From NCBI RefSeq assembly GCF_004341235.1, contig NZ_SLUP01000001.1, positions 248,001 through 312,000 on the forward strand: DNA of 64,000 nt, written 5' to 3'. The notes below the pieces were generated by a model. It had not been told where the DNA came from, ran no database searches, and was given only the letters and a program-made list of their open reading frames with translations. This DNA comes from Mariniflexile fucanivorans (lineage in GTDB: Bacteria; Bacteroidota; Bacteroidia; Flavobacteriales; Flavobacteriaceae). The position numbers and the translations under genes are program-made. Shown piece after piece: positions 1 to 64,000 of this stretch. Within the stretch, counting starts at the first letter, position 1. Each line of letters starts with the position of its first letter.

Positions 1-3000
1 TAATCACTTTTTTAGGAGTTCTTCCCGCCAATTGCTCTTGGGTTTTTTCGTTAGCCATCACCGCTTCTTCAATTTGTTTTGCATCAAAATCCATAGGTAA
101 TTCTAGCGTGAAACGCATTTTTCCGTTGAAAGAAATCGGGTAGTTTTTGCTGCTTTCTACTAAATGACTCGCATCAAAAATTGGGAAAGCTGCTGTTGAA
201 ATCGATTCGTTATGCCCTAATTGGCTCCATAATTCTTCAGCAATATGTGGTGCGTACGGCGATAATAAAACCAATAAAGGTTCTAAAATGTCTTTAGACG
301 TGCATTTTTGAGCCGTCAATTCATTTACCGCAATCATAAAAGTTGATACCGAAGTATTGAATGAGAAATTCTCGATATCTTCTTGCACTTTTTTAATGGT
401 TTTATGGAGGGTTTTTAAGGCCTCCCCTAACCCCTCCGAAGGAGGGGAAACGGCCCCACCTAACCTCCCCGAAGGGGAGGAACTCGTTACGTAAAAAGCT
501 CCGTTTTCTCCTTGGTGATATAACTTCCATAATTTTTTCAGAAAATTGTGAACACCTGTAATACCTGCGGTATTCCAAGGTTTGTATTGTTCTAAAGGCC
601 CTAAAAACATTTCGTATAAACGTAAACTATCGGCGCCATAATCAATACAAATTTGGTCTGGATTGACGACGTTGTATTTGGATTTGGACATTTTTTCGAC
701 TTCGCGTTTTACTTTGAATGTTCCATCATCTTCACTAATGAATTTTGCGTTAGAATAATATTCTCGCCAATTTTTGAATTGTTCAATATTTAATTCATCT
801 GAAGAGTTTACAAAAGAAACATCAACATGCGTTGGGTTTAACTGCATTGATATTTCTCCTCCCAAACTAATTTCAGAATCAGGAAAAATTTCATTTAAAG
901 TATTCAAGAAAAAGTCTTTAGTCTTTTTAGTTTCTTCAGCATTACCTTCCTTAATTTTTTCATATTTAGATTTTGTTATGAAAAAATACGGCATCTTAGG
1001 ATCCAAAATATCAAAACCTTTGTCAGGGTTCGACATAACCATCCAAGAAAACCTATAAACAAAAGCACTAGTCCCCAAAATCATTCCTTGGTTAATCAAC
1101 TTTTTAGCATATTCGTCAACAGGTACCACACCTTTATCGAACAAGAATTTTTGCCAAAAACGAGAATACAATAAATGCCCTGTGGCGTGCTCGCTTCCGC
1201 CAATGTATAAATCGACATCTTTCCAATAATCCAAAGCTTCTTTGCTCGCAAATGCTTCGGTATTACCCGGATCCATGTAACGGTTAAAATACCACGAACT
1301 TCCTGCCCACCCTGGCATAGTGTTTAACTCTAAAGCCCCACCTAACCTCCCCGAAGGGGAGGAACTCTCAAACGCTTCTTTTGATACTATCTTAGCATCA
1401 TCACCATACTGCAACCAATGCCATTCTTTGGCGTTTCCTAATGGTGGTTCACCCGTTTCTGTTGGTAAATATTTTTCAACTTCAGGCAATTCTATAGGCA
1501 GAAATTTTTTATCTATCATCTGCGGCATACCAGTCTCATCATAATACACTGGGAATGGCTCGCCCCAATAACGTTGGCGACTAAAAACTGCATCGCGCAA
1601 ACGGTAATTGGTTTTTCCTTCGCCTTGACCTAGTTTTTCTAGTTCTTGAATGGCTTTTTTTGTGGCTTCTTTATAATCTAAACCATTTAAAAAATCCGAA
1701 TTTTTCAAAACAAAACCAGCCTTTTCAGTAAAAGCCTCAGTTTCTATAAGGTTTAAAGAGTCCTCAGTTCCCCCTTTGGGGGTTAAGGGGCTAAAAATAT
1801 TTGGAATTGGGATGTTGAAATGTTTTGCAAAATCATAATCACGTTGGTCGCCACATGGCACGGACATCACCGCCCCTGTTCCGTAACCTGCCAAAACGTA
1901 ATCGCCAATCCAAACCGGAATGGGTTGTTTTGTGAACGGATGCTCTGCATAGGCACCTGTAAATGCACCCGAAATGGTTTTTACATCGGCCATTCTATCG
2001 CGTTCGCTACGTTTTGCAGTTGCCAGAATGTAGGCTTCAACGTCTCCTTTTTGTGCTGGGGTTGTTATTTGTGATACTAGTTCGTGTTCTGGAGCAAGCG
2101 TCATAAATGATACACCGAAAATCGTGTCCGGACGTGTTGTGAAGACTTTGATCCCCCTAACCCCCGAAGGGGGAATTTGCTCACTCTTACGAGAATCACT
2201 CTTATGGCATTCTCTGTGTGCTAATTCATTTTGAATTTTTTCTAAAACATTTTCTATGTTTCCTAAAACTTCTTCATTTGTAAAACGAACGACTTTATAA
2301 TAATCATTTTCTAAAATCTCCGTACGTTTTGCATCTTCTTCAAGCTGAGATTCATGAATTTTACCATCAACTTCTACAATTAATTTTTTAGAAAGACACA
2401 CAAAATCAACAATAAAATCACCGATTAAATGCTGTTGTCTAAATTTGGAATCCAAATTTTTATTTCTAAGTTGTTCCCAAAGTGCCGCCTCTGCTAGAGT
2501 AGGTTTGGCACGCATATCTCTTGCACGTTCAAGCAACAAATGAGAATTATTCCCACCCGTCATATAACCCGCACGATTCTGCGAACCTGCTTTCTCTTCC
2601 CCTCCGGGGAAGGATAGGATGGGGAATACTACACTTGCTCCAACCGATTTTCCAATCCAGTTACGCTGACTTTCTTTTAAAGAATCGGTCCAATCTATTT
2701 TATCTAAGCCTTGAAGTAAACGTTCTGCATATGCAGAAATGCGCATACTCCATTGGGTCATTTTTTTTCGGATAACCGGATGCCCTCCACGTTCGGAAAC
2801 ACCATTTACTATTTCATCGTTCGCTAAAACCGTTCCTAATGCAGGACACCAGTTCACTTCAGTTTCAGCTAAATAGGTTAATCTGTATTGTAATAATATT
2901 TGTTGTTGTTTTTTGGAATCAAAAGCATTCCAATCTTCCGCAGAAAATGACATGATATCAGCATCGCAAACCGCATTTACTTTTGAATTTCCTTCCGAGG

Positions 3001-3493
3001 CAAACAGTTTTTCTAAAGTAGAAATGTCTTCAGCTTTATTGGAGTCGTTATTATACCACGAATTGAATAGTTGAATGAAAATCCACTGCGTCCATTTGTA
3101 ATAACTGGGGTCGGACGTTCTAACTTCACGAGACCAATCGAACGAAAAACCTATTTGGTCTAATTGCCGTCTATAGGTTTTTATATTTTCAGCAGTCGTT
3201 ACCGCAGGATGTTGACCTGTTTGAATGGCATATTGTTCAGCCGGCAACCCGAAAGAATCATACCCTTGTGGATGCAACACATTAAAACCTTGATGGCGTT
3301 TGTAACGCGCATAAATATCAGAAGCGATATAACCCAACGGATGCCCAACATGTAAGCCCGCACCACTGGGGTACGGAAACATATCCAATACATAAAATTT
3401 AGGTTTTTCTGATTTATTTTCAGCTTTAAACGTTTGGTTTTTTGCCCAATAGTCTTGCCACTTTTTTTCGATTTTATTGAAATCGTACGTCAT
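1..3493 (-). CDS. leuS: Leucyl-tRNA synthetase with in-frame palindromic and DUF559 insertions (partial, 3' end outside window)
   Basis: Class I aminoacyl-tRNA synthetase that charges tRNA-Leu in the cytoplasm. The start is the ATG at 3493-3491 (MTYDFNKIEKKW), and the frame stays open for 1164 codons to the left edge. The HIGH-type motif HVGH lies near residue 50, the CP1 editing motif TTRPDT at about 452-457, and KMSKS at about 934-938. The protein is longer than I expect for a Bacteroidota LeuRS (roughly 900-1000 residues). The excess is partly a block at about 291-447 containing a DUF559 domain, plus short inserts near 568-578, 710-720 and 1004-1025. All are encoded by GC-rich palindromes, and I translated each codon by codon and found it in frame with no stop. 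Catalytic motifs look intact, so I read this as a functional gene rather than a pseudogene. Confidence 0.95.
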   Translation of the reverse strand, partial: MTYDFNKIEKKWQDYWAKNQTFKAENKSEKPKFYVLDMFPYPSGAGLHVGHPLGYIASDIYARYKRHQGFNVLHPQGYDSFGLPAEQYAIQTGQHPAVTTAENIKTYRRQLDQIGFSFDWSREVRTSDPSYYKWTQWIFIQLFNSWYNNDSNKAEDISTLEKLFASEGNSKVNAVCDADIMSFSAEDWNAFDSKKQQQILLQYRLTYLAETEVNWCPALGTVLANDEIVNGVSERGGHPVIRKKMTQWSMRISAYAERLLQGLDKIDWTDSLKESQRNWIGKSVGASVVFPILSFPGGEEKAGSQNRAGYMTGGNNSHLLLERARDMRAKPTLAEAALWEQLRNKNLDSKFRQQHLIGDFIVDFVCLSKKLIVEVDGKIHESQLEEDAKRTEILENDYYKVVRFTNEEVLGNIENVLEKIQNELAHRECHKSDSRKSEQIPPSGVRGIKVFTTRPDTIFGVSFMTLAPEHELVSQITTPAQKGDVEAYILATAKRSERDRMADVKTISGAFTGAYAEHPFTKQPIPVWIGDYVLAGYGTGAVMSVPCGDQRDYDFAKHFNIPIPNIFSPLTPKGGTEDSLNLIETEAFTEKAGFVLKNSDFLNGLDYKEATKKAIQELEKLGQGEGKTNYRLRDAVFSRQRYWGEPFPVYYDETGMPQMIDKKFLPIELPEVEKYLPTETGEPPLGNAKEWHWLQYGDDAKIVSKEAFESSSPSGRLGGALELNTMPGWAGSSWYFNRYMDPGNTEAFASKEALDYWKDVDLYIGGSEHATGHLLYSRFWQKFLFDKGVVPVDEYAKKLINQGMILGTSAFVYRFSWMVMSNPDKGFDILDPKMPYFFITKSKYEKIKEGNAEETKKTKDFFLNTLNEIFPDSEISLGGEISMQLNPTHVDVSFVNSSDELNIEQFKNWREYYSNAKFISEDDGTFKVKREVEKMSKSKYNVVNPDQICIDYGADSLRLYEMFLGPLEQYKPWNTAGITGVHNFLKKLWKLYHQGENGAFYVTSSSPSGRLGGAVSPPSEGLGEALKTLHKTIKKVQEDIENFSFNTSVSTFMIAVNELTAQKCTSKDILEPLLVLLSPYAPHIAEELWSQLGHNESISTAAFPIFDASHLVESSKNYPISFNGKMRFTLELPMDFDAKQIEEAVMANEKTQEQLAGRTPKKVI
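421..485 (-). repeat. Double GC-rich palindromic insert inside leuS
   Basis: Two adjacent palindromes, CCTCCCCGAAGGGGAGG-like and CCCCTCCGAAGGAGGGG-like, each followed by a CCCCACCTAA or CCCCTAA tail. They are read in frame in leuS as SSSPSGRLGGA followed by VSPPSEGLGEA (residues about 1004-1025). The first unit is the same sequence as the insert at 1335-1367. Confidence 0.9.
1335..1367 (-). repeat. GC-rich palindromic insert inside leuS
   Basis: This copy matches the first unit of 421-485 almost base for base (core CCTCCCCGAAGGGGAGG plus GCCCCACCTAA). It is translated in the same leuS frame as ESSSPSGRLGGA (residues about 709-720), just before the conserved LNTMPGWAGSSWY segment. Confidence 0.9.
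1761..1792 (-). repeat. GC-rich palindromic insert inside leuS
   Basis: A variant palindrome (CCCCCTTTGGGGG plus TTAAGGGG) read in the leuS frame as SPLTPKGGTEDS (residues about 568-579). It follows FNIPIPN, a conserved position in LeuRS where a short loop is usual. Confidence 0.85.
2152..2626 (-). mobile_element. Putative palindrome-bounded DUF559 element inserted in leuS CP1 domain
   Basis: Palindromes at 2596-2626 (CTTCCCCTCCGGGGAAG type) and 2152-2175 (CCCCCGAAGGGGG plus CCCCTAA) bound a segment encoding a DUF559 domain, all in frame with leuS (residues about 291-447). The domain shows the family signature: R-x-x-PTLAEAALWEQLR (about 328-343), KFRQQHLIGDFIVDF (350-364), EVDGKIH (374-380) and VVRFTNEEVL near 405. 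D363 and E374-x-D376 fit the active-site spacing of PD-(D/E)XK/Vsr-like nucleases. The insert sits between the NWIGKSVGA strand and the VFTTRPDT editing motif, where ordinary LeuRS has only a short linker. No intein splicing motifs are seen. That it is mobile is inference. Confidence 0.75.
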
Positions 3494-3514
3494 CCTTTTT
3501 ATTATAAATATTAA

Positions 3515-3600
3515 CGTCATTGCGAAAGAGGCACGACTGTGGCCATCATTTAATATGAAACTATAATTAAACAGATTCCCACGCTTCGCTCGGAATGACG
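3515..3600. repeat. Interspersed GTCATTGCGA-type repeat with inverted ends
   Basis: The ends are CGTCATT and AATGACG in inverted orientation about 80 bp apart, with the internal motif GCGAAAGAGGCACGAC and a CCCACGCTTCGCTCGGAATGAC arm. It is related to the repeats at 26675, 26861, 38880 and 45720. It lies between leuS and the divergent DMT transporter gene. Confidence 0.65.
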
Positions 3601-3729
3601 AATTTGAAAGCGCAAATTTAAGGTTTAAATAGAAATATAGACAGTTAATCCACAAAAAATGAATTTCTAAAACCGATTATAAAATATTAGCCTATTTTTG
3701 AGTAAGCAATTAAAAACACACTCAAATTC

Positions 3730-4647
3730 TTGATTAAATCCAATTACAAAGCCCATCTTGCCTTATTTAGTGCTAATTTAATTTATAGCATCAATCATTT
3801 TGTAGCCAAAGGGATTATGCCCGAAAAAATAAATGCAACACCGCTCGTTTTTTTTAGAGTTTTAGGAGCAGGAATTCTGTTTTGGTGCGTTAAATTTTTT
3901 ATTAAAGAAAAGGTTGAAAAAAAAGATTTTTTCAGACTTATACTTTGTGGTTTGTTGGGAGCTTCATGCAATCAACTTACTTTTTTTCATGGTTTAAGCT
4001 TAACATCTCCCATAGACACATCGATTATTATGACTTCGGCTCCTGCCGTTGTTTTTGTATTTAGCGCCATTATTTTAAAAGAAAAAATTACCAATTATAA
4101 ACTATTAGGCCTTAGTATTGGTGCCATTGGAGCTATAAGCTTAATCTGGTACGGGCAAGTTACGCATGGAAACAGTTCATTTATTGGGAATCTATTGGTT
4201 TTTCTTAATGTTTGCTTCTTTTCGTTGTATCAAGTGGTCGTAAAACCTTTAATGAACAAATATCATTTTATAACCATCATCAGTTGGGTGTTTTTATTCG
4301 GGTTACTGTTTATAATTCCATTTGGACTAAAAGATGTTATTTACAACACGAATTACGAAGCTTTTAATTTAAACACATACCTCGTTATTGGCTTTGTTAT
4401 TGTATTTACCACATTTTTTACATTTCTTTTCAATATCTATGCGCTTAAACAGGTTTCTCCATCGGTTGCTGGTAGTTATACCTATACACAACCTGCCATA
4501 AGTTTTATTATTGTTATATTACTAACGTTACTATTCAACAATAAAACATACAGTGCAGACATCAATATTTTTAAAATAATTAGCTGTTTTATGGTTATTG
4601 TTGGTGTTTACTTAATTAGCAAAAAACCTAAAACTGCTATAACCTAA
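3730..4647 (+). CDS. EamA/DMT-family inner-membrane transporter
   Basis: A 305-residue hydrophobic protein with about ten predicted membrane segments arranged as two EamA-like halves (residues about 5-145 and 150-300), the layout of drug/metabolite transporters. Typical features are the PVVFVFSAIILKE-like end of helix 4 in the first half and the SYTYTQPAISFIIVI stretch in the second. The substrate cannot be read from sequence. The start taken is TTG at 3730, because the next Met falls inside the first hairpin. The gene is transcribed alone, divergently from leuS. Confidence 0.8.
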   Translation: MIKSNYKAHLALFSANLIYSINHFVAKGIMPEKINATPLVFFRVLGAGILFWCVKFFIKEKVEKKDFFRLILCGLLGASCNQLTFFHGLSLTSPIDTSIIMTSAPAVVFVFSAIILKEKITNYKLLGLSIGAIGAISLIWYGQVTHGNSSFIGNLLVFLNVCFFSLYQVVVKPLMNKYHFITIISWVFLFGLLFIIPFGLKDVIYNTNYEAFNLNTYLVIGFVIVFTTFFTFLFNIYALKQVSPSVAGSYTYTQPAISFIIVILLTLLFNNKTYSADINIFKIISCFMVIVGVYLISKKPKTAIT

Positions 4648-4703
4648 ACATTTAAAATATTAAGTCTTGCAACAACATTTTCGATATTATTTAGTTTAAT
4701 AAA

Positions 4704-4732
4704 TTGAGATTGATTATACTTTAGTATTTTTG
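4704..4732 (+). promoter_or_regulatory. Bacteroidota-type promoter for ftsX
   Basis: TTG (4704-4706) and TATTTTTG (4725-4732) separated by 18 bp match the TTTG / TAnnTTTG consensus of the Bacteroidota primary sigma factor. The ftsX ATG is 21 bp downstream. Confidence 0.55.
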
Positions 4733-4753
4733 CAGCATTAATCCACTATTTTT

Positions 4754-5632
4754 ATGAGTTCATCTTTTGAAAGAGATCAAAAACGCCGCCTAATTTCCTC
4801 ATACTTTTCGGTGGTTTTGAGTATTGCATTGGTTTTATTTTTGTTAGGTTTATTAGGTATGTTAGTTTTAAATGCCAAAAAAGTATCCGACCACTTTAAA
4901 GAACAAGTGGTGGTTACCATATATTTAAAAGAAACCGCCAAAGAAGTTGAGATTAAACAGCTCGAAAAAAGTTTGGCCATGGCAGATTACGTAAAATCGA
5001 TTGAATACGTTTCAAAAGAAAAAGCTGCCGAATTTTTAAAAGAAGAAAACGGTGAAGATTTTATGGATTTTGTGGGCTACAACCCGTTGCAAAACTCCAT
5101 TGACGTACACTTGAAAGCCGATTTTGTAACTTCTGAGCACCTTGAATTGATTTCGGAAGAAGCTACTTCAAAAACATTTGTTGACGAAGTAACATACGAT
5201 AACGACCTTGTAAACCTAATGAACGAAAACGTTAAAAAAATAACTTTTTGGGTGTTAGTAATCAGTGGCATCTTCACTTTAATAGCCGTTTTATTAATTA
5301 ATAGCTCCATTAGGTTAGCTGTTTATTCCAAAAGATTTACCATAAAAACCATGCAAATGGTGGGCGCTACTAAGCAGTTTATTCGTCGCCCATTTGTTTG
5401 GAAAAGCGTGCGTTTAGGCATTATTGGTGCGGTTATCGCTTTAATAGGCATGGCCATTGTACTGTATTACATTAACAAAACATTTCCAGAATTAGGCTTA
5501 ATGAATACCCCTATTTTGGTTGTATTACTTTTTGCCGTCATATTTGCATTAGGCATTATTATAACCTGGATAAGTACCCATATTGCCACCCAACGTTTCT
5601 TGAATTTAAAAACCGATGCTTTGTATTATTAG
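4754..5632 (+). CDS. ftsX: Cell-division protein FtsX
   Basis: A 292-residue permease-like subunit of the FtsEX complex, which couples ATP hydrolysis by FtsE to activation of septal peptidoglycan hydrolases. It has the FtsX topology: an N-terminal helix (about 15-38), an extracytoplasmic domain (about 45-170), then three C-terminal helices in an FtsX-fold. The segment VKSIEYVSKEKAAEFLKEE is the usual start of the periplasmic lobe. The ftsE partner is not adjacent, which is common in this group. DUF3098 follows after about 100 bp. Confidence 0.93.
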   Translation: MSSSFERDQKRRLISSYFSVVLSIALVLFLLGLLGMLVLNAKKVSDHFKEQVVVTIYLKETAKEVEIKQLEKSLAMADYVKSIEYVSKEKAAEFLKEENGEDFMDFVGYNPLQNSIDVHLKADFVTSEHLELISEEATSKTFVDEVTYDNDLVNLMNENVKKITFWVLVISGIFTLIAVLLINSSIRLAVYSKRFTIKTMQMVGATKQFIRRPFVWKSVRLGIIGAVIALIGMAIVLYYINKTFPELGLMNTPILVVLLFAVIFALGIIITWISTHIATQRFLNLKTDALYY

Positions 5633-5728
5633 GCATTGGGTTTTGAAATTATAAATTACAGTTCCATTAACACTATTGTTTTAAATAAATCTGTTATTTT
5701 GCACTAAATTATTCTACAGAAGTAAATC

Positions 5729-5983
5729 ATGGGAGAACAAAAACAAAAAGAAGCCAATAAAGCTGTTTTCATATTCGGAAAGAAAAACTATAAATTCATG
5801 TTTATAGGTTTAGCTTTCATTGCCCTAGGTTTTATTTTAATGTCTGGTGGTGGAACTGACGACCCAAATGTTTTCAACGAAGAAATATTTAGCTGGAGAC
5901 GTATTCGTTTGGCGCCCATGCTAGTGCTTTTAGGTTTCGGTATTGAAATTTATGCTATCTTATTAAATCCGGTCAAAAAGTAA
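5729..5983 (+). CDS. DUF3098 small membrane protein
   Basis: An 84-residue protein with two membrane segments (about 22-40 and 62-80), the second after a WRRIRLAP stretch. The length, the FGKKNYKFMFIGLAFI start and the position between ftsX and uppP match the Bacteroidota DUF3098 family. The function is unknown. The constant neighbourhood suggests a cell-envelope or division role, but this is inference. Confidence 0.85.
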   Translation: MGEQKQKEANKAVFIFGKKNYKFMFIGLAFIALGFILMSGGGTDDPNVFNEEIFSWRRIRLAPMLVLLGFGIEIYAILLNPVKK

Positions 5984-5990
5984 TCGGTGT

Positions 5991-6013
5991 CATTCCCAGT
6001 TAGGCTGGAAATA
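5991..6013. repeat. Short hairpin of the GTCATTCCCAG type between convergent genes
   Basis: TTCCCAG and CTGGAAA form a short stem between the convergent DUF3098 and glycerate kinase genes. The sequence resembles the common GTCATTCCC...GGGAAT intergenic repeat and may act as a shared terminator. Confidence 0.4.
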
Positions 6014-6022
6014 CAAAAGATT

Positions 6023-7147
6023 TCACAATAAACTTTTAGCAAATTCTTTGGCCATTTCTTTAACATAGTGGAGTCCATTTTGCATGGCCTCCTCCAAGTT
6101 TTTAGAATGATTTATAACAGCATCGGCGTAATTAATTCCGAATTTTTCAATATCGCTTTCCTCTAAATCTATAATGCCACAAAACGCCGCTACCTTTAAT
6201 TGTTTCGCTTTCGCGGAAGTCATCACACCCTGAATAGTTTTTCCCGAAAAGGTTTGTACATCCAATTTACCTTCACCCGTAATTATCCAATCAACCTTAT
6301 CAAGTTTAGAATCAAATAGAGCCAAATCTTTAACAAGCTGAATCCCTGGCTTTAAAACACCATTTAAAAATACTTTTGAAGCTATTCCCATGCCACCAGC
6401 AGCACCGCCACCTTTTATAGATTGCACATCTATTTTATAAACCGCTTCGATGATTTTTGCAAAATCCTGAAGCCCTTGGTCCAGTAATTTTACATCCGCT
6501 TCCCTAGCGCCTTTTTGCGGTGCGTAAACGTATGCTGCTCCATTTTTTCCGAACAAAGGATTGGTAACATCGCAGGCTATGTCGAAAGACACCTCATTTA
6601 ATTTTCGATAAATCTCACTTACATCAATTGAAACAATTCGAGATAAATTAGCGCCAATTGGTGTTATAACTTTATTGTTTTTATCTAAAAAACGATATCC
6701 TAAGGCAGTTGCCATACCAATACCGCAATCATTAGTGGCACTTCCTCCAATGCCTAACATAATTTTTGTAGCTCCTTTTTCAATCGCATCTTTGATCATT
6801 TCTCCCGTGCCAAATGTGGTGGCGTTTTTACAGTCTAACTTCTCCGGTTTAAGTAGTTTTATACCTGAAGCTTCAGCCATTTCTATAAACGCTATTTTTG
6901 AAGTTTCCGAATATAAATAATTTGCCTTTACAGGTTGAAAAAATGGATTGTTTACTATAATATCAACACGGCTTCCTTTTAGGTAATAATTCACAACTTC
7001 TATGGTACCATCTCCTCCATCGGCCAAAGGTAATTTTACAATTTCAGCGTCTGAAATTATAGATTTAATACCTTCTTCAACGGCATTGCAAAACTCCAAT
7101 GCTGTTAACGAATTTTTAAATTTATCGGGCGCAATTACAATTTTCAT
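6023..7147 (-). CDS. Glycerate kinase (GarK/GlxK type)
   Basis: A 374-residue kinase that phosphorylates glycerate using ATP. Family motifs are MKIVIAPDKFKNSL at the N-terminus, LPLADGGDGT (about 40-50), IGGSATNDCGIGMA (about 138-151) and KGGGAAGGMGI (about 245-255), with TGEGKLDVQTFSGKT near 290-304. The length is normal for the family. It lies on the opposite strand inside the otherwise conserved ftsX-DUF3098-uppP-truB run, so it is probably an insertion into an ancestral cluster. The phosphorylation position (2- or 3-phosphoglycerate) cannot be read from sequence. Confidence 0.92.
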   Translation of the reverse strand: MKIVIAPDKFKNSLTALEFCNAVEEGIKSIISDAEIVKLPLADGGDGTIEVVNYYLKGSRVDIIVNNPFFQPVKANYLYSETSKIAFIEMAEASGIKLLKPEKLDCKNATTFGTGEMIKDAIEKGATKIMLGIGGSATNDCGIGMATALGYRFLDKNNKVITPIGANLSRIVSIDVSEIYRKLNEVSFDIACDVTNPLFGKNGAAYVYAPQKGAREADVKLLDQGLQDFAKIIEAVYKIDVQSIKGGGAAGGMGIASKVFLNGVLKPGIQLVKDLALFDSKLDKVDWIITGEGKLDVQTFSGKTIQGVMTSAKAKQLKVAAFCGIIDLEESDIEKFGINYADAVINHSKNLEEAMQNGLHYVKEMAKEFAKSLL

Positions 7148-7268
7148 TGGTAAACTTAATTGATAAGAAATTAACTTTCTACTAAATTAATGATATTATG
7201 ATGGTTTATTCAACTAAACTTTAATCAATACAAATCATTTTAATTTACAATTTTAATACATTTGCCAA

Positions 7269-8081
7269 ATGAATTATATTGAAGCCATTATTTTAGCCGT
7301 CATAGAAGGCATTACAGAATACCTTCCTGTTTCATCTACTGGACACATGATTATTGCATCGTCGTTTATGAAGATAGCTTCAGACGATTTTACAAAATTA
7401 TTCACCATAGTTATTCAACTTGGAGCCATTCTATCTGTGGTAATCTTATACTGGAAACGTTTTTTTCAAAGTCTAGATTTTTATTTTAAATTACTAGTTG
7501 CTTTTATCCCTGCTGTTGTTTTAGGCTTACTTTTAAATGATGTTATTGACGAGTTGTTGGAAAGCCCTGTGGTTGTAGCCATCACTTTAATTTTAGGTGG
7601 ATTTATTTTATTAAAAGTAGACGATTGGTTTAAAGCTAACGAAGTTTACGACGAAGCACAACCAGAAGCTCACACCAAAATAAGTTATGCCACCGCCTTA
7701 AAAATTGGCTTTTTTCAATGCCTTGCCATGATTCCTGGAACTTCACGTAGTGGTGCCAGTATTGTTGGTGGTATGACACAAAAATTAAACAGAAAAACAG
7801 CTGCCGAATTTTCATTTTTTCTTGCTGTTCCAACCATGTTTGGTGCTACGGCAAAAAAACTATACGATTATTATAAAGCAGGTTTCGTATTGAGTAGCGA
7901 TCAAATAAATTACCTCATTATTGGTAATGTTTTAGCTTTTATTGTGGCATTAATAGCTATAAAATCGTTTATTGATTATTTAAGTAAAAAAGGATTTAAA
8001 ATATTTGGATACTATCGTATTATACTTGGTATGGCATTATTACTTATTCATTTTTTCATTTATGAATTAACTGTTGTTTAA
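7269..8081 (+). CDS. uppP: Undecaprenyl-diphosphatase UppP (BacA)
   Basis: A 270-residue integral membrane phosphatase that converts undecaprenyl pyrophosphate to the monophosphate, recycling the carrier lipid for peptidoglycan synthesis. Both catalytic motifs are present: [14 protein letters not shown] (residues about 14-27) and PGTSRSGAS (about 156-164). The stop codon overlaps the truB start by one base (TAATG), so the two genes are translationally coupled. A TACATTTG box ends only 4 bp before the ATG, so the message may be almost leaderless. Confidence 0.96.
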
Positions 8082-8800
8082 TGCTAACAGTTGAAGATTA
8101 TCTTTCCGGTCAAGTTCTTTTAATAGATAAACCTTTGCATTGGACGTCGTTTCAAGTGGTAAACAAACTGCGTTGGGAAATACGTCAAGCCTTCAACATT
8201 AAAAAAATAAAGGTTGGTCATGCTGGCACTTTAGATCCATTGGCGACAGGATTATTAGTGCTTTGTACAGGGAAAATGACGAAACAAATTGACACGTTTC
8301 AAGCGCAAATAAAGGAATACACGGGCACTATTGTTTTAGGAAGTACCACACCTTCATTTGATTTGGAAACTGAAATTAATGAAACCTTTCCAACCGCACA
8401 TATTACTTCAGAATTAATACAAGAAACCACAAAACAATTCACCGGTGAGATTCAACAGTTTCCACCTGTATTTTCAGCCATAAAAAAAGATGGAAAACGC
8501 CTTTATGAATTTGCCCGAGCTGGTGAAGCCGTAGAAATTAAACCAAGAACGGTACATATTTCAGAATTTGAAATTACAAGCATTGATACTTCGACTGCGC
8601 TCAATACAGGATCAATACAAGTTCATTTTCGAGTAGTTTGTAGTAAAGGCACTTACATACGTTCTTTGGCTAACGATTTTGGGAAGGCTTTGCAATCGGG
8701 CGCACATCTTTCAGCATTAAAACGTACAAAAATTGGTGATTTTGATGTGAAAAATGCAGAATCAATTGAATCTTTCATTAAGAATCTTCCTTCGGAATAA
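8081..8800 (+). CDS. truB: tRNA pseudouridine(55) synthase TruB
   Basis: A 239-residue enzyme that isomerises U55 in the T-loop of tRNA. The catalytic motif GHAGTLDPLATGLL (about 47-60, Asp of TLDP) and the C-terminal GTYIRSLANDFG segment are intact. It lacks the longer C-terminal PUA domain of some homologues, as is usual in Bacteroidota. It overlaps uppP by one base. Confidence 0.95.
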   Translation: MLTVEDYLSGQVLLIDKPLHWTSFQVVNKLRWEIRQAFNIKKIKVGHAGTLDPLATGLLVLCTGKMTKQIDTFQAQIKEYTGTIVLGSTTPSFDLETEINETFPTAHITSELIQETTKQFTGEIQQFPPVFSAIKKDGKRLYEFARAGEAVEIKPRTVHISEFEITSIDTSTALNTGSIQVHFRVVCSKGTYIRSLANDFGKALQSGAHLSALKRTKIGDFDVKNAESIESFIKNLPSE

Positions 8801-8834
8801 TTATTGATATCATTTTCTTCTAACACCTAAGTAT

Positions 8835-9380
8835 ATGAAGCAAATTTACATGGTATTCTGCATCGTTTTTTCTGTCTCATCCACATCATTTTCACAAATA
8901 AAAAAAGAAAAAACACATGGTATTTTTTATAAAATTTCGCTAGCTACTACATTAACTATTAATGAAGATTATGTTGCCTTTGATGATGAAGATTCAAGTA
9001 TCCTAATTGAACCAAGCGCCTTTTTTATAAACAATACTATTGGATATAAGTTGGACCAGCGTACCATGGTTGGGTTAAATTTCGAATACAATTGGCACTC
9101 GGAACAAGGCCTTCATTTTTTTCCTACTTACTTAAACCTTCAGCATAACATTTTATTTGATGATACTAGCTTATTTGTTCGTGGTGGCTACGGAACACTT
9201 TTAGGGATGGGAAAATCGTTTGAAAAAGGAAATATGTATAAATTAGGATTAGGTATTGAAGCCGTTGATGTGAACAATGCGTTTCTAATTGGGCTTGATT
9301 TCACCAGAAAACGTTTTGGTTATAAAAACCTTGAAGGCTTATCGAGTGTATCTATTTTCTTAGAATTCATGTTATTTTAA
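8835..9380 (+). CDS. Predicted outer-membrane beta-barrel protein
   Basis: A 181-residue protein with a signal peptide (MKQIYMVFCIVFSVSSTSFSQ, cleavage probably after about residue 20) followed by alternating short amphipathic strands such as GYKLDQRTMVGLNFEYNW and a final EFMLF ending in Phe, as in outer-membrane barrels. It resembles small porin-like Bacteroidota proteins of unknown function. It starts 34 bp after truB and may be in the same transcript. Confidence 0.6.
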   Translation: MKQIYMVFCIVFSVSSTSFSQIKKEKTHGIFYKISLATTLTINEDYVAFDDEDSSILIEPSAFFINNTIGYKLDQRTMVGLNFEYNWHSEQGLHFFPTYLNLQHNILFDDTSLFVRGGYGTLLGMGKSFEKGNMYKLGLGIEAVDVNNAFLIGLDFTRKRFGYKNLEGLSSVSIFLEFMLF

Positions 9381-9434
9381 ACTTTTTGCGTTAATTTGCC
9401 GTATATAGTTATGTAATTAAATAAATTAAATTAC

Positions 9435-10157
9435 TTGCGCCTAACAAATCAACATAAATCCCTACTTCTTACCTTCCTAATTTCAGGAACGGTTGTACTG
9501 TCTGTTTTCAATTTAAGCATTAAAAACCACGACGAAGCCATTGCTGAAAGCTATTACGAGTTAGTGCCCGAAAAAGAACTTACCGAAGAAGATAAGAAAA
9601 TAATGGAGGCTTTAGAAAAATTAAACAATAGCAAAGCCGAAACCAACAGTGCTTTTAACGAAACCGACAGAAGCAAACACTTTGCCCAGGCATACAAACA
9701 AATTGCACCACCAGAGGATTATGTACCACAATCGAGTGAAGAAAACGATGGTGAAGGTGATGAATCTAACAGTTTAGGTGAAAACAAACCAATAAAACCC
9801 GCTGTAAACAAAGAAGAGTTATCGTCTTACAGCAAAGTAAACGATTTATTGAAACAGCAAAAAAACACAGGTGTTAACACGAAGAGTACGGTTAGTTTTT
9901 CGCTGGTAGATAGAAATAAAGTTTTCATCCCCATACCTGTATATTTGTGCGAAGTAGATGGAAAAATAGTAATTAACATTACGGTTAATGCCAATGGCAA
10001 TGTTACAGATGCCTATTTTAATAATTCATCTTCTACTAAAAACGACTGTTTGGTTCAACATGCCTTAGAGTATGCTAAAAGTTCACGTTTTAGTGCAGAT
10101 GCCTCAAAAAAATCACAATTAGGATCTATTACCTTTAGCTTTATTGGCAAAAATTAG
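9435..10157 (+). CDS. TonB-like periplasmic protein anchored by one membrane helix
   Basis: A 240-residue protein with one N-terminal membrane segment (about 9-26), an acidic, poorly conserved middle (about 30-160), and a C-terminal domain (about 165-240). Its pattern, EVDGKIVINITVNANGNVTDAYF then HALEYAKSSRFSADASKKSQLGSITFSF, resembles TonB C-terminal folds. It could energise an outer-membrane receptor or be a non-canonical TonB relative. No Pro-rich linker is seen. Start TTG at 9435; no upstream ATG fits. The last 17 bp overlap the convergent thioredoxin-like gene. Confidence 0.6.
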   Translation: MRLTNQHKSLLLTFLISGTVVLSVFNLSIKNHDEAIAESYYELVPEKELTEEDKKIMEALEKLNNSKAETNSAFNETDRSKHFAQAYKQIAPPEDYVPQSSEENDGEGDESNSLGENKPIKPAVNKEELSSYSKVNDLLKQQKNTGVNTKSTVSFSLVDRNKVFIPIPVYLCEVDGKIVINITVNANGNVTDAYFNNSSSTKNDCLVQHALEYAKSSRFSADASKKSQLGSITFSFIGKN

Positions 10158-10758
10158 ATTGTAATTCGTAAAGCATATCGGTGACATCATCAATAATATT
10201 TTGTCCTTTGTTATTGTTGTACCAATGTTGTAAATCTTCTTTAAAATCGGGTGTTAAAACTCCGTACTTTGCTTTGTAACGATTTACAAGACTTGTTGCT
10301 TCACTTGGTCTTGGTCCATATGTATTTACAACATTTCCAGTTTCGTTCTCAACCATAATTAATTTAGGTACCGAAAGGCTTCCATTGGTTAAAAATGCAT
10401 CCATGAGCTCTAAATTCTCGTCCCGCAACACAATTTTTAAATCAATATAGCTGTTTAATTCCGCAATCTTATTTAAAACAGGCAATACATGCGCAGCATC
10501 ACCGCACCAACTTTCTGTAATAACCAACCAAGTGACTTTGGTTTCAAATTCGTTAATTTTTTTTTGTGCTGCATCTGAGACTTTCAAGGTTTTATCCCAA
10601 CGGTTCATACGCTTATCATTTAGCTTGGTGAAAGTTGCTAAATCCTCAGTTTTTTCGTTTCCTGTAGTAGAATTTTGTTCAGATAATTGCTTAACCAATG
10701 TTCTATAAGCTAGGTAAGTCATTCCGTTTTTTAAACTTTTGGATACTATTGATTTCAT
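10141..10758 (-). CDS. Thioredoxin-fold protein lacking the second CXXC cysteine
   Basis: A 205-residue thioredoxin-family protein (Thioredoxin_9-like). The active-site region reads VITESWCGDAAHVLPVLNKIAE (about 93-114), so only the first cysteine of the usual CXXC is kept (C-G-D-A). The cis-Pro region SVPKLIMV follows at about 139-146. It has no signal peptide, so it is probably cytoplasmic. A single cysteine argues against ordinary disulfide exchange; a monothiol or binding role is possible but not shown. Confidence 0.8.
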   Translation of the reverse strand: MKSIVSKSLKNGMTYLAYRTLVKQLSEQNSTTGNEKTEDLATFTKLNDKRMNRWDKTLKVSDAAQKKINEFETKVTWLVITESWCGDAAHVLPVLNKIAELNSYIDLKIVLRDENLELMDAFLTNGSLSVPKLIMVENETGNVVNTYGPRPSEATSLVNRYKAKYGVLTPDFKEDLQHWYNNNKGQNIIDDVTDMLYELQSNFCQ

Positions 10759-10860
10759 GCCGGTTGCTTTAAAAAGAATTGAAACAAAATTAATGGCTAG
10801 TTACTTTATATTAGATGATAATTGTCATACTTTTACTCTAAACCTTACAAATAAAGCATA

Positions 10861-11427
10861 ATGCAAAAAAAACATAGATGTGGTTGGTGCGTTGGAGACG
10901 CTTTGTATGAAGCCTATCATGACCAAGAATGGGGCGTTCCAGTTTATGATGATGCCACCATTTTTGAATTTTTAATTTTAGAAACTTTTCAAGCAGGTTT
11001 AAGTTGGATTACCGTTTTGCGTAAACGCGAAAATTTTAGAGCCGCTTTTGATGCTTTTGATTATAAGAAAATAGCCCATTACAACCAAGATAAAATAGAT
11101 GCGCTTATACAAGATGCTGGTATTATTCGCAACAAACTTAAAATTAATGCTACGGTTACCAACGCCCAATTATTCATGAAAATTCAAGAAGAATTTGGAA
11201 GTTTCAGCAACTATATTTGGAGTTTTGTTGATGGAAAACCTATAAAAAACAATGTTAAAAACTACAAAGAAGCACCGCCAACAACTGCTATTAGCGACGC
11301 TTTAAGTAAAGACTTAAAAAAGCGTGGTTTTAAATTTGTGGGTAGCACTGTTATGTATGCGCATATGCAAGCTACGGGCATGGTGAATGACCATGAGGTT
11401 GCGTGTTTTAGGTATGGGGAGGTTTGA
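10861..11427 (+). CDS. tag: DNA-3-methyladenine glycosylase I
   Basis: A 188-residue base-excision repair glycosylase that removes 3-methyladenine from DNA. The start RCGWC (residues 6-10) gives the first zinc ligand. The HDQEWGVPVYDD and FQAGLSWITVLRKRENFR segments are hallmark TAG sequence, and the C-terminal MNDHEVACFRY-like region supplies His and Cys zinc ligands. It is a single gene facing away from the thioredoxin-like gene. Confidence 0.96.
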   Translation: MQKKHRCGWCVGDALYEAYHDQEWGVPVYDDATIFEFLILETFQAGLSWITVLRKRENFRAAFDAFDYKKIAHYNQDKIDALIQDAGIIRNKLKINATVTNAQLFMKIQEEFGSFSNYIWSFVDGKPIKNNVKNYKEAPPTTAISDALSKDLKKRGFKFVGSTVMYAHMQATGMVNDHEVACFRYGEV

Positions 11428-11454
11428 AAGAGATGAATACTATAATTTTCTTAA

Positions 11455-12210
11455 TCACTTTTTCTTCAAAAAATAAATATTTTTAGAAATACTGCTCGAT
11501 TCAGTAAACCTGATAATTTTAAATACAAACTTCTCTAAAGCACCTTTACACAATATTTGTTCTGATAAAGCAGCTATTTTTCCGTCTCGTAATAAAATAA
11601 CGTGTTCTTGGTTTATTATTTCTGTTTCCAAAACCAATTCGTTTGCAAATTTCCAAGCACCATCTCTAGCTAAACCCATGCTAAAGTTTATTACAAAATT
11701 ATCGACCTTCTTCACCCGTTCTAAAACCCAAACTAAGGGACGCCACACTAAGGATAAGTCGCTCTTAATCTCATCAACCAACGACGCCAGCAACTCGTTA
11801 ATCTTATTGAAATCCGACTCCAAATTATGCATTTCCAAAGGATTTGATACTTGGGTCGCGGCAATTCCTAAATCTAAATTTATGTGCGCATTCATACCAA
11901 GTATTAAATGTTGAAGCACTATTAAATTGTTGTTTTCGGCTAAATTGAAAGCAACTTCCCAAGATTTTGTATTTGTTTTACCTTCTTTATAATTTGAATA
12001 TGCCAATAAAAATCGGTTTGCAAAAATGACGTCCAATTGTTCCATGCGTACATCGTCATCAAAATAATTTTGATACAATTTATCCTTTACTGCGATGGTT
12101 ACTTTTTGATATAAAGCAGCAAAATACCCTAAAGTGCTTTCTTCTTTTATTGATGTTTGGATGATGTCTTCCAAAAACATTATAACTTCGTCAATTGTTT
12201 TTGCCTCCAT
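11455..12210 (-). CDS. DUF5995 family protein
   Basis: A 251-residue soluble protein matching DUF5995: MxxFLEDII start, YFAALYQKVTIAVKD (about 28-42), the conserved LQHLILGMNAHINLDLGIA (about 98-116) and WRPLVWVLERVKKVD (about 157-171). The function is unknown; the conserved NAHINLDL stretch looks like an active or binding site. It lies 23 bp downstream of aat on the same strand and is probably co-transcribed. Confidence 0.75.
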   Translation of the reverse strand: MEAKTIDEVIMFLEDIIQTSIKEESTLGYFAALYQKVTIAVKDKLYQNYFDDDVRMEQLDVIFANRFLLAYSNYKEGKTNTKSWEVAFNLAENNNLIVLQHLILGMNAHINLDLGIAATQVSNPLEMHNLESDFNKINELLASLVDEIKSDLSLVWRPLVWVLERVKKVDNFVINFSMGLARDGAWKFANELVLETEIINQEHVILLRDGKIAALSEQILCKGALEKFVFKIIRFTESSSISKNIYFLKKK

Positions 12211-12233
12211 AATTTAAAATTGATTACGCTGCA

Positions 12234-12866
12234 TTAAGGTACATTTAAATATTCAATAAAAGTATGTCTAGGAATTTCCTCGGCACCCAAACTTTCCAAA
12301 TGATTGGTATAAACTTGGCAATCTATAAGCTTATAGTCTGTATTTTGAATAAATGTAATGAATGCTATTTTACTGGCATTACTTACTTTGGCAAACATAC
12401 TTTCTCCACAAAATACGCCGTTACCTAAATCTACCCCATAAAAACCACCAACCAATTCGTTATTTTCCCAAACCTCAACAGAGGTTGCAAAGCCTAAATT
12501 ATGAAGGTTTACATAAGCCTCAATCATTTTATTTGTTATCCAAGTATCTGCTTGACCCTCTCGCTTTATTTTAGAACATTCGGTAATAACTCCTTTAAAA
12601 TCTTTGTTTTTGGTTACCACATAATCCTTATTTCTTAATACCTGTTTCATGCTTTTTGAAATTTTCAACTTTTTTGGAAATAGTACAAAACGCGGATTTG
12701 GTGACCACCATAAAATAGGGTCACCTTCATTATACCAAGGAAAAATACCCTGTTTATATGCGTAAATTAAACGCTCGACAGATAAATCGCCACCAATTGC
12801 CAATAAACCATCTGAAGTAGCTTCGTTTACGTTTGGGAATTTTATGTTTTGAGTTAGGAATTGCAT
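12234..12866 (-). CDS. aat: Leucyl/phenylalanyl-tRNA-protein transferase
   Basis: A 210-residue enzyme that transfers Leu or Phe from its tRNA to N-terminal Lys/Arg of proteins, marking them for ClpAP(S) degradation. Hallmarks are FPNVNEATSDGLLAIGGDLS at the N-terminus, YKQGIFPWYNEGDPILWWSPNPR (about 37-59) and VYGVDLG/GESMFA-like sequence (FYGVDLGNGVFCGESMF, about 147-163). Length is slightly under the proteobacterial form. Confidence 0.95.
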   Translation of the reverse strand: MQFLTQNIKFPNVNEATSDGLLAIGGDLSVERLIYAYKQGIFPWYNEGDPILWWSPNPRFVLFPKKLKISKSMKQVLRNKDYVVTKNKDFKGVITECSKIKREGQADTWITNKMIEAYVNLHNLGFATSVEVWENNELVGGFYGVDLGNGVFCGESMFAKVSNASKIAFITFIQNTDYKLIDCQVYTNHLESLGAEEIPRHTFIEYLNVP

Positions 12867-12940
12867 TTAAAAATATTAATTATGCTTATAAGAAATGATA
12901 AATAGATTACTTCAGTCATGCTTCCTTCGCAAGACGTAAA

Positions 12941-12977
12941 AGTAAAAAACCTCAACGTTAAGTTAAACATTGAGGTT
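12941..12977 (-). terminator. Rho-independent terminator downstream of the DUF3127 gene
   Basis: A 12-bp stem (AACCTCAACGTT / AACATTGAGGTT, one G-U) is followed on the minus strand by TTTTTT. A CCCTTCAACTACGCTCAGGG repeat lies between it and the gene end (12991-13010). Confidence 0.75.
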
Positions 12978-13026
12978 GGTTTATATAAAACCCTTCAACT
13001 ACGCTCAGGGTGACAAAACGTTTTAA

Positions 13027-13404
13027 TTAAAACGGTAAATCGTCGTGATCGTCTTCGTTTAAATCGCCTGCAGGTTCAAAAGCATCTGCTGGTGCTACTG
13101 GCGGCACATTCCCACCGGCACTTGCTGCTTGTAATGCTTCAATTCTCCAACCTTGAATAGAATTGAAATACTTCGTTTCTCCTTGTGGGTTTACCCATTC
13201 TCTACCGCGTAAATTAATGCTTATTTTTACTTGTTGCCCTTCCTTGTAGCTATTAAGTAAATCACATTTATCTTGTACAAATTCCACCATAATGTGTTGT
13301 GGGTATTGCTCTTCAGTAGTTACTACAACTTCTCTTTTTCTAAACCCATTACCTCCAAAAGTTTGAGTTTCTCCTACCATTTTAATTCTTCCTTGAACTT
13401 CCAT
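13027..13404 (-). CDS. DUF3127 domain protein, OB-fold-like
   Basis: A 125-residue protein starting MEVQGRIKMVGETQTFG, with VEFVQDKCDLLNSYKEGQQVKISINLRGREW (about 41-71) and a C-terminal acidic tail ending DDLPF. DUF3127 proteins look like OB-fold nucleic-acid binders, and the DDLPF tail resembles the SSB tail (compare ssb at 34679, also ending DDLPF). A role with DNA repair/replication partners is inference. Confidence 0.85.
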   Translation of the reverse strand: MEVQGRIKMVGETQTFGGNGFRKREVVVTTEEQYPQHIMVEFVQDKCDLLNSYKEGQQVKISINLRGREWVNPQGETKYFNSIQGWRIEALQAASAGGNVPPVAPADAFEPAGDLNEDDHDDLPF

Positions 13405-13456
13405 TTAATCTATTTTTATACTTATTATTTACTTACTTCTCTTTAATATCTTTAAA

Positions 13457-14326
13457 TTAAGATAACAATATTTTCCAAGCACTCTCCACGTCACCAAAAC
13501 TTAAATAATTGCGTGCCAGTTTATGTTTTTGCCGGTGTGTCGCTATTTTTATATTAGGATAGCGTTCACTTAAATCCTTAATAAAAGCGCTAACATCGGC
13601 TTCTTTAGGCAAATTTTCAACATTGCCTAACATGCCCAAATCGTTTCCTGTTAATACCATGCTATTTTTAATAGCTTCTGGAAAATTATCAACCCCAATA
13701 CCTAACGCGGCTAATGGTTTTGGTATCTCAAAAAAACCTTTTTTCGCTCGTGTATAATAATTACCACCTGCTCTGGCTACCAAATCTAATTTTTTCTGGT
13801 TTATAGAACCGTCTTCATCAAGAACATCTTCGTCTATATGAAATTTTACTACTTCACAAATAATCAAACTTCCTGCACCACCTTCTGTTCCCAGCTCAAT
13901 AATATCGTTCACTTTACACTCCATTTGTATAGGTGATTCCGCAACACGAAATGGTTTCACAATATCAGACTTCAACATAGTGAAACCTGCTTTTTCAAAC
14001 TCATTAACCCCTTCGGGATATTCGGTGCTACTTAACGATGTTTGATAAACCATATCAAAACTCACCACATTTATAACAACCTCTTTTGTTGCCATAACGT
14101 TCTTAAGCGTGTGTTTAACCGTATTATCTTTTACACGACGTGATGGTGAAAAAACTAATATGGGCGGATTCGAACTAAACACATTAAAAAAACTAAATGG
14201 CGATACATTAGCACGTCCATCTGCATTAACAGTACTAGCAAAAGCGATAGGCCTTGGTGCTACAGTGCTTAACAAATAGCCATGTAATTCACTGGTTGAT
14301 AAGCTTTTTGGATCTATTGAAAGCAT
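13457..14326 (-). CDS. Flavin reductase-like (FMN-binding split barrel) protein
   Basis: A 289-residue member of the flavin reductase-like family. The N-terminal domain shows LLSTVAPRPIAFASTVNADGRANVSPFSFFNVFSSNPP-type sequence, typical of FMN-binding split-barrel proteins. A C-terminal extension (about 200-289) of about 90 residues ends with a helical segment. The reaction partner is unknown. It stands alone between convergent or divergent neighbours. Confidence 0.85.
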   Translation of the reverse strand: MLSIDPKSLSTSELHGYLLSTVAPRPIAFASTVNADGRANVSPFSFFNVFSSNPPILVFSPSRRVKDNTVKHTLKNVMATKEVVINVVSFDMVYQTSLSSTEYPEGVNEFEKAGFTMLKSDIVKPFRVAESPIQMECKVNDIIELGTEGGAGSLIICEVVKFHIDEDVLDEDGSINQKKLDLVARAGGNYYTRAKKGFFEIPKPLAALGIGVDNFPEAIKNSMVLTGNDLGMLGNVENLPKEADVSAFIKDLSERYPNIKIATHRQKHKLARNYLSFGDVESAWKILLS

Positions 14327-14446
14327 TAAGCATTTTTAATTTCAACAAAAGTAACTAAACTAAAGTACAACAAAAAACCATTTTACTAACAACTTGAACA
14401 ATAATATTAACAGATTTGCATTATATTACCAGTTATAAATTTTAGA

Positions 14447-15595
14447 ATGATTTTTACAAAATACAGCAACACCTTACGTTGGGTCATCATCATAGCATCG
14501 TTTGCTATTGTTTCACTTATTTTATGGAAAACTTATGAGTTTTTCCAGCATTTTAAAGAAGAAGAGCGTACTAAGATGGAAAATTGGTCGTTTGCACAAA
14601 CCGATTTAATAAATTCTGAAACCAACGCCAATTTAGATTTAACGCTTAAAATACTTAGCAGTAACAAAACCACCCCTATGCTTGTTATTAACGAAGATGG
14701 TAGTTTGAGTAGTTACAACAATATAAATGAGGAAAAAATTTCCGACTCTTTATACCTAAAAAAATTAATACTAAGGTTTAAAGAAGAAAACAGACCCATT
14801 CCTGTTAAATTAGATGATAGTATTGTTGGCACTATTTATTATGGAAATTCCGAATTATTAAACAAACTAAAATACTATCCGCTTGCTTTATTACTCATCG
14901 TTTTCTTATTTGGCGCGGTTATTTTCTTCTTTTACCGAAGCAATAAAAACGCCACCCAAAACAAGTTATGGTCTGGAATGGCGAAAGAAACAGCACACCA
15001 AATTGGTACGCCTTTATCTTCCTTAATTGGTTGGGCTGAAATTTTAAAATCTGAAAATACAAATCCAGAATATATTGTTGAAATTGAAAAAGATATTGAT
15101 AGGCTACAAACCATCACAGAACGTTTTAGTAAAATAGGATCTATCCCTACTTTAGAAGTAGCGGACATTGTTAAAGAAACTATCGATTCCTATGATTATT
15201 TAAAAGCACGCTCTTCAAACCTAATAGAATTTGATATTATTATTCCCGACGAAAAAATTTTAGTAAATTTAAACAAACAACTATACAGTTGGTGTATTGA
15301 AAATTTAGTAAAAAACGCTATTGATGCCATGAAGGGTCGCGGAAAACTTTCGGTAGAAATTTCTCAATTAGAAAACACCATTATGGTTATGGTAACCGAT
15401 ACAGGTAAAGGGATTTATAAAAAAGATTTTAATAAAATATTCGAACCTGGATTTACAACTAAAAAGCGTGGTTGGGGATTGGGCTTATCGCTTACCAAAC
15501 GTATTATAGAAGATTTTCATGATGGTAAAATAAAAGTTTTACAGTCTGAAAAAAATAAAGGCACCACCTTTCAAATTACACTTAAACGTGCATAA
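14447..15595 (+). CDS. Membrane-bound sensor histidine kinase
   Basis: A 382-residue kinase. Membrane helices at about 11-30 and 143-164 bracket an extracytoplasmic sensor region. The H-box AKETAHQIGTPLSSL holds the phosphorylated His near residue 186, followed by the N-box (NLVKNAIDAM), the G1 box (TDTGKGI) and G2 (KRGWGLGLSLTKRII). No response regulator lies beside it, so it is an orphan kinase or works with a regulator elsewhere. The next gene starts 10 bp downstream and is probably co-transcribed. Confidence 0.9.
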   Translation: MIFTKYSNTLRWVIIIASFAIVSLILWKTYEFFQHFKEEERTKMENWSFAQTDLINSETNANLDLTLKILSSNKTTPMLVINEDGSLSSYNNINEEKISDSLYLKKLILRFKEENRPIPVKLDDSIVGTIYYGNSELLNKLKYYPLALLLIVFLFGAVIFFFYRSNKNATQNKLWSGMAKETAHQIGTPLSSLIGWAEILKSENTNPEYIVEIEKDIDRLQTITERFSKIGSIPTLEVADIVKETIDSYDYLKARSSNLIEFDIIIPDEKILVNLNKQLYSWCIENLVKNAIDAMKGRGKLSVEISQLENTIMVMVTDTGKGIYKKDFNKIFEPGFTTKKRGWGLGLSLTKRIIEDFHDGKIKVLQSEKNKGTTFQITLKRA

Positions 15596-15605
15596 ACTAT
15601 AAATT

Positions 15606-15956
15606 ATGACCGAACATTTTGTATTTATAAAAAAAGTAGATTTGAATAATAATTGCCCCATTTGCTATAACAACGATGGGTTAGAATTAACCTGTAGCCA
15701 AAAAATTGTAGAAACCAATTTTTATAAAAAAGTTACTTCTGAAATAAAATACGATATGGCATGTGGTAACTGCAAAAGCACTATTTATCCTGTAAATTGG
15801 ACAGATGATATTGAACGTGTTTTTGAATATCACAAAAAAGCTTTTAAGCTGTTAAAGCCTTCTACGCACTTAAAAAGAGCCACTTGGTTAGCTATTCTTT
15901 CGGGCGTAATATTAGCTATTTGTATGGTGGCTGTTTTGGTTTATAGCCAATTATAG
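15606..15956 (+). CDS. Small zinc-ribbon-like membrane protein
   Basis: A 116-residue protein with two Cys pairs (CPIC near residue 18 and CGNC near 53), which could form a zinc ribbon, and one C-terminal membrane helix (about 93-114). It follows the histidine kinase by 10 bp, so it may be part of the same signalling unit. The last six bases overlap the convergent HIT gene. No family name recognised. Confidence 0.6.
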   Translation: MTEHFVFIKKVDLNNNCPICYNNDGLELTCSQKIVETNFYKKVTSEIKYDMACGNCKSTIYPVNWTDDIERVFEYHKKAFKLLKPSTHLKRATWLAILSGVILAICMVAVLVYSQL

Positions 15957-16340
15957 TTGCGCTTTAATGCTATTTGCTACTTCTTGAAATTCCTCTGGAG
16001 TTAGTTTAGTTTTTTGAATAAAACGCGCATCATCCATAGAATGTAAAGGAATTAAATGCACATGGGCATGTGGCACTTCCAAACCAATAACCGTAACACC
16101 TACACGTTTACATGGTATGGCTTTTTCAATAGCGATGGCAATACGTCTTGAAAACTGCATTAAACCCGTATAAGAAGCTTCATCTAAATCAAAAATTTTA
16201 TCAATTTCTTTTTTAGGAATACATAAAGTGTGTCCTTTCGCATTTGGGTTTACATCCAAAAAAGCAAAAAAATCGTCCGTTTCTGCAATTTTATAACAAG
16301 GAATTTCTCCGTTAACTATTTTAGTGAAAATTGAAGCCAT
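15951..16340 (-). CDS. HIT-family nucleotide hydrolase/transferase
   Basis: A 129-residue protein with the histidine triad VPHAHVHLIPL (H-x-H-x-H) near residues 95-105 and the FTKIVNGEIPCYKI start typical of Hint/HinT-like proteins that hydrolyse purine nucleoside phosphoramidates. It is downstream of greA on the same strand, an arrangement common in Bacteroidota, but a terminator-like hairpin (16374-16410) lies between them. Confidence 0.93.
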   Translation of the reverse strand: MASIFTKIVNGEIPCYKIAETDDFFAFLDVNPNAKGHTLCIPKKEIDKIFDLDEASYTGLMQFSRRIAIAIEKAIPCKRVGVTVIGLEVPHAHVHLIPLHSMDDARFIQKTKLTPEEFQEVANSIKAQL

Positions 16341-16373
16341 ATTGTTGAGAGTTCATGTGAATAATTGTAAATA

Positions 16374-16410
16374 TAAAAGATTCCTAATTAAATAAATCAG
16401 GAATCTTTTA
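16374..16410 (-). terminator. Hairpin between greA and the HIT gene
   Basis: AAAAGATTCCTAATT and AATCAGGAATCTTTT form a near-perfect stem of about 14 bp with a short loop. It follows the greA stop by about 75 nt on the minus strand and would end or attenuate greA transcription. The + strand side is also T-rich. Confidence 0.65.
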
Positions 16411-16485
16411 TATATTTTTTTTTGAAATTTATTTCAAACGAAATTGAAACAAGATTTAACAAGATTCTGTCTGCGTAGGAATGGA

Positions 16486-16959
16486 TTATCTTGAAATTTC
16501 TATAATATCAAATTTCATGACGCCATTTGGTACTTGTATTTCGGCAACATCGCCAACCGATTTTCCCAACAATCCTTTTCCAATAGGTGAATTCACCGAA
16601 ATTTTTCCTGAAGCCAAATCTGCTTCACCATCGGCAACCAATGTATAATTCATTACGATACCATTGGTTTGGTTTTTAATTTTCACTTTAGATAACACCA
16701 ATATTTTTGAATTATCTAACTGCGACTCGTCAATAATACGTGCGCCTGCCAAAGCATCTTCCAATTTAGCGATACGCATTTCCAACATGCCCTGTGCTTC
16801 TTTGGCGGCATCGTATTCGGCATTTTCACTTAAATCGCCTTTATCTCTTGCTTCTGCAATGGCTTTAGATGCTTTTACACGTTCCACATCTTTTAATTGC
16901 TTTAATTCGTCTCTTAATTTTTTTAACCCTTCTGGTGTATAGTACGATACTTTACTCAT
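16486..16959 (-). CDS. greA: Transcription elongation factor GreA
   Basis: A 157-residue factor that stimulates transcript cleavage by stalled RNA polymerase. The N-terminal coiled coil (about 10-75) contains ARDKGDLSENAEYDAAKEAQ with the acidic tip (D and E of DLSENAEY). The C-terminal FKBP-like domain contains PIGKGLLGKSVGD. Length is standard. The leader holds a terminator-like hairpin (17032-17056). Confidence 0.96.
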   Translation of the reverse strand: MSKVSYYTPEGLKKLRDELKQLKDVERVKASKAIAEARDKGDLSENAEYDAAKEAQGMLEMRIAKLEDALAGARIIDESQLDNSKILVLSKVKIKNQTNGIVMNYTLVADGEADLASGKISVNSPIGKGLLGKSVGDVAEIQVPNGVMKFDIIEISR

Positions 16960-17031
16960 AACTTCATCGTTTTATTAATAATAAAATGCTGAAAACCTAC
17001 TTCGACAATGCTCGGTAAAGGAGTTCAGCAT

Positions 17032-17056
17032 AAAAAAATCTCGTTTATCACGAGAT
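17032..17056 (-). terminator. Terminator-like hairpin in the greA 5' leader
   Basis: On the minus strand ATCTCGT-GATAA-ACGAGAT is followed directly by TTTTTT. A TACTTTTG promoter box (17071-17064) sits just upstream, so transcription would start almost at the hairpin. It is followed by a GCTGAACTCC...TTCAGC repeat stem and then greA (ATG at 16959), about 75 nt downstream of the hairpin. Confidence 0.6.
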
Positions 17057-17212
17057 CGAATAACAAAAGTACAAAATTTTAGTTACAAATTTATGAATTC
17101 TATAAAAAGTACTTGCCCTTTAACTTTAAATAATTATAAAAATGTTATGAGGAAATACACAAACAATTTAGCTGATTTTGCTTAATGTTGTAAATTGAAA
17201 ATTATTTAAAAA

Positions 17213-17647
17213 ATGCATATGAAATCATTGAAATATATTTTTTGTTTCACCTTTTTAGTTGCTTGTAGCGGAAATACTGAAAATGAAAACTGCAAATTTT
17301 TACTGGATATAAATGTTAATACGTCTATTAATTTAAGTCTTCCGCAGTATAGCCAACTCCAATTTGATACACAGTCTATTTACATTCCTAATTTTGGGAA
17401 TGGGGGTATTATTGTAACCAATGCAGTAACAAATTATTTGGCATGGGATGCTAGCGACCCTAACCATGCCCCTAGCAGTGGTTGCCATCTTGAAATATCT
17501 GGACTGGAAGCCACTTGTAGTTGTGGCGACGGAAATACCTATAGTTTAATTAACGGACAGCCTCTTAACGGCTCAACTTTGGTTTGTGGTTTAAAAAACT
17601 ATCGCATTGATAAATCAGGAAACAATCTTTTAATTTCAAATTACTAA
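17213..17647 (+). CDS. Lipoprotein with a degenerate Rieske-like domain
   Basis: A 144-residue lipoprotein. The lipobox FLVACSG puts the modified Cys near residue 19. The C-terminal half reads CHLEISGLEATCSCGDGNTY-like, then SLINGQPLNG and LKNYRIDKSGNNLLIS. Order and spacing resemble a Rieske fold (C-x-C-H-G-S-x-F then GxP), but the cluster-binding His residues are replaced (CSCGDG), so it should not hold a [2Fe-2S] cluster in the usual way. The first two codons (Met-His) precede a second Met, MKSLKYIFCF, which is an equally good start at 17219. Confidence 0.6.
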   Translation: MHMKSLKYIFCFTFLVACSGNTENENCKFLLDINVNTSINLSLPQYSQLQFDTQSIYIPNFGNGGIIVTNAVTNYLAWDASDPNHAPSSGCHLEISGLEATCSCGDGNTYSLINGQPLNGSTLVCGLKNYRIDKSGNNLLISNY

Positions 17648-17651
17648 AAAA

Positions 17652-17790
17652 AAAAGAGGCTGTCTGAAAAGTGTAATTCTGTGTTATATTGAGCCTGTCG
17701 AAATATTTTAACTTACTGATAATCAATATCAGTTTCGACAAGCTCAACCTGACAAAGTAAATACGATACACTTTTCAGACAGCCACTTTT
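17652..17790. repeat. MITE-like element with 18-bp perfect terminal inverted repeats
   Basis: GGCTGTCTGAAAAGTGTA at 17658-17675 is repeated in perfect inverted form at 17767-17784; the match extends outward to about 24 bp with one mismatch. The roughly 90-bp interior carries a second inverted pair, TTGAGCCTGTCGAAA and TTTCGACAAGCTCAA. There is no ORF. It lies between the convergent Rieske-like gene and TonB-dependent receptor gene and could end transcription in both directions. Confidence 0.75.
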
Positions 17791-17815
17791 AAGTAATTTT
17801 TTTTGGACTGAAAGA

Positions 17816-20161
17816 TTAAAACTTCAAAGTCATTCCTAAAAGGAAATTAGTTTTTGCTTGTGGATAGTAGAAATTTTCAGTAATCGCATCATCAGTACTG
17901 CCTTGAGGCCTGTAATAATAGCTATATGTATAGCCGTTGGACACATATTCAGAATTAAATATATTGTTTACCAATAAGTTGAATGCAATTTCTTTAATCC
18001 AAGTTGGTTTTATTTTATATGAAGCGCTTAAGTTATTTACAAAATAGGCTTCCATACTTTTGTTTTTATTCGAAGTATTATCCAAAAATTGTTCCCCTAC
18101 ATATTTAGATATAAATCCTAAATTCAAGTTTTTTACAGGTGAATAAACTAAGGTACCACCTGCAATTACACTAGGTGAAAACGAAATATCAGAATCTTCA
18201 AATGACGTTATAACCGCCTCATAAGAAACTGTATCGTATGTATTTGGGTCGTATTGTGTGTCATAAACCACATAATCAAATGAATTAATTTTATTTTTGC
18301 TGAAGGTCGCATTTGCATCCAATCGTAATTGCTCAGAAAATTTAAAACCTGCTTGCAATTCTATACCAGCTCTATAGCTTTCTGCTACATTCATTCGAAT
18401 GGGATCGCCCACATTATCTAAATCGCCCGTTAAAACCAATTGGTCTTTATAATCCATGTAATACACATTGGCAGTCGCATAATATTTTGGCGTTTTCAGT
18501 TTATACCCAAATTCATAATCCAACAAACGTTCTGGATTTGGTAATGCTGGGTTTTTAGTTAAATCGTCGCGATTTGGTTCTCTATTTGCTACGGCTACCG
18601 AACCGTAAATGGCATTATAATTATCTATTGAAAACGTTACACCTGCTTTAGGGTTGAAAAAATCATAAGTTTTTTTCACATCAATAGGCACCAAATCAGA
18701 GCTTAACCCGTTTGATTTGTAATCAACCAAACGGTATTGCACATCGGCAAAAGCAAACCATTTTGAGTTAATGGTGTATTCTGCTTTTAAGTAGGTATTA
18801 TAATCTGTTTTCTCTCCTAAGCTTGTATAATAATTGGTTCTAATAGGCACAGAAATGGGAAATGAATCCCAAATTAACTCACCAAAATGGTCGCCGTCAT
18901 ATTTATTAAAACCACCACCTAAATATAGATTTAAATTTTTCAGTTTGTAGTTAAATGCTGTTACAACTGCATAAAAATTATTATCCAACCAGCGTCTTCT
19001 AATAACGTCGCCTTCTTCACTAGCGTCCAAACTACCTGGGAAATAATCGCCTACTTCTTCATCATCTTTATATTGCTCAAAATAGCCCTTCCCTCGTGTA
19101 TAATTTCCAGAGATATTTGCCGAAAAATTAGCATCAAATTGATGGGTAAAATGTAATTGATAATGGGTTTGCTCATAGTTATCAACCTCATTATCATAGG
19201 TGTAATAATTATAGGTACGTCCAGAATTCAACATACTATCTGCTTCTTCCTGCGAAGAATAATTTCTATCAATAAATGCTTGAATACCATCTTTATCACC
19301 ATTTACAACTGCTTCAGGTGTGCCATACCACGATTGATAGGTTTGCTCTTTTCCGCCAAAAACAATCGCTTTTACAGACGTTTTTTCATTTAAAAAACCA
19401 CCTTCTACATAATAGGATGACAAATCAGATGATGCTCTATCAATATACCCATCACTCATAATTTTTGAGACACGAGTTTCTGCATAAAAGTTATTATTTA
19501 AACCAGAACCCAAACTAATGTTATGTTTTCTGGTACCATAAGATCCCACGGCGTTCGTGGTTGTTGCATAGCCTACTTTTGAGGGCTTTAAGGTCATGAT
19601 GTTTAAACTTGCTCCAAAGGCACTAGACCCATTGGTACTGGTTCCAACACCACGTTGCAACTGAATATCTTCAACCGAACTTACAAAATCTGGCATATTT
19701 ACCCAAAATGTTCCCTGGCTTTCTGAGTCGTTATAAGGAATACCGTTTATGGTTACATTTACCCTCGTAGCATCAGTACCACGAACCCGAATACCTGTAT
19801 AACCTACACCTGCACCAGCATCACTGGTTGTTACAACCGATGGTAATTGGTCCAATAATATGGGCAAATCTTGCCCAAGGTTGGTGGTTTCTAGTTCTTT
19901 TTTGGTAATGTTTGAAAATGCTACAGGCGTTTTGTCTTTTGCTCTAGTTGCTGATAACAAAACCTCTTGTAATTTTTCAACTTTTGTTGAATCTTGCTGA
20001 ATTTGATTGTTTTGCGCATTTGCACTAACTGATAGCGCAAGTAGTGCTAAAAAAAGAATACTGTTTTTAGTTTTGTTAGCTTTATTTTGAAAGTCAAAAC
20101 TGAATCTCCTCAAATAATAATGGTGATTTTTTGGAGAAAGAATAAGAAAAGTAGATTTCAT
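17816..20161 (-). CDS. TonB-dependent outer-membrane receptor, probably for thiamine or a thiamine precursor
   Basis: A 781-residue receptor. A cleaved signal peptide (…LLALSVSANAQ, end near residue 50) follows an unusually long N-terminal stretch. The TonB-box/plug region starts about residue 60 (LQEVLLSATRAKDKTPVAF; GVRV-like GIRVRGTDATRVNVTINGIPYND at about 122-144), and the 22-strand barrel ends in FLLGMTLKF with terminal Phe. The cargo is inferred only from the TPP riboswitch in the leader and the nearby PnuT-like transporter. An internal Met (residue 1 versus downstream starts) may be the true start, as the first 25 residues look atypical. Confidence 0.9.
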   Translation of the reverse strand: MKSTFLILSPKNHHYYLRRFSFDFQNKANKTKNSILFLALLALSVSANAQNNQIQQDSTKVEKLQEVLLSATRAKDKTPVAFSNITKKELETTNLGQDLPILLDQLPSVVTTSDAGAGVGYTGIRVRGTDATRVNVTINGIPYNDSESQGTFWVNMPDFVSSVEDIQLQRGVGTSTNGSSAFGASLNIMTLKPSKVGYATTTNAVGSYGTRKHNISLGSGLNNNFYAETRVSKIMSDGYIDRASSDLSSYYVEGGFLNEKTSVKAIVFGGKEQTYQSWYGTPEAVVNGDKDGIQAFIDRNYSSQEEADSMLNSGRTYNYYTYDNEVDNYEQTHYQLHFTHQFDANFSANISGNYTRGKGYFEQYKDDEEVGDYFPGSLDASEEGDVIRRRWLDNNFYAVVTAFNYKLKNLNLYLGGGFNKYDGDHFGELIWDSFPISVPIRTNYYTSLGEKTDYNTYLKAEYTINSKWFAFADVQYRLVDYKSNGLSSDLVPIDVKKTYDFFNPKAGVTFSIDNYNAIYGSVAVANREPNRDDLTKNPALPNPERLLDYEFGYKLKTPKYYATANVYYMDYKDQLVLTGDLDNVGDPIRMNVAESYRAGIELQAGFKFSEQLRLDANATFSKNKINSFDYVVYDTQYDPNTYDTVSYEAVITSFEDSDISFSPSVIAGGTLVYSPVKNLNLGFISKYVGEQFLDNTSNKNKSMEAYFVNNLSASYKIKPTWIKEIAFNLLVNNIFNSEYVSNGYTYSYYYRPQGSTDDAITENFYYPQAKTNFLLGMTLKF

Positions 20162-20282
20162 TTCGATTATGAATTTAATAATCGAATAAAAAGAGGTAAT
20201 TATTCTTTATGGTTTATAATTATTGTTTTTATTGAATTTTGTAAAGCATTACCACGTTCGTAATACAGAGTTAATTCAATTT

Positions 20283-20447
20283 ATTCCCTAAACAGCATTA
20301 CCTGTTCTAGGTTCATTGGGTATGATCTCAGCCAAATGGACTTACAATTTTTGATTTACGATTTTTGATTTTTGAATGTTTTATTCATCAATCTTAAATC
20401 GTTAATCGTCAATCATCAATCAATCGAGCACCCCTTTACGAGAACGC
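20283..20447 (-). promoter_or_regulatory. TPP (thi-box) riboswitch upstream of the TonB-dependent receptor
   Basis: Read on the minus strand, the leader contains AAAGGGGTGCTCG (20440-20428), GGCTGAGATCATACCC (20332-20317), GAACCTAGAACAGGTAATGC (20314-20295) and AGGGAATAA. These are the conserved P2/P4/P5/J elements of the thiamine pyrophosphate aptamer, in the right order. The P3 arm is expanded to about 85 nt of AATCGTAAATC-like low-complexity sequence. A further stem (ATTGAATT…GTATTAC-GAACGTG-GTAATGC…AATTCAAT, about 20227-20280) follows and could be the expression platform. The receptor ATG is about 120 nt downstream of the aptamer. Confidence 0.88.
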
Positions 20448-20449
20448 TA

Positions 20450-20478
20450 CAAATATAAAAAGAATTGATAATTGACAA
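20450..20478 (-). promoter_or_regulatory. Promoter for the TPP-riboswitch transcript
   Basis: On the minus strand TTG (20478-20476), an 18-bp spacer and TATATTTG (20457-20450) match the Bacteroidota consensus. The start site would fall just before the riboswitch, so the receptor is transcribed independently of the arfB operon upstream. Confidence 0.6.
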
Positions 20479-20498
20479 TTCACAATTGATAATTATTT

Positions 20499-20906
20499 TT
20501 AATCGATGTCTGGTTTTTTCCTATTGGCCTTTTTATCAGACAGATTACGCTTGCTTTTTAAGCGTTTTTTAATGACAGCCCTGGGAATTTTTGTTGGAAT
20601 TCTTTTCTTTGGAATGACTAACCCGTTTTTAATAAGTTCTAAAAAACGTTTGATAACGAGTTTTTTGTTTTTGTGCTGGCTTCTACTTTCATCACATTGC
20701 AGCATTAAAACGCCTTCTTTGGTTAACCTATTTTTAAGTTTATTTAAGAGGCGTTCTTTTAATTCATCATTAAAAACGGAAGTTGTTGCTAAATCAAAAA
20801 CCAATTCTACCTTTGAAGCTACTTTGTTTACATGTTGTCCACCAGCACCCGAACTTCTAATAGCTTTAAAAGTCAATTCTTGCAACAAAGCATCTTTATC
20901 AAACAT
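20499..20906 (-). CDS. arfB: Alternative ribosome-rescue factor ArfB (YaeJ-like peptidyl-tRNA hydrolase)
   Basis: A 135-residue stop-codon-independent release factor that hydrolyses peptidyl-tRNA on stalled ribosomes. The catalytic GGQ is in SSGAGGQHVNK (about 17-27), and the Lys/Arg-rich C-terminal tail (about 95-135) would lie in the empty mRNA channel. It is the last gene of the seven-gene operon, 5 bp after the DUF4301 gene. Confidence 0.92.
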   Translation of the reverse strand: MFDKDALLQELTFKAIRSSGAGGQHVNKVASKVELVFDLATTSVFNDELKERLLNKLKNRLTKEGVLMLQCDESRSQHKNKKLVIKRFLELIKNGLVIPKKRIPTKIPRAVIKKRLKSKRNLSDKKANRKKPDID

Positions 20907-20911
20907 TATTA

Positions 20912-22453
20912 TTATACTTGGTGTGCCGGTTTTAACAAGTCATTTACCGTTTTTACGGGATTGAAGGTTGACACGGGAATTTCAACAAAAATAGAATTCC
21001 AATCTGCCATACTTCCATTCCATAAACCTGGAAGTTCTAACGCTTTTATGTCTACACCATTTTGTGATTTCATGGTTATGAAAGCCGCTTTTGGATCGAC
21101 ATATTTACTTAAATCGAATTTTTCACCTTTATAATTTTTTACACCACAAACCAAATCGGTTGGATTAAAATGAGTTGCCGTATCTACGATTTCTTTTTGC
21201 GATTGAATTTCAATATCAATTTGTGCAAATTCAACTATTTGTAGTGAAACAACACCATCGGCATCTTTTACCCAAAACGGACCCCCACCTGGTTCACCTT
21301 CATTTTTAACCATACCACAAACACGTATAGGTCTGTTAAGTTTACTATATAAATAGGTTCTTTTTTCTTCTAAAGTATAATCTTTATAAGCTTCAGCCAA
21401 CTCTACATTCATTCGGTTAATCACAAATAATTCAATGTTATTTACCTCATCTTCAGATATTTCATCATCTTCTAAATTATTTAAATATTTAAAAGCCTGA
21501 CGTTGAATTTGCAACAAGACCCCTGCAAGCATTTTTTTATAATCTGAAACTTCAATATTCTGCTCTAAAACAACAATATTATCGATGTTTTTTATGAAAA
21601 TTAAATCGTAATCAAGCGTGTTTAGATTTTCAATAAGTGCACCATGTCCAGATGGCCTGAATACTAATTTACCGTCTTCTGTTCGAAAAAATTCATCTTT
21701 TGAAGTAATTGCAATCGTATCGGTAGATTTATTTTGAAATGAAAACGATACATTAAACTTCGTGTTCATTTCTTTTTCAAGTTCACCTTTAACACGTTTC
21801 AATTCATTTTCAAACATGTTTTTATGTGCTTCTGAGATTGTAAAATGCAAATTCGCCGTACTATTGGATAAGGCATATAATGTAGCTTCTAGCAAATGCT
21901 CTCGAAATGCTGTTGCTACTTGGTTTTCATATTTATGAAAAGGTAACAAGCCTTTTGGATAAAAACTATAGTTTAATTGATTTTCATCTAACAAAGTTTT
22001 CACAAACAAAACACTTTGTTTCGCTAAAGATAAACTATCAAAATTTGGAACGGTTTCATTGATTTTTGTTCTAACAACATCATAAAAAGGAAGTTTTTCC
22101 AACCCGTTCAAAAACTCTAGCATGAGTTTATTTTTTTCTGAATAAGCTTCAATAGATTCTTTAGTTTCATCATATTCATTTAAAAACTGAAACAAGAATT
22201 TAAACATGCGCGTAGCTGCTCCAGATGCTGGCACAAACTTTATAACAGAAATTTGATCGCGCTTATTTTCAAAAAAATCGATACAATCTTGTTGTTGCTG
22301 TTTGTCTTTTTTTAAAATACCGTTACCAATGGTTGCTGCTTCTAACAAATTTGAATAAATCATACCTGATTTTATAAGGTCGATTTGAGCATTAACTTTT
22401 TTAATAGTTAGACCGTGATTGTCTATTTGCTGAATATCTTGATCTGTAAACAT
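20912..22453 (-). CDS. DUF4301 family protein
   Basis: A 513-residue soluble protein matching Bacteroidota DUF4301, including FVPASGAATRMFKFLFQFL (about 73-91), RPSGHGALIENLN (about 266-278) and GMVKNEGEPGGGPFWV (about 378-393). The motif PASGAATRM and the GEPGGGPF stretch suggest a nucleotidyltransferase-like fold with sugar-nucleotide or phosphate binding. The reaction is unknown. It is two bases from the kinase gene, within the operon. Confidence 0.85.
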   Translation of the reverse strand: MFTDQDIQQIDNHGLTIKKVNAQIDLIKSGMIYSNLLEAATIGNGILKKDKQQQQDCIDFFENKRDQISVIKFVPASGAATRMFKFLFQFLNEYDETKESIEAYSEKNKLMLEFLNGLEKLPFYDVVRTKINETVPNFDSLSLAKQSVLFVKTLLDENQLNYSFYPKGLLPFHKYENQVATAFREHLLEATLYALSNSTANLHFTISEAHKNMFENELKRVKGELEKEMNTKFNVSFSFQNKSTDTIAITSKDEFFRTEDGKLVFRPSGHGALIENLNTLDYDLIFIKNIDNIVVLEQNIEVSDYKKMLAGVLLQIQRQAFKYLNNLEDDEISEDEVNNIELFVINRMNVELAEAYKDYTLEEKRTYLYSKLNRPIRVCGMVKNEGEPGGGPFWVKDADGVVSLQIVEFAQIDIEIQSQKEIVDTATHFNPTDLVCGVKNYKGEKFDLSKYVDPKAAFITMKSQNGVDIKALELPGLWNGSMADWNSIFVEIPVSTFNPVKTVNDLLKPAHQV

Positions 22454-22455
22454 TT

Positions 22456-23022
22456 TTAATCCTTTTTTAGTAGTTTATCAATGTGTTTTATTGCGGTTTC
22501 TAAACGCTCTTTTATATTTCCCTTTAATAAAACAAAGGGTCTATTATTTTGAACTAATGCATTTTCAAAAGCTTTGAACATAGCTTCTCTTTCCTCAGGT
22601 TTATCCCTTAAATCATCGGCTTCCCAAGGGGTGTCAATATAAGTTAAAAAATATAAATCGTAGGTGTTTTGTATGGCATATTTTTCAAGAATGGGGTCGC
22701 AATAGCTTAAATAATAGGCTTCGGAGTACACTTTTGTCTCCAATAAATCTGTATCGCAAATTAAAACGGTATCTGTTTTTTTAGCTAATTGATTCTCTAA
22801 TTTAATTTGACCTCTAGCAATAGGCAACAAATCGTGCGGTTCGCAGGTTTTACGCTCGTTGTTCCATTTATTTTGAAGATACTCTCTTGCATATTCTGGT
22901 ACCCAAACTGAATTATAATGTCTAGCCAATTGCCTAGACAATGTGGTTTTCCCTGTAGATTCTGGTCCAAACAGAACCACTTTTATACAGTTTGACGGTT
23001 GTTGTTTATACTTTTCTTCCAT
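22456..23022 (-). CDS. NadR-like P-loop kinase (putative thiamine or nicotinamide riboside kinase)
   Basis: A 188-residue ATPase with Walker A GPESTGKTTLSRQLA (about 19-33), a VWVPEYAREYL segment (about 42-52) and ICDTDLLETKVYSE (about 99-112), typical of the ribosylnicotinamide kinase domain of NadR (AAA_28). No nucleotidylyltransferase domain is attached. It overlaps the PnuC-family gene by 40 bp. With PnuC proper it would phosphorylate nicotinamide riboside. Beside a thiamine-binding protein and near a TPP riboswitch, a thiamine kinase is the alternative I favour. Confidence 0.82.
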   Translation of the reverse strand: MEEKYKQQPSNCIKVVLFGPESTGKTTLSRQLARHYNSVWVPEYAREYLQNKWNNERKTCEPHDLLPIARGQIKLENQLAKKTDTVLICDTDLLETKVYSEAYYLSYCDPILEKYAIQNTYDLYFLTYIDTPWEADDLRDKPEEREAMFKAFENALVQNNRPFVLLKGNIKERLETAIKHIDKLLKKD

Positions 23023-23615
23023 TCGATGTAGCCTTGAATTGCTAATATAGTAAAGATTAAATATTGTAGCGATAACATACCCAAACCCCTATAACCATAA
23101 AGTGGAATGGTTATTACATCCCCAATAATCCAGAGTGTCCAGTTTTCGAGTTTCTTAATAGCCATATACCACATGGCCGTAAAGAAAATTCCAGAAGTTA
23201 CAATATCAATATAATTAGGTATTTGTAATGTGTAATTAAACCCTTTGTAAACCAAATAGGTAACTAACATCGTTAATAAAAATAGAAAAAAGCCGATTTG
23301 TTTTTCTTTAAAGGATGTTCTGGAAATGGGTACCATGGGTTTATTTCCTTTTTTTCTAGACCAATTCCACCATCCATAAATACTCATAATGGAATAATAA
23401 AAATTCATCATCATATCTCCAAAGTACTGATTAATATATAGCAAATAAACCGTTATTACCGTACAGATAATGCCTGTTGGGTATACTAAAATATTTTCGT
23501 TTTTGGCATACCACACACTTAAAATACCGAACACAAAAGCAATCGCTTCTAATACAATTTGATATGTTGGCGCATTATGATATGCTTCTAAAAAGAAATC
23601 AAAAATGTGGCTCAT
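22983..23615 (-). CDS. PnuC-family vitamin transporter (PnuT-like, probably thiamine)
   Basis: A 210-residue membrane protein with about seven helices and the family motif SIMSIYGWWNW (about 88-98), LGMLSLQYLIFTILAIQGYIEWKK at the C-terminus. PnuC members carry nicotinamide riboside, and PnuT members carry thiamine; both rely on intracellular phosphorylation for trapping. The substrate is inferred from context: thiamine-binding protein upstream (17-bp overlap), kinase downstream (40-bp overlap), and a TPP-controlled receptor next to the operon. Confidence 0.85.
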   Translation of the reverse strand: MSHIFDFFLEAYHNAPTYQIVLEAIAFVFGILSVWYAKNENILVYPTGIICTVITVYLLYINQYFGDMMMNFYYSIMSIYGWWNWSRKKGNKPMVPISRTSFKEKQIGFFLFLLTMLVTYLVYKGFNYTLQIPNYIDIVTSGIFFTAMWYMAIKKLENWTLWIIGDVITIPLYGYRGLGMLSLQYLIFTILAIQGYIEWKKSINNNRQTV

Positions 23616-23859
23616 AAGCGCTTCTGTCGGTTTTTACAAGCTTCATAGTTAGAACACAAATATCTTGATTTTCAAATGATTCTTTAATTTGTTTGTTTAA
23701 AAAAGGCATCAAGGTATCGAAATCTCCAAAAATCTGAGTGCTTAAGGGATTTTCCAAAACCGTAAATTCTGAATTTCGTAATGCTTTAATAAAATTAATC
23801 ACATGCATTTCGTAATCGTTTTGCAATGGTGATAAAGTTAAATCTACTGATATTTTCAT
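23599..23859 (-). CDS. Thiamine-binding protein (YkoF/MTH1187 family)
   Basis: An 86-residue protein resembling the Thiamin_BP family (PF01910): MKISVDLTLSPLQNDYEMHV start, then NPLSTQIFGDFDTLM (about 38-52) and CVLTMKLVKTDRS. Members are small ferredoxin-like-fold proteins, some of which bind thiamine. It overlaps the transporter gene by 17 bp and is 8 bp after the PcrB-like gene. Confidence 0.75.
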   Translation of the reverse strand: MKISVDLTLSPLQNDYEMHVINFIKALRNSEFTVLENPLSTQIFGDFDTLMPFLNKQIKESFENQDICVLTMKLVKTDRSAYEPHF

Positions 23860-23867
23860 GGTTCTAT

Positions 23868-24593
23868 TTATTTTTTTAATTCTTCAAAAAACGATTCATC
23901 TTCCTCAAAAGCAGTTCCAACAACAACCAAATCTGCTCCGGCTTTGTACGCTTTATCCAATTGTTTTTTCGTTCTAATGCCACCCCCAACAATTAATGGG
24001 ATTTGCAGCTCTTGTTTTACTAAACTAATAATTTCAGTTGTAACAGCGTATTTGGCACCGCTTCCTGCTTCTAAATAAATGAGTTTCATGCCCAAAAATT
24101 CACCAGCTTTTGCGGTATCTATAATATTTTGAATATTGTTTTTTGGCATGGGTTGTGTTTCTGTAACTCGCTGTACCGCTGTTTCCTTGCCATTTTCTAT
24201 CAATATATAACCTGTTGGAATAACCTCTAAATTTGTATTTTTTAGTTTTGAAATGGATGCGACATGCTGTCCTATTAAATATTCGGGATTTCTTCCTGAA
24301 ATTAAACTTAAAAACAATAATCCATCGGCTTTATTTGTAATTTGAGTAACATCTCCTGGGAATAACACAACTGGAAGTTCGGTATATTTTTTTATTTCTG
24401 AAACTAAAAAATCTGTAACATTTTCTTTTACCGTACTGCCTCCAACAAAAATATGTGTTGCTATAGATTGATTCAATTTCTCAATAAAGCCAACAATATG
24501 TTTAATATCAAATTTATCTGGATCTATTAAAACTGCTAACAATTTTTCGGCGTTTAAAATAGACGCTTCAATATTTTTATAAATACCTCTCAT
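23868..24593 (-). CDS. Geranylgeranylglyceryl/heptaprenylglyceryl phosphate synthase (PcrB-like)
   Basis: A 241-residue TIM-barrel prenyltransferase that joins a polyprenyl diphosphate to glycerol-1-phosphate. Motifs: LLAVLIDPDKFD (about 18-29), HIFVGGST (about 46-53), PVVLFPGDV (about 74-82), LIYLEAGSGA (about 171-180) and PLIVGGGIRTKKQ (about 193-205). Bacterial members of this family occur in Bacteroidota. Its lipid product and role are unknown to me. It starts directly after the PPTase stop codon. Confidence 0.9.
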   Translation of the reverse strand: MRGIYKNIEASILNAEKLLAVLIDPDKFDIKHIVGFIEKLNQSIATHIFVGGSTVKENVTDFLVSEIKKYTELPVVLFPGDVTQITNKADGLLFLSLISGRNPEYLIGQHVASISKLKNTNLEVIPTGYILIENGKETAVQRVTETQPMPKNNIQNIIDTAKAGEFLGMKLIYLEAGSGAKYAVTTEIISLVKQELQIPLIVGGGIRTKKQLDKAYKAGADLVVVGTAFEEDESFFEELKK

Positions 24594-25220
24594 TTAAGTA
24601 ATGGCGTAAGCACAGGTAAACCCTTCAAATTCTAAAAACTGGATATAGCACCTTTGTTTTTTATCTTCATAATCAATCCAAGCGATGGTTTCTTGTTGAT
24701 TATCAGACATTGGAATTACCAAACAATGCTGTTTAAAACTCAATCCTGGGGTTGCAAATAGTTTATATAAGGATTCTTTAATACACCAAATGATAGTTAA
24801 TTTATTAATATAATTTGATGCGTTTTCATCTAAATAATCAAATTCATAATCAATAAATTTGTGTGCAATAATGCTTATTTTCTCTCGCTGTTTTTCAATA
24901 TCTATTCCAATTATAACGTCACTAACAATCACTGCTGAAAAATTAAAGGAATGCGTAATTGAAATATGCTTACCGTCTTTTAAATAAGGTTTGCCATTTT
25001 CATCATAATGCAAATCGATATCTTCATATCCAAATTCTTTTAAAAGTTTCCTAACACTTAAAAACCCACGTTGGTGCAATTCGCTCTTCATACCCAAAAC
25101 ACGCTTTAAACTTTTTGGTTTTAAGTTTACGGCTTGCATTAAATCATCAAAAGATTCTGTAATCTTCCAGATTTTAACAACAGTTTGTGAATTTGAATTA
25201 ATGGTTTTATAAAGAGGCAT
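24594..25220 (-). CDS. 4'-phosphopantetheinyl transferase
   Basis: A 208-residue Sfp-superfamily enzyme that moves the phosphopantetheine arm of CoA onto carrier proteins. Conserved segments: GKPYLKDGKHISITHSFNFSAVI (about 81-103), GIDIEKQ (about 109-115, Mg-binding Asp/Glu) and WCIKESLYKLF (about 145-155). It is the first gene of the seven-gene minus-strand operon. Carrier targets are probably fatty-acid or secondary-metabolite ACPs. Confidence 0.9.
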   Translation of the reverse strand: MPLYKTINSNSQTVVKIWKITESFDDLMQAVNLKPKSLKRVLGMKSELHQRGFLSVRKLLKEFGYEDIDLHYDENGKPYLKDGKHISITHSFNFSAVIVSDVIIGIDIEKQREKISIIAHKFIDYEFDYLDENASNYINKLTIIWCIKESLYKLFATPGLSFKQHCLVIPMSDNQQETIAWIDYEDKKQRCYIQFLEFEGFTCAYAIT

Positions 25221-25243
25221 TTAATATTCTAAAAGTTATTAGT

Positions 25244-25251
25244 TATCTTTG
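25244..25251 (+). promoter_or_regulatory. ahcY promoter -7 box
   Basis: TATCTTTG matches the TAnnTTTG box. No clear -33 TTG lies at the right distance. The leader to the ahcY start is about 100 nt. Confidence 0.5.
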
Positions 25252-25253
25252 CA

Positions 25254-25295
25254 CTGCTTTAAGCAGGTTAAACATTTTTGGAGAGCAATTTAACC
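25254..25295 (+). promoter_or_regulatory. Structured leader of ahcY (two stems)
   Basis: CTGCTTTAAGCAG (25254-25266) is a 5-bp stem, followed at once by GGTTAAA (25266-25272) and TTTAACC (25289-25295), which can pair around a 16-nt loop. The structure begins near the predicted start site and precedes ahcY by 63 nt. It does not match the SAH or SAM riboswitch consensus that I know. Confidence 0.35.
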
Positions 25296-25358
25296 ATTTT
25301 AAATACGATTCCAAAGATGTTTTCATTTTAAAAAAACTAAGAAAAATAAAAAGTTGAT

Positions 25359-26675
25359 ATGAGTACAAAAACAGTTCCTTACGTAGCCAACAAAGTAAAA
25401 GATATATCACTTGCAGATTGGGGACGAAAAGAAATAGAATTAGCCGAAGCAGAAATGCCAGGATTGATGAGTTTACGTGAAGAATACGGAAATTCACAAC
25501 CACTTAAAGGTGCTAGAATTGCAGGATGTTTGCACATGACCATACAAACTGCAGTACTAATTGAAACCTTACAAGCTTTAGGAGCCGAAGTAACCTGGAG
25601 TTCTTGTAACATTTTCTCAACACAAGATCAAGCTGCTGCTGCTATTGCTGCTGCAGGAACATCGGTGTATGCATGGAAAGACATGACCGAAGAAGAATTC
25701 GATTGGTGTATCGAGCAAACCCTTTTCTTTGGTGAAGACAGAAAACCTTTAAACATGATTCTTGATGATGGTGGCGATTTAACCAATATGGTGTTAGACC
25801 GTTTTCCAGAATTGGTTTCTGGCATTAAAGGATTAAGTGAAGAAACCACAACCGGTGTTCACAGACTTTACGAACGCGTTAAAAAAGGAACTTTACCAAT
25901 GCCTGCTATTAACGTTAACGATTCGGTTACAAAATCGAAATTCGATAACAAATACGGCTGTAAAGAATCTGCTGTAGATGCCATTCGTCGTGCAACCGAC
26001 ATCATGCTTGCTGGAAAACGTGTCGTAGTTTGTGGCTATGGCGATGTTGGTAAAGGTACCGCTGCCTCTTTTAAGGGCGCTGGAAGTATTGTAACCGTTA
26101 CCGAGATTGATCCTATTTGCGCACTACAAGCTGCTATGGATGGTTTTGAAGTTAAAAAACTGGAAACCGTAGCTCCAAATGCAGACATCATTATCACTAC
26201 AACAGGAAACAAAGATATTGTACGTGGCGAACATTTTGAAGCTGTAAAAGACAAAACCATCATTTGTAACATTGGGCATTTTGATAATGAAATTGATATG
26301 GCTTGGTTAAAAAAGAACCACGGTCATACCAAAAACACCATCAAACCTCAAGTTGACAAATACACCGTAAACGGAAAAGACATTATCATACTTGCCGAAG
26401 GTCGTTTAGTAAACCTAGGTTGCGCCACCGGCCACCCAAGTTTTGTAATGAGTAACTCGTTTACAAACCAAACTCTTGCACAATTAGAACTTTGGACCAA
26501 TAGCGACGCTTACGAAAACGACGTGTATATGTTACCTAAACATCTTGATGAAAAAGTAGCACTACTGCATTTAGCTAAAATTGGTGTAGAACTTACCGAA
26601 CTTCGAAAAGACCAAGCAGATTATATTGGTGTTGCGGTACAAGGTCCTTTTAAACCAGAATATTACAGATACTAA
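25359..26675 (+). CDS. ahcY: Adenosylhomocysteinase (SAH hydrolase)
   Basis: A 438-residue NAD-dependent enzyme that splits S-adenosylhomocysteine into adenosine and homocysteine, removing the product inhibitor of methyltransferases. Motifs: [17 protein letters not shown] start, [13 protein letters not shown] (about 52-64), [10 protein letters not shown] (about 127-136), the NAD site [13 protein letters not shown] (about 221-233) and the C-terminal PFKPEYYRY (about 430-438). Length is standard. The upstream leader is structured. Confidence 0.97.
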
Positions 26676-26795
26676 AACGTTATTGCGAGGAGTTTGCGAC
26701 GAAGCAATCTCTTTCAATGAAACAAATACACAAATCCCAAGCAATTCATGTTTGGGATTTTGTCATTTCGAACAAAGTGAGAAATCACACAAGCA
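26675..26795 (+). repeat. GTTATTGCGAGG and GTCATTTCGAAC repeat pair
   Basis: 26675-26712 is a GTTATTGCGAGGAGTTTGCGACGAAGCAATCT-type copy, and 26759-26787 is a GTCATTTCGAACAAAGTGAGAAATC-type copy. Both match repeat classes common in Bacteroidota intergenic DNA. No gene is seen here. Confidence 0.6.
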
Positions 26796-26810
26796 ACTCA
26801 ACCCTATCAT

Positions 26811-26990
26811 TATTTTGGGCAATTGCTAAAGCACCGCGCTTTCCGCTATATCTTTTTAAAACGTCATTGCGAGGAGGAACGACGTGGCAATCTGCTGATT
26901 TTTATTTCTAACCAAGTTTTTAGCCCATTTTGTTTTTTAAAAAGGATGTCGCTACAATCGCTATTGCACCACCAACCACGGTTTGTTACC
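26811..26990 (+). repeat. Composite interspersed repeat, copy 1
   Basis: It consists of a GGGCAATTGCTAAAGC arm, CGCTTTCCGCTATATC, CGTCATTGCGAGGAGG (26861-26877), a variable stretch of about 50 bp, and an AAAAAGGATGTCGCTACAATCGC arm. The same order recurs at 38828-38990, and in inverted orientation at about 45638-45748. The arms are near-inverted (CTTTTTAAAA against TTTTTTAAAAAGG). It precedes vsr. Confidence 0.7.
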
Positions 26991-27021
26991 ATTCCAATTT
27001 TCATTATATTCATAACAGTTT

Positions 27022-27495
27022 ATGGATTACAACGAAGAAAAAATAAAAGTCCCACGTTTCAATGAAGCTTCTGGTTTTTATACCACAAAAAAACGCTCGA
27101 AAATAATGAGCAAAATTCGTGGCACAAACACCAAACCCGAAATGCTTTTCAGAAAAACTCTTTGGAAAAAAGGTATTCGTTATAGAATTAACAACAAAAA
27201 ACTTCCCGGAAAACCAGATGTTTCCATTCAAAAATACAAATTAGCCATATTTATAGATGGTGAATTTTGGCACGGATATAATTGGGACGAAAGAAAAGTA
27301 ACGCTCAAAGCCAACCGCAACTTTTGGATCCCAAAAATTGAGCGAAACATGCAACGTGATAAAGAGGTAAACCAACAACTTGAAAATATGGATTATACCA
27401 TTTTCAGGTTTTGGACCCAAGAAATTAAAACCGATTTAAACCGTTGCATCAATGATATTCTGGTTCATATCGATATGCACGATATCAATTATTAA
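27022..27495 (+). CDS. vsr: Very short patch repair endonuclease (Vsr), orphan
   Basis: A 157-residue Vsr-family nuclease that nicks next to T:G mismatches arising from deamination of 5-methylcytosine. Motifs: SKIMSKIRGTNTKPEMLFRKTLW (about 26-48), PGKPDVSI (about 62-69, catalytic Asp), IFIDGEFWHGYNW (about 76-88) and FWIPKIERNMQRD (about 98-110). No DNA cytosine methyltransferase or partner restriction enzyme is adjacent. It is followed convergently by the S46 peptidase gene. Confidence 0.9.
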   Translation: MDYNEEKIKVPRFNEASGFYTTKKRSKIMSKIRGTNTKPEMLFRKTLWKKGIRYRINNKKLPGKPDVSIQKYKLAIFIDGEFWHGYNWDERKVTLKANRNFWIPKIERNMQRDKEVNQQLENMDYTIFRFWTQEIKTDLNRCINDILVHIDMHDINY

Positions 27496-27507
27496 ACTGG
27501 AAAAACC

Positions 27508-29601
27508 CTATTTCTTTCCTTTATTATGCACCAAGGTCATTTCTTTTATTAAATGTTTGGCTCCTGCATATTTATCAATAATGAACAACACATAGCGCAA
27601 ATCCACCATAATATTTCGGCAAATTTCGGGGTCGTAATAGATATCGCTCATCGTACCTTCCCAAACTCTATCAAAATTTAAACCAACTAAATTACCATGG
27701 GCATCAATAGCTGGACTCCCCGAATTTCCGCCAGTAGTGTGGTTGGTAGCTATAAAACATACCGGTAATTTTCCTGTTTTATCGGCATACAAACCATAAT
27801 CTTTTTTGGCATACAGCTCCTGTAATTTTTGTGGCACATCAAATTCATAATCTCCGGGCACATATTTTTCCATAACACCATCCAAATAGGTAAATGGCTC
27901 ATAATACACGGCATCTCTTGGTTCATAACCTTTTACTTTACCATAGGTTACACGCAATGTACTATTGGCATCAGGAAAATAACGTTGATTTGGTAACACC
28001 TCCATTAAAGCTTTCATGTATTGCTGCTCTAAAGCGTTTATTTGAGGATTAATTTCCCTGAATACAGATTCTATTTCAGAATAAAAATTCATTACCAATA
28101 CTTTTGCATATTGATACGCCGCATCGTTATTTAATTTTTCAATAACCTCTTTGGAGTTCCCTTCTATAAGTGCTTTCCCAGTTTCAAAGTTTCTGAATGC
28201 TGTTTTTTCATAAATTGAAGCATCAACATCATTCGTATATAATGGCATCACAGCGAGATAAACGCCTTCATCGACAGCTAAATTCAGGTTTTTATAAATA
28301 CCATCCATACTATTTAAAACACTGGCTCTTACACGTTCAAAATCTGCTTCGCTACTCATAGCTGCATTCTCAACTTGAGTCAACCTAAACATGAGCTGCA
28401 TAAGCTCGCTCGTTGTTGTAAATGCCTCAATAAAAGCACGACGCTTTACGGCAGTTTCTTCTATTTGATTGTATAAACGCTCTAATTCTGGTAATAAATG
28501 CCCATAAGTTTCCAACAAATTTTTTGTTTTAAGCGCGTTTGTGAATTCCACTTCAAAAGCTTGTTTTTTAGCAATGGCTCCACTTTTTTTAATACCTAAA
28601 TTTTCTCCTATCCATTTTTTCCAAGCATTGGCAATTCTTGCTTGTTTTGAAGCGTATTGAATACGAATTTCATCACTAGACTTCATATTCGCATCAATAA
28701 CTTTTAAAGCGGCTTCACGCATGGCGATTGCTTTCGGATTAATTTTTTCTACAGTTTGCGCCACGGCAACGGCAGGCAAATATTCATCAGTTGTTCCTGG
28801 GAAACCAAAAACCATGGTAAAATCGTCTTCACTAATACCATCTATGGCTATGGGTAGAAAATGCTTTGGCTTAAAAGGCACATTATCTTTTGAAAAGGTT
28901 GCAGGACGGTTATTTTTATCTGCATAAATTCTAAATATCGAAAAATCGCCCGTATGCCTTGGCCACACCCAATTATCGGTATCGCTTCCAAATTTACCTA
29001 TACTTGTTGGAGGCGCACCAACTAAACGAATATCTTCATACCGTTCGGTTACAAAAAGAAAATATTGATTTCCCTTATAAAACGCTTTTATTTTAGTGTT
29101 TTGCCAATCTTCTTTTTTCGCTGCTCTTTCTACATTACCACTATTTGCACCTATTTTAGATTGCTTATCTTTATCGTTCATAGCATCGGTAACGCCCTCT
29201 AAAACCTGCTGTGTTACATCTTCAATACGGACAATAAATTCCACATATAGTCCTTTATTTGGTAATTCTTCAGCTAAATTCATAGCCCAAAACCCATTTT
29301 TTAAGTAATCGTTTTCTAAAGAGGAATGAGATTGTATTTGACTAAATCCACAATGATGATTCGTTAATATGAGGCCTTTGGGTGAAATAACTTCGCTTGT
29401 ACAGCCACCGTTGAAATGCCCTATAGCATCTTTTAAACTTGATTTATTAACATCATAAATATCGTTTGCTGATAGTTTACTGCCAAGGCTTTGCATTTCG
29501 TCTTCATTCATGCCTTGTAATAACGACGGTATCCACATACCACCTTGTTGTGCCGACATTTGAATTACGATAAAAAACGCGAAAATTTTAAGGAATTTCA
29601 T
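27508..29601 (-). CDS. S46-family dipeptidyl-peptidase, predicted DPP11 type
   Basis: A 697-residue secreted peptidase with a signal peptide (MKFLKIFAFFIVIQMSAQQ). The catalytic His is in LTNHHCGF (about 78-85), and the nucleophile Ser is in GGNSGSP (about 630-636). The residue 18 positions after this Ser is Arg (LNFDRVWEG), the position reported as Arg in Asp/Glu-specific DPP11 and Gly in DPP7, so a preference for acidic P1 residues is predicted. It acts in the periplasm releasing dipeptides. Confidence 0.92.
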   Translation of the reverse strand: MKFLKIFAFFIVIQMSAQQGGMWIPSLLQGMNEDEMQSLGSKLSANDIYDVNKSSLKDAIGHFNGGCTSEVISPKGLILTNHHCGFSQIQSHSSLENDYLKNGFWAMNLAEELPNKGLYVEFIVRIEDVTQQVLEGVTDAMNDKDKQSKIGANSGNVERAAKKEDWQNTKIKAFYKGNQYFLFVTERYEDIRLVGAPPTSIGKFGSDTDNWVWPRHTGDFSIFRIYADKNNRPATFSKDNVPFKPKHFLPIAIDGISEDDFTMVFGFPGTTDEYLPAVAVAQTVEKINPKAIAMREAALKVIDANMKSSDEIRIQYASKQARIANAWKKWIGENLGIKKSGAIAKKQAFEVEFTNALKTKNLLETYGHLLPELERLYNQIEETAVKRRAFIEAFTTTSELMQLMFRLTQVENAAMSSEADFERVRASVLNSMDGIYKNLNLAVDEGVYLAVMPLYTNDVDASIYEKTAFRNFETGKALIEGNSKEVIEKLNNDAAYQYAKVLVMNFYSEIESVFREINPQINALEQQYMKALMEVLPNQRYFPDANSTLRVTYGKVKGYEPRDAVYYEPFTYLDGVMEKYVPGDYEFDVPQKLQELYAKKDYGLYADKTGKLPVCFIATNHTTGGNSGSPAIDAHGNLVGLNFDRVWEGTMSDIYYDPEICRNIMVDLRYVLFIIDKYAGAKHLIKEMTLVHNKGKK

Positions 29602-30000
29602 AATAGATTTTTAGTAATTCCAAAGATAAAAAGCTTGAAGCTAAGACGAAAATTTTTTAGGATTTATAATTGAATTTCTTACTGAAATTTATGAGACATG
29701 ATAGGATGTTGTATGAACATTTTAAGAAAGAATAAACTACCTCAAGGCAAGCCTATGAGGTATTAAATTCCAAAAAAAAAGAAAATTCCAAATTCCATAA
29801 ATGAAGACTAGGCAAGCCTCGGGGGTATTAAACCCTAAAAAATCAAATAAAATAAGGAATCACGCACCTATTAATCTCAATAAATTAAGCACGTTTACAT
29901 TTAGAAGAAAATTGAATTTATAAGAGGTTGTATCAAATAAAATAAGGAATCAATTCACAAACCGCATTTGAAAGAAACCTATTTTAAGAATTACTTATAA
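29602..30000. repeat. Intergenic region with short direct repeats
   Basis: ATCAAATAAAATAAGGAATC occurs at about 29842 and again at about 29932. GGCAAGCCT…GGTATTAAA occurs at about 29747 and 29811. The region has no ORF I trust and no known RNA. It may be decayed sequence or a repeat landing site. Confidence 0.55.
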
Positions 30001-30282
30001 TCATTCATCTACCATGTCTTTTTCAAAATACCACCATAAACTGGAATCTATAGCCGATTTCATTCTATTAATATCAACCGAATCATTTAAAAAAATGGTT
30101 AAGTTTTCATCAGCACGATTTTGCTCTACAGTATCGCTTATTTCGATAGATTCTATTTCAGTAAAATGCTCTAAATGGTTTTTAATTTTACCATCTAAAG
30201 ATTCATCACTCAAATATATTTTAATGGTTTGCTGCGATGGAGAATTTCTAATTTCAGATCTAAATGGTGGAAGCATAAACAA
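30001..30282 (-). CDS. Hypothetical 93-residue acidic protein
   Basis: The sequence (QTIKIYLSDESLDGKIKNHLEHF, then ESIEISDT) has a plausible soluble alpha/beta composition. It is preferred to the overlapping + strand frame, which has worse composition. No family was recognised. It lies between the repeat region and rpmA on the same strand as rpmA. Confidence 0.5.
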   Translation of the reverse strand: MFMLPPFRSEIRNSPSQQTIKIYLSDESLDGKIKNHLEHFTEIESIEISDTVEQNRADENLTIFLNDSVDINRMKSAIDSSLWWYFEKDMVDE

Positions 30283-30356
30283 TAATTTTTAGTGAAACAA
30301 TATGTGCGCTCTAAATGCAACACTCTAAGTTAGTAAATTATTCCAACAAAGTCAAT

Positions 30357-30387
30357 AAAAAAACCCTTTCTGTTTCCAGAAAGGGCT
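30357..30387 (-). terminator. rplU-rpmA terminator
   Basis: CCCTTTCTG-TTTC-CAGAAAGGG forms a perfect 9-bp stem, followed on the minus strand by TTTTTTT. It starts about 25 nt after the rpmA stop. Confidence 0.85.
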
Positions 30388-30411
30388 TGTATTTAAAAAG
30401 AAAATTATTTC

Positions 30412-30672
30412 TTAAACCTCAAAAGGCTCTATAGAAACATAAGATTTGTTATCTTTTTTCTTTGTGAATTTTACAACGCCATCTACGTATGCGTGTAATG
30501 TATGATCTTTAGAAGAGTACACATTCTCACCTGGGTGGTGTGTATTTCCTCTTTGTCTTACGATAATGTTTCCAGCAATAGCAGCTTGACCACCAAAAAT
30601 CTTAACGCCTAAACGTTTTGATTCTGATTCTCTACCATTCTTAGAACTACCTACTCCTTTTTTATGAGCCAT
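30412..30672 (-). CDS. rpmA: 50S ribosomal protein L27 (bL27)
   Basis: An 86-residue protein with the start [16 protein letters not shown], followed by [13 protein letters not shown]. It sits at the peptidyl-transferase centre. There is no Firmicute-type N-terminal propeptide. It is 38 bp downstream of rplU, the universal rplU-rpmA pair. Confidence 0.98.
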
Positions 30673-30710
30673 TGTCTTAAGGTTTTATATTGTTAAACTT
30701 TAACGGTTAG

Positions 30711-31391
30711 TTATTCAGCTTTACCGCCATTTAATTCGTCTTGCCATTTTGCTAATTCATCCCACTTACCATCAGCGGCTAATTTAGCTTGTTCTGGCCA
30801 TGTATCTGGTACGTGATTTCCACGAACATCAGAAATGATTTCAGCAATTTTTTCTGGAGTTGATTTTGCTAATTCAGCAAAAGTTGTAATTCCTGCAGCA
30901 TTTAATGTTTCAGCAATTTTTGGTCCAATACCTTCAACTTTTTTCAAATCATCCGCTTTAGCCGTTGCTTTTTTAGCAGCTGGTTTCGCTTCTGCTTTTG
31001 GAGCAGCAACTTCAACTTTTTTCTCTGCTTTAGCTGGTTCAGCTTTTTTAGCTTCCACTTTTGTAGCTTTTTTAGCTCCAGAAGCAGCAATACTTTCAAT
31101 TACAATTTCTGTTAAAGATTGACGGTGACCATTTTTCTTACGGTAACCTTTACGTCTTTTCTTTTTGAAAACTATAACTTTATCACCTTTAAGGTGCTTT
31201 AAGACTTTTGCTCCTACTTGAGCTCCGTCTATAGCTGGGGCGCCTACAGTTATATTGTCACCATCACCAATAAGAAGAACATTATCAAAAGCTACTTGCT
31301 TTCCTTCTTCTGTTTGTAAACGGTGTACAAAAACCTTTTGGTCTTTAACAACTTTAAATTGTTGCCCTGCTATCTCTACAATTGCGTACAT
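30711..31391 (-). CDS. rplU: 50S ribosomal protein L21 with C-terminal helix-hairpin-helix extension
   Basis: A 226-residue protein, over twice the usual L21 length (about 103). Residues about 1-103 are normal L21 (MYAIVEIAGQQFKVVKDQ; KRRKGYRKKNGHRQ). A Lys/Ala/Pro-rich linker (about 108-147) leads to a domain (about 148-226) with LKKVEGIGPKIAETLNAAGITTFAELA, a helix-hairpin-helix typical of DUF4332-like or nucleic-acid-binding folds. The reading frame is continuous. Extensions of this kind are known to me in Flavobacteriaceae; their function is not. Confidence 0.95.
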   Translation of the reverse strand: MYAIVEIAGQQFKVVKDQKVFVHRLQTEEGKQVAFDNVLLIGDGDNITVGAPAIDGAQVGAKVLKHLKGDKVIVFKKKRRKGYRKKNGHRQSLTEIVIESIAASGAKKATKVEAKKAEPAKAEKKVEVAAPKAEAKPAAKKATAKADDLKKVEGIGPKIAETLNAAGITTFAELAKSTPEKIAEIISDVRGNHVPDTWPEQAKLAADGKWDELAKWQDELNGGKAE

Positions 31392-31426
31392 AGCGTAACG
31401 TTTTATTAATTAATTTTATTAAAATA

Positions 31427-31451
31427 CACCTACCTCTACGGAAGGCGGGTG
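31427..31451 (-). promoter_or_regulatory. Possible rplU mRNA leader hairpin
   Basis: On the minus strand CACCCGCCT…AGGTAGGTG can fold into a compact GC-rich stem in the otherwise AT-rich leader, just downstream of the predicted start and about 35 nt before the rplU start. Such elements are typical of autogenous r-protein control; binding by L21 is inference. Confidence 0.4.
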
Positions 31452-31482
31452 CAAATATACTGCTAATTAATTAATTTACAAA
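31452..31482 (-). promoter_or_regulatory. rplU-rpmA promoter
   Basis: On the minus strand TTTG (31482-31479), exactly 19 bp and TATATTTG (31459-31452) give a full match to the Bacteroidota consensus, the best in this window. Confidence 0.8.
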
Positions 31483-31495
31483 CGTTTTATTTTTT

Positions 31496-31939
31496 TTAGG
31501 CAAGTTTTTTACTGTTTTTAAAAAGCTGCATAACCGCAAGGGTTGAAACCAGCGTAGTTGCTAGTCCCATAATGGCTACTACAAATGTAATCATACCAAC
31601 ATCGGCACCTAAACCACCATGCATTTCTTTAAGTAATTCAGGCAAAAAACCAGAGTTAAACTCGGTGGCATAAAACAAGAAAAAAGCAGTAAAAAGTATA
31701 GTAGCTACAAAGCCTGTAATAAGTCCTATTTTAAAACCTTCTCCATAGGAAAACGCATCTGGACTTTCAAGCTTACTTAACCTAATTGCTTCGTAAATTC
31801 CGAAAGCAGTTATAACTGCATTGAAAAAGCTAAATACTGGGTTTGTATTCTTATCTAATAATGCTAAAATTAAAAAATAAGCAATTAATACAGCACTTGT
31901 AACAAGTCCGAACCTAATGGAAAGTGATATTTTTTTCAT
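31496..31939 (-). CDS. DUF4199 membrane protein
   Basis: A 147-residue protein with four membrane helices (about 10-28, 37-53, 72-95 and 120-142). The start KKISLSIRFGLVTSAVLIAYF, the EAIRLSKLESPDAFSYGEGFKIGL stretch and length match DUF4199, common in Bacteroidota. Function unknown. Confidence 0.75.
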   Translation of the reverse strand: MKKISLSIRFGLVTSAVLIAYFLILALLDKNTNPVFSFFNAVITAFGIYEAIRLSKLESPDAFSYGEGFKIGLITGFVATILFTAFFLFYATEFNSGFLPELLKEMHGGLGADVGMITFVVAIMGLATTLVSTLAVMQLFKNSKKLA

Positions 31940-32160
31940 GTTTTAAAATTTAATTTTATTTAAGAAAATGATATTCGATTTATAAATTCATCCTAAAATG
32001 ATCTATACGTTTTTATAGACTTATTCCCTTTTAAAATGATTTATGTTTTTAAATTTCGTAAAAATTTTGGTGAAAAAATAATTTTAACTCGTTTTTAATA
32101 TAGATTTATCATTAATAAACCTGTTTATTTTGTAAGTTTGCTTGAATTTTAATATTTGAA

Positions 32161-32685
32161 ATGATGAAATCAATAAGAAATATAATGATGGTTGCGGCAA
32201 TAGCTCTATTTGCCATGAGTTGTAAAAACGAAACCAAACCAGAGGTTAAAACTGTTGAAGTGGCCACCGAAACTTCTAAAACCATGAATCCGAATGCAAC
32301 CTATGCCAAAGCAGAATTCACTATTGAAGGGATGACTTGTGCTATGGGTTGTGCTAAAACTATTGAGAAAAAAATAGCAAAAATGGATGGTGTTAAATCT
32401 GCCTCTGTAGATTTTGATAAAAAATTGGCTATGGTTGAATATGATGAAGCTAAAGTAAACCCTGCTTTATTAGAACAAACTGTTACCAAAGTTTCTGACA
32501 CGTATAAAGTTACTAACATGAAGGCCGGCAGCTCTAGCAAAACAAGTTGTATGGAAGCATGTGACAAAACAGGTTGCGAAGGCAAAACGGATGCAGAAAA
32601 AGCAGCTTGCCAAGAAGCTTGTAGTGCAAAAACCGCATCAACCGTTACTAAAAAAACTTGTTGTGCTACAAAAGCAAAAGCATAA
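32161..32685 (+). CDS. Lipoprotein with heavy-metal-associated domain and Cys-rich tail
   Basis: A 174-residue protein. The lipobox LFAMSCKN gives the lipidated Cys near residue 21. A heavy-metal-associated domain (about 50-118) contains EGMTCAMGCAKTIEKKI, the CXXXC variant (C-A-M-G-C) of the usual metal-binding CXXC. The tail (about 125-174) has about nine Cys residues (CMEACDKTGCEGK; CQEACSAK; KTCCATK). It is probably an envelope metal-binding protein; copper or zinc is inference. It stands alone, with its own terminator. Confidence 0.8.
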   Translation: MMKSIRNIMMVAAIALFAMSCKNETKPEVKTVEVATETSKTMNPNATYAKAEFTIEGMTCAMGCAKTIEKKIAKMDGVKSASVDFDKKLAMVEYDEAKVNPALLEQTVTKVSDTYKVTNMKAGSSSKTSCMEACDKTGCEGKTDAEKAACQEACSAKTASTVTKKTCCATKAKA

Positions 32686-32704
32686 TATAAAAGAATAATA
32701 TTTA

Positions 32705-32741
32705 GAAAGCTTCTCAATTTTAAAAATTGAGAAGCTTTTTT
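32705..32741 (+). terminator. Terminator of the HMA lipoprotein gene
   Basis: AAGCTTCTCAATTT and AAATTGAGAAGCTT form a 14-bp stem with a short loop, followed by TTTTTATTT. Its right arm reaches the gldD stop codon, so it lies at the convergent junction of both genes. Confidence 0.85.
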
Positions 32742-33321
32742 ATTTCCAGTGAAGCGATTCCATTATTTGAATCATATCCTTTTGCAGGTAATTTGCAGCT
32801 GGCAAAATAGAATCGTAATTAGGTTTGGCGTAAAAATAAAGTGATCCTACCAAAAAATGCTTAATACTATCGGTTACATAAAATTGTGCTGGCGATGCTA
32901 CATTTCCTTTTACTTCGGAAAAAACACCATATACTTTCCTTTCATTATTTTCATAAGGAAACACAGGGATTTCATCTGCTTTAATAGTATGCTCTAAGGT
33001 AAATTTTTGTGCATCTTTAAGATATTCCATTAAAGTTATGGAATCACCATCTATAGCTTTATAGGTTAAAAATATGGTGCCTTTAAGTGATGGATATTCT
33101 ATATTAATACCATAACTCTCTTTGGCAGCTCTTAACTTTTTATACTTAATATCAGATGCTAAGCTATTGGTTTCAAAGTAAAAAGGCACTTCTAAATTCA
33201 TTTTTCTATACTGTGCTTTCGGGTAATCCAACCTTAAATAGGCTTTAGGTTTTGGAATATAGTCTTGTCCACATGAAAAACACACCATGATTACGACCAA
33301 TAAGTAAAGATTATGCTTCAT
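32740..33321 (-). CDS. gldD: Gliding-motility lipoprotein GldD
   Basis: A 193-residue lipoprotein with lipobox VCFSCGQ (Cys near residue 17) and the GldD segments YIPKPKAYLRLDYPKAQY (about 21-38), KSYGINIEYPSLKGTIF and FSEVKGNVASPAQFYVTDS (about 133-151). GldD is needed for gliding in Flavobacterium johnsoniae. It is directly downstream of gldE with no gap, the conserved order in this family. Confidence 0.93.
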   Translation of the reverse strand: MKHNLYLLVVIMVCFSCGQDYIPKPKAYLRLDYPKAQYRKMNLEVPFYFETNSLASDIKYKKLRAAKESYGINIEYPSLKGTIFLTYKAIDGDSITLMEYLKDAQKFTLEHTIKADEIPVFPYENNERKVYGVFSEVKGNVASPAQFYVTDSIKHFLVGSLYFYAKPNYDSILPAANYLQKDMIQIMESLHWK

Positions 33322-34626
33322 TTAAGTTATTGTGAATTTTACAAGCTTTATCCGTTTTTTGTCTAAAGCTTCAATTTTAAAAACGTAATTTTTAAAATTT
33401 ATTTTACTGTTTAGCTTTGGAAAGCTACCTGAAGTTTCCAAAACAAAACCAGCAATAGTTTCAGCTTCTCCTTTATTATCTTCAAAAACGGTTACATCTT
33501 CAACTTTAATAATTTTATAAAAGTCTTTTAAGGCTGTTTTGCCTTCAAAAACATAATTATTATCATCTAGTTTTGAATAGGTTAAATCGTCATCATCAAA
33601 CTCATCACTAATATCTCCAACAATTTCCTCTATAATATCTTCTAACGAAATAAGCCCCGATGTACCACCATATTCATCAACCACTACGGCTAAATGTACT
33701 TTCATCTCTTGAAATTCGGCCATTAAATCGTCCAACTTTTTATTTTCCGGAACAAAAAAAGGCTCCCGAATCAAGGTCGTCCAATCAAACTGTTTTCTAT
33801 CAATATAGGGTAATAAATCTTTCACATACAGAATCCCTTTTATGGTGTCTATATTATCTTTATACACAGGAATACGCGAATAACCATTTTTCACTATTTC
33901 TGGCATAATATCGACATATTTCTGCTCTATATTCAGTGCGAAAATGTCAATTCTGGGGCGCATTACTTGTTTGGTATCTGTATTACCAAAAGACACGATG
34001 CCTTGCAATATTTTATGTTCTTCCTTTGTCGTATCTTCTTCACTTGTTAGTTCTAAAGCTTGTGACAATTGGTCGATGCTTAAATTCGATTTCTGCTTTC
34101 CTAATTTATTATGAATACCAATAGTTACGCTACGCATGGGTAAACTTAATGGTGATAATAGCACGTCTAAAACTTTTAGTGGATATGCCATAAAGGTGGC
34201 GAACTTTAAATTATTACGGCTGGCATAAATTTTAGGAAGAATTTCACCAAACAACAAAATTAAGGAAGTAACAACAACAACTTCAATTACAAATTTTATT
34301 ACAGGAGATGAAATGCCTGAAAACAAATCGCTGGATAAATAAGCAAAGAGAATAACAATACCAATATTAATAAAGTTATTGGCTACTAATATGGTGGCTA
34401 ATAACTTTTTAGGGCGATCTAGTAAATTTGTTATTATTTGAATCCGTTTCGATTTTGCTTCCAATCCTTTTTCTATATCGGTTCTAGAAAGCGAAAAAAG
34501 AGCTACTTCGGCACCAGAAACAAGTGCAGAACAAAACAAAAGCAAAAACAATAATACAACGCCTAAAACAATTGAAAAATCAATTGCAATCATTAAACTT
34601 TTAAAACTCGTGGGGTCAGGGTCCAA
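33322..34626 (-). CDS. gldE: Gliding motility-associated protein GldE
   Basis: A 434-residue CNNM/HlyC-CorC type protein: a membrane domain (about 15-170, four helices), two CBS domains (about 205-325; PVYKDNIDTIKGILYVKDLL and VVVDEYGGTSGLISLEDIIEEIVGDI) and a C-terminal CorC/HlyC domain (about 340-425). The GldE subgroup partners GldD. It is in the ssb-gldE-gldD run and, with gldD, has a zero-base junction. A magnesium or other ion role is suggested by the family. Confidence 0.92.
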   Translation of the reverse strand: MDPDPTSFKSLMIAIDFSIVLGVVLLFLLLFCSALVSGAEVALFSLSRTDIEKGLEAKSKRIQIITNLLDRPKKLLATILVANNFINIGIVILFAYLSSDLFSGISSPVIKFVIEVVVVTSLILLFGEILPKIYASRNNLKFATFMAYPLKVLDVLLSPLSLPMRSVTIGIHNKLGKQKSNLSIDQLSQALELTSEEDTTKEEHKILQGIVSFGNTDTKQVMRPRIDIFALNIEQKYVDIMPEIVKNGYSRIPVYKDNIDTIKGILYVKDLLPYIDRKQFDWTTLIREPFFVPENKKLDDLMAEFQEMKVHLAVVVDEYGGTSGLISLEDIIEEIVGDISDEFDDDDLTYSKLDDNNYVFEGKTALKDFYKIIKVEDVTVFEDNKGEAETIAGFVLETSGSFPKLNSKINFKNYVFKIEALDKKRIKLVKFTIT

Positions 34627-34678
34627 GTAATATGGTTTTAGTTATACAAAATATCTCGTTACAGAGAGACATCTATTA

Positions 34679-35131
34679 TTAAAATGGTAAATCGTCTTCT
34701 TCTTCCTCAATAGGTTGTGGTGCTTGTGGTTGTTTAGCAACAGGTTTTTGAGCTGGTTTTGATGCGGCGCTTGATGCATTACTTTCACTTTCTTTTTTAG
34801 TAGATAAAAAGGTGAAATCTGTACATTGAATTTCTGTAGAATAACGTTCAGCACCACTTTCATCCTGCCATTTTCTGGTTTTCAATCTGCCTTCAACATA
34901 AACTTTATCACCTTTGCTTAAATACTTTTCGCAAATTTCGGCAGCTTTATTTCTAACCACAATGTTATGCCATTCGGTGTTGGTAACACGTTCGTTGGTT
35001 TGCTTACTAGTATAGGTTTCATTTGTTGCCAAAGGAAATCTACCAATACAGCCACCACCTTCAAAATAATGCATTTTTACTTCATCACCCAAATGCCCAA
35101 TTAGCATCACTTTATTTAACGTTCCAGACAT
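34679..35131 (-). CDS. ssb: Single-stranded DNA-binding protein
   Basis: A 150-residue protein. The OB-fold (about 1-108) starts MSGTLNKVMLIGHLGDEVKMHYFEGGG and includes WHNIVVRNKAAEICEKYLSKGDKVYVEGRLKTRKW. A Ser/Pro/Gln-rich linker (about 112-140) is followed by the acidic C-terminal tip EEEDDLPF that recruits repair and replication partners. It is upstream of gldE, downstream of mutY. Confidence 0.96.
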   Translation of the reverse strand: MSGTLNKVMLIGHLGDEVKMHYFEGGGCIGRFPLATNETYTSKQTNERVTNTEWHNIVVRNKAAEICEKYLSKGDKVYVEGRLKTRKWQDESGAERYSTEIQCTDFTFLSTKKESESNASSAASKPAQKPVAKQPQAPQPIEEEEDDLPF

Positions 35132-35237
35132 AATTATAATATTTACAGGACAGCAAAATTACTGAATTGCTTTGCATTTTAAATACTTGCTTTCCGTTTT
35201 TTTAAAATTAATAAAAAAATTGATTGCTATCATTAAA

Positions 35238-36281
35238 CTAAATAAAATTAAAACTTTCAATAAAATTACCAATTAATATAGGTACCGCATATGTATGAAT
35301 TTCTTCTTTAGGAATACTTTCAGGCAAGATAGCATTCACTTTCACAATCCAAAATTTAGTATATAAATGTTGATGCGATAATTTATGTACAATAGCATCT
35401 TCATTATAAAGCGACCATTCAAACGACGTTTCATGTAATAAAGGATGCTTTTTTACAATTGTTTCAAAATCATTAAACTCTAAATTTTTTGTTGTTTCAA
35501 TTAAAGGAAACTGATATAAATTCTGCCATATACCCTTACCTTCTCGTTTTTCAAGAATGGTGTTTTCTTCATTATCAATAAAAACTAAAAAATTAAAGTG
35601 CTTTTTTTTCGCTTTCGCGGATTTTATTTTAACAGGCAATTCGCCCATTCTGTTTTCACTAAAAGCAATACAACCACTATTAAATGGGCAGATAGAGCAA
35701 TTGGGGCTTTGCGGTTTGCATTGTGTAGCGCCAAACTCCATAATGGCTTGATTATAATCTGCTGGATTATTTTTATCAATCAATGTTTGGGCTAATTGTT
35801 TAAACTCCTTCATCCCTTTGGATGAGTTAATAGGAGTATCAATGCCAAAATAACGCGACAACACTCTGTACACATTTCCATCTACAACCGCTTCTACCCT
35901 ATTAAAACAAATGGAGGCGATGGCACTTGCGGTATAATCGCCAATACCTTTCAGTTTTAATAAGTCTTTATATGTGTTTGGGAAAACCCCATTTAATTCA
36001 TTGGCAATATATTTGGCGGTAGCGTGCAAATTTCTGGCTCTTGAATAATACCCCAACCCTTGCCATAATTTTAATACCTGGCTTTCTTCAGCGTTCGCTA
36101 AATGAAAAACTGACGGAAATTCATCTGTAAATTTGGTGTAATATGGCAAACCTTGAGCCACTTGTGTTTGCTGTAAAATAATTTCTGATAACCAAATGTA
36201 ATAAGGGTCTTTTGTTTGCCTCCACGGAAGCTCCCTTTTGTTATTTGAATACCAGTTATTTAGAGTTTTTGAGAATATCAT
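35238..36281 (-). CDS. mutY: A/G-specific adenine glycosylase MutY
   Basis: A 347-residue DNA glycosylase that removes A paired with 8-oxoG. The N-terminal glycosylase domain has WRQTKDPYYIWLSEIILQQTQV (about 20-41, catalytic Glu), a helix-hairpin-helix LKGIGDYTASAIA (about 108-120) with catalytic Asp, and a [4Fe-4S] site with spacing C-x6-C-x2-C-x5-C (CKPQSPNCSICPFNSGC, about 192-208). The C-terminal NUDIX-like domain (about 225-345) recognises 8-oxoG. It is first in the mutY-ssb-gldE-gldD run. Confidence 0.96.
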   Translation of the reverse strand: MIFSKTLNNWYSNNKRELPWRQTKDPYYIWLSEIILQQTQVAQGLPYYTKFTDEFPSVFHLANAEESQVLKLWQGLGYYSRARNLHATAKYIANELNGVFPNTYKDLLKLKGIGDYTASAIASICFNRVEAVVDGNVYRVLSRYFGIDTPINSSKGMKEFKQLAQTLIDKNNPADYNQAIMEFGATQCKPQSPNCSICPFNSGCIAFSENRMGELPVKIKSAKAKKKHFNFLVFIDNEENTILEKREGKGIWQNLYQFPLIETTKNLEFNDFETIVKKHPLLHETSFEWSLYNEDAIVHKLSHQHLYTKFWIVKVNAILPESIPKEEIHTYAVPILIGNFIESFNFI

Positions 36282-36343
36282 TAATTAAATAAATGCTGCG
36301 AACAAAAATAAACGTTTATAATCTTAAATTTTAATGAATTAGG

Positions 36344-36376
36344 TTTGAAATATTGAATTTTAAATTCCTATATTTG
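36344..36376 (+). promoter_or_regulatory. Promoter of the HU gene
   Basis: TTTG (36344-36347) and TATATTTG (36369-36376) with a 21-bp spacer, followed by a leader of about 40 nt. Upstream lies the divergent mutY gene. Confidence 0.55.
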
Positions 36377-36419
36377 CATCCCTTTTAAAATTTATAGTAA
36401 CTTAAAAAAATATATTAAA

Positions 36420-36710
36420 ATGACTAAGGCTGATATAGTAGCAAAAATTTCTGATAAATTAGGAATTGAAAAAGGAGATGTTCAAGCAACTGTTGAAACA
36501 TTTATGGAAGAAGTAAAATCTTCTTTAGAAAGTGGTGATAATGTTTACTTAAGAGGTTTTGGTAGCTTTATTATTAAAACAAGAGCTGAAAAAACTGGTA
36601 GAAACATTTCAAAAAACACTACCATTAAAATACCATCTCATAACATACCTGCATTTAAGCCAGCAAAAGTTTTTGTTGAAGGCGTTAAAACAAATGTAGA
36701 CGTTAAATAA
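36420..36710 (+). CDS. HU-family DNA-binding protein
   Basis: A 96-residue nucleoid protein: MTKADIVAKISDKLGIEKGDV, GFGSFIIKTRAEKTGRN (about 46-62) and the DNA-binding arm with TIKIPSHNIPAFKPAKVF (about 69-86). A standard HU/IHF architecture. It is followed on the same strand by a 30-codon basic ORF and rng. Confidence 0.96.
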   Translation: MTKADIVAKISDKLGIEKGDVQATVETFMEEVKSSLESGDNVYLRGFGSFIIKTRAEKTGRNISKNTTIKIPSHNIPAFKPAKVFVEGVKTNVDVK

Positions 36711-36776
36711 AAATGCATTGGCTGGAACAAGTTTTCAGTATTAAAATAAATTATTAATCAAAAAAACACACTATTT

Positions 36777-36869
36777 ATGCCAAGTGGTAAAAAACGTAAG
36801 AGACATAAGGTAGCAACGCACAAAAGAAAAAAACGTGCACGTGCTAACCGTCACAAAAAGAAAAAGTAA
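36777..36869 (+). CDS. 30-codon highly basic peptide (putative ribosome-associated)
   Basis: Start ATG at 36777, stop TAA at 36867-36869. It begins MPSGKKRKRHKVATHKRKK and ends RHKKKK: 20 of 30 residues are Lys or Arg, plus four His. A terminator follows within 6 bp of its stop. Clean ends, codon use and a position between HU and rng support a real gene. The charge points to RNA or DNA binding, with a ribosome component most likely, which is inference. It is below common ORF length cut-offs and would be missed. Confidence 0.8.
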   Translation: MPSGKKRKRHKVATHKRKKRARANRHKKKK

Positions 36870-36874
36870 GCCTT

Positions 36875-36902
36875 AAAAAGTAGTTATATAAACTACTTTT
36901 TT
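36875..36902 (+). terminator. Terminator after the basic peptide gene
   Basis: AAAAGTAGTT-ATAT-AACTACTTTT is a perfect 10-bp stem ending in a T-run (TTTTTT). Confidence 0.8.
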
Positions 36903-36908
36903 CGGTTA

Positions 36909-37230
36909 AAACCCTCTCAAACTCTGAAAGGGTCTTATTAAAACGTTCTTTGAAATGAGTTTATTAAATTTTTAGACGCTTTTTGCGTTTTATAAACTCC
37001 ACGGATATTAAAAAATCCTGTGAAAAATATTGTTTAATCCATCTGTACCGTTTGGTTTTTGGTTGATGGTTTTGGGTTAGTGGTTTTTGGTTGATGGTTT
37101 TGGGTTTTTGGTTGATGGTTTTTTAGTAAAAACCTAAAACCTTGAAACTTTGAAACCTTGAAACTTTAAAACCTTAAAACTTTGAAACTTTGAAACTTCA
37201 AACTAAAAAGTATGGATAAAAATTAACTTA
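36909..37230 (+). repeat. Leader region of rng with low-complexity tandem repeats
   Basis: ACCCTCTCA…TGAAAGGGT (36909-36931) is a small hairpin. From about 37050 to 37205, GGTTTTTGGTTGATGG-type units run for about 70 bp, then AAACCTTGAAACTTTG-type units for about 70 bp. These are short irregular tandem repeats of 15-20 bp; I see no gene here. Confidence 0.6.
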
Positions 37231-38778
37231 ATGGATAAAGAATTGATCATTCGATCTGGTTCCGAGCACGTTGATTTTGCCTTATTAAAAGATGGAAAAC
37301 TTATTGAATTACAGAAAGATGAAGATGGAAACAATTTTTCGGTTGGTGATGTGTTTATAGCCAAAATACGAAAAGCTGTTCCTGGACTAAATGCTGCATT
37401 TGTTAATGTAGGCTATGAGAAAGATGCATTTTTGCATTATCATGATTTAGGACCTAAACTACCTTCTCTTTTAAAATTCACAAAAAGTGTAAGCACAGGT
37501 AAACTAAAAGATTTTACTTTAAAAAATTTCCCATTTGAAAAAGATATTGATAAAGACGGCAAAGTTGCCGATGTCTTAAAATCAAATCAATCGCTATTGG
37601 TACAAATAGTAAAAGAACCCATATCAACCAAAGGCCCTAGAATAAGCTCCGAGCTTTCTATTGCTGGTAGATATATTGTTTTAGTACCTTTTTCTAACCG
37701 TATTTCTATTTCTCAAAAAATAGAAGACAAAGAAGAAAAAGACCGCTTAAAACGATTGGTAAAAAGCATAACGCCGCCTGGGTTTGGCATTATTGTACGC
37801 ACCGTAGCACAAGGCAAAAAAGTAGCCGAACTAGATAAAGATTTGCAAAATTTGTTAGGTCGTTGGACCGCAATGTGCAAAAAGCTACACAAAGCACATC
37901 ATCCAAGTAAAGTATTAGGAGAAATGAATAAAGCCTCGTCCATTTTACGAGATATATTCAATGATACCTTTACTGCTATTCACGTTGATGATGAAGCGCT
38001 TTACATTCAAATTAAAGATTATGTGCAAGAAATTGCACCAAACAAAGAATCAATAGTTAAATTGTATCAATCAAACGTCCCCATATTTGAAAAATTTGGG
38101 ATAGAAAGACAAATTAAAACCTCCTTTGGTAAAACCGTTTCTATGGCAAAAGGTGCGTATCTTATTATAGAACACACCGAAGCTTTGCACGTTATAGACG
38201 TGAACAGCGGTAACCGCTCCAACAAAGCAAACAACCAAGAGGACACAGCACTAGAAGTTAATTTAATAGCGGCTACCGAAATGGCTCGCCAATTGCGTTT
38301 ACGCGACATGGGAGGCATCATAGTAGTTGATTTTATTGACATGACGAGTGCCGAAAACAGGCAAAAACTCTTTAACCACCTTCGCGATGAAATGAAGGAC
38401 GACAGAGCAAAACACAAAATATTGCCTCCAAGTAAATTTGGTTTGATACAAATTACTAGACAACGCGTTCGCCCAGAAATGAATATTAAAACTAAGGAAG
38501 AAAATCCTGATGATATTAATAACGGCTCTGAGGTAGAAGCACCTATAGGTATTGTGTCTAAAATAACACACGACCTAGAACAACTATTAAAAAAAGACTA
38601 TAAAAAGCTGACCTTAAACACACATCCTTTTATAGCAGCCTTCTTAACAAAAGGTTTTCCATCAACACGTTCAAAATGGTTTTTTGAACACAAAAAATGG
38701 GTTAAAATTTTACCAAGAGATGCTTACACGTATTTAGAATATCATTTTTTCGATAAAGATGGTAATCAAATTAAATAA
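37231..38778 (+). CDS. rng: Ribonuclease E/G family endoribonuclease
   Basis: A 515-residue RNase G-type enzyme for rRNA maturation and mRNA decay. The N-terminal S1 domain (about 38-130) has VFIAKIRKAVPGLNAAFVNVG. The catalytic domain contains ALHVIDVNSGNRS (about 311-323) and GGIIVVDFIDM (about 357-367), with the metal-binding Asp residues in both, and TRQRVRP (about 410-416). No long C-terminal scaffold region, as expected for RNase G. Confidence 0.95.
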   Translation: MDKELIIRSGSEHVDFALLKDGKLIELQKDEDGNNFSVGDVFIAKIRKAVPGLNAAFVNVGYEKDAFLHYHDLGPKLPSLLKFTKSVSTGKLKDFTLKNFPFEKDIDKDGKVADVLKSNQSLLVQIVKEPISTKGPRISSELSIAGRYIVLVPFSNRISISQKIEDKEEKDRLKRLVKSITPPGFGIIVRTVAQGKKVAELDKDLQNLLGRWTAMCKKLHKAHHPSKVLGEMNKASSILRDIFNDTFTAIHVDDEALYIQIKDYVQEIAPNKESIVKLYQSNVPIFEKFGIERQIKTSFGKTVSMAKGAYLIIEHTEALHVIDVNSGNRSNKANNQEDTALEVNLIAATEMARQLRLRDMGGIIVVDFIDMTSAENRQKLFNHLRDEMKDDRAKHKILPPSKFGLIQITRQRVRPEMNIKTKEENPDDINNGSEVEAPIGIVSKITHDLEQLLKKDYKKLTLNTHPFIAAFLTKGFPSTRSKWFFEHKKWVKILPRDAYTYLEYHFFDKDGNQIK

Positions 38779-38782
38779 TTCT

Positions 38783-38820
38783 AAAAAGCCTTACTATTTG
38801 TTTAGTGAGGCTTTTTGTTT
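38783..38820 (+). terminator. rng terminator
   Basis: AAAAGCCTTACT and AGTGAGGCTTTT form an 11-bp stem with one mismatch, followed by a T-run. It starts about 5 bp after the rng stop. Confidence 0.8.
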
Positions 38821-38827
38821 TTAAAAT

Positions 38828-38990
38828 ATTTTTGGGCAATTGCTAAAGCACCGCGCTTTCCGCTATATCTTTTTAAAAACGTCATTGCGAGGAGGCACGA
38901 CGAAGCAATCTGCCAATTTCTATTTCAAAATTAAACTTCATGCATTTCATTTTTTAAAAAGGATGCCGCTGCAATCGCTATTGCGAGTGT
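38828..38990 (+). repeat. Composite interspersed repeat, copy 2
   Basis: Same order of arms as 26811-26990: GGGCAATTGCTAAAGC, CGCTTTCCGCTATATC, CGTCATTGCGAGGAGG, about 50 unrelated bp, and AAAAAGGATGCCGCTGCAATCGC. The first 65 bp match copy 1 with one or two differences. The rest of 38991-39128 has no gene that I can support. Confidence 0.7.
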
Positions 38991-39128
38991 AGCACTAGCC
39001 ACAAATTATAGAATTAAATTAACTTTTTCGACTTACTTTGTAAATCTAGCGATTAATATAAAATATGTGAACTTTTTTTAGAACGAGACAGCTATCGCCT
39101 TTAAAAAACATATTCTAGAGAGGGGTTA

Positions 39129-39512
39129 TTATCCTTTTGAAAAAACATAAAGTGATAACATAAATAAAATTGTAGAAAATACATCATATAAATCATATAG
39201 AATAATTTTATATTTTGGCTCTTTGTTAAGTATAGCTTTCCTCTGTTTTTTATTTAATTTATGATAGAAATAATAAAAATTAATTAGACACAATAAAACT
39301 ATGGGTAAAAATAGAATTATAAAATTAAGTTTTATTGAAGTAAATAGATGTAAAACAATTACAATTACTGTGTTAAAATTAACTGCTTGGGTAAATGATA
39401 AATGCAATACAATACTTATTGGCGTTTCATATGCAGCATTTTTTTTAAGCCTTTTATAATAGGCTGCAAAAAAATCTAACCAAAAATCCTTGAAAAATTC
39501 TATAATTTTCAT
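39129..39512 (-). CDS. Hypothetical membrane protein
   Basis: A 127-residue protein with hydrophobic segments at about 33-55, 62-82 and 108-124, and a basic cytosolic loop (KLNKKQRKAILNKEPKYK). The start is MKIIEFFKDFWLDFFAAYYKR. No family recognised. Downstream of the DUF2254 block on the same strand. Confidence 0.5.
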   Translation of the reverse strand: MKIIEFFKDFWLDFFAAYYKRLKKNAAYETPISIVLHLSFTQAVNFNTVIVIVLHLFTSIKLNFIILFLPIVLLCLINFYYFYHKLNKKQRKAILNKEPKYKIILYDLYDVFSTILFMLSLYVFSKG

Positions 39513-39585
39513 TTCAATATTTTGAATGATTTATTTTTTATTATTCAATAAATCTTGTTTTATCTCATACCGCCACTAAGCAGAG

Positions 39586-39675
39586 CTTAGCGGTAGTGCA
39601 TGACAAAACAGATTAAATCTAAATGTTTTAGGAATTAACAACTATAATGAAGTAGCACTAAAAGTATCACATGCG
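39586..39675 (-). pseudogene. Second copy of the YpfJ-like gene 3' end and downstream flank
   Basis: About 90 bp align with 41101-41191 at roughly three-quarters identity. In the minus-strand frame this remnant encodes DTFSATSL-stop, the same C-terminal residues as the intact metallopeptidase gene, although here they are preceded by unrelated sequence. It lies directly downstream of the DUF2254 gene. A short stem ACCGCCACTAAGC/GCTTAGCGGT (39570-39595) adjoins it. Confidence 0.65.
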
Positions 39676-39697
39676 TTGTATTAATGCTAGTTTCAAT

Positions 39698-40969
39698 TTA
39701 AGCAATAGACTTAATATAGCTTAAATCGCGTTCGTTAGTAATAACATCTTCGGCGTCCAAAATTAAATTAGCTATTTCTTCATCTATAATATTTCGATAG
39801 TTTACATTTTCCTTACCCACAATCTTTTTTAAATGAAAAAGCATTATTAGCAGTTTTTCTACAATTACAACATCGTGTTTACAGTAAGTTCTCAATTCTG
39901 CCATTACCTGAAAAATCAATGTTTTAAAATTAACAGTCGCCATACTCACATAGGCAACATCATCAATATATATAAAACTTTTATCCTTTTTTTGAATACG
40001 TATAGCAAACAATTGAGATAAATAATCTATGGCATTTAAAGCGGTTCCGGGATCGTTAATACCTGGTGACATGGCTTTAACGGCCACTTCTGTAATTTGT
40101 TTAAAAGCAAGCACATAATTATCATCAACAAATTCACTTTTAGAAAAATCAAAATGCTCGGTAATACTATCAATTACTTCGTCTTCCAATTCTTTTTCAC
40201 TTTTAAAAAGGGTATTTTTTTCAGAAATAAACAAACCTTTTACAACAGCCACATCAATTTTCACCTTATTGTCTTTGGCTATATTTGCAATGTTTTTTAC
40301 TGAAACATTCTGCAAATATCCCGACTGTTTCGATTCATATTCATCCCAATTGCTGGAGTTGGGAAAATCACCTTCATTGTACTTTTCGTTCTCAATTAAA
40401 TACAACATTCTCTGCTTCGAAATATTAAAAATCTTATCCATTATGTTATTAATTTGAATTCCCTGAGAAATGGAATGAATAAAATAAATGAAAGCTCCAA
40501 GACAAACAACCATGAATATAATAGCAAACAGCACTGCGAAACCGGGTAATTGATATTTGTCTCCATTAGGTTCTATGTAAACCAAAATGAACGTACAATA
40601 AAGTATGGAAGCAATGTATAGTCCCAAAATTATTTGATGCCTTCTATTGCTAATTAAACCGGGCAACAATCGGGGCGAAAAATTACTAGAGGCTTGATTG
40701 AGCAATATCATTACCATTGAAAAGCTGAAAACCATAATAGAAATAAGTCCGCCAACAAAAGTTGTAAGAAGGCTTCTAGCGGTTTCAGTATTGTTTATTA
40801 CTAATGAGGGAAATGTATCAAGAAGATATTTGGAAATTCCGTTTTCTTCCAGATAAATTAACACATAAGTAAAAACTAAACCTAAAACAGCTAAGAGCGT
40901 AGGATAAAAAGCAATTTTATCTGTTAGGCGATAAATTTTTCTTAAAAAGAAAAGCAGTTTGTCTTTCAT
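39698..40969 (-). CDS. DUF2254 membrane protein
   Basis: A 423-residue protein with four membrane segments (about 18-37, 62-89, 108-128 and 143-167) followed by a cytosolic domain (about 180-423). The segment ITEVAVKAMSPGINDPGTALNAIDYL (about 287-312) is the DUF2254 signature. Function unknown; a channel or transporter-like membrane protein is possible. It lies between the intact YpfJ-like gene and a duplicate of that gene's 3' end. Confidence 0.88.
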   Translation of the reverse strand: MKDKLLFFLRKIYRLTDKIAFYPTLLAVLGLVFTYVLIYLEENGISKYLLDTFPSLVINNTETARSLLTTFVGGLISIMVFSFSMVMILLNQASSNFSPRLLPGLISNRRHQIILGLYIASILYCTFILVYIEPNGDKYQLPGFAVLFAIIFMVVCLGAFIYFIHSISQGIQINNIMDKIFNISKQRMLYLIENEKYNEGDFPNSSNWDEYESKQSGYLQNVSVKNIANIAKDNKVKIDVAVVKGLFISEKNTLFKSEKELEDEVIDSITEHFDFSKSEFVDDNYVLAFKQITEVAVKAMSPGINDPGTALNAIDYLSQLFAIRIQKKDKSFIYIDDVAYVSMATVNFKTLIFQVMAELRTYCKHDVVIVEKLLIMLFHLKKIVGKENVNYRNIIDEEIANLILDAEDVITNERDLSYIKSIA

Positions 40970-41157
40970 ATCATTGATTTTTATAGACTAAAGATAAGAT
41001 AGTTTGATTATCAATCTGTATGAAAAAACTATTTTGTTTGATATTTAACTACACAACAACACATTAAATTTAATGAAACTTAATAGCTCTGCAAATTCAA
41101 CTTAGCGGTAGCGGATTACAAAACAGAAAAAAACATAAATATTTCAAAAAACAATTG

Positions 41158-42060
41158 CTACAACGAAGTAGCACTAAACGTATCGCCTTGCGATAGATCG
41201 CCCGTATCAAATCCCTTTTTAAACCATCGCATACGCTGTGCAGATGTGCCATGTGTAAACGAATCTGGAACGACCCTGCCACTCGATTGTTTTTGCAACC
41301 TGTCATCGCCAATGGCGTTGGCGGCATTCATAGCTTCTTCTAAGTCGCCGGTTTCCATCATCTGCGTCATTTCTTGCGAATGATGTGCCCAAACACCTGC
41401 TAAAAAATCGGCTTGAAGCTCTACTCTTACGGAGTATTTGTTGTATTCCGTTTCACTAAGTTGCCCTCTTAATCGGTTCATTTTATCTGAAATTCCGGTA
41501 ATTTTCTGGATATGATGCCCTACTTCATGGGCTATAACATATGCTTGAGCAAAATCTCCAGGCGCATTTAACCTACGCTCCATTTCGTCAAAAAAGCTTA
41601 AATCTATATATAATTTCTCATCACCAGGACAATAAAACGGCCCTGTAGCACTAGAAGCAGATCCACATGCAGATGATACGGAGCCTGTAAAAAGCACCAA
41701 CTCTGGTTCTCGATAATTTGGTAATAACTTGTTCCAAACATCTTCAGTATTTGCTAATATAGTAGCACTAAATTCGGCCAATTCTTGATCTTTAGCAGTC
41801 GCTTGGTAAGGTGTAGATGATTCTGTTTGCGTTGCTCCGCCACTTAAAAGTTGTGTAATTAAGGATAGAGGATTTTTACCCATTACCAAAGATACCACTA
41901 TGAAACCTCCCACTATTAATAAGCCTACTTTAGAAAAAAGGAGTTTTACCAATGGCGCTAATAATGTAGGATTATTAAATCCGCCTATGCCTTGTCCTGT
42001 CCCACTTTTACCTCTACGATCATCAACATTATCACTTTGTCTTCTACCTTTCCATTTCAT
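41158..42060 (-). CDS. YpfJ-like neutral zinc metallopeptidase
   Basis: A 300-residue metallopeptidase of the KPN_02809/YpfJ family. One membrane helix (about 43-60) is followed by a domain with FDEMERRLNAPGDFAQAYVIAHEVGHHIQ, holding the HEVGH zinc-binding motif (about 176-180), and later ELQADFLAGVWAH (about 212-224) giving a further ligand. The N-terminus MKWKGRRQSDNVDDRRG is typical. Ends DTFSATSL. Confidence 0.92.
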   Translation of the reverse strand: MKWKGRRQSDNVDDRRGKSGTGQGIGGFNNPTLLAPLVKLLFSKVGLLIVGGFIVVSLVMGKNPLSLITQLLSGGATQTESSTPYQATAKDQELAEFSATILANTEDVWNKLLPNYREPELVLFTGSVSSACGSASSATGPFYCPGDEKLYIDLSFFDEMERRLNAPGDFAQAYVIAHEVGHHIQKITGISDKMNRLRGQLSETEYNKYSVRVELQADFLAGVWAHHSQEMTQMMETGDLEEAMNAANAIGDDRLQKQSSGRVVPDSFTHGTSAQRMRWFKKGFDTGDLSQGDTFSATSL

Positions 42061-42253
42061 ATTTAAAACTATTTTTTAAATTTTATTGGATCAATTTACA
42101 TATAATTTTAATGTTACAAATGAAATAAATTAAAGTTGTTATAAATTTCATAAAAAAACGTATTTGAAGCACCTCTTTTTAAACAAAAAAGGGAATCAAA
42201 TTACAGATGATTTTAAATTAAGTATATGATTTCTTAGCTTTGCCGCAAAAAAA

Positions 42254-43360
42254 ATGATTTGTGAGTTAGAGCGAAAAGATATTGAAGAATTTAAAACAAC
42301 AAATATATTACCACAAACACCTTTTTGGGGACGTGTAAAAAGCGAGCAAGGGTTTATTCCTCAAGGTTTTGAATTGACTATTTCTAAAAACCTATTAATA
42401 AGCAATGCTAGTTCTTTGGAAAAAGAAGTTGAAGACTTGTTAATACTCATTAAATACATAAGCAATGATACCTGCATTGCTTACGTCCCATATGGTCCAA
42501 AATTAGTACCTACATTTGAGAACCAAGGTTTGTTTTTAGAACAACTATCTGAATCCATTAAGCCACACTTACCTCCCAATTGCATCTTTATACGCTATGA
42601 TTTAATTTGGGAAAACCAATGGGCAACTGAAAAAGAATATTTCGATAATTCTGGTAATTGGATTGGGCCACCGCCTAATCAAACTCAAGAATTTAGAGTC
42701 AATTTTGGCACAACCAATTGGAACTTACATAAGAGTGTACAAGATAACCTTCCCAAAAACACTTTTTTCCTTGATTTAACTTTGGAAGAACAAGACTTGC
42801 TTTATAACATGAGATATAATACGAGATACAATGTGAGAAAAGCGAATAAAAAAGGTATTAGAGTTCGTGAATATGGTATTGAACATATAGATTCATGGTA
42901 CAAACTATATCTTGACACAGCCATTAGGCATGGTATGCCTTTACAAAATCAGGAGTTTTTTTCTACCATTTTAAAAAACCAGGATAATAACAAAAATGGC
43001 GTAACCGTTAAGATGTTAATGGCCGATATTGATGACAAGTTCCTTTCTTCCATGTTTTTAGTTTTATCAAAAAAAAGAGGCACCTATTTATATGGTGCAT
43101 CTAAATCTTCTAAAAAAAACTCTATGGCGAGTTATGCGCTGCAATGGGAATCTATACGCATGGCAAAAGCATGGGGTTGTACAGAATATGATATGTTTGG
43201 GTCTGCACCAAACTTAAATCGAGCCCATCCACTACACGGCATTCATGTCTACAAAAAAGGCTTTGGTGGAGACCTTTATCATAGAATGGGATGCTGGGAC
43301 TACCCATATAATAAAAAACTATACGATTTTTATAAGTTACAAGAAGCACAAAAAAACTAA
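42254..43360 (+). CDS. FemAB-like lipid II:glycine glycyltransferase family protein
   Basis: A 368-residue protein with two GNAT-like halves of the FemABX family, which add amino acids to peptidoglycan precursors from aminoacyl-tRNA. Support: LPQTPFWGRVKSEQGF near residue 20-35, MRYNTRYNVRKANKKGI (about 191-207) and YLYGASKSSKKNSMASYALQWESIRMAKAWG. It ends with FGSAPNLN…GGDLYHRMG. The donor and target are unknown, and Flavobacteriaceae lack interpeptide bridges of the staphylococcal type, so another substrate is possible. Confidence 0.8.
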   Translation: MICELERKDIEEFKTTNILPQTPFWGRVKSEQGFIPQGFELTISKNLLISNASSLEKEVEDLLILIKYISNDTCIAYVPYGPKLVPTFENQGLFLEQLSESIKPHLPPNCIFIRYDLIWENQWATEKEYFDNSGNWIGPPPNQTQEFRVNFGTTNWNLHKSVQDNLPKNTFFLDLTLEEQDLLYNMRYNTRYNVRKANKKGIRVREYGIEHIDSWYKLYLDTAIRHGMPLQNQEFFSTILKNQDNNKNGVTVKMLMADIDDKFLSSMFLVLSKKRGTYLYGASKSSKKNSMASYALQWESIRMAKAWGCTEYDMFGSAPNLNRAHPLHGIHVYKKGFGGDLYHRMGCWDYPYNKKLYDFYKLQEAQKN

Positions 43361-43383
43361 AGGTTAAAATAAAAAGCAGGAAA

Positions 43384-43506
43384 TTAAATTGATGGATTAG
43401 GAATTAGATTATGCACTGCACTAATTTGTTCTAACACCTCATCACTTAAAGTAATTGCAATGCTTCCTATATTTTCTTTTAACTGTTCCAAACTTGTAGC
43501 GCCAAT
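43384..43506 (-). pseudogene. Duplicate 3' end of the aldo/keto reductase gene
   Basis: Residues IGATSLEQLKENIGSIAI then TLSDEVLEQISAVHNLIPNPSI-stop, which equals the last 41 codons of the aldo/keto reductase at 44456-45496. The 116-bp block 43391-43506 aligns with 44463-44578 with 11 mismatches (about 90% identity), nine of them in the stop-codon-proximal 30 bp. It starts exactly at the stop codon of the methyltransferase gene. Confidence 0.85.
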
Positions 43507-44327
43507 TAATTTTCTGCCCCAATAAAGTTAAAATTGAATTCTGCGGAATATGCTATTTTTGAATGATGCCATATAGTAAATCCTGAATTCTCGAACAATC
43601 TTATGTAATTATGAGAAAAAGAACTTTCAAAACCAAAAGGATATGAGTGAGGCTGTTTAGAAAAATCATGACCGATTGCTGTAGGCTCGATGGCTATAAA
43701 AATCACATGACCTAATTCATTTAAAAAATCAAATAATTCTTGCAATTTTGACTCTGTAAAATATTCTAAAACGCCTCTTGAAGTAACAATTATCATTCCA
43801 CTAGTACCATTTTTCTTTAACCAATCAAAACCATCAATGGCTAAAAATTCTAATTTAGAATTCTTTTCAAAATCAATTTTATTCCTTTCTATTTGAGCAA
43901 TACTTAAATCGATACCAACAAAATTATCTATTTCAATTAATCTTGAACTTAAATATTCCAGCACTTGCCCATTTCCTGTACCAATTTCAACTAAGGTATG
44001 ATAATTTATCGATTCATTTTTCAATTTTTCTTGAAGCATATCTATCAAAAAAGAACATTTGGGCTTAAAAAAGTTTTCTAGAATATTAGTTGTGTACGAG
44101 AAATACCCCTCTCCCTTCTCTATCCAATAATTTTTATGAAATTCTGATAAGGCATCAAAATTTTTATTTTCTACTGCCTTTTTCATGATTGCATCACGCA
44201 TTAATCGTTCTTTAAAAGTCAGCTTTTCTGGAATGGTTAACCCTTTTTCTACCAACCTTTTAGCCTTAATTGGTTGAAAAAAAACAAGCATATTCCCAAT
44301 AATGACTTTAACCCTAGCTTTAATCAT
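43506..44327 (-). CDS. Class I SAM-dependent methyltransferase
   Basis: A 273-residue methyltransferase with motif I LVEIGTGNGQVLEYL (about 113-127) and the acidic motif FVGIDLSIAQIERN (about 138-151), ending ILVTSRGVLEY-like. Substrate unknown. It has a longer N-terminal region (about 1-85). The gene occupies the space between the intact aldo/keto reductase and a duplicated 3' end of it, and its stop codon touches the duplicate. Signs of a recent arrival; foreign origin is inference. Confidence 0.85.
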   Translation of the reverse strand: MIKARVKVIIGNMLVFFQPIKAKRLVEKGLTIPEKLTFKERLMRDAIMKKAVENKNFDALSEFHKNYWIEKGEGYFSYTTNILENFFKPKCSFLIDMLQEKLKNESINYHTLVEIGTGNGQVLEYLSSRLIEIDNFVGIDLSIAQIERNKIDFEKNSKLEFLAIDGFDWLKKNGTSGMIIVTSRGVLEYFTESKLQELFDFLNELGHVIFIAIEPTAIGHDFSKQPHSYPFGFESSFSHNYIRLFENSGFTIWHHSKIAYSAEFNFNFIGAEN

Positions 44328-44455
44328 AGTTTTAACTTTATTTAAATATATCTATAAAAAACATTCAAATTATTCTTTTTTAATAACATACGCACCATGA
44401 GTAATAAAAAACATAAATTATTTCTGGCCGATCGTTTTTTTTAAATTTAATAATT

Positions 44456-45496
44456 TTAAGTTGCTGGATTTGGTATTAAAGCATGTACTTCATTAATTTG
44501 TTCTAACACTTCATCACTTAAAGTAATTGCAATGCTTCCTATATTTTCTTTTAACTGTTCCAAACTTGTAGCACCAATAATAGTACTGGTTAAAAAGGGT
44601 TGTTGGGTTACAAATGCTAAACTCATTTGTGCTAAAGTCATATTATTATCTTCTGCTATTTTCAAATAACGTTTTGTGGCCTCGGTTGATGCTTCGCTAC
44701 TGTAACGCACAAACCTTGAAAACAAATTTAATCGAGCATTAGCATCGGCATTTCCTTTTATGTATTTACCAGAAAGCACCCCGAATGCCATGGGAGAATA
44801 GGCTAACAGCCCTAAATGTTCACGCATTGATATTTCTGCCATATCACCTTCAAAACCCCTATTAATTAATGAATAGGCATTCTGAATCGTTTTCATTCTG
44901 GGTAAACTATGGTTTTTAGATTCTTCCAAATAACGCATGGCTCCCCAAGCTTTTTCATTGGAAATACCAACTTGACGAATTTTACCTTCTTTAATTTGAC
45001 CATCTAAAGCATGAAGGACTTCGTTAAAATTATCGTTCCAAGCATCATTAGGATCGTGCTTATAATCGCGCGTTCCAAACGTGTTGGTTTCCCGCTCTGG
45101 CCAATGTATTTGGTATAAATCGATATAATCCGTTTGCAGTCGTTTTAATTCAGCATTTATAGCTTCCGAGATTGAGTTTCCACTTAAGCCCGTTGTTCTT
45201 ATATGTGCTGAGTAATCACTAGAACGACCTATTATTTTACTTGCCAAAACAACTTTATCACGATTATCCGTTTTTTTTAACCACGAACCAATAATCTTAC
45301 TGGTTTTACCTTGGGTTTCTGGACTTGCTGGCACGGGATACATTTCGGCGGTATCTATAAAATTAACGCCTTGTTCTATGGCATAATCTAATTGTTGATG
45401 GCCTTCTGCTTCTGTATTTTGGTTACCCCAAGTCATCGTGCCCAAACATATTTTACTAACTTTTATATCGGTTTTTGGTATGGTGGTGTATTTCAT
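44456..45496 (-). CDS. Aldo/keto reductase (Tas-like)
   Basis: A 346-residue NADP(H)-dependent oxidoreductase. Motifs: KVSKICLGTMTWGNQNTEAEGHQQLDYA, with the catalytic tetrad residues FIDTAEMYPV (about 46-55, Asp and Tyr), DKVVLASKIIG (Lys) and YQIHWPE (His). The GVSNE-like VGISNEKAWG follows. Length fits the Tas subgroup. Substrate unknown. Confidence 0.93.
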   Translation of the reverse strand: MKYTTIPKTDIKVSKICLGTMTWGNQNTEAEGHQQLDYAIEQGVNFIDTAEMYPVPASPETQGKTSKIIGSWLKKTDNRDKVVLASKIIGRSSDYSAHIRTTGLSGNSISEAINAELKRLQTDYIDLYQIHWPERETNTFGTRDYKHDPNDAWNDNFNEVLHALDGQIKEGKIRQVGISNEKAWGAMRYLEESKNHSLPRMKTIQNAYSLINRGFEGDMAEISMREHLGLLAYSPMAFGVLSGKYIKGNADANARLNLFSRFVRYSSEASTEATKRYLKIAEDNNMTLAQMSLAFVTQQPFLTSTIIGATSLEQLKENIGSIAITLSDEVLEQINEVHALIPNPAT

Positions 45497-45575
45497 TTTA
45501 AGATTATTAAACTGCTTAGATATTTACATTTCTAGACAGTTCTATTAGATTTTAGATGAATTGATAAAGATAAAA

Positions 45576-45609
45576 AAACCTTTCAGTTACAAATGAACTG
45601 AAAGGTTTA
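45576..45609 (-). terminator. Terminator-like hairpin between OmpA and AKR genes
   Basis: AAACCTTTCAGTT-ACAAATG-AACTGAAAGGTTT is a 13-bp perfect stem, followed on the minus strand by TTTTTTTATC. It could end OmpA transcription after about 200 nt. A repeat (45638-45790) lies between. Confidence 0.75.
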
Positions 45610-45637
45610 AAACTGTGTTAAGGTTTTTTTTGTTAGG

Positions 45638-45790
45638 GATAGAAGCGGCATCCTTTTTAAAACATTTGTGTAAAAAGCTTAGTGAAAACTATAAATTTAC
45701 AGATTGCTTCAATCGTTCCTCTTTCTCAATGACGTTTTAAAAAGATACAGCCCTTCGTCTACGCTCAGGATAAACTCCAAGCGTGACCCT
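45638..45790 (-). repeat. Composite interspersed repeat, copy 3 (inverted) plus CCTTCGTCTACGCTCAGG repeat
   Basis: The AGCGGCATCCTTTTTAAAA arm, then AGATTGCTTCAATCG and CAATGACGTTTTAAAAAGAT (45727-45746) match the reverse complement of copies 1 and 2. The GGGCAATTGC arm is missing. Then CCCTTCGTCTACGCTCAGGA (45751-45770) is the second repeat class seen at 12991-13010. Confidence 0.65.
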
Positions 45791-45808
45791 TATGGTAACG
45801 CCCAAATT

Positions 45809-46768
45809 TTAATTATCGTTTAACAATTTTGAAAGTTCATCTAACTTTGGTGTTAAAATAACTTCGATACGTCTGTTTTTTGCTTTGCCTTCTTGTGTTT
45901 CATTGGTAGCAATTGGGGCAAACTCACCACGACCTGCAGCCGTTAAATTTTCTGCGTTTATAGATGCATTTTCTCGTAAAATATTCACGATAGCTGTGGC
46001 ACGTTTGGTTGATAAGTCCCAGTTACCAACTATTTGTCCGCTGCCTTGGTATGGCACATTATCGGTATGTCCTTCTATTAAAATAGCGATGTCTGGGTTT
46101 TTGGCTAAAACAGCGCCTAATTGTTGTACGGCTCTACGCCCTTCTACACCCACTGCCCAACTTCCTGAGCTAAAAAGCAATTTATTTTCCATAGACACAT
46201 ATACTTTTCCATCACGCTGTTCTACGGTTAAGCCTTTGCCTTCAAAATCGGTTAAAGCTTTAGAAATAGCATCTTTTAAGGCAGTCATTGCTGCATCTTT
46301 AGCTGAAATAACTTTCTCCAATTCTGCTACACGGTTTGAACGATCTTGTAATTGTTTTTTAAGATTTTCTAAACGTTGGTTTTCGTCTGCCAAAGCTTGT
46401 TCTTTAGCTTCCAACTGTGCTAATAATTCTCTGTTTTTTTCTGAATTGGCACTTATTGAGGCTGAACTGTTTTTCTCTAAAGCATCGTAAGACGATTTAA
46501 GTGCATCCAAATTTGCTTTTGTAGCATCGTAATCACTTTGTAGTTTATTACGTTGTGCCAATGTTTCAGAATAATCTGCTCTAAGTTCTTTCAACTCATT
46601 TTCAGCTTTTGTTTTATCGAAAAGCAAGTCTTCATTTTCATCTGAAAGTTTTCTATTGGCTTGTTTTAAATTAGCGTATTTATTTTCTAAATCTTTGTAT
46701 ATTTTAGGGGAAACGCATGAAGATACGAGGACTAATGTTAAGACGATTAAGGAAATTCTTTTTTTCAT
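45809..46768 (-). CDS. OmpA-family lipoprotein with coiled-coil
   Basis: A 319-residue protein with lipobox VLVSSCVSP (lipidated Cys near residue 18), a long coiled coil (about 22-160, ELKELRADYSETLAQRNKLQSDY type heptads) and a C-terminal OmpA domain (about 185-310) with ILIEGHTDNVPYQG, TKRATAIVNIL and RGEFAPIATNETQEGKAKNRRIE, which bind peptidoglycan. It links the outer membrane to peptidoglycan. Confidence 0.92.
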   Translation of the reverse strand: MKKRISLIVLTLVLVSSCVSPKIYKDLENKYANLKQANRKLSDENEDLLFDKTKAENELKELRADYSETLAQRNKLQSDYDATKANLDALKSSYDALEKNSSASISANSEKNRELLAQLEAKEQALADENQRLENLKKQLQDRSNRVAELEKVISAKDAAMTALKDAISKALTDFEGKGLTVEQRDGKVYVSMENKLLFSSGSWAVGVEGRRAVQQLGAVLAKNPDIAILIEGHTDNVPYQGSGQIVGNWDLSTKRATAIVNILRENASINAENLTAAGRGEFAPIATNETQEGKAKNRRIEVILTPKLDELSKLLNDN

Positions 46769-46805
46769 TTTTAATTTCTTTTTGGGTTTGGTTATAATTA
46801 TGGGT

Positions 46806-47570
46806 TTAATTTTCTATTTCTAATAATATAGGACAGTGGTCGCTGTGTACGGCATCCGATAGTATAACGGCTCTTTTTATCTTTTCTTGTATGGCGTTAG
46901 AAACCATGGCATAATCTAATCGCCAACCTTTGTTATTGGCTCTAGAATTGGCGCGGTAACTCCACCATGTATATTGATGTGGTTCTTTATTTAAATGACG
47001 GAATGAATCTGTAAACCCATTAGTAATAAAAGCACCTATCCACTTACGTTCGGCAGGCAAAAAACCGGAAGTATTACTCAATCCTTTTGGGTTATGAATA
47101 TCAATTTCTTCATGACAAATGTTGTAATCTCCACAAATAACTAAATTAGGGATATCCTTTTTAAGGTTTGAAATATAATCTTGAAAGAGATCCATGTACT
47201 CGAATTTATGGTCTAGCCTAGCATCGTTTGTTCCTGATGGTAAATACAAACTCATTACGGAAACACCATCAAAATCGGCTCTAAGGTTTCTGCCTTCAAA
47301 ATCCATGGAAGCAATCCCTGTACCATATTCTACATGATTTGGTTCTATTTTACTTAAAATGGCAACACCACTATACCCTTTTTTTTGGGCGCTAAACCAA
47401 TAATTATACTTGTAACCTGCTTCAGCAAAAATATCTAAATCTAATTGTTCTTTTAATGCCTTAATTTCTTGCAAACAAATTACATCTGGATTGGCACTTT
47501 TTAACCAATCTATAAAGCCTTTATTTAGAGCTGCGCGAATGCCGTTTACGTTGTATGAGATAATCTTCAT
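46806..47570 (-). CDS. xth: Exodeoxyribonuclease III
   Basis: A 254-residue AP endonuclease/3'-exonuclease for base-excision repair. Motifs: MKIISYNVNGIRAALNKGF, CLQEIKA (about 35-41, metal-binding Glu), ICGDYNICHEEID (about 144-156), WWSYR…NNKGWRLDYAM and SDHCPILLEIEN at the C-terminus (catalytic His). Length standard. Confidence 0.95.
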   Translation of the reverse strand: MKIISYNVNGIRAALNKGFIDWLKSANPDVICLQEIKALKEQLDLDIFAEAGYKYNYWFSAQKKGYSGVAILSKIEPNHVEYGTGIASMDFEGRNLRADFDGVSVMSLYLPSGTNDARLDHKFEYMDLFQDYISNLKKDIPNLVICGDYNICHEEIDIHNPKGLSNTSGFLPAERKWIGAFITNGFTDSFRHLNKEPHQYTWWSYRANSRANNKGWRLDYAMVSNAIQEKIKRAVILSDAVHSDHCPILLEIEN

Positions 47571-47691
47571 GAAATAAAATTAGAATTTCAGCTAAAATAA
47601 ATAATGCGTTACTTTTACACTATTATTTTACATCACATTTAACAAAAACTATTAACAAAATATTTTAAACTATTTGCAGTTTAAGTATCTA

Positions 47692-50600
47692 ATGAAGTTT
47701 ATAACCTGCCTTTTTATCTTTTTTATGGGATTTTGTGCCATGTCTCAAAATTCAAACTATAGAACTAAAAAAGTTGCTATAAACGATACTATTATGATAG
47801 ATAGTGTGAGTATTAATCCCAATTACTTCTCTATTAAAACTAAAAATGATTCGGTTATTGATGCCTCTTTTTATAAAGTTGATTTTGGCAAAGGAATTTT
47901 AAAATTCATAAAGCCTGTTGAAACCGATTCTATCATCATAAATTATTTAAAATTTCCTGATTTTTTAACGAAGACCTATCAGCAATTAGATGAGAACATT
48001 GTGGTTGAAAACAATGACAATCTTCAAAAACTGTATCAACTTTCACAACCCAACGATACCAAAAATTATATTCCTTTTGATGGATTAACAACCTCAGGAA
48101 GTATTTCGCGTGGTGTTACCGTTGGAAATAATCAAAATTCCGTTTTAAATAGCGAATTAGACCTTCAAATTTCTGGCAAACTAAGTGAAAAGGTGTCGCT
48201 TCGAGCTTCCATTCAAGACGCCAATATTCCGCTACAAGAAAGTGGTTATAGCCAACGTTTGGATGAATTCGATCAAGTTTTTATTGAATTATTTAGCGAC
48301 AAATGGAACATCCGTGCAGGTGATATCGATTTACAAAATACACATTCCTATTTTGCTAACTTTTCAAAACGTGTTCAAGGTTTATCCATAAATGCAAAAT
48401 TAGGTGATGAAGATGCTGAAACTAACCTTTTTGCAGCAGGCGCTTTGGTGCGTGGTCAATTTACCCGAAGTACGTTTACGGCGCAAGAAGGCAACCAAGG
48501 CCCTTATAAATTACAAGGACAAAATGGCGAATTGTTTGTGCTTATTGTATCGGGTAGCGAAACCGTTTATGTAAATGGTATTGTAGCACAACGCGGTGAA
48601 GACAAAGATTATATTATCGATTATAATGCAGGCGAAATTATTTTCAATTCTACGTTTCCTATAACTTCTGAAATGCGGATTATTGTCGATTATCAATATA
48701 GCGAACGCAATTATTCGCGTTTGGTGGCTTATGCCGGTGGCAGATTCAAAAGTAAAAAATTGAATATTGGAGTATCTGTTTATTCTGAAAATGATGCTAA
48801 AAATCAACCATTGCAACAAAACTTATCGGAAACACAAGTACAAATACTTTCCAATGCCGGTGATGACAGTACGCTAATGGCATCACCTTCAGAAGTTGAA
48901 GAAGCTCAAAACGACAACCGAATTTTATACAAAAAGGAATTGATTGATGGCGTTGAAGCTTTTGTGTTTTCTAACAATCCAGATGAAACGCTGTATCGTG
49001 TAACGTTTTCACAAGTGGGTGCCAACCAAGGCGATTACGTTTTACAAAGCACCAATGCTATTAATAATATTTATGAATATGCTGGTGTTTTACAAGGTAA
49101 CTATGCCCCTATTATTCAATTAATTGCGCCAACAAAACTACAAATAGCGGTGGTAAACGGAAATTATAATCCTTCTGAAAAAACGTCTGTTGGTTTTGAA
49201 GTTGCAGGTAGTAAAAACGATTTGAATCTTTTTTCAAGTTTAGATGATGCCAATAACGATGGTTTTGCAGGCAAATTAAAACTATCTCAAGCCCTTATTA
49301 AGAATGATAGTTTATGGAATTTGAATGTGTTTGCCGATGGCGATTTTATCCAAAAAAACTTCAAAACTATTGAACGTTTATTTAACGCCGAATTCAATAG
49401 AGATTGGAATTTAAACGATGATAATTCCACAAATTTAAATATCGATTTGGGAAACCAAACTTTATTTACGTCTGGATTTAACTTAAATCATCCCGAAAAA
49501 GGAAACGCCACTTATCAATTTGAACATTTAGGATATTCTGAAAATTTTAATGGCAATCGGCATGTTTTCAATACGTATTTAATGTTGAAAAACTTTAGAA
49601 TTGCCTCGTATTCAAGTTTTTTAAATGCATCATCAAGCACAAATAACTCTACGTTTTTACGGTCTTCAAACCAAATAACCTATAGTATGAAAAAAAGTTG
49701 GTTGGGTACCAAATTAGCGATTGAAGACAATGAACAAAAAGATATAACAACTCAGGAATTGACAGCTTTAAGTCAGAAATTCAAATCCTACGAAGTGTTT
49801 TATGGCGTTGGAGATAGCACGAATATTTTTACTGAAATAGGTTATAAAAACCGAGTAAATGATAGTATTAGAAATAATCAATTACAAAAAGTAAATACAT
49901 CGAACACGTTTTATTTAGATACGAGACTCATTCAAAACACCAACACCACTTTAGCACTTTACGCTAATTACAGAACTTTGAAAAATGAGGATGAGGATAT
50001 TGATGATGAACAGTCACTGAACTCCAGATTACAATTCAACCAGAAGTTTTTTAAACAAATTATTCAATGGAATACACTTTTTGAAACCAATTCAGGCTCC
50101 TTACCACAACAAGATTTTACGTATGTAGAAGTAGAACCAGGACAAGGGACTTACACGTGGATTGATTATAATGAAAACGGGATTCAAGAATTGGAAGAGT
50201 TTGAAATTGCACAATTTCAAGACCAAGGAAAGTACATTCGGGTGCTGTTACCAAACCAAGTGTATATAAAAACGCATCAGAATAGGTTGAGCCAAACATT
50301 GACGTTTAACCCAGCTCAATGGTCGGTTAGTGAAAATAAAACCAAAAAATTCTGGTCGCATTTTTACAATCAAACCAGTTATTTGGTGGATAGAAAGCTA
50401 AAACGTGAAGGTGGTAGTTTTAATTTGAATCCGTTTGAAGGTAGCGAAGAAAACCAATTAGCACTTCAATTAAATTTTAGGAATGTGTTGTTTTTCAATC
50501 GTGGAAAACAACATTACACCACATCTTACACCTACCTTTCAAACAAAACCCGTAGCATTTTATCCATTGGTTTTATTGAAAATAGTTTAAAAAGTCATCA

Positions 50601-51108
50601 ATTTAATTTTAATCATAAAATAGCCGAAAGTTGGTTGATTACATTACAATCTGATTTTGATAACAATGAAAGCCTAAGTGAAAATTTCGTAACCAAAAAT
50701 TATAATTTTGATGAAACCCGCTTCAACCCAAAATTATCCTATCTATTTAATGATAATTCAAGGTTTGACATCTTCTACCAATATGCCAATAAAGAAAACA
50801 CCATTGGTAGTTTTGAAACTTTGAAACAACAAAAATATGGCACCTCGTTTACGCTTACATCTAACCAAAAAAGTTCTGTAATAGGTGAGTTTAACTTTTT
50901 TGCCAACAACTTTAGTGGTAGTGCCAACACACCCGTTTCCTACCAAATGCTTGAAGGATTACAACCAGGAAAAAACTTTACATGGAGTTTGTTAGCACAA
51001 AAAAAACTAACCGACTTTTTAGATTTAAACCTAAGTTACTTCGGCCGAAAAACCGAAACAAGTAAAACCATTCATACTGGAACGGTACAGTTAAAAGCTT
51101 ATTTTTAA
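47692..51108 (+). CDS. Large predicted outer-membrane protein
   Basis: An about 1138-residue protein. A signal peptide follows the ATG at 47692 (MKFITCLFIFFMGFCAMSQ); a TTG at 47674 is the longer alternative. After an N-terminal region (about 20-130) come long stretches of amphipathic beta strands with aromatic turns (FQQFANKEN…, DFLDLNLSYFGRK). A segment SGSETVYVNGIVAQRGEDKDYIIDYNAGEI resembles repeats in the gliding protein SprA, but no family could be named. It ends QLKAYF with terminal Phe, as in barrels. Confidence 0.75.
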   Translation: MKFITCLFIFFMGFCAMSQNSNYRTKKVAINDTIMIDSVSINPNYFSIKTKNDSVIDASFYKVDFGKGILKFIKPVETDSIIINYLKFPDFLTKTYQQLDENIVVENNDNLQKLYQLSQPNDTKNYIPFDGLTTSGSISRGVTVGNNQNSVLNSELDLQISGKLSEKVSLRASIQDANIPLQESGYSQRLDEFDQVFIELFSDKWNIRAGDIDLQNTHSYFANFSKRVQGLSINAKLGDEDAETNLFAAGALVRGQFTRSTFTAQEGNQGPYKLQGQNGELFVLIVSGSETVYVNGIVAQRGEDKDYIIDYNAGEIIFNSTFPITSEMRIIVDYQYSERNYSRLVAYAGGRFKSKKLNIGVSVYSENDAKNQPLQQNLSETQVQILSNAGDDSTLMASPSEVEEAQNDNRILYKKELIDGVEAFVFSNNPDETLYRVTFSQVGANQGDYVLQSTNAINNIYEYAGVLQGNYAPIIQLIAPTKLQIAVVNGNYNPSEKTSVGFEVAGSKNDLNLFSSLDDANNDGFAGKLKLSQALIKNDSLWNLNVFADGDFIQKNFKTIERLFNAEFNRDWNLNDDNSTNLNIDLGNQTLFTSGFNLNHPEKGNATYQFEHLGYSENFNGNRHVFNTYLMLKNFRIASYSSFLNASSSTNNSTFLRSSNQITYSMKKSWLGTKLAIEDNEQKDITTQELTALSQKFKSYEVFYGVGDSTNIFTEIGYKNRVNDSIRNNQLQKVNTSNTFYLDTRLIQNTNTTLALYANYRTLKNEDEDIDDEQSLNSRLQFNQKFFKQIIQWNTLFETNSGSLPQQDFTYVEVEPGQGTYTWIDYNENGIQELEEFEIAQFQDQGKYIRVLLPNQVYIKTHQNRLSQTLTFNPAQWSVSENKTKKFWSHFYNQTSYLVDRKLKREGGSFNLNPFEGSEENQLALQLNFRNVLFFNRGKQHYTTSYTYLSNKTRSILSIGFIENSLKSHQFNFNHKIAESWLITLQSDFDNNESLSENFVTKNYNFDETRFNPKLSYLFNDNSRFDIFYQYANKENTIGSFETLKQQKYGTSFTLTSNQKSSVIGEFNFFANNFSGSANTPVSYQMLEGLQPGKNFTWSLLAQKKLTDFLDLNLSYFGRKTETSKTIHTGTVQLKAYF

Positions 51109-51166
51109 AGCACTTGTAACTTTTATTACATAATTGCATCTATTTTTCACTAATTTAGCACTCGTT

Positions 51167-51559
51167 ATGAGTAAACTATTTGCCATATTATTTTCTAGTT
51201 TGTTATTAGTTCAAAGTTCTAATATTGGTTTTGAGGACCTTTCAAAATTGAATGTATTATTAGAACATGCCAAATATCATAAAGAAGTGTATGGAGATGA
51301 TTTTTTTGAATTTATCTCTGAACATTACGGTGAAAAAATGGCTTCTCATCAAGATAAACATACAGGGCATGAGGAATTACCTTTTAAAGGTAATCACCAC
51401 ATGTGTTCCCATATAAATACCTCTTTCACACTAATTACACCAATAAAACACACCGTTTATTCACAAATATTCACGGAAATTACTCTTAACTTTTTTTACA
51501 AAGAACCTTATTCTTCTTTTGAAAAGCCTAATGTTTTTCAACCTCCAAAAATAGCTTAA
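51167..51559 (+). CDS. Hypothetical His-rich secreted protein preceding the metal efflux genes
   Basis: A 130-residue protein from the ATG at 51167 (MSKLFAILFSSLLLVQSSN, a signal-peptide-like start). Its middle is His/Glu-rich (DFFEFISEHYGEKMASHQDKH, GHEELPFKGNHHMCSH), which could bind copper or zinc. It is placed 80 bp before the RND pump gene, so a metal-sensing or binding role is likely. TTG at 51134 would add 11 residues. Confidence 0.6.
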   Translation: MSKLFAILFSSLLLVQSSNIGFEDLSKLNVLLEHAKYHKEVYGDDFFEFISEHYGEKMASHQDKHTGHEELPFKGNHHMCSHINTSFTLITPIKHTVYSQIFTEITLNFFYKEPYSSFEKPNVFQPPKIA

Positions 51560-51638
51560 TTCCATTTCAATATCCTTTTTAAAACTATTCAAAAAACACC
51601 ATTTTGAATAGCATTTATTAATTTAATTAAAATGAATT

Positions 51639-54600
51639 ATGCTAGAAAACATAATCAAATTCAGCTTAAAAAACAAGCTAGTTATTCTACTTTTTATAGC
51701 TACTGTGGTTGGCTTTGGAATTTATTCGTTAACTCAAATTCCTATTGGTGCTGTACCAGATATTACCAATAACCAAGTACAAGTTATCACTACATCAAGA
51801 AATTTATCCACTCAAGATGTTGAACAATTTATCACCTATCCTGTGGAATTGGAAATGGCAAACTTGCCTGGAGTTGAAGAAATTCGTTCAGTTTCAAAAT
51901 TTGGATTATCGGTGGTTACTATTGTTTTTGAAGATAAACTTGGCACTTATTTACCTCGACAACTCATTGCTGAAAAAATAAAATCGGCTACCGAAAAGAT
52001 CCCTGAAGGTTTCGGTGCGCCCGAAATGGGACCTATAACTACTGGTTTGGGTGAAATTTACCAATACATTTTAGATGTAAAACCCGAATTTAAAAACCGT
52101 TATTCAGCCACCGAATTACGCACCATCCAAGACTGGATAGTAAAACGCCAGCTTTCTGGAATTCCAGGAGTTGTAGAAGTTAATACCTGGGGTGGCTATT
52201 TAAAACAATATGAAGTTGCCATAAATCCAGAAAAATTAAAAGCTATGAATATTTCCTATATTGAAATATTTAATGCATTAGAAAAAAATAACAGTATTGC
52301 TGGTGGTGGTTACATTGAAAAAACCAACAAAGCTTTTTTTATTCGCGGTGAAGGCTTAGTGACTTCACTTGAAGACATTGAAAACATCGTTCTAAAAAAT
52401 GAAGGTTTACCCATTTACATAAAAGATGTTGCTAAGGTAGGTTTTGGAAGTGCTACCCGTTTTGGAGCCATAACAGGAAATGGCGAAGGCGAAAAAGTAC
52501 TTGGACAAATCATGATGTTAAAGGACGGCAACTCGAAAGAAGTAATCGATGCCGTAAAAGCACGCGTTGCTTCCATCCAAAGTTCTTTACCAGAAGGGGT
52601 TTATATTAATGGTTTTTTAGAACGTAGCGAACTTATTGGGAAAACAACATTTACCGTTGCCGAAAATTTAATTTTAGGCTCACTTATCGTAATTTTTGTC
52701 GTGGTTTTACTGTTAGGAAATTTGCGTTCTGGCTTGGTCGTTGCCTCTGTTATTCCGCTGTGTTTATTATTTGCTATTTCCTTAATGAACGTTTTTGGTA
52801 TTGATGCCAATTTAATGAGTTTGGGCGCTATCGATTTCGGGATTATTATTGACGGCGCCGTAATTATTGTCGAATTCATTGCCTTTCAAATTACGTCCAA
52901 AAGTGCCAAAATTCAAGCCCTTACGCCTGAAAACCAACAAGCATCTATTGATAACATCACGCTGAAAAGTGCTTCAAAAATGATGAATTCAGCCATATTT
53001 GGTCAGCTTATTATTCTTATTGTTTTCATTCCTATTTTATCATTAAGTGGTGTGGAAGGCAAAATGTTTAAACCTATGGCATTAACCTTCAGTTTTGCTT
53101 TAATTGGTGCCATGATTTTTTGCTTAACCTATGTTCCTGTAATTTCATCTATGTTTTTAAAACCTGATAAACAAAGTGATAAAAACATTTCTGTTAAGTT
53201 GATGAAATTCCTAACCAAACTTTATGCACCTTCTATTCATTGGGCTTTGAAAAATAAAAAAATTGTGATTTCGCTTGCAGGTTTGTTATTAGCAGGTAGT
53301 ATTGGACTTTTTAGCACAATGGGTGGTGAATTTGTACCGACTTTGGATGAAGGCGATTTTGTAATTCAACCCGTTTTAAAAACAGGAACTTCACTTGGCA
53401 AAACCATTGAAATTACTACCAAAATTGAAAAAACACTGTTAGATAATTTCCCAGAGGTTGACCAAGTTGTAAGTAGAATTGGTGCTGCAGAAGTACCAAC
53501 AGACCCAATGAGTATGGAAGAAAGTGACGTTATCATCAAACTAAAACCCAAAAGCGAATGGGTTTCTGCGGAAAGCAAAGATGAACTCGCCGATAAATTT
53601 AAAGAAGCACTTTCTATTATTCCTGGTATGGAAATAGAATTTACGCAACCTATTGAAATGCGCTTTAACGAACTTATTACAGGCGTAAGAGCCGATGTTG
53701 CCATTAAAATTTTCGGTGAAGATTTGTCGGTTTTAGCGAATAAAGCCAATGAAATTAAATCGCTTATACAAAATGTGGAAGGCGCATCAGATATTATTAT
53801 TGAAAAAGTAGAAGGTTTGCCACAAATGAGTGTTACCTATAACCGAACTAAAATTGCACGCTATGGTTTGAATATTTCAGACATCAACGCATTGATTTCT
53901 ATGGGTTTTGCGGGTCAAAATGTCGGAACTGTTTTTGAAGGCGAAAAACGTTTTGATATGGTAGCGCGTTTAGATAGCGAACACCGTACGAATATTGAAA
54001 ACCTACAAAATTTATATGTTGACACGCCAAACGGTGTGAAAATTCCATTAAGCGAATTGGCAGAAATAAAATACACCACAGGACCTGCAAAAATTTCAAG
54101 AGACGACACCAAACGACGCATTGTGGTTGGCATAAACGTAAGAAATAGAGATTTACAATCGGTTGTAGATGATGTGAGACACATTATTGAAACCAAAGTA
54201 AAACTTCCCGTAGGTTACAGCATTACGTATGGTGGTCAATTTGAAAACCTGCAAAGTGCCAAAGCCCGATTAATGATAGCCGTTCCCATTGCACTAGTGC
54301 TTATTTTTATTCTGCTGCATTTTGCCTTTGGTTCCATAAGAGAAGCCGCCATGGTATATTCTGCCATACCGCTTTCGGCAGTTGGTGGTGTGTTATTGCT
54401 TTGGATGCGTGGTATGCCGTTTAGTATTTCAGCAGGTGTTGGTTTTATTGCACTTTTTGGTATTGCTGTATTGAATGGTATTGTTTTAATCGAACATTTT
54501 AAAGAATTAAAAGAAGAAGGTGTTAAAAACATTGAAGAACTTATAAAAAGAGGCACAACCGAACGTTTACGTCCTGTTTTATTAACCGCCGCCGCCGCCG

Positions 54601-55952
54601 CATTAGGGTTTTTACCTATGGCCATTTCAACAAATGCAGGAGCCGAAGTACAACGCCCACTAGCAACCGTCGTTATTGGTGGCTTGGTTACCGCAACGGT
54701 TTTAACGCTTATTGTTTTACCAGTTTTATATGCTTGGTTTGAAGAAAAAAAGGAAATTAAAATGAACAAAAAAACAATAGTGCCGATAGTTTTGATTTTA
54801 ATATCGTTAAACATAAACGCACAACAAAAACCTTTAACTGTTGAAGAAACTATTAACCTAGCTATTGAAAACAATGCACATTTAAAAGCATCATCATTAA
54901 AAACAGATGAAACAAAAGCATTCATTGGAAGTGCGTTTACTTTTGATAAAACCTCCGTTTATTATCAATACGACGAAAACAATTTAGCTATCAATGGTTT
55001 GCCGTTAAAGGTTTATGGCGTTTCCCAAGACTTTAAATTCCCGACCGTTTATTTTGCTGAAAAGAAAGTGAACAAAGCAAAATATAACCTTCAAAAATCG
55101 GAATATGCTATACGTTTAGAAAGCTTAAAGCGCGATGTAACATTGGCATATTATCGTTTGAATTATGCAAAAAACAAGGAGCAGACTTACAAATATTTAG
55201 ACAGTTTATTCCAAAATTTTGCAAGTGCTGCCGAACGCCGTTTTGAATTGGGCGAAACCAATTATTTGGAAATGATTAGTGCAAAATCAAAACGTAAACA
55301 GTTAGAAACGAGTTACAAACAATCTAATCAAGAAGTAATTGTTGCTTTGGCACAATTAAAAAAATTGGTGCAAATTGATAGTTTATTTATAGGAAACGAA
55401 CCTTTGAAAAAACTCGAATTGCAAACCATTTCTCTTGAAAACCATGCCGGTCTTTTATATTATGAAGATTCCAAAGCATTATATAAAGCTTTGAATCAAC
55501 AAGAAAAACAATCACTTTTGCCAGATTTGAGTGTGGAATATTTTCAAGGTACAAATTCAACTTTAAACGGAAATGTAAAAGGTTATCAATTCGGAGTTAA
55601 AATCCCATTATTCTTTAGCGGAAATGCTTCGAAAATAAAAGCTTCAAAAATTGCTGAAGACATTGCAGATTCTGAAAAACAGGATTACAAAGTCAAACTA
55701 GTTTCAGAACACCAATCGCTATTAGCCAAGCTTCAACAATACAACGAGTCAATTAATTATTATGAGAATGAAGGGCAAAAGCTTTCAGAAGAAATAATAA
55801 AAACAGCCGAACGCACTTTTAAAGAAGGAGAAATTGATTTTTTTCAATACATACAAAGCATTGAAACTGCCAAAGATATTGAGCTAAGTTACTTAGACCA
55901 TATAAAAGCTTACAACGAAACCATTATAGCTATTAACTATTTACTATTATAA
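51639..55952 (+). CDS. CusA/CzcA-type heavy-metal RND pump fused to a TolC-like outer-membrane factor
   Basis: A 1437-residue protein. Residues about 1-1035 are a complete HME-RND pump (NNQVQVIT, EEIRSVSKFGLSVVTIVFED; helix 4 GAIDFGIIIDGAVIIVE with the proton-relay Asp; FALIGAMIFCLTYVPV). Residues about 1060-1437 are a CusC/TolC-like outer-membrane factor (TVEETINLAIENNAHLKASSL; YRLNYAKNKEQTYKYLDSLF). Between them M1042 NKKTIVPIVLILISLNINA-QQ is a full signal-peptide sequence with an SPase-type site. No stop or frameshift lies between. Metals carried: probably Cu/Ag or Zn/Co/Cd, not distinguishable here. Confidence 0.93.
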   Translation: MLENIIKFSLKNKLVILLFIATVVGFGIYSLTQIPIGAVPDITNNQVQVITTSRNLSTQDVEQFITYPVELEMANLPGVEEIRSVSKFGLSVVTIVFEDKLGTYLPRQLIAEKIKSATEKIPEGFGAPEMGPITTGLGEIYQYILDVKPEFKNRYSATELRTIQDWIVKRQLSGIPGVVEVNTWGGYLKQYEVAINPEKLKAMNISYIEIFNALEKNNSIAGGGYIEKTNKAFFIRGEGLVTSLEDIENIVLKNEGLPIYIKDVAKVGFGSATRFGAITGNGEGEKVLGQIMMLKDGNSKEVIDAVKARVASIQSSLPEGVYINGFLERSELIGKTTFTVAENLILGSLIVIFVVVLLLGNLRSGLVVASVIPLCLLFAISLMNVFGIDANLMSLGAIDFGIIIDGAVIIVEFIAFQITSKSAKIQALTPENQQASIDNITLKSASKMMNSAIFGQLIILIVFIPILSLSGVEGKMFKPMALTFSFALIGAMIFCLTYVPVISSMFLKPDKQSDKNISVKLMKFLTKLYAPSIHWALKNKKIVISLAGLLLAGSIGLFSTMGGEFVPTLDEGDFVIQPVLKTGTSLGKTIEITTKIEKTLLDNFPEVDQVVSRIGAAEVPTDPMSMEESDVIIKLKPKSEWVSAESKDELADKFKEALSIIPGMEIEFTQPIEMRFNELITGVRADVAIKIFGEDLSVLANKANEIKSLIQNVEGASDIIIEKVEGLPQMSVTYNRTKIARYGLNISDINALISMGFAGQNVGTVFEGEKRFDMVARLDSEHRTNIENLQNLYVDTPNGVKIPLSELAEIKYTTGPAKISRDDTKRRIVVGINVRNRDLQSVVDDVRHIIETKVKLPVGYSITYGGQFENLQSAKARLMIAVPIALVLIFILLHFAFGSIREAAMVYSAIPLSAVGGVLLLWMRGMPFSISAGVGFIALFGIAVLNGIVLIEHFKELKEEGVKNIEELIKRGTTERLRPVLLTAAAAALGFLPMAISTNAGAEVQRPLATVVIGGLVTATVLTLIVLPVLYAWFEEKKEIKMNKKTIVPIVLILISLNINAQQKPLTVEETINLAIENNAHLKASSLKTDETKAFIGSAFTFDKTSVYYQYDENNLAINGLPLKVYGVSQDFKFPTVYFAEKKVNKAKYNLQKSEYAIRLESLKRDVTLAYYRLNYAKNKEQTYKYLDSLFQNFASAAERRFELGETNYLEMISAKSKRKQLETSYKQSNQEVIVALAQLKKLVQIDSLFIGNEPLKKLELQTISLENHAGLLYYEDSKALYKALNQQEKQSLLPDLSVEYFQGTNSTLNGNVKGYQFGVKIPLFFSGNASKIKASKIAEDIADSEKQDYKVKLVSEHQSLLAKLQQYNESINYYENEGQKLSEEIIKTAERTFKEGEIDFFQYIQSIETAKDIELSYLDHIKAYNETIIAINYLLL

Positions 55953-55962
55953 ATTTAAAAAA

Positions 55963-57099
55963 ATGAAACATATATATATCCTAGCGTTTTCTCTTGCTTT
56001 AGTGGCTTGTGGAAATTCAGAAAAAAACAAAGAATCGGTTGTTGAAGAAGCCGTAAATTCCAATGACATTGAAATAACCCAGTCTCAATTTACGAGTGAA
56101 AACATGCAACTAGGAACCTTAGAAGAACAGGTTTTTAACGAAGAAATTAAAACCAGTGGCATGATTGATGTGCCACCACATAATAAAGCATCAGTAAGTG
56201 CTTTTATGGGTGGTTATATTACCAAAACACCTTTATTAATTGGCGACAAAGTAAGAAAAGGGCAACTTTTAGTAACACTTGAAAACCCTGAGTTTGTTGA
56301 AATTCAACAGCAGTATTTAGAAGTTTCTGAGCAACTTAATTATTTAAAGTCTGAATACAACCGTCAAAAGACACTTTTTGATGAAAAAATCACTTCAGAA
56401 AAAAACTATTTAAAAGCTGAAGGCACTTATAAAAGCAGTTTGGCGCAATACAATGGTTTGCGAAAAAAATTGAGTATGATGAATATAAGTGCAGCTTCGG
56501 TTGAACAAGGTAAAATTACCTCAACCGTTAATTTATATGCAACTATAGATGGTTTTGTAACAAAGGTGAATGTAAGTAATGGTACGTATGTATCTCCTGC
56601 AGATGTTATTTTGGAAATTGTGGATACCAATCATATTCATTTAGAATTATCGGTTTTTGAAAAAGATATTTTGAAAGTGAATAAAGGGCAAAAAATTCGC
56701 TTTAAAATACCTGAAGCATCCAACGAAACCTTTGAAGCCGAAGTACATTTAGTTGGCACCACCATAGATGAAATCAATAGAAGTGTAAAAGTCCATGCCC
56801 ACATTATTAATGAAGAACAAACTAATTTTATAGTAGGCATGTTTGTAGAAGCCCATATTATTACCAATTCGGCAACAAGTTTCGCCTTACCAAAAGAGGC
56901 TATTTTAGAACTAGAGGATAGTTTTTATGCTTTAATTATAGCTAAAAAAGAAAACAACACTTTCCACTTTAAAAAAATAAAACTCGATTTAGGAGCACAA
57001 AATGAAAATTATGCTACCATTTTAAATGCCGATGCATTAAAAAATAAGGACATTTTAATAAAAGGTGGTTTTATACTACTTAACGAAGGAGGCGAATAA
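55963..57099 (+). CDS. Periplasmic adaptor of the metal RND efflux system (CusB-like)
   Basis: A 378-residue membrane-fusion protein, lipoprotein-like N-terminus (LALVACGNSEK, Cys near residue 16). Barrel-sandwich hybrid and alpha-hairpin (about 80-200; SAFMGGYITKTPLLIGDKVRKGQLLVTLE), beta-barrel (about 210-300) and a membrane-proximal domain. It joins the RND pump to the outer-membrane factor. It starts 10 bp after the pump gene, in the same operon. Confidence 0.92.
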   Translation: MKHIYILAFSLALVACGNSEKNKESVVEEAVNSNDIEITQSQFTSENMQLGTLEEQVFNEEIKTSGMIDVPPHNKASVSAFMGGYITKTPLLIGDKVRKGQLLVTLENPEFVEIQQQYLEVSEQLNYLKSEYNRQKTLFDEKITSEKNYLKAEGTYKSSLAQYNGLRKKLSMMNISAASVEQGKITSTVNLYATIDGFVTKVNVSNGTYVSPADVILEIVDTNHIHLELSVFEKDILKVNKGQKIRFKIPEASNETFEAEVHLVGTTIDEINRSVKVHAHIINEEQTNFIVGMFVEAHIITNSATSFALPKEAILELEDSFYALIIAKKENNTFHFKKIKLDLGAQNENYATILNADALKNKDILIKGGFILLNEGGE

Positions 57100-57114
57100 C
57101 TTTAAATCAAGCTG

Positions 57115-58047
57115 TTAAAGCTGTATCACATCTATTTTTTCGAAAACGCTGATGATCACTTTAACAGCTTCTATATAAAATTCTGGTTGTATGTTTTCGT
57201 AGTCATCGGTTGGTTCGTGGTAATCCTTATGGTCATCAACACCAAAATATAAAAAAGGAATATTTTTATTATGAAAACTAGCATGGTCTGAAGCTTCAGT
57301 CCAATTTTCTTTCCAATTACCTTCATCATGTCCTTTTAAAAATTTTATCTTTTTAGAATATTCATGACCAGAAACTACAGTCTCAAGCGTTTTATTATAC
57401 ACCGTTCCAACAGCAAACAGTTCATTCTTATCACTTCTACTAATCATATCCATATTAAGGTTTACCATGATTTGTTTTAGTGGAATAATGGTATTATTTA
57501 CATAATATTCAGAACCCTTAAGTCCTAATTCTTCCGCATCAAAAGCAGCTAAAATAACCGAGTGCTTAGGTGGATTACTTTTAAAGTATTCAGTAAAACT
57601 AAATAAGGCACTAATACCCGAAGCGTTATCATCGGCTCCATTATAAATTTTACCTTTCTTAATGCCTTCGTGGTCGTAATGAGCACTAATTACAATATAT
57701 TTTTCTGGATATAATGAACCTTTAATGAAGCCTAAAACATTGGTGCCATTATATTTTTTTCCTTCTGAAGTAAAGGAAAAAGTTTGTTCAAAATCCTTAC
57801 CCAATGGCAAAACATTATGTAATTTAAACTGATTAACAATGTACTTTTCAGCTTTAATAGCACCTTCCATTCCTGTTCTTCTTCCTTCAAAAGCATCAGA
57901 CGATAATGTTTTTATATGTTGAAGTAACAAATTTTCATCAAATAAAAACTTCGTATCTGCCTTATCCTGAACAGTTGACTGTGAAAAACATAAAGTCGAA
58001 AATAAGCAAAGAAAGCTTATGTAGATAATTTTTAGGGGCTTCATCAA
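57115..58047 (-). CDS. M28-family zinc peptidase
   Basis: A 310-residue secreted aminopeptidase-like enzyme with a signal peptide (LKIIYISFLCLFSTLCFSQ). Zinc ligands: VISAHYDHEG (about 119-128), GADDNASGISAL (about 137-148), LAAFDAEELGLKGS (about 166-179) and later DHASFHNKNIPFLYFG. The domain order is normal for M28. Releases N-terminal residues in the periplasm or outside; specificity unknown. Confidence 0.9.
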   Translation of the reverse strand: MMKPLKIIYISFLCLFSTLCFSQSTVQDKADTKFLFDENLLLQHIKTLSSDAFEGRRTGMEGAIKAEKYIVNQFKLHNVLPLGKDFEQTFSFTSEGKKYNGTNVLGFIKGSLYPEKYIVISAHYDHEGIKKGKIYNGADDNASGISALFSFTEYFKSNPPKHSVILAAFDAEELGLKGSEYYVNNTIIPLKQIMVNLNMDMISRSDKNELFAVGTVYNKTLETVVSGHEYSKKIKFLKGHDEGNWKENWTEASDHASFHNKNIPFLYFGVDDHKDYHEPTDDYENIQPEFYIEAVKVIISVFEKIDVIQL

Positions 58048-58082
58048 ACAAAATAATTTGGTTAGGTTAAGTAAATCTAAAC

Positions 58083-58110
58083 AAAAAACCCAAGCTAATG
58101 CTTGGGTTTT
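58083..58110 (-). terminator. sdhCAB terminator
   Basis: AAAACCCAAGC-TAAT-GCTTGGGTTTT is a perfect 11-bp stem. On the minus strand it is followed by TTTTGTTT and lies about 26 nt after the sdhB stop. The convergent side also has TTTT. Confidence 0.85.
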
Positions 58111-58135
58111 ATTAAATATCGATGAAAGGAAGTTG

Positions 58136-58879
58136 TTATGACACTGTCGATTTCATTAACTCTCTATTCATACGGGCTATGTTTTCTAAAGAAATGCCTT
58201 TAGGACATTCTATTTCGCAAGCCCCTGTATTCGTACAGTTTCCAAAACCTTCTAAATCCATTTGAGCTACCATGTTACGCACACGGTCTGCAGCTTCAAC
58301 TTGTCCTTGAGGCAGTAAAGCAAATTGTGACACTTTAGCACCAACAAATAACATAGCAGAAGAGTTTTTACATGTAGCAACACAGGCACCGCAACCTATA
58401 CAAGTTGCTGCATCCATAGCTTCATCGGCAGCATGCTTAGAAATTGGAATTGAATTTGCATCTTGTGTATTTCCAGATGTGTTAACAGAAATGTAACCTC
58501 CAGCTTGTTGAATACGCTCGAAAGCCATTCTATCTACAACTAAATCTTTAATTACAGGAAATGCTGCTGCTCTAAACGGTTCAATAGTAATGGTATCGCC
58601 ATCTTTAAACATACGCATGTGCAATTGACATGTTGTTACGCCTCTATCTGGTCCATGAGCTTCACCGTTTATGTACATAGAGCACATACCACAAATACCT
58701 TCACGACAGTCGTGATCGAAGGCTACAGGTTCTTCGCCAGAATTAACTAATTGTTCATTCAAAACATCCATCATTTCAAGAAAAGACATATGTTCTGAAA
58801 TCTCAGTTACTTTATAATCGACCATTTGACCCTTTGATTTTGAGTCTTTCTGTCTCCAAATTTTAAGTGTTAAATTCAT
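58136..58879 (-). CDS. sdhB: Succinate dehydrogenase/fumarate reductase iron-sulfur subunit
   Basis: A 247-residue subunit from the ATG at 58879 ([22 protein letters not shown]); a longer frame from 58918 overlaps sdhA by 28 bp and looks less likely. Cys sets: [12 protein letters not shown] and CQLHM for the [2Fe-2S] cluster (about 59-95), [11 protein letters not shown] (about 147-157) and [15 protein letters not shown] (about 204-218) for [4Fe-4S]/[3Fe-4S]. It passes electrons between flavoprotein and quinone. Confidence 0.95.
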
Positions 58880-58889
58880 AGTGTCTATC

Positions 58890-60902
58890 TTATTTGTATG
58901 AACGTTGTTTAAGTTCAATATCTTTAAATTCTAATTGTTCTTTATGTAAAACGGCATCTGCAGGCTCTCCTTTATATTCCCAAGCAGAAACAAAAGCAAA
59001 GTCTTTATCGTTACGTTTTGCTTCTCCTTTTTGAGGACCATCTGTTTCAGCTGATTCTTCTCTAAAGTGACCTCCACAAGATTCTTCTCTTACTAAGGCA
59101 TCTTTAGCGAATAATTCACCTAGCTCTAAAAAGTCTGCTACACGACCTGCTTTTTCCAATTCAGGATTCATTTCATTTCCTGAACCTGGTACTTTTACTT
59201 CTTTCCAAAACTCCTCGCGAATGGCTTTAATTTCAGCCATAGCTTCTGTAAGTCCTTTTGCATTACGTGCCATTCCTACTTTATCCCACATAACTTTTCC
59301 AAGTTTTTTATGGAAATAATCAACAGATTTTGTCCCTTTATTATTTAAGAAAAAATTAATTCTATCTGTAACTTCTTTTTCGGCTTCATCAAACTCTGGA
59401 GTATTGGTAGGTATTTTTCCCGTACGAATATCCTTTGATAAATAATCTCCAATAGTATAAGGCAATACAAAATAACCATCGGCCAAACCTTGCATTAACG
59501 CCGAAGCTCCAAGTCTGTTAGCACCGTGGTCAGAGAAATTGGCTTCACCTATACAATATAACCCATCAACCGTAGTCATTAAGTTATAATCTACCCAAAT
59601 ACCACCCATAGTGTAATGTGTTGCAGGGTAAATCATCATAGGTGTTTTGTATGGATTCTCATCTACGATTTTCTCATACATTTGGAATAAGTTTCCGTAT
59701 TTTTCTTCAACAATAGCTTGCCCTAATTCGTATATTTTTTCTTTTGAAGGATTCGTTATATTTTGAATCTTAGCTTGCGTTTTTCCGTAACGGTCAATAG
59801 CAGCAGCAAAATCTAAATAAACAGCTTCACCTGTTGCGTTTACACCAAAACCGGCATCGCAACGTTCCTTAGCTGCTCTCGATGCTACATCACGAGGTAC
59901 TAAATTACCGAATGCAGGGTAACGACGTTCTAAGAAATAATCTCTGTCTTCTTCTGCTATTTCTGTTGGTTTTAATTTACGTTGTTGAATCGCTTTAGCG
60001 TCTTCAATTTTTGCAGGCACCCATATACGTCCGTCATTACGCAACGATTCAGACATCAACGTTAATTTAGACTGATAATCGCCAGAACGCGGAATACACG
60101 TTGGATGAATTTGAGTGAAACAAGGGTTTGCAAAATAAGCCCCTTTTTTATGAATTTTCCATGCTGCAGTGGCGTTACTTCCCATCGCATTTGTAGAAAG
60201 GAAATAAACGTTACCGTAACCTCCAGTTGCAATTACAACCGCATGTGCCGAATGACGTTCAATTTCACCAGTAATTAAATTACGAGCGATAATACCTCTT
60301 GCTTTACCATCAATTTTAACAACATCAAGCATTTCGTGGCGGTTGAACATTTCAATTTTACCACGAGCAATTTGACGGTTCATTGCAGAATAACATCCTA
60401 AAAGTAATTGTTGCCCCGTTTGGCCTTTAGCGTAAAAAGTTCTTGAAACCAATACACCACCAAACGAACGGTTATCTAACAATCCGCCATAATCGCGAGC
60501 AAAAGGAACACCTTGAGCCACACATTGGTCGATAATATTTGCAGAAACCTCTGCTAAACGATACACGTTAGCTTCACGAGAGCGGTAATCGCCTCCTTTT
60601 ACTGTATCATAGAATAAGCGGTAAGTTGAATCACCATCGCCCATATAGTTTTTTGCTGCATTAATACCACCTTGAGCCGCAATAGAATGCGCTCGACGTG
60701 GTGAATCTTGGTAAGCAAAAGCTTTAACATTATAGCCTAACTCTGCCAACGTTGCAGCTGCAGAACCTCCTGCTAAACCTGTTCCTACAACAATAACATC
60801 AATATGACGCTTGTTTGCTGGATTTACTAAATCTATATGATTTTTATAATCTGTCCATTTATTTTGAATTGGACCGTGTGGTACTTTTGAATCTAATGCC
60901 AT
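58890..60902 (-). CDS. sdhA: Succinate dehydrogenase/fumarate reductase flavoprotein subunit
   Basis: A 670-residue FAD subunit. The ADP-binding fold [19 protein letters not shown] (about 37-55), [21 protein letters not shown] (about 72-92; His carrying FAD), [11 protein letters not shown] (about 254-264) and [17 protein letters not shown]. The long form with insertions, as in the B-type enzymes of Bacteroidota. Ten bp downstream of sdhC. Confidence 0.97.
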
Positions 60903-60912
60903 ATATCTAAGA

Positions 60913-61575
60913 TTAATGGTGACTGAAATGATGGTAAAGTGCTATAACTATAAACCCTAATGGAATTATAATGGAATAAGCTTTACCAAAAGTTTGTAAT
61001 GTTTTCTGTCTTATGGTTGATGCACCTAAAGATTGGAATGAAGAAGCAAACCCGTGGGCTAAGTGTAAACCTAATAAAATGAAGGCTATCACATAAGCTG
61101 CCACTCGCCATACCGGAATAAACTTTTCCTGCAATTCATGGAAATAGCGTGTTGGATCTTCAGGGTTCACAGCGATGTACTTGTAATTTAGTTCTGGAAA
61201 CCAGAAGTCTATAAAGTGCAACACTAAGAATGCTAAAATCACTAATCCGCTGTAAACCATATTTCTACTCATCCAAGTAGAATTTGCAGCACCATTATTT
61301 TTTGCATAGGCAACACCTTTTGCTTTTTTATTTCTCAGTTCTAAAACAAATCCCATAATAAAGTGAAATACAACACCAAAAATTAAAACAGGTTGCAATG
61401 CAAATTGTACCAAAGGATTGGTTCCCATAAAATGGGACATTTCATTAAATACATCGGCACTAAATAGTGATGTGATATTTACTGCTAAATGTATAATTAA
61501 GAAAAACATGAGAAAAAAAGCTGAAAGCGCCATAGCTACTTTTCTTCCAATTGAAGATTTAAAAAATCCGCTCAT
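60913..61575 (-). CDS. sdhC: Succinate dehydrogenase cytochrome b subunit
   Basis: A 220-residue membrane subunit with five helices (about 8-33, 53-76, 103-124, 150-172, 195-217). Conserved His residues ([37 protein letters not shown]) would bind two hemes in a single-subunit anchor (B-type). Start [21 protein letters not shown]. It is first in the sdhCAB operon. Confidence 0.95.
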
Positions 61576-61600
61576 TATTATGTATTTATTTATTTGTGTG

Positions 61601-61631
61601 CAAAGATAACATAGGTTAAAGTTTTAATCAA
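61601..61631 (-). promoter_or_regulatory. sdhCAB promoter
   Basis: On the minus strand TTG (61631-61629), 20 bp and TATCTTTG (61608-61601) match the Bacteroidota consensus. The sdhC ATG is 25 nt downstream. Confidence 0.65.
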
Positions 61632-61689
61632 CTAACATATGTCATGTTTTTGTTATTTAGAATGGTTTTAAAGAAATTTAACAAAAACA

Positions 61690-61720
61690 AAAAGGTGTTT
61701 TTTTTCAGAAACACCTTTTC
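61690..61720 (-). terminator. Terminator of the metzincin gene
   Basis: AAAAGGTGTTT and AAACACCTTTT form a perfect 11-bp stem. It follows the metzincin stop by about 20 nt and is followed by TTGTTTTTGTT on the minus strand. Confidence 0.75.
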
Positions 61721-61741
61721 TAAATTTATTTTTAAAACAAT

Positions 61742-63532
61742 TTATTCTAATATTATTTTTTTGGTAATCATAGCTTTATCAGAATAAATAGAAACAAAGT
61801 ACACACCTCGTGCTGCTCCATTCAAATTTATGGTATTTGTTCTCGAAGCGTTCAACAAATCCACTTTTGAAATAAGCCTTCCGCTAACATCGTAAACAAC
61901 TAACTTCTCTAAATTAACAAGCGAAGTGTTTTTTATGCTGAACTGACCACTTGTTGGATTGGGATACATATTGATTGCTGCCTTTAATTCTTCCTCTTCA
62001 ACACTTAAATAACACGGATGATTCGTCATAACCGATGTGCCCTGAGCTGGACACGGGTTTATCGATGTACTTCTCGCTTCTATAGCATTTGCAGCTGTTA
62101 TGTTGCTTGCTCCTAATGCGCGTTGTTCTTCAGAGTTTGAAATAGCATAATTCATGACATCATTTGTATCGATTACGTGCCCTAATTGATGTCCATGACC
62201 TAATTCGTGAAGCGCATTACTTTCAAAATCATATTGAGTAATTCCCGTTGAGTTCACGGCTATACTATAATTCCAATTTGTTGCATCATCAAAAACAATA
62301 TCAAACTCCTCAACATACCAATTTATAGTGGTTCCGGTATCACATCCGCTAAAATAATAAACACATCTTCCTAATTCATCAGTTGCTAATTCATTCCCAT
62401 TATCAAATCGAATCACATTGGTACCATCTCTAACGTATTCATCTTTATCAGTTGTTGCACCTATTGTCCAATTAATTCCCGTTGTACAACGCCAACTCTC
62501 AAAAGCCCTTAAAAAAGCAGCTTTAGCATTAACATTATTGTTGAAATCTGTAAACATTTGCCAGGTATACCCTCCCGAACCATTGGCGTTGATATGTTGA
62601 GTTTGATAAGCAATATTACCACCTTCTTGTACCACATTTATTTCGGCATAAGCAATTGTCAAGACAGAAGAAGATACAGCACTTGAAGAGCCAGCATCTG
62701 TTACCATAATAGTACCAGTACCAGCTTCCGATGGTATTTCAACTGTAATTTGTGTATCTGCCCAAGTTAGTATTTGTGTACTTAAAGCATCTATAAAAGT
62801 AGCGCCTCCATCATCCGAATTACGAAAAGAAACCTTCCCTTTAGTTGCACCAAAACCACTACCGTTAATAGTTAACACCTGCTTTGTACCCGCTGTTCCA
62901 GTTGTTGGTGTAAAAGTAATTGAACCCGGAGCAAGTGCCGCTTTATTTTGTGTTGACTTTAAATGGGCTGATTGCACATCAAAATCTGCCAACTCAACAT
63001 AGCTAGATTTTGTATAAGTCATCACTTCATTATAAAATGATGAAGTGATTCCTTGCTTTACGTTAAATGGATTAACAGCCACATTATCATATAAATTATA
63101 CTTGTAAAACCCTTGAGAAGACCCATAGGGCATGAATTGTTTTAGTGATGATTTTTCAGATGATTTCATTGTCACTCTGTTATTATTATACAACGTAAAT
63201 ATTCCTAAATCTCCGTTTTTTAATTTTAAACTTGGACTTACAATTTCAGCCTTCAAACCTACAGTTCCCCCTAGAGTTATAACCTCTATAGTTGCCAGCG
63301 GTTCTCCCTTAAAAACTTTATAAACCTGGATAGTATTAGCGGTGTAGATATGTTTGTTTTCTGCATCCCAAAAAGATTTTTTAGAAATAACTTTACCTTC
63401 AACAATTAAACTAGAATTATCAATCTGCCTCTCCAATGAGGCTTCTCTTAGTAGATCTTGTGCGTTTAAGCTGGTTAAACTTAATACGAATAGCAACAAG
63501 ACTACTAGTATTTGCATGGTATTTTTTTTCAT
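61742..63532 (-). CDS. Secreted metzincin-type protease with IPT/TIG domain and T9SS sorting domain
   Basis: A 596-residue protein. Signal peptide MKKNTMQILVVLLLFVLSLTSLNA; IPT/TIG domain (about 200-295: TGTAGTKQVLTINGSGFGATKG); protease domain (about 305-500) with zinc motif HELGHGHQLGH (HExxHxxGxxH) and a Met-turn-like DVMNYAIS; C-terminal type A sorting domain (about 520-596: NMYPNPTSGQFSIKN…GRLISKV…GVYFVSIYSDKAMITKKI). It is exported across the outer membrane by the type IX system. The N-terminal region (about 25-195) is unassigned. Confidence 0.93.
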   Translation of the reverse strand: MKKNTMQILVVLLLFVLSLTSLNAQDLLREASLERQIDNSSLIVEGKVISKKSFWDAENKHIYTANTIQVYKVFKGEPLATIEVITLGGTVGLKAEIVSPSLKLKNGDLGIFTLYNNNRVTMKSSEKSSLKQFMPYGSSQGFYKYNLYDNVAVNPFNVKQGITSSFYNEVMTYTKSSYVELADFDVQSAHLKSTQNKAALAPGSITFTPTTGTAGTKQVLTINGSGFGATKGKVSFRNSDDGGATFIDALSTQILTWADTQITVEIPSEAGTGTIMVTDAGSSSAVSSSVLTIAYAEINVVQEGGNIAYQTQHINANGSGGYTWQMFTDFNNNVNAKAAFLRAFESWRCTTGINWTIGATTDKDEYVRDGTNVIRFDNGNELATDELGRCVYYFSGCDTGTTINWYVEEFDIVFDDATNWNYSIAVNSTGITQYDFESNALHELGHGHQLGHVIDTNDVMNYAISNSEEQRALGASNITAANAIEARSTSINPCPAQGTSVMTNHPCYLSVEEEELKAAINMYPNPTSGQFSIKNTSLVNLEKLVVYDVSGRLISKVDLLNASRTNTINLNGAARGVYFVSIYSDKAMITKKIILE

Positions 63533-63725
63533 AATATCTTAGTTTTTAAAATGGTTTAGTCTTGGTATAATGTCAAATATACCTAATTATTACATACGAT
63601 TTGCGTAGCTTTGTTACCCATAACATTCTTAATATTAAAATAACATTATGTTATATCTACAAAACTATTCAAATAAAAACGGTTGATTTTCATAAAGTTA
63701 CAAAAAATAATTTAAAAACAAACCC

Positions 63726-64000
63726 ATGAAATATTCATTAATCGATTCGTCGCTATTCATTAATAACAGAAAAAAATTTACTACTAAAATGAAACCTAGT
63801 AGTTTGGCTGTTTTTAATTCGAACGATATTTACCCCATAAGTGCCGATAGCACCATCCCATTTCAGCAGCATCGCGATATTTTTTATTTAAGTGGTGTTG
63901 ACCAAGAAGAAAGCATTTTGGTATTATTCCCAGATTGCCCTAAAGAAAAACACCGTGAAATTTTATTCTTAAAAGAAACCAACGCCCACATTGCTGTTTG
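63726..64000 (+). CDS. pepP: Aminopeptidase P family protein (partial)
   Basis: The open frame from the ATG at 63726 (MKYSLIDSSLFINNRKKF) runs off the right edge after 91 complete codons. The sequence NDIYPISADSTIPFQQHRDIFYLSG is the characteristic N-terminal AMP_N region of Xaa-Pro aminopeptidase P. The metal-binding C-terminal domain is outside. It is divergent from the metzincin gene. Confidence 0.85.
   Translation, partial: MKYSLIDSSLFINNRKKFTTKMKPSSLAVFNSNDIYPISADSTIPFQQHRDIFYLSGVDQEESILVLFPDCPKEKHREILFLKETNAHIAV

Follow-up and report, generated by a model that had tools for sequence, protein, structure and literature searches.

The window analysed here is a stretch of 64,000 nucleotides from the genome of Mariniflexile fucanivorans. 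At its left end lies leuS, the gene for leucyl-tRNA synthetase (LeuRS), which the list of open reading frames gives as a single open frame on the minus strand, reading leftward from position 3493 and running off the window edge. The gene contains an in-frame nuclease domain and several palindromes:

2..3493, past the left edge of the window, minus strand: leuS, leucyl-tRNA synthetase, the host gene (list of open reading frames, Pfam)
2596..2622, minus strand: upstream palindrome, core 2596-2612 with a C-rich head CCCCATCCTATCC (palindrome scan)
2153..2623, minus strand: the whole in-frame insert, approximately amino acids 291-447 (alignment of relatives, ends set by eye)
2546..2569, minus strand: GYMTGGNN, the N-terminal signature of in-frame copies (motif count)
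2222..2530, minus strand: DUF559 (PF04480) nuclease domain, amino acids 322-424 (Pfam E=2e-34; fold)
2354..2407, minus strand: catalytic stretch D363 ... E374-x-D376-G ... H380 (invariant in 35 LeuRS)
2152..2180, minus strand: downstream palindrome, inverted relative to the upstream one, core 2161-2173 with a GGTTAGGGGG tail (palindrome scan)
1768..1795, minus strand: solo palindrome in frame in leuS, core 1770-1782, encoding SPLTPKGG (palindrome scan)
1335..1367, minus strand: solo palindrome in frame, exactly 33 nt, core 1346-1362, encoding SSPSGRLGGA and preceding LELNTMPGWAG (palindrome scan)
420..485, minus strand: two tandem solo palindromes in frame, cores 431-447 and 464-480 (palindrome scan)

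The insert takes the place of a loop of 15-16 amino acids seen in insert-free LeuRS, in the CP1 linker; one insert-free relative that spans the same stretch is the locus L087. Pfam placed DUF559 between the tRNA-synt_1 and LeuRS editing domains, found the anticodon domain as well, and scored PF04480 at 118.2 bits against a gathering cut-off of 20.6, so that the domain belongs to the DUF559 family. A preliminary description of this DNA had proposed a continuous in-frame insertion at 2152-2626 that holds a complete DUF559 domain and leaves the host frame intact, and our analysis agrees: one open frame runs through the insert, at approximately 2153-2623, with neither a frameshift nor a stop. Its further statements, that the nuclease residues are kept and that palindromes sit at both junctions, were likewise confirmed, the former by the 35 aligned insert-bearing LeuRS and the latter by the two cores listed above. 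LeuRS gave a single match in the whole M. fucanivorans genome, and the window's only LeuRS gene bears the insert; that gene is therefore presumably functional. The model of the full-length LeuRS had a mean pLDDT of 65, too poor for structural claims.

The absence of intein or intron splicing, also proposed earlier, was upheld. Pfam returned no Hint splicing domain in either the LeuRS protein or the RecG protein that carries a second insert (see below), and no RNA family of group I or group II introns was found up to an E-value of 1 in positions 1-5000 of the window. Since there was neither a Hint domain nor a catalytic RNA, and the frame was open throughout, we rejected the intein and intron readings.

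We then characterised the nuclease. With a profile built from 48 in-frame copies, only two solved structures were found at E<0.001: 3hrl (1.6e-29), an uncharacterised protein (NGO0050) and the nearest solved relative, and 3r3p (5e-7), the homing endonuclease I-Bth0305I, a mobile-intron protein. An AlphaFold model of the DUF559 domain (mean pLDDT 78) led to the same two structures, which Foldseek ranked first (3r3p at E=2.6e-4 and probability 1.00), while Vsr was far weaker (0.13). The catalytic domain is thus homologous to an EDxHD homing endonuclease. Only four of 133 in-frame copies, two HemD fusions and two degenerate LeuRS copies, lacked an intact D..E-x-D-G..H motif; it was kept in the other 129. 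An N-terminal signature, which reads GYMTGGNN in the window and was defined after looking at the data, occurred in 110 of 124 in-frame copies (N-terminal fusions excluded) and in none of 37 free-standing ones. Nonsynonymous divergence lay far below synonymous divergence in the two copies within one MetH gene (pN 0.055, pS 0.69), among RecG copies (median pN 0.12 and pS 0.72 over 28 pairs) and among LeuRS copies (pN 0.28 and pS 0.70 over 231 pairs, with pS near saturation).

The palindromes of leuS are concentrated more than chance would allow. All six G/C palindromes that one scan detected in the 64-kb window lie within LeuRS, and 0.8 per window are expected from 10 Markov shuffles. The ends of the palindrome unit read AAAGCCCCACCTAACC; by eye, neither a GTAG nor a CGTC tag stands beside the cores, and no clear target-site duplication was visible at the RecG and LeuRS sites. 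The single-strand hairpins predicted for the leuS palindromes are of modest strength, with z between -0.4 and -2.0. In 24 of 107 LeuRS-containing loci, the LELNTMPGWAG motif follows a peptide of the P(S/L)G type; some genomes contribute more than one locus to this count, and a few of the peptides are doubtful. Just upstream of the leuS start, at 3515-3600, a palindrome of another kind forms an inverted pair (CGTCATTGCGA ... GGAATGACG); its tag is CGTC-like.

Occupancy of the LeuRS site varied among relatives. LeuRS was detected in 243 of 249 Flavobacteriaceae genomes and carried a DUF559 insert in 19 of the 249, with a broken frame in one of them (G112, a 64%-complete draft); within the genus, three of six genomes were occupied. 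Alignment with related genomes thus revealed insert-free LeuRS, and occupancy at this one conserved site is patchy. The insert region measured 143-216 amino acids with DUF559 and 15-46 without it. Two loci (L056 and L058, from genomes G113 and G002) hold a degenerate DUF559-like insert that has neither palindromes nor catalytic residues; these are possibly remnants or domesticated forms. On a FastTree host tree of 91 LeuRS rows, the insert label required 15 changes, at least 11 of them forced by starred branches, compared with 24.7 for shuffled labels. The rows comprised 62 occupied ones (including the two degenerate) and 29 unoccupied ones, occupied sites being over-sampled by design. The preliminary description had assumed that an ordinary LeuRS has only a short linker here. 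On reading the 29 empty sites, we found this to hold for 15 rows, with loops of 15-16 amino acids (RIQNSEFRI is common to three of them), but not for approximately 10 others, which contain other repeat-like peptides such as ASEAKQS and HAELVEAS; four rows were unclear. The DNA behind two kinds of these loop peptides reads GTCATTGCGAGCGAAGCGAAGCAATC and GTCATGCTGAGCATGTCGAAGCATC, which look like palindromes of the CGTC type. With repeat-like peptides of other kinds in approximately 10 of the 29 rows, the CP1 loop of LeuRS looks like a general insertion hotspot, used by several palindrome families.

LeuRS is not the only host. The M. fucanivorans genome contains a second in-frame DUF559, inside RecG, where it is found in one of the six genomes of the genus; the five congeners have instead a short KLWHKN(T/S)SPPH or KLWQKNATPPH loop in a 707-aa open frame. 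In the family, PF04480 matched in 119 of 249 genomes. By hand count, 139 listed matches had an E-value of 1e-20 or better, and 46 of these lay in open frames of at least 300 amino acids: 19 in LeuRS, eight in RecG, eight in HemD, seven in MetH (in six genomes), and one each in HisD (C-terminal), IleRS, a PALP-family enzyme (N-terminal) and a type ISP restriction-modification gene. Hosts were assigned mostly by common flanking motifs, with Pfam run on one or two per host. The HemD copies are N-terminal fusions located between hemC and hemD (hemC by eye). In the eight genomes concerned (L009, L017, L019, L024, L032, L037, L038 and L043), DUF559 precedes HemD in the same frame, with HEM4 seen by Pfam in L009, and HemD may there be made as a nuclease fusion. 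Throughout the phylum, 222 of 395 Bacteroidota genomes matched, with inserts in HsdR and in other methyltransferase or restriction genes; one further host (L134) is HsdS-like by eye, while Pfam found nuclease families only. A search of named genomes returned, among the best 80 loci of at least 534 relatives, 59 LeuRS, nine UvrD, five ValRS, three RecG, two HsdM, one PurL and one DegT, and also one free-standing gene on a LeuRS locus; 18 of these loci were neither LeuRS nor RecG, and eight of the 18 were run through Pfam. Wherever several copies were compared, each host had one insertion site, except for PurL, with two different sites of which one is C-terminal (L152), and MetH, with two sites. 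One MetH gene (L035) carries two DUF559 stretches. Judging from these matches, the insert belongs to a family with more than a dozen host genes, a wider phenomenon than the preliminary description had supposed. That description had likened the insert to a homing-type element. The likeness found partial support, in that a homing-endonuclease catalytic domain is the second-best solved relative and that insert-free relatives exist.

When the LeuRS copy was used as the query, three of 50,697 phage records and 39 of 72,556 plasmid records matched, all below 60% identity. With so few and such distant matches, carriage of this copy by phages or plasmids was rejected for these collections.

How faithful are these lineages to their sites? 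The host label changed 19 times over a tree built from 170 DUF559 domains, compared with an average of 89 in 100 shuffles. The RecG, UvrD, HemD and HsdR copies each fell on one side of a branch. Two label changes each were needed for MetH site 1, ValRS, PurL and HsdM, three for a mixed restriction group, five for free-standing copies and six for LeuRS. The tree suggests that DUF559 lineages largely keep to their site and at times change gene. No recent transposition was caught: the two copies in the MetH gene that holds both MetH sites are 82% identical in DNA, with synonymous sites near-saturated. At the LeuRS site, the locus L039 and two Capnocytophaga loci (L223 and L227) have LeuRS genes that are approximately 91-93% identical, whereas their whole inserts are only approximately 41-44% identical (distances of 0.07-0.09 for the hosts and 0.57-0.59 for the inserts). 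Such unlike inserts in such close hosts suggest separate arrivals at one site. Overall, insert and host distances were only moderately correlated (Spearman 0.44, 60 rows), and by this measure part of the history of the LeuRS insert is therefore vertical. An AU test rejected the host tree for the inserts (55 of 62 occupied rows; five degenerate or long-branch rows and two others left out), with p=8.5e-5. Since the same happened to two 110-column segments of the host itself, taken as controls (p=0.003 and 0.04), we did not count this test as proof of conflict between insert and host.

We also quantified the palindromes beyond the LeuRS site. Among 140 in-frame copies, the two flanks aligned better in inverted orientation in 97, in direct orientation in 37, and equally well in six; among 36 free-standing copies, nine were inverted and 27 direct. 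The direct-repeat excess of the free-standing copies arises partly because they sit in direct-repeat arrays that contain palindromes. In L147, L153, L065, L155, L031 and others, free-standing DUF559 often lies between palindrome-containing direct repeats of up to approximately 375 nt. We considered these repeats as target duplications and dropped the idea, since on inspection they were often palindrome-repeat arrays or the starts of neighbouring paralogous genes. On both sides, strong hairpins within 200 nt flanked 33 of the 60 in-frame copies and 22 of the 35 free-standing ones; single control windows gave 11 of 228 and 14 of 128, respectively.

In the M. fucanivorans genome the palindrome pattern matched 22 times, some matches overlapping, and the controls gave none. 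Three matches lie within LeuRS, and another is carried in frame by a gene (L120) whose domains include MeaB and methylmalonyl-CoA mutase. By their ORF context, several others are at gene starts or ends, others are intergenic, and one forms an inverted pair of approximately 100 bp. Palindromes thus occur also in pairs and, as a dispersed repeat, alone. For statistics we used a strict pattern, whose control was zero in all 249 genomes; a loose pattern was dropped, its reversed control giving matches too. The strict palindrome was present in 29 of the 249 genomes. DUF559 at E<1e-9 was found in 24 of these 29 carriers (and so not in the other five) versus 67 of 220 other genomes, an odds ratio of 11 with p=8e-8, kinship being ignored. 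The 249 genomes span 235 genera, and all these association statistics ignore phylogeny. PF01797, the RAYT family, matched in 96 of the 249 genomes, in 55 of them at E<1e-9. RAYT was commoner in palindrome carriers (14 of 29) than elsewhere (p=0.001), but with DUF559 fixed the association gave p=0.13 and 0.15. The association of palindromes with DUF559, on the other hand, gave p=3.5e-5 in RAYT-negative genomes and a borderline p=0.054 in RAYT-positive ones. Across the 249 genomes, these co-occurrences suggest that the palindromes track DUF559 more than they track RAYT transposases. When coordinates were compared in the 249 genomes, no strict-pattern match lay within 300 bp of a listed DUF559.

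The element shares traits with several known systems. EDxHD homing endonucleases are a nuclease family that has spread into conserved genes (PMC3943268), and I-Bth0305I is the second-best solved relative of the insert by both profile and fold. Unlike the insert, I-Bth0305I is a mobile-intron protein of an extended, multi-domain DNA-binding form, whereas the insert sits unspliced in the reading frame, ends in palindromes and comes with neither intron nor intein. Inteins are likewise inserted in frame in conserved proteins, often with a homing nuclease, but the insert has no Hint splicing domain, and its flanks are palindrome-encoded linkers. The free-standing 3hrl protein NGO0050 and VsrA have the DUF559 family in common with it. 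Rickettsia palindromic elements (RPE) are reportedly the subject of papers by Ogata, which PMC10969869 cites. Such an element is an in-frame ORF insert of approximately 150 bp without an enzyme, whereas the insert here is approximately 470 nt long and encodes a nuclease; the solo palindromes here do resemble Rickettsia palindromic elements in behaviour. The latter and intragenic REPs lie in frame in housekeeping genes, including those for tRNA synthetases and repair helicases, at times at approximately the same site in related species (PMC3733652), and excerpts of PMC3733652 and PMC10969869 mention no nuclease ORF for them. The arrangement also recalls a REPtron, with a nuclease-type gene between palindromes and scattered solo and paired non-autonomous copies. 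The gene of a REPtron, however, is the HUH/Y1 transposase RAYT, and the gene flanked here is DUF559, which places the insert outside the REPtrons. No RAYT is known to us that is embedded in frame in a host protein. GTAG repeats border the RAYT genes (PMC3733652), whereas the palindromes here have by eye neither the GTAG nor the CGTC tag and are linked to DUF559. In-frame palindromes in genes are therefore already known, and nuclease-bearing ones go unmentioned in the excerpts of PMC3733652, PMC10969869, PMC12907096 and PMC3943268. Among the openly licensed PubMed Central papers retrieved for DUF559 and related subjects, a collection outside which most subscription journals lie, no title or abstract described palindrome-bounded in-frame DUF559 elements.

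We consider it probable that the insert belongs to a family of nuclease elements, DUF559-based (Vsr/EDxHD-like) and bounded by palindromes, which live unspliced inside conserved bacterial proteins in a homing-like manner. In the mechanism we propose, an element lying in frame in a loop would be made with its host protein as one chain, in which the nuclease would be retained and fold as a loop domain, presumably at the surface. The nuclease would cut or nick insert-free alleles, and repair from an occupied allele would then place a copy of the element at the corresponding site (homing). On rare occasions, the palindromes at its ends could let the element move into a new gene, and shortened copies would stay behind as inverted pairs or solo palindromes; the palindromes would then be both the moving ends of the element and its debris. 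More tentatively, DUF559 might be the nuclease dedicated to mobilising a further superfamily of REP-like palindromes, with an undescribed homing lifestyle in which the elements invade conserved loops of essential proteins and stay there as unspliced, permanent extra domains; this extension we regard as possible, somewhat short of probable.

Two rivals remain live. The insert could be a domesticated module that entered long ago, descended vertically with many losses, and serves LeuRS, RecG or MetH, for instance in nucleic-acid binding. Such a history would fit the grouping of inserts mostly by host gene, the low pN relative to pS, and the survival of L056 and L058 as remnants. We nevertheless think it unlikely: the inserts are patchy even within the genus, the LeuRS tree forces at least 11 changes, what unrelated hosts conserve in the insert is the nuclease site itself, and strong hairpins persist on both sides of 33 of 60 in-frame copies. 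Rather unlikely, too, is a reading in which RAYT or another transposase moves the palindromes and DUF559 is simply an ORF caught between two of them, as in a REPtron. M. fucanivorans speaks against it, with no PF01797 match in its draft genome despite 22 pattern matches (some overlapping), and so does the loss of significance of the RAYT association once DUF559 is fixed. The presence of PF01797 in 96 of 249 genomes, the richness of palindrome carriers in RAYT and the GTAG repeats flanking RAYT genes (PMC3733652) are what this reading has in its favour.

It is far less plausible that a Vsr-like repair or defence nuclease is parked in essential genes in an addiction or anti-phage role. DUF559 does occur in VsrA of Caulobacter, a Vsr-like protein for which the excerpted text describes no host fusion (PMC12907096), and restriction-modification genes are among the hosts; these hosts could, however, reflect an insertion preference, and most copies are in housekeeping genes, LeuRS above all. 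An assembly or annotation artefact deserves almost no weight. Although the assembly is a draft of 29 contigs and the LeuRS copy of G112 has a broken frame, the recurrence of the same junctions in dozens of other genomes, including named isolates, refutes this reading.

The usual view is that homing elements can enter conserved genes without killing the host only by way of introns, inteins or free-standing genes. The DUF559 family suggests another way of entry, by in-frame translation and folding as a loop domain. It would also make DUF559 a candidate for the missing enzyme of palindromic repeats to which none has been assigned (see Di Nocera et al.). For protein evolution, it would offer a route for nuclease domains into synthetases, helicases and methyltransferases, and the inserts would expose insertion-tolerant loops of essential enzymes.

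Beside the two in-frame copies, the M. fucanivorans genome has one free-standing DUF559 gene and a weak match that is Vsr-like by eye. The free-standing gene (L003, 1462-1890) adjoins an HsdR-like gene, by eye, and a 31-nt copy of the start of the HsdR-like gene lies upstream of it. In the window, a 157-aa gene at 27022-27495 is Vsr-like by eye and matches DUF559 weakly (E=3.3e-4); a further CGTCATTGCGAGGAGGAACGACG repeat is found 5' of this gene, at 26861-26905.
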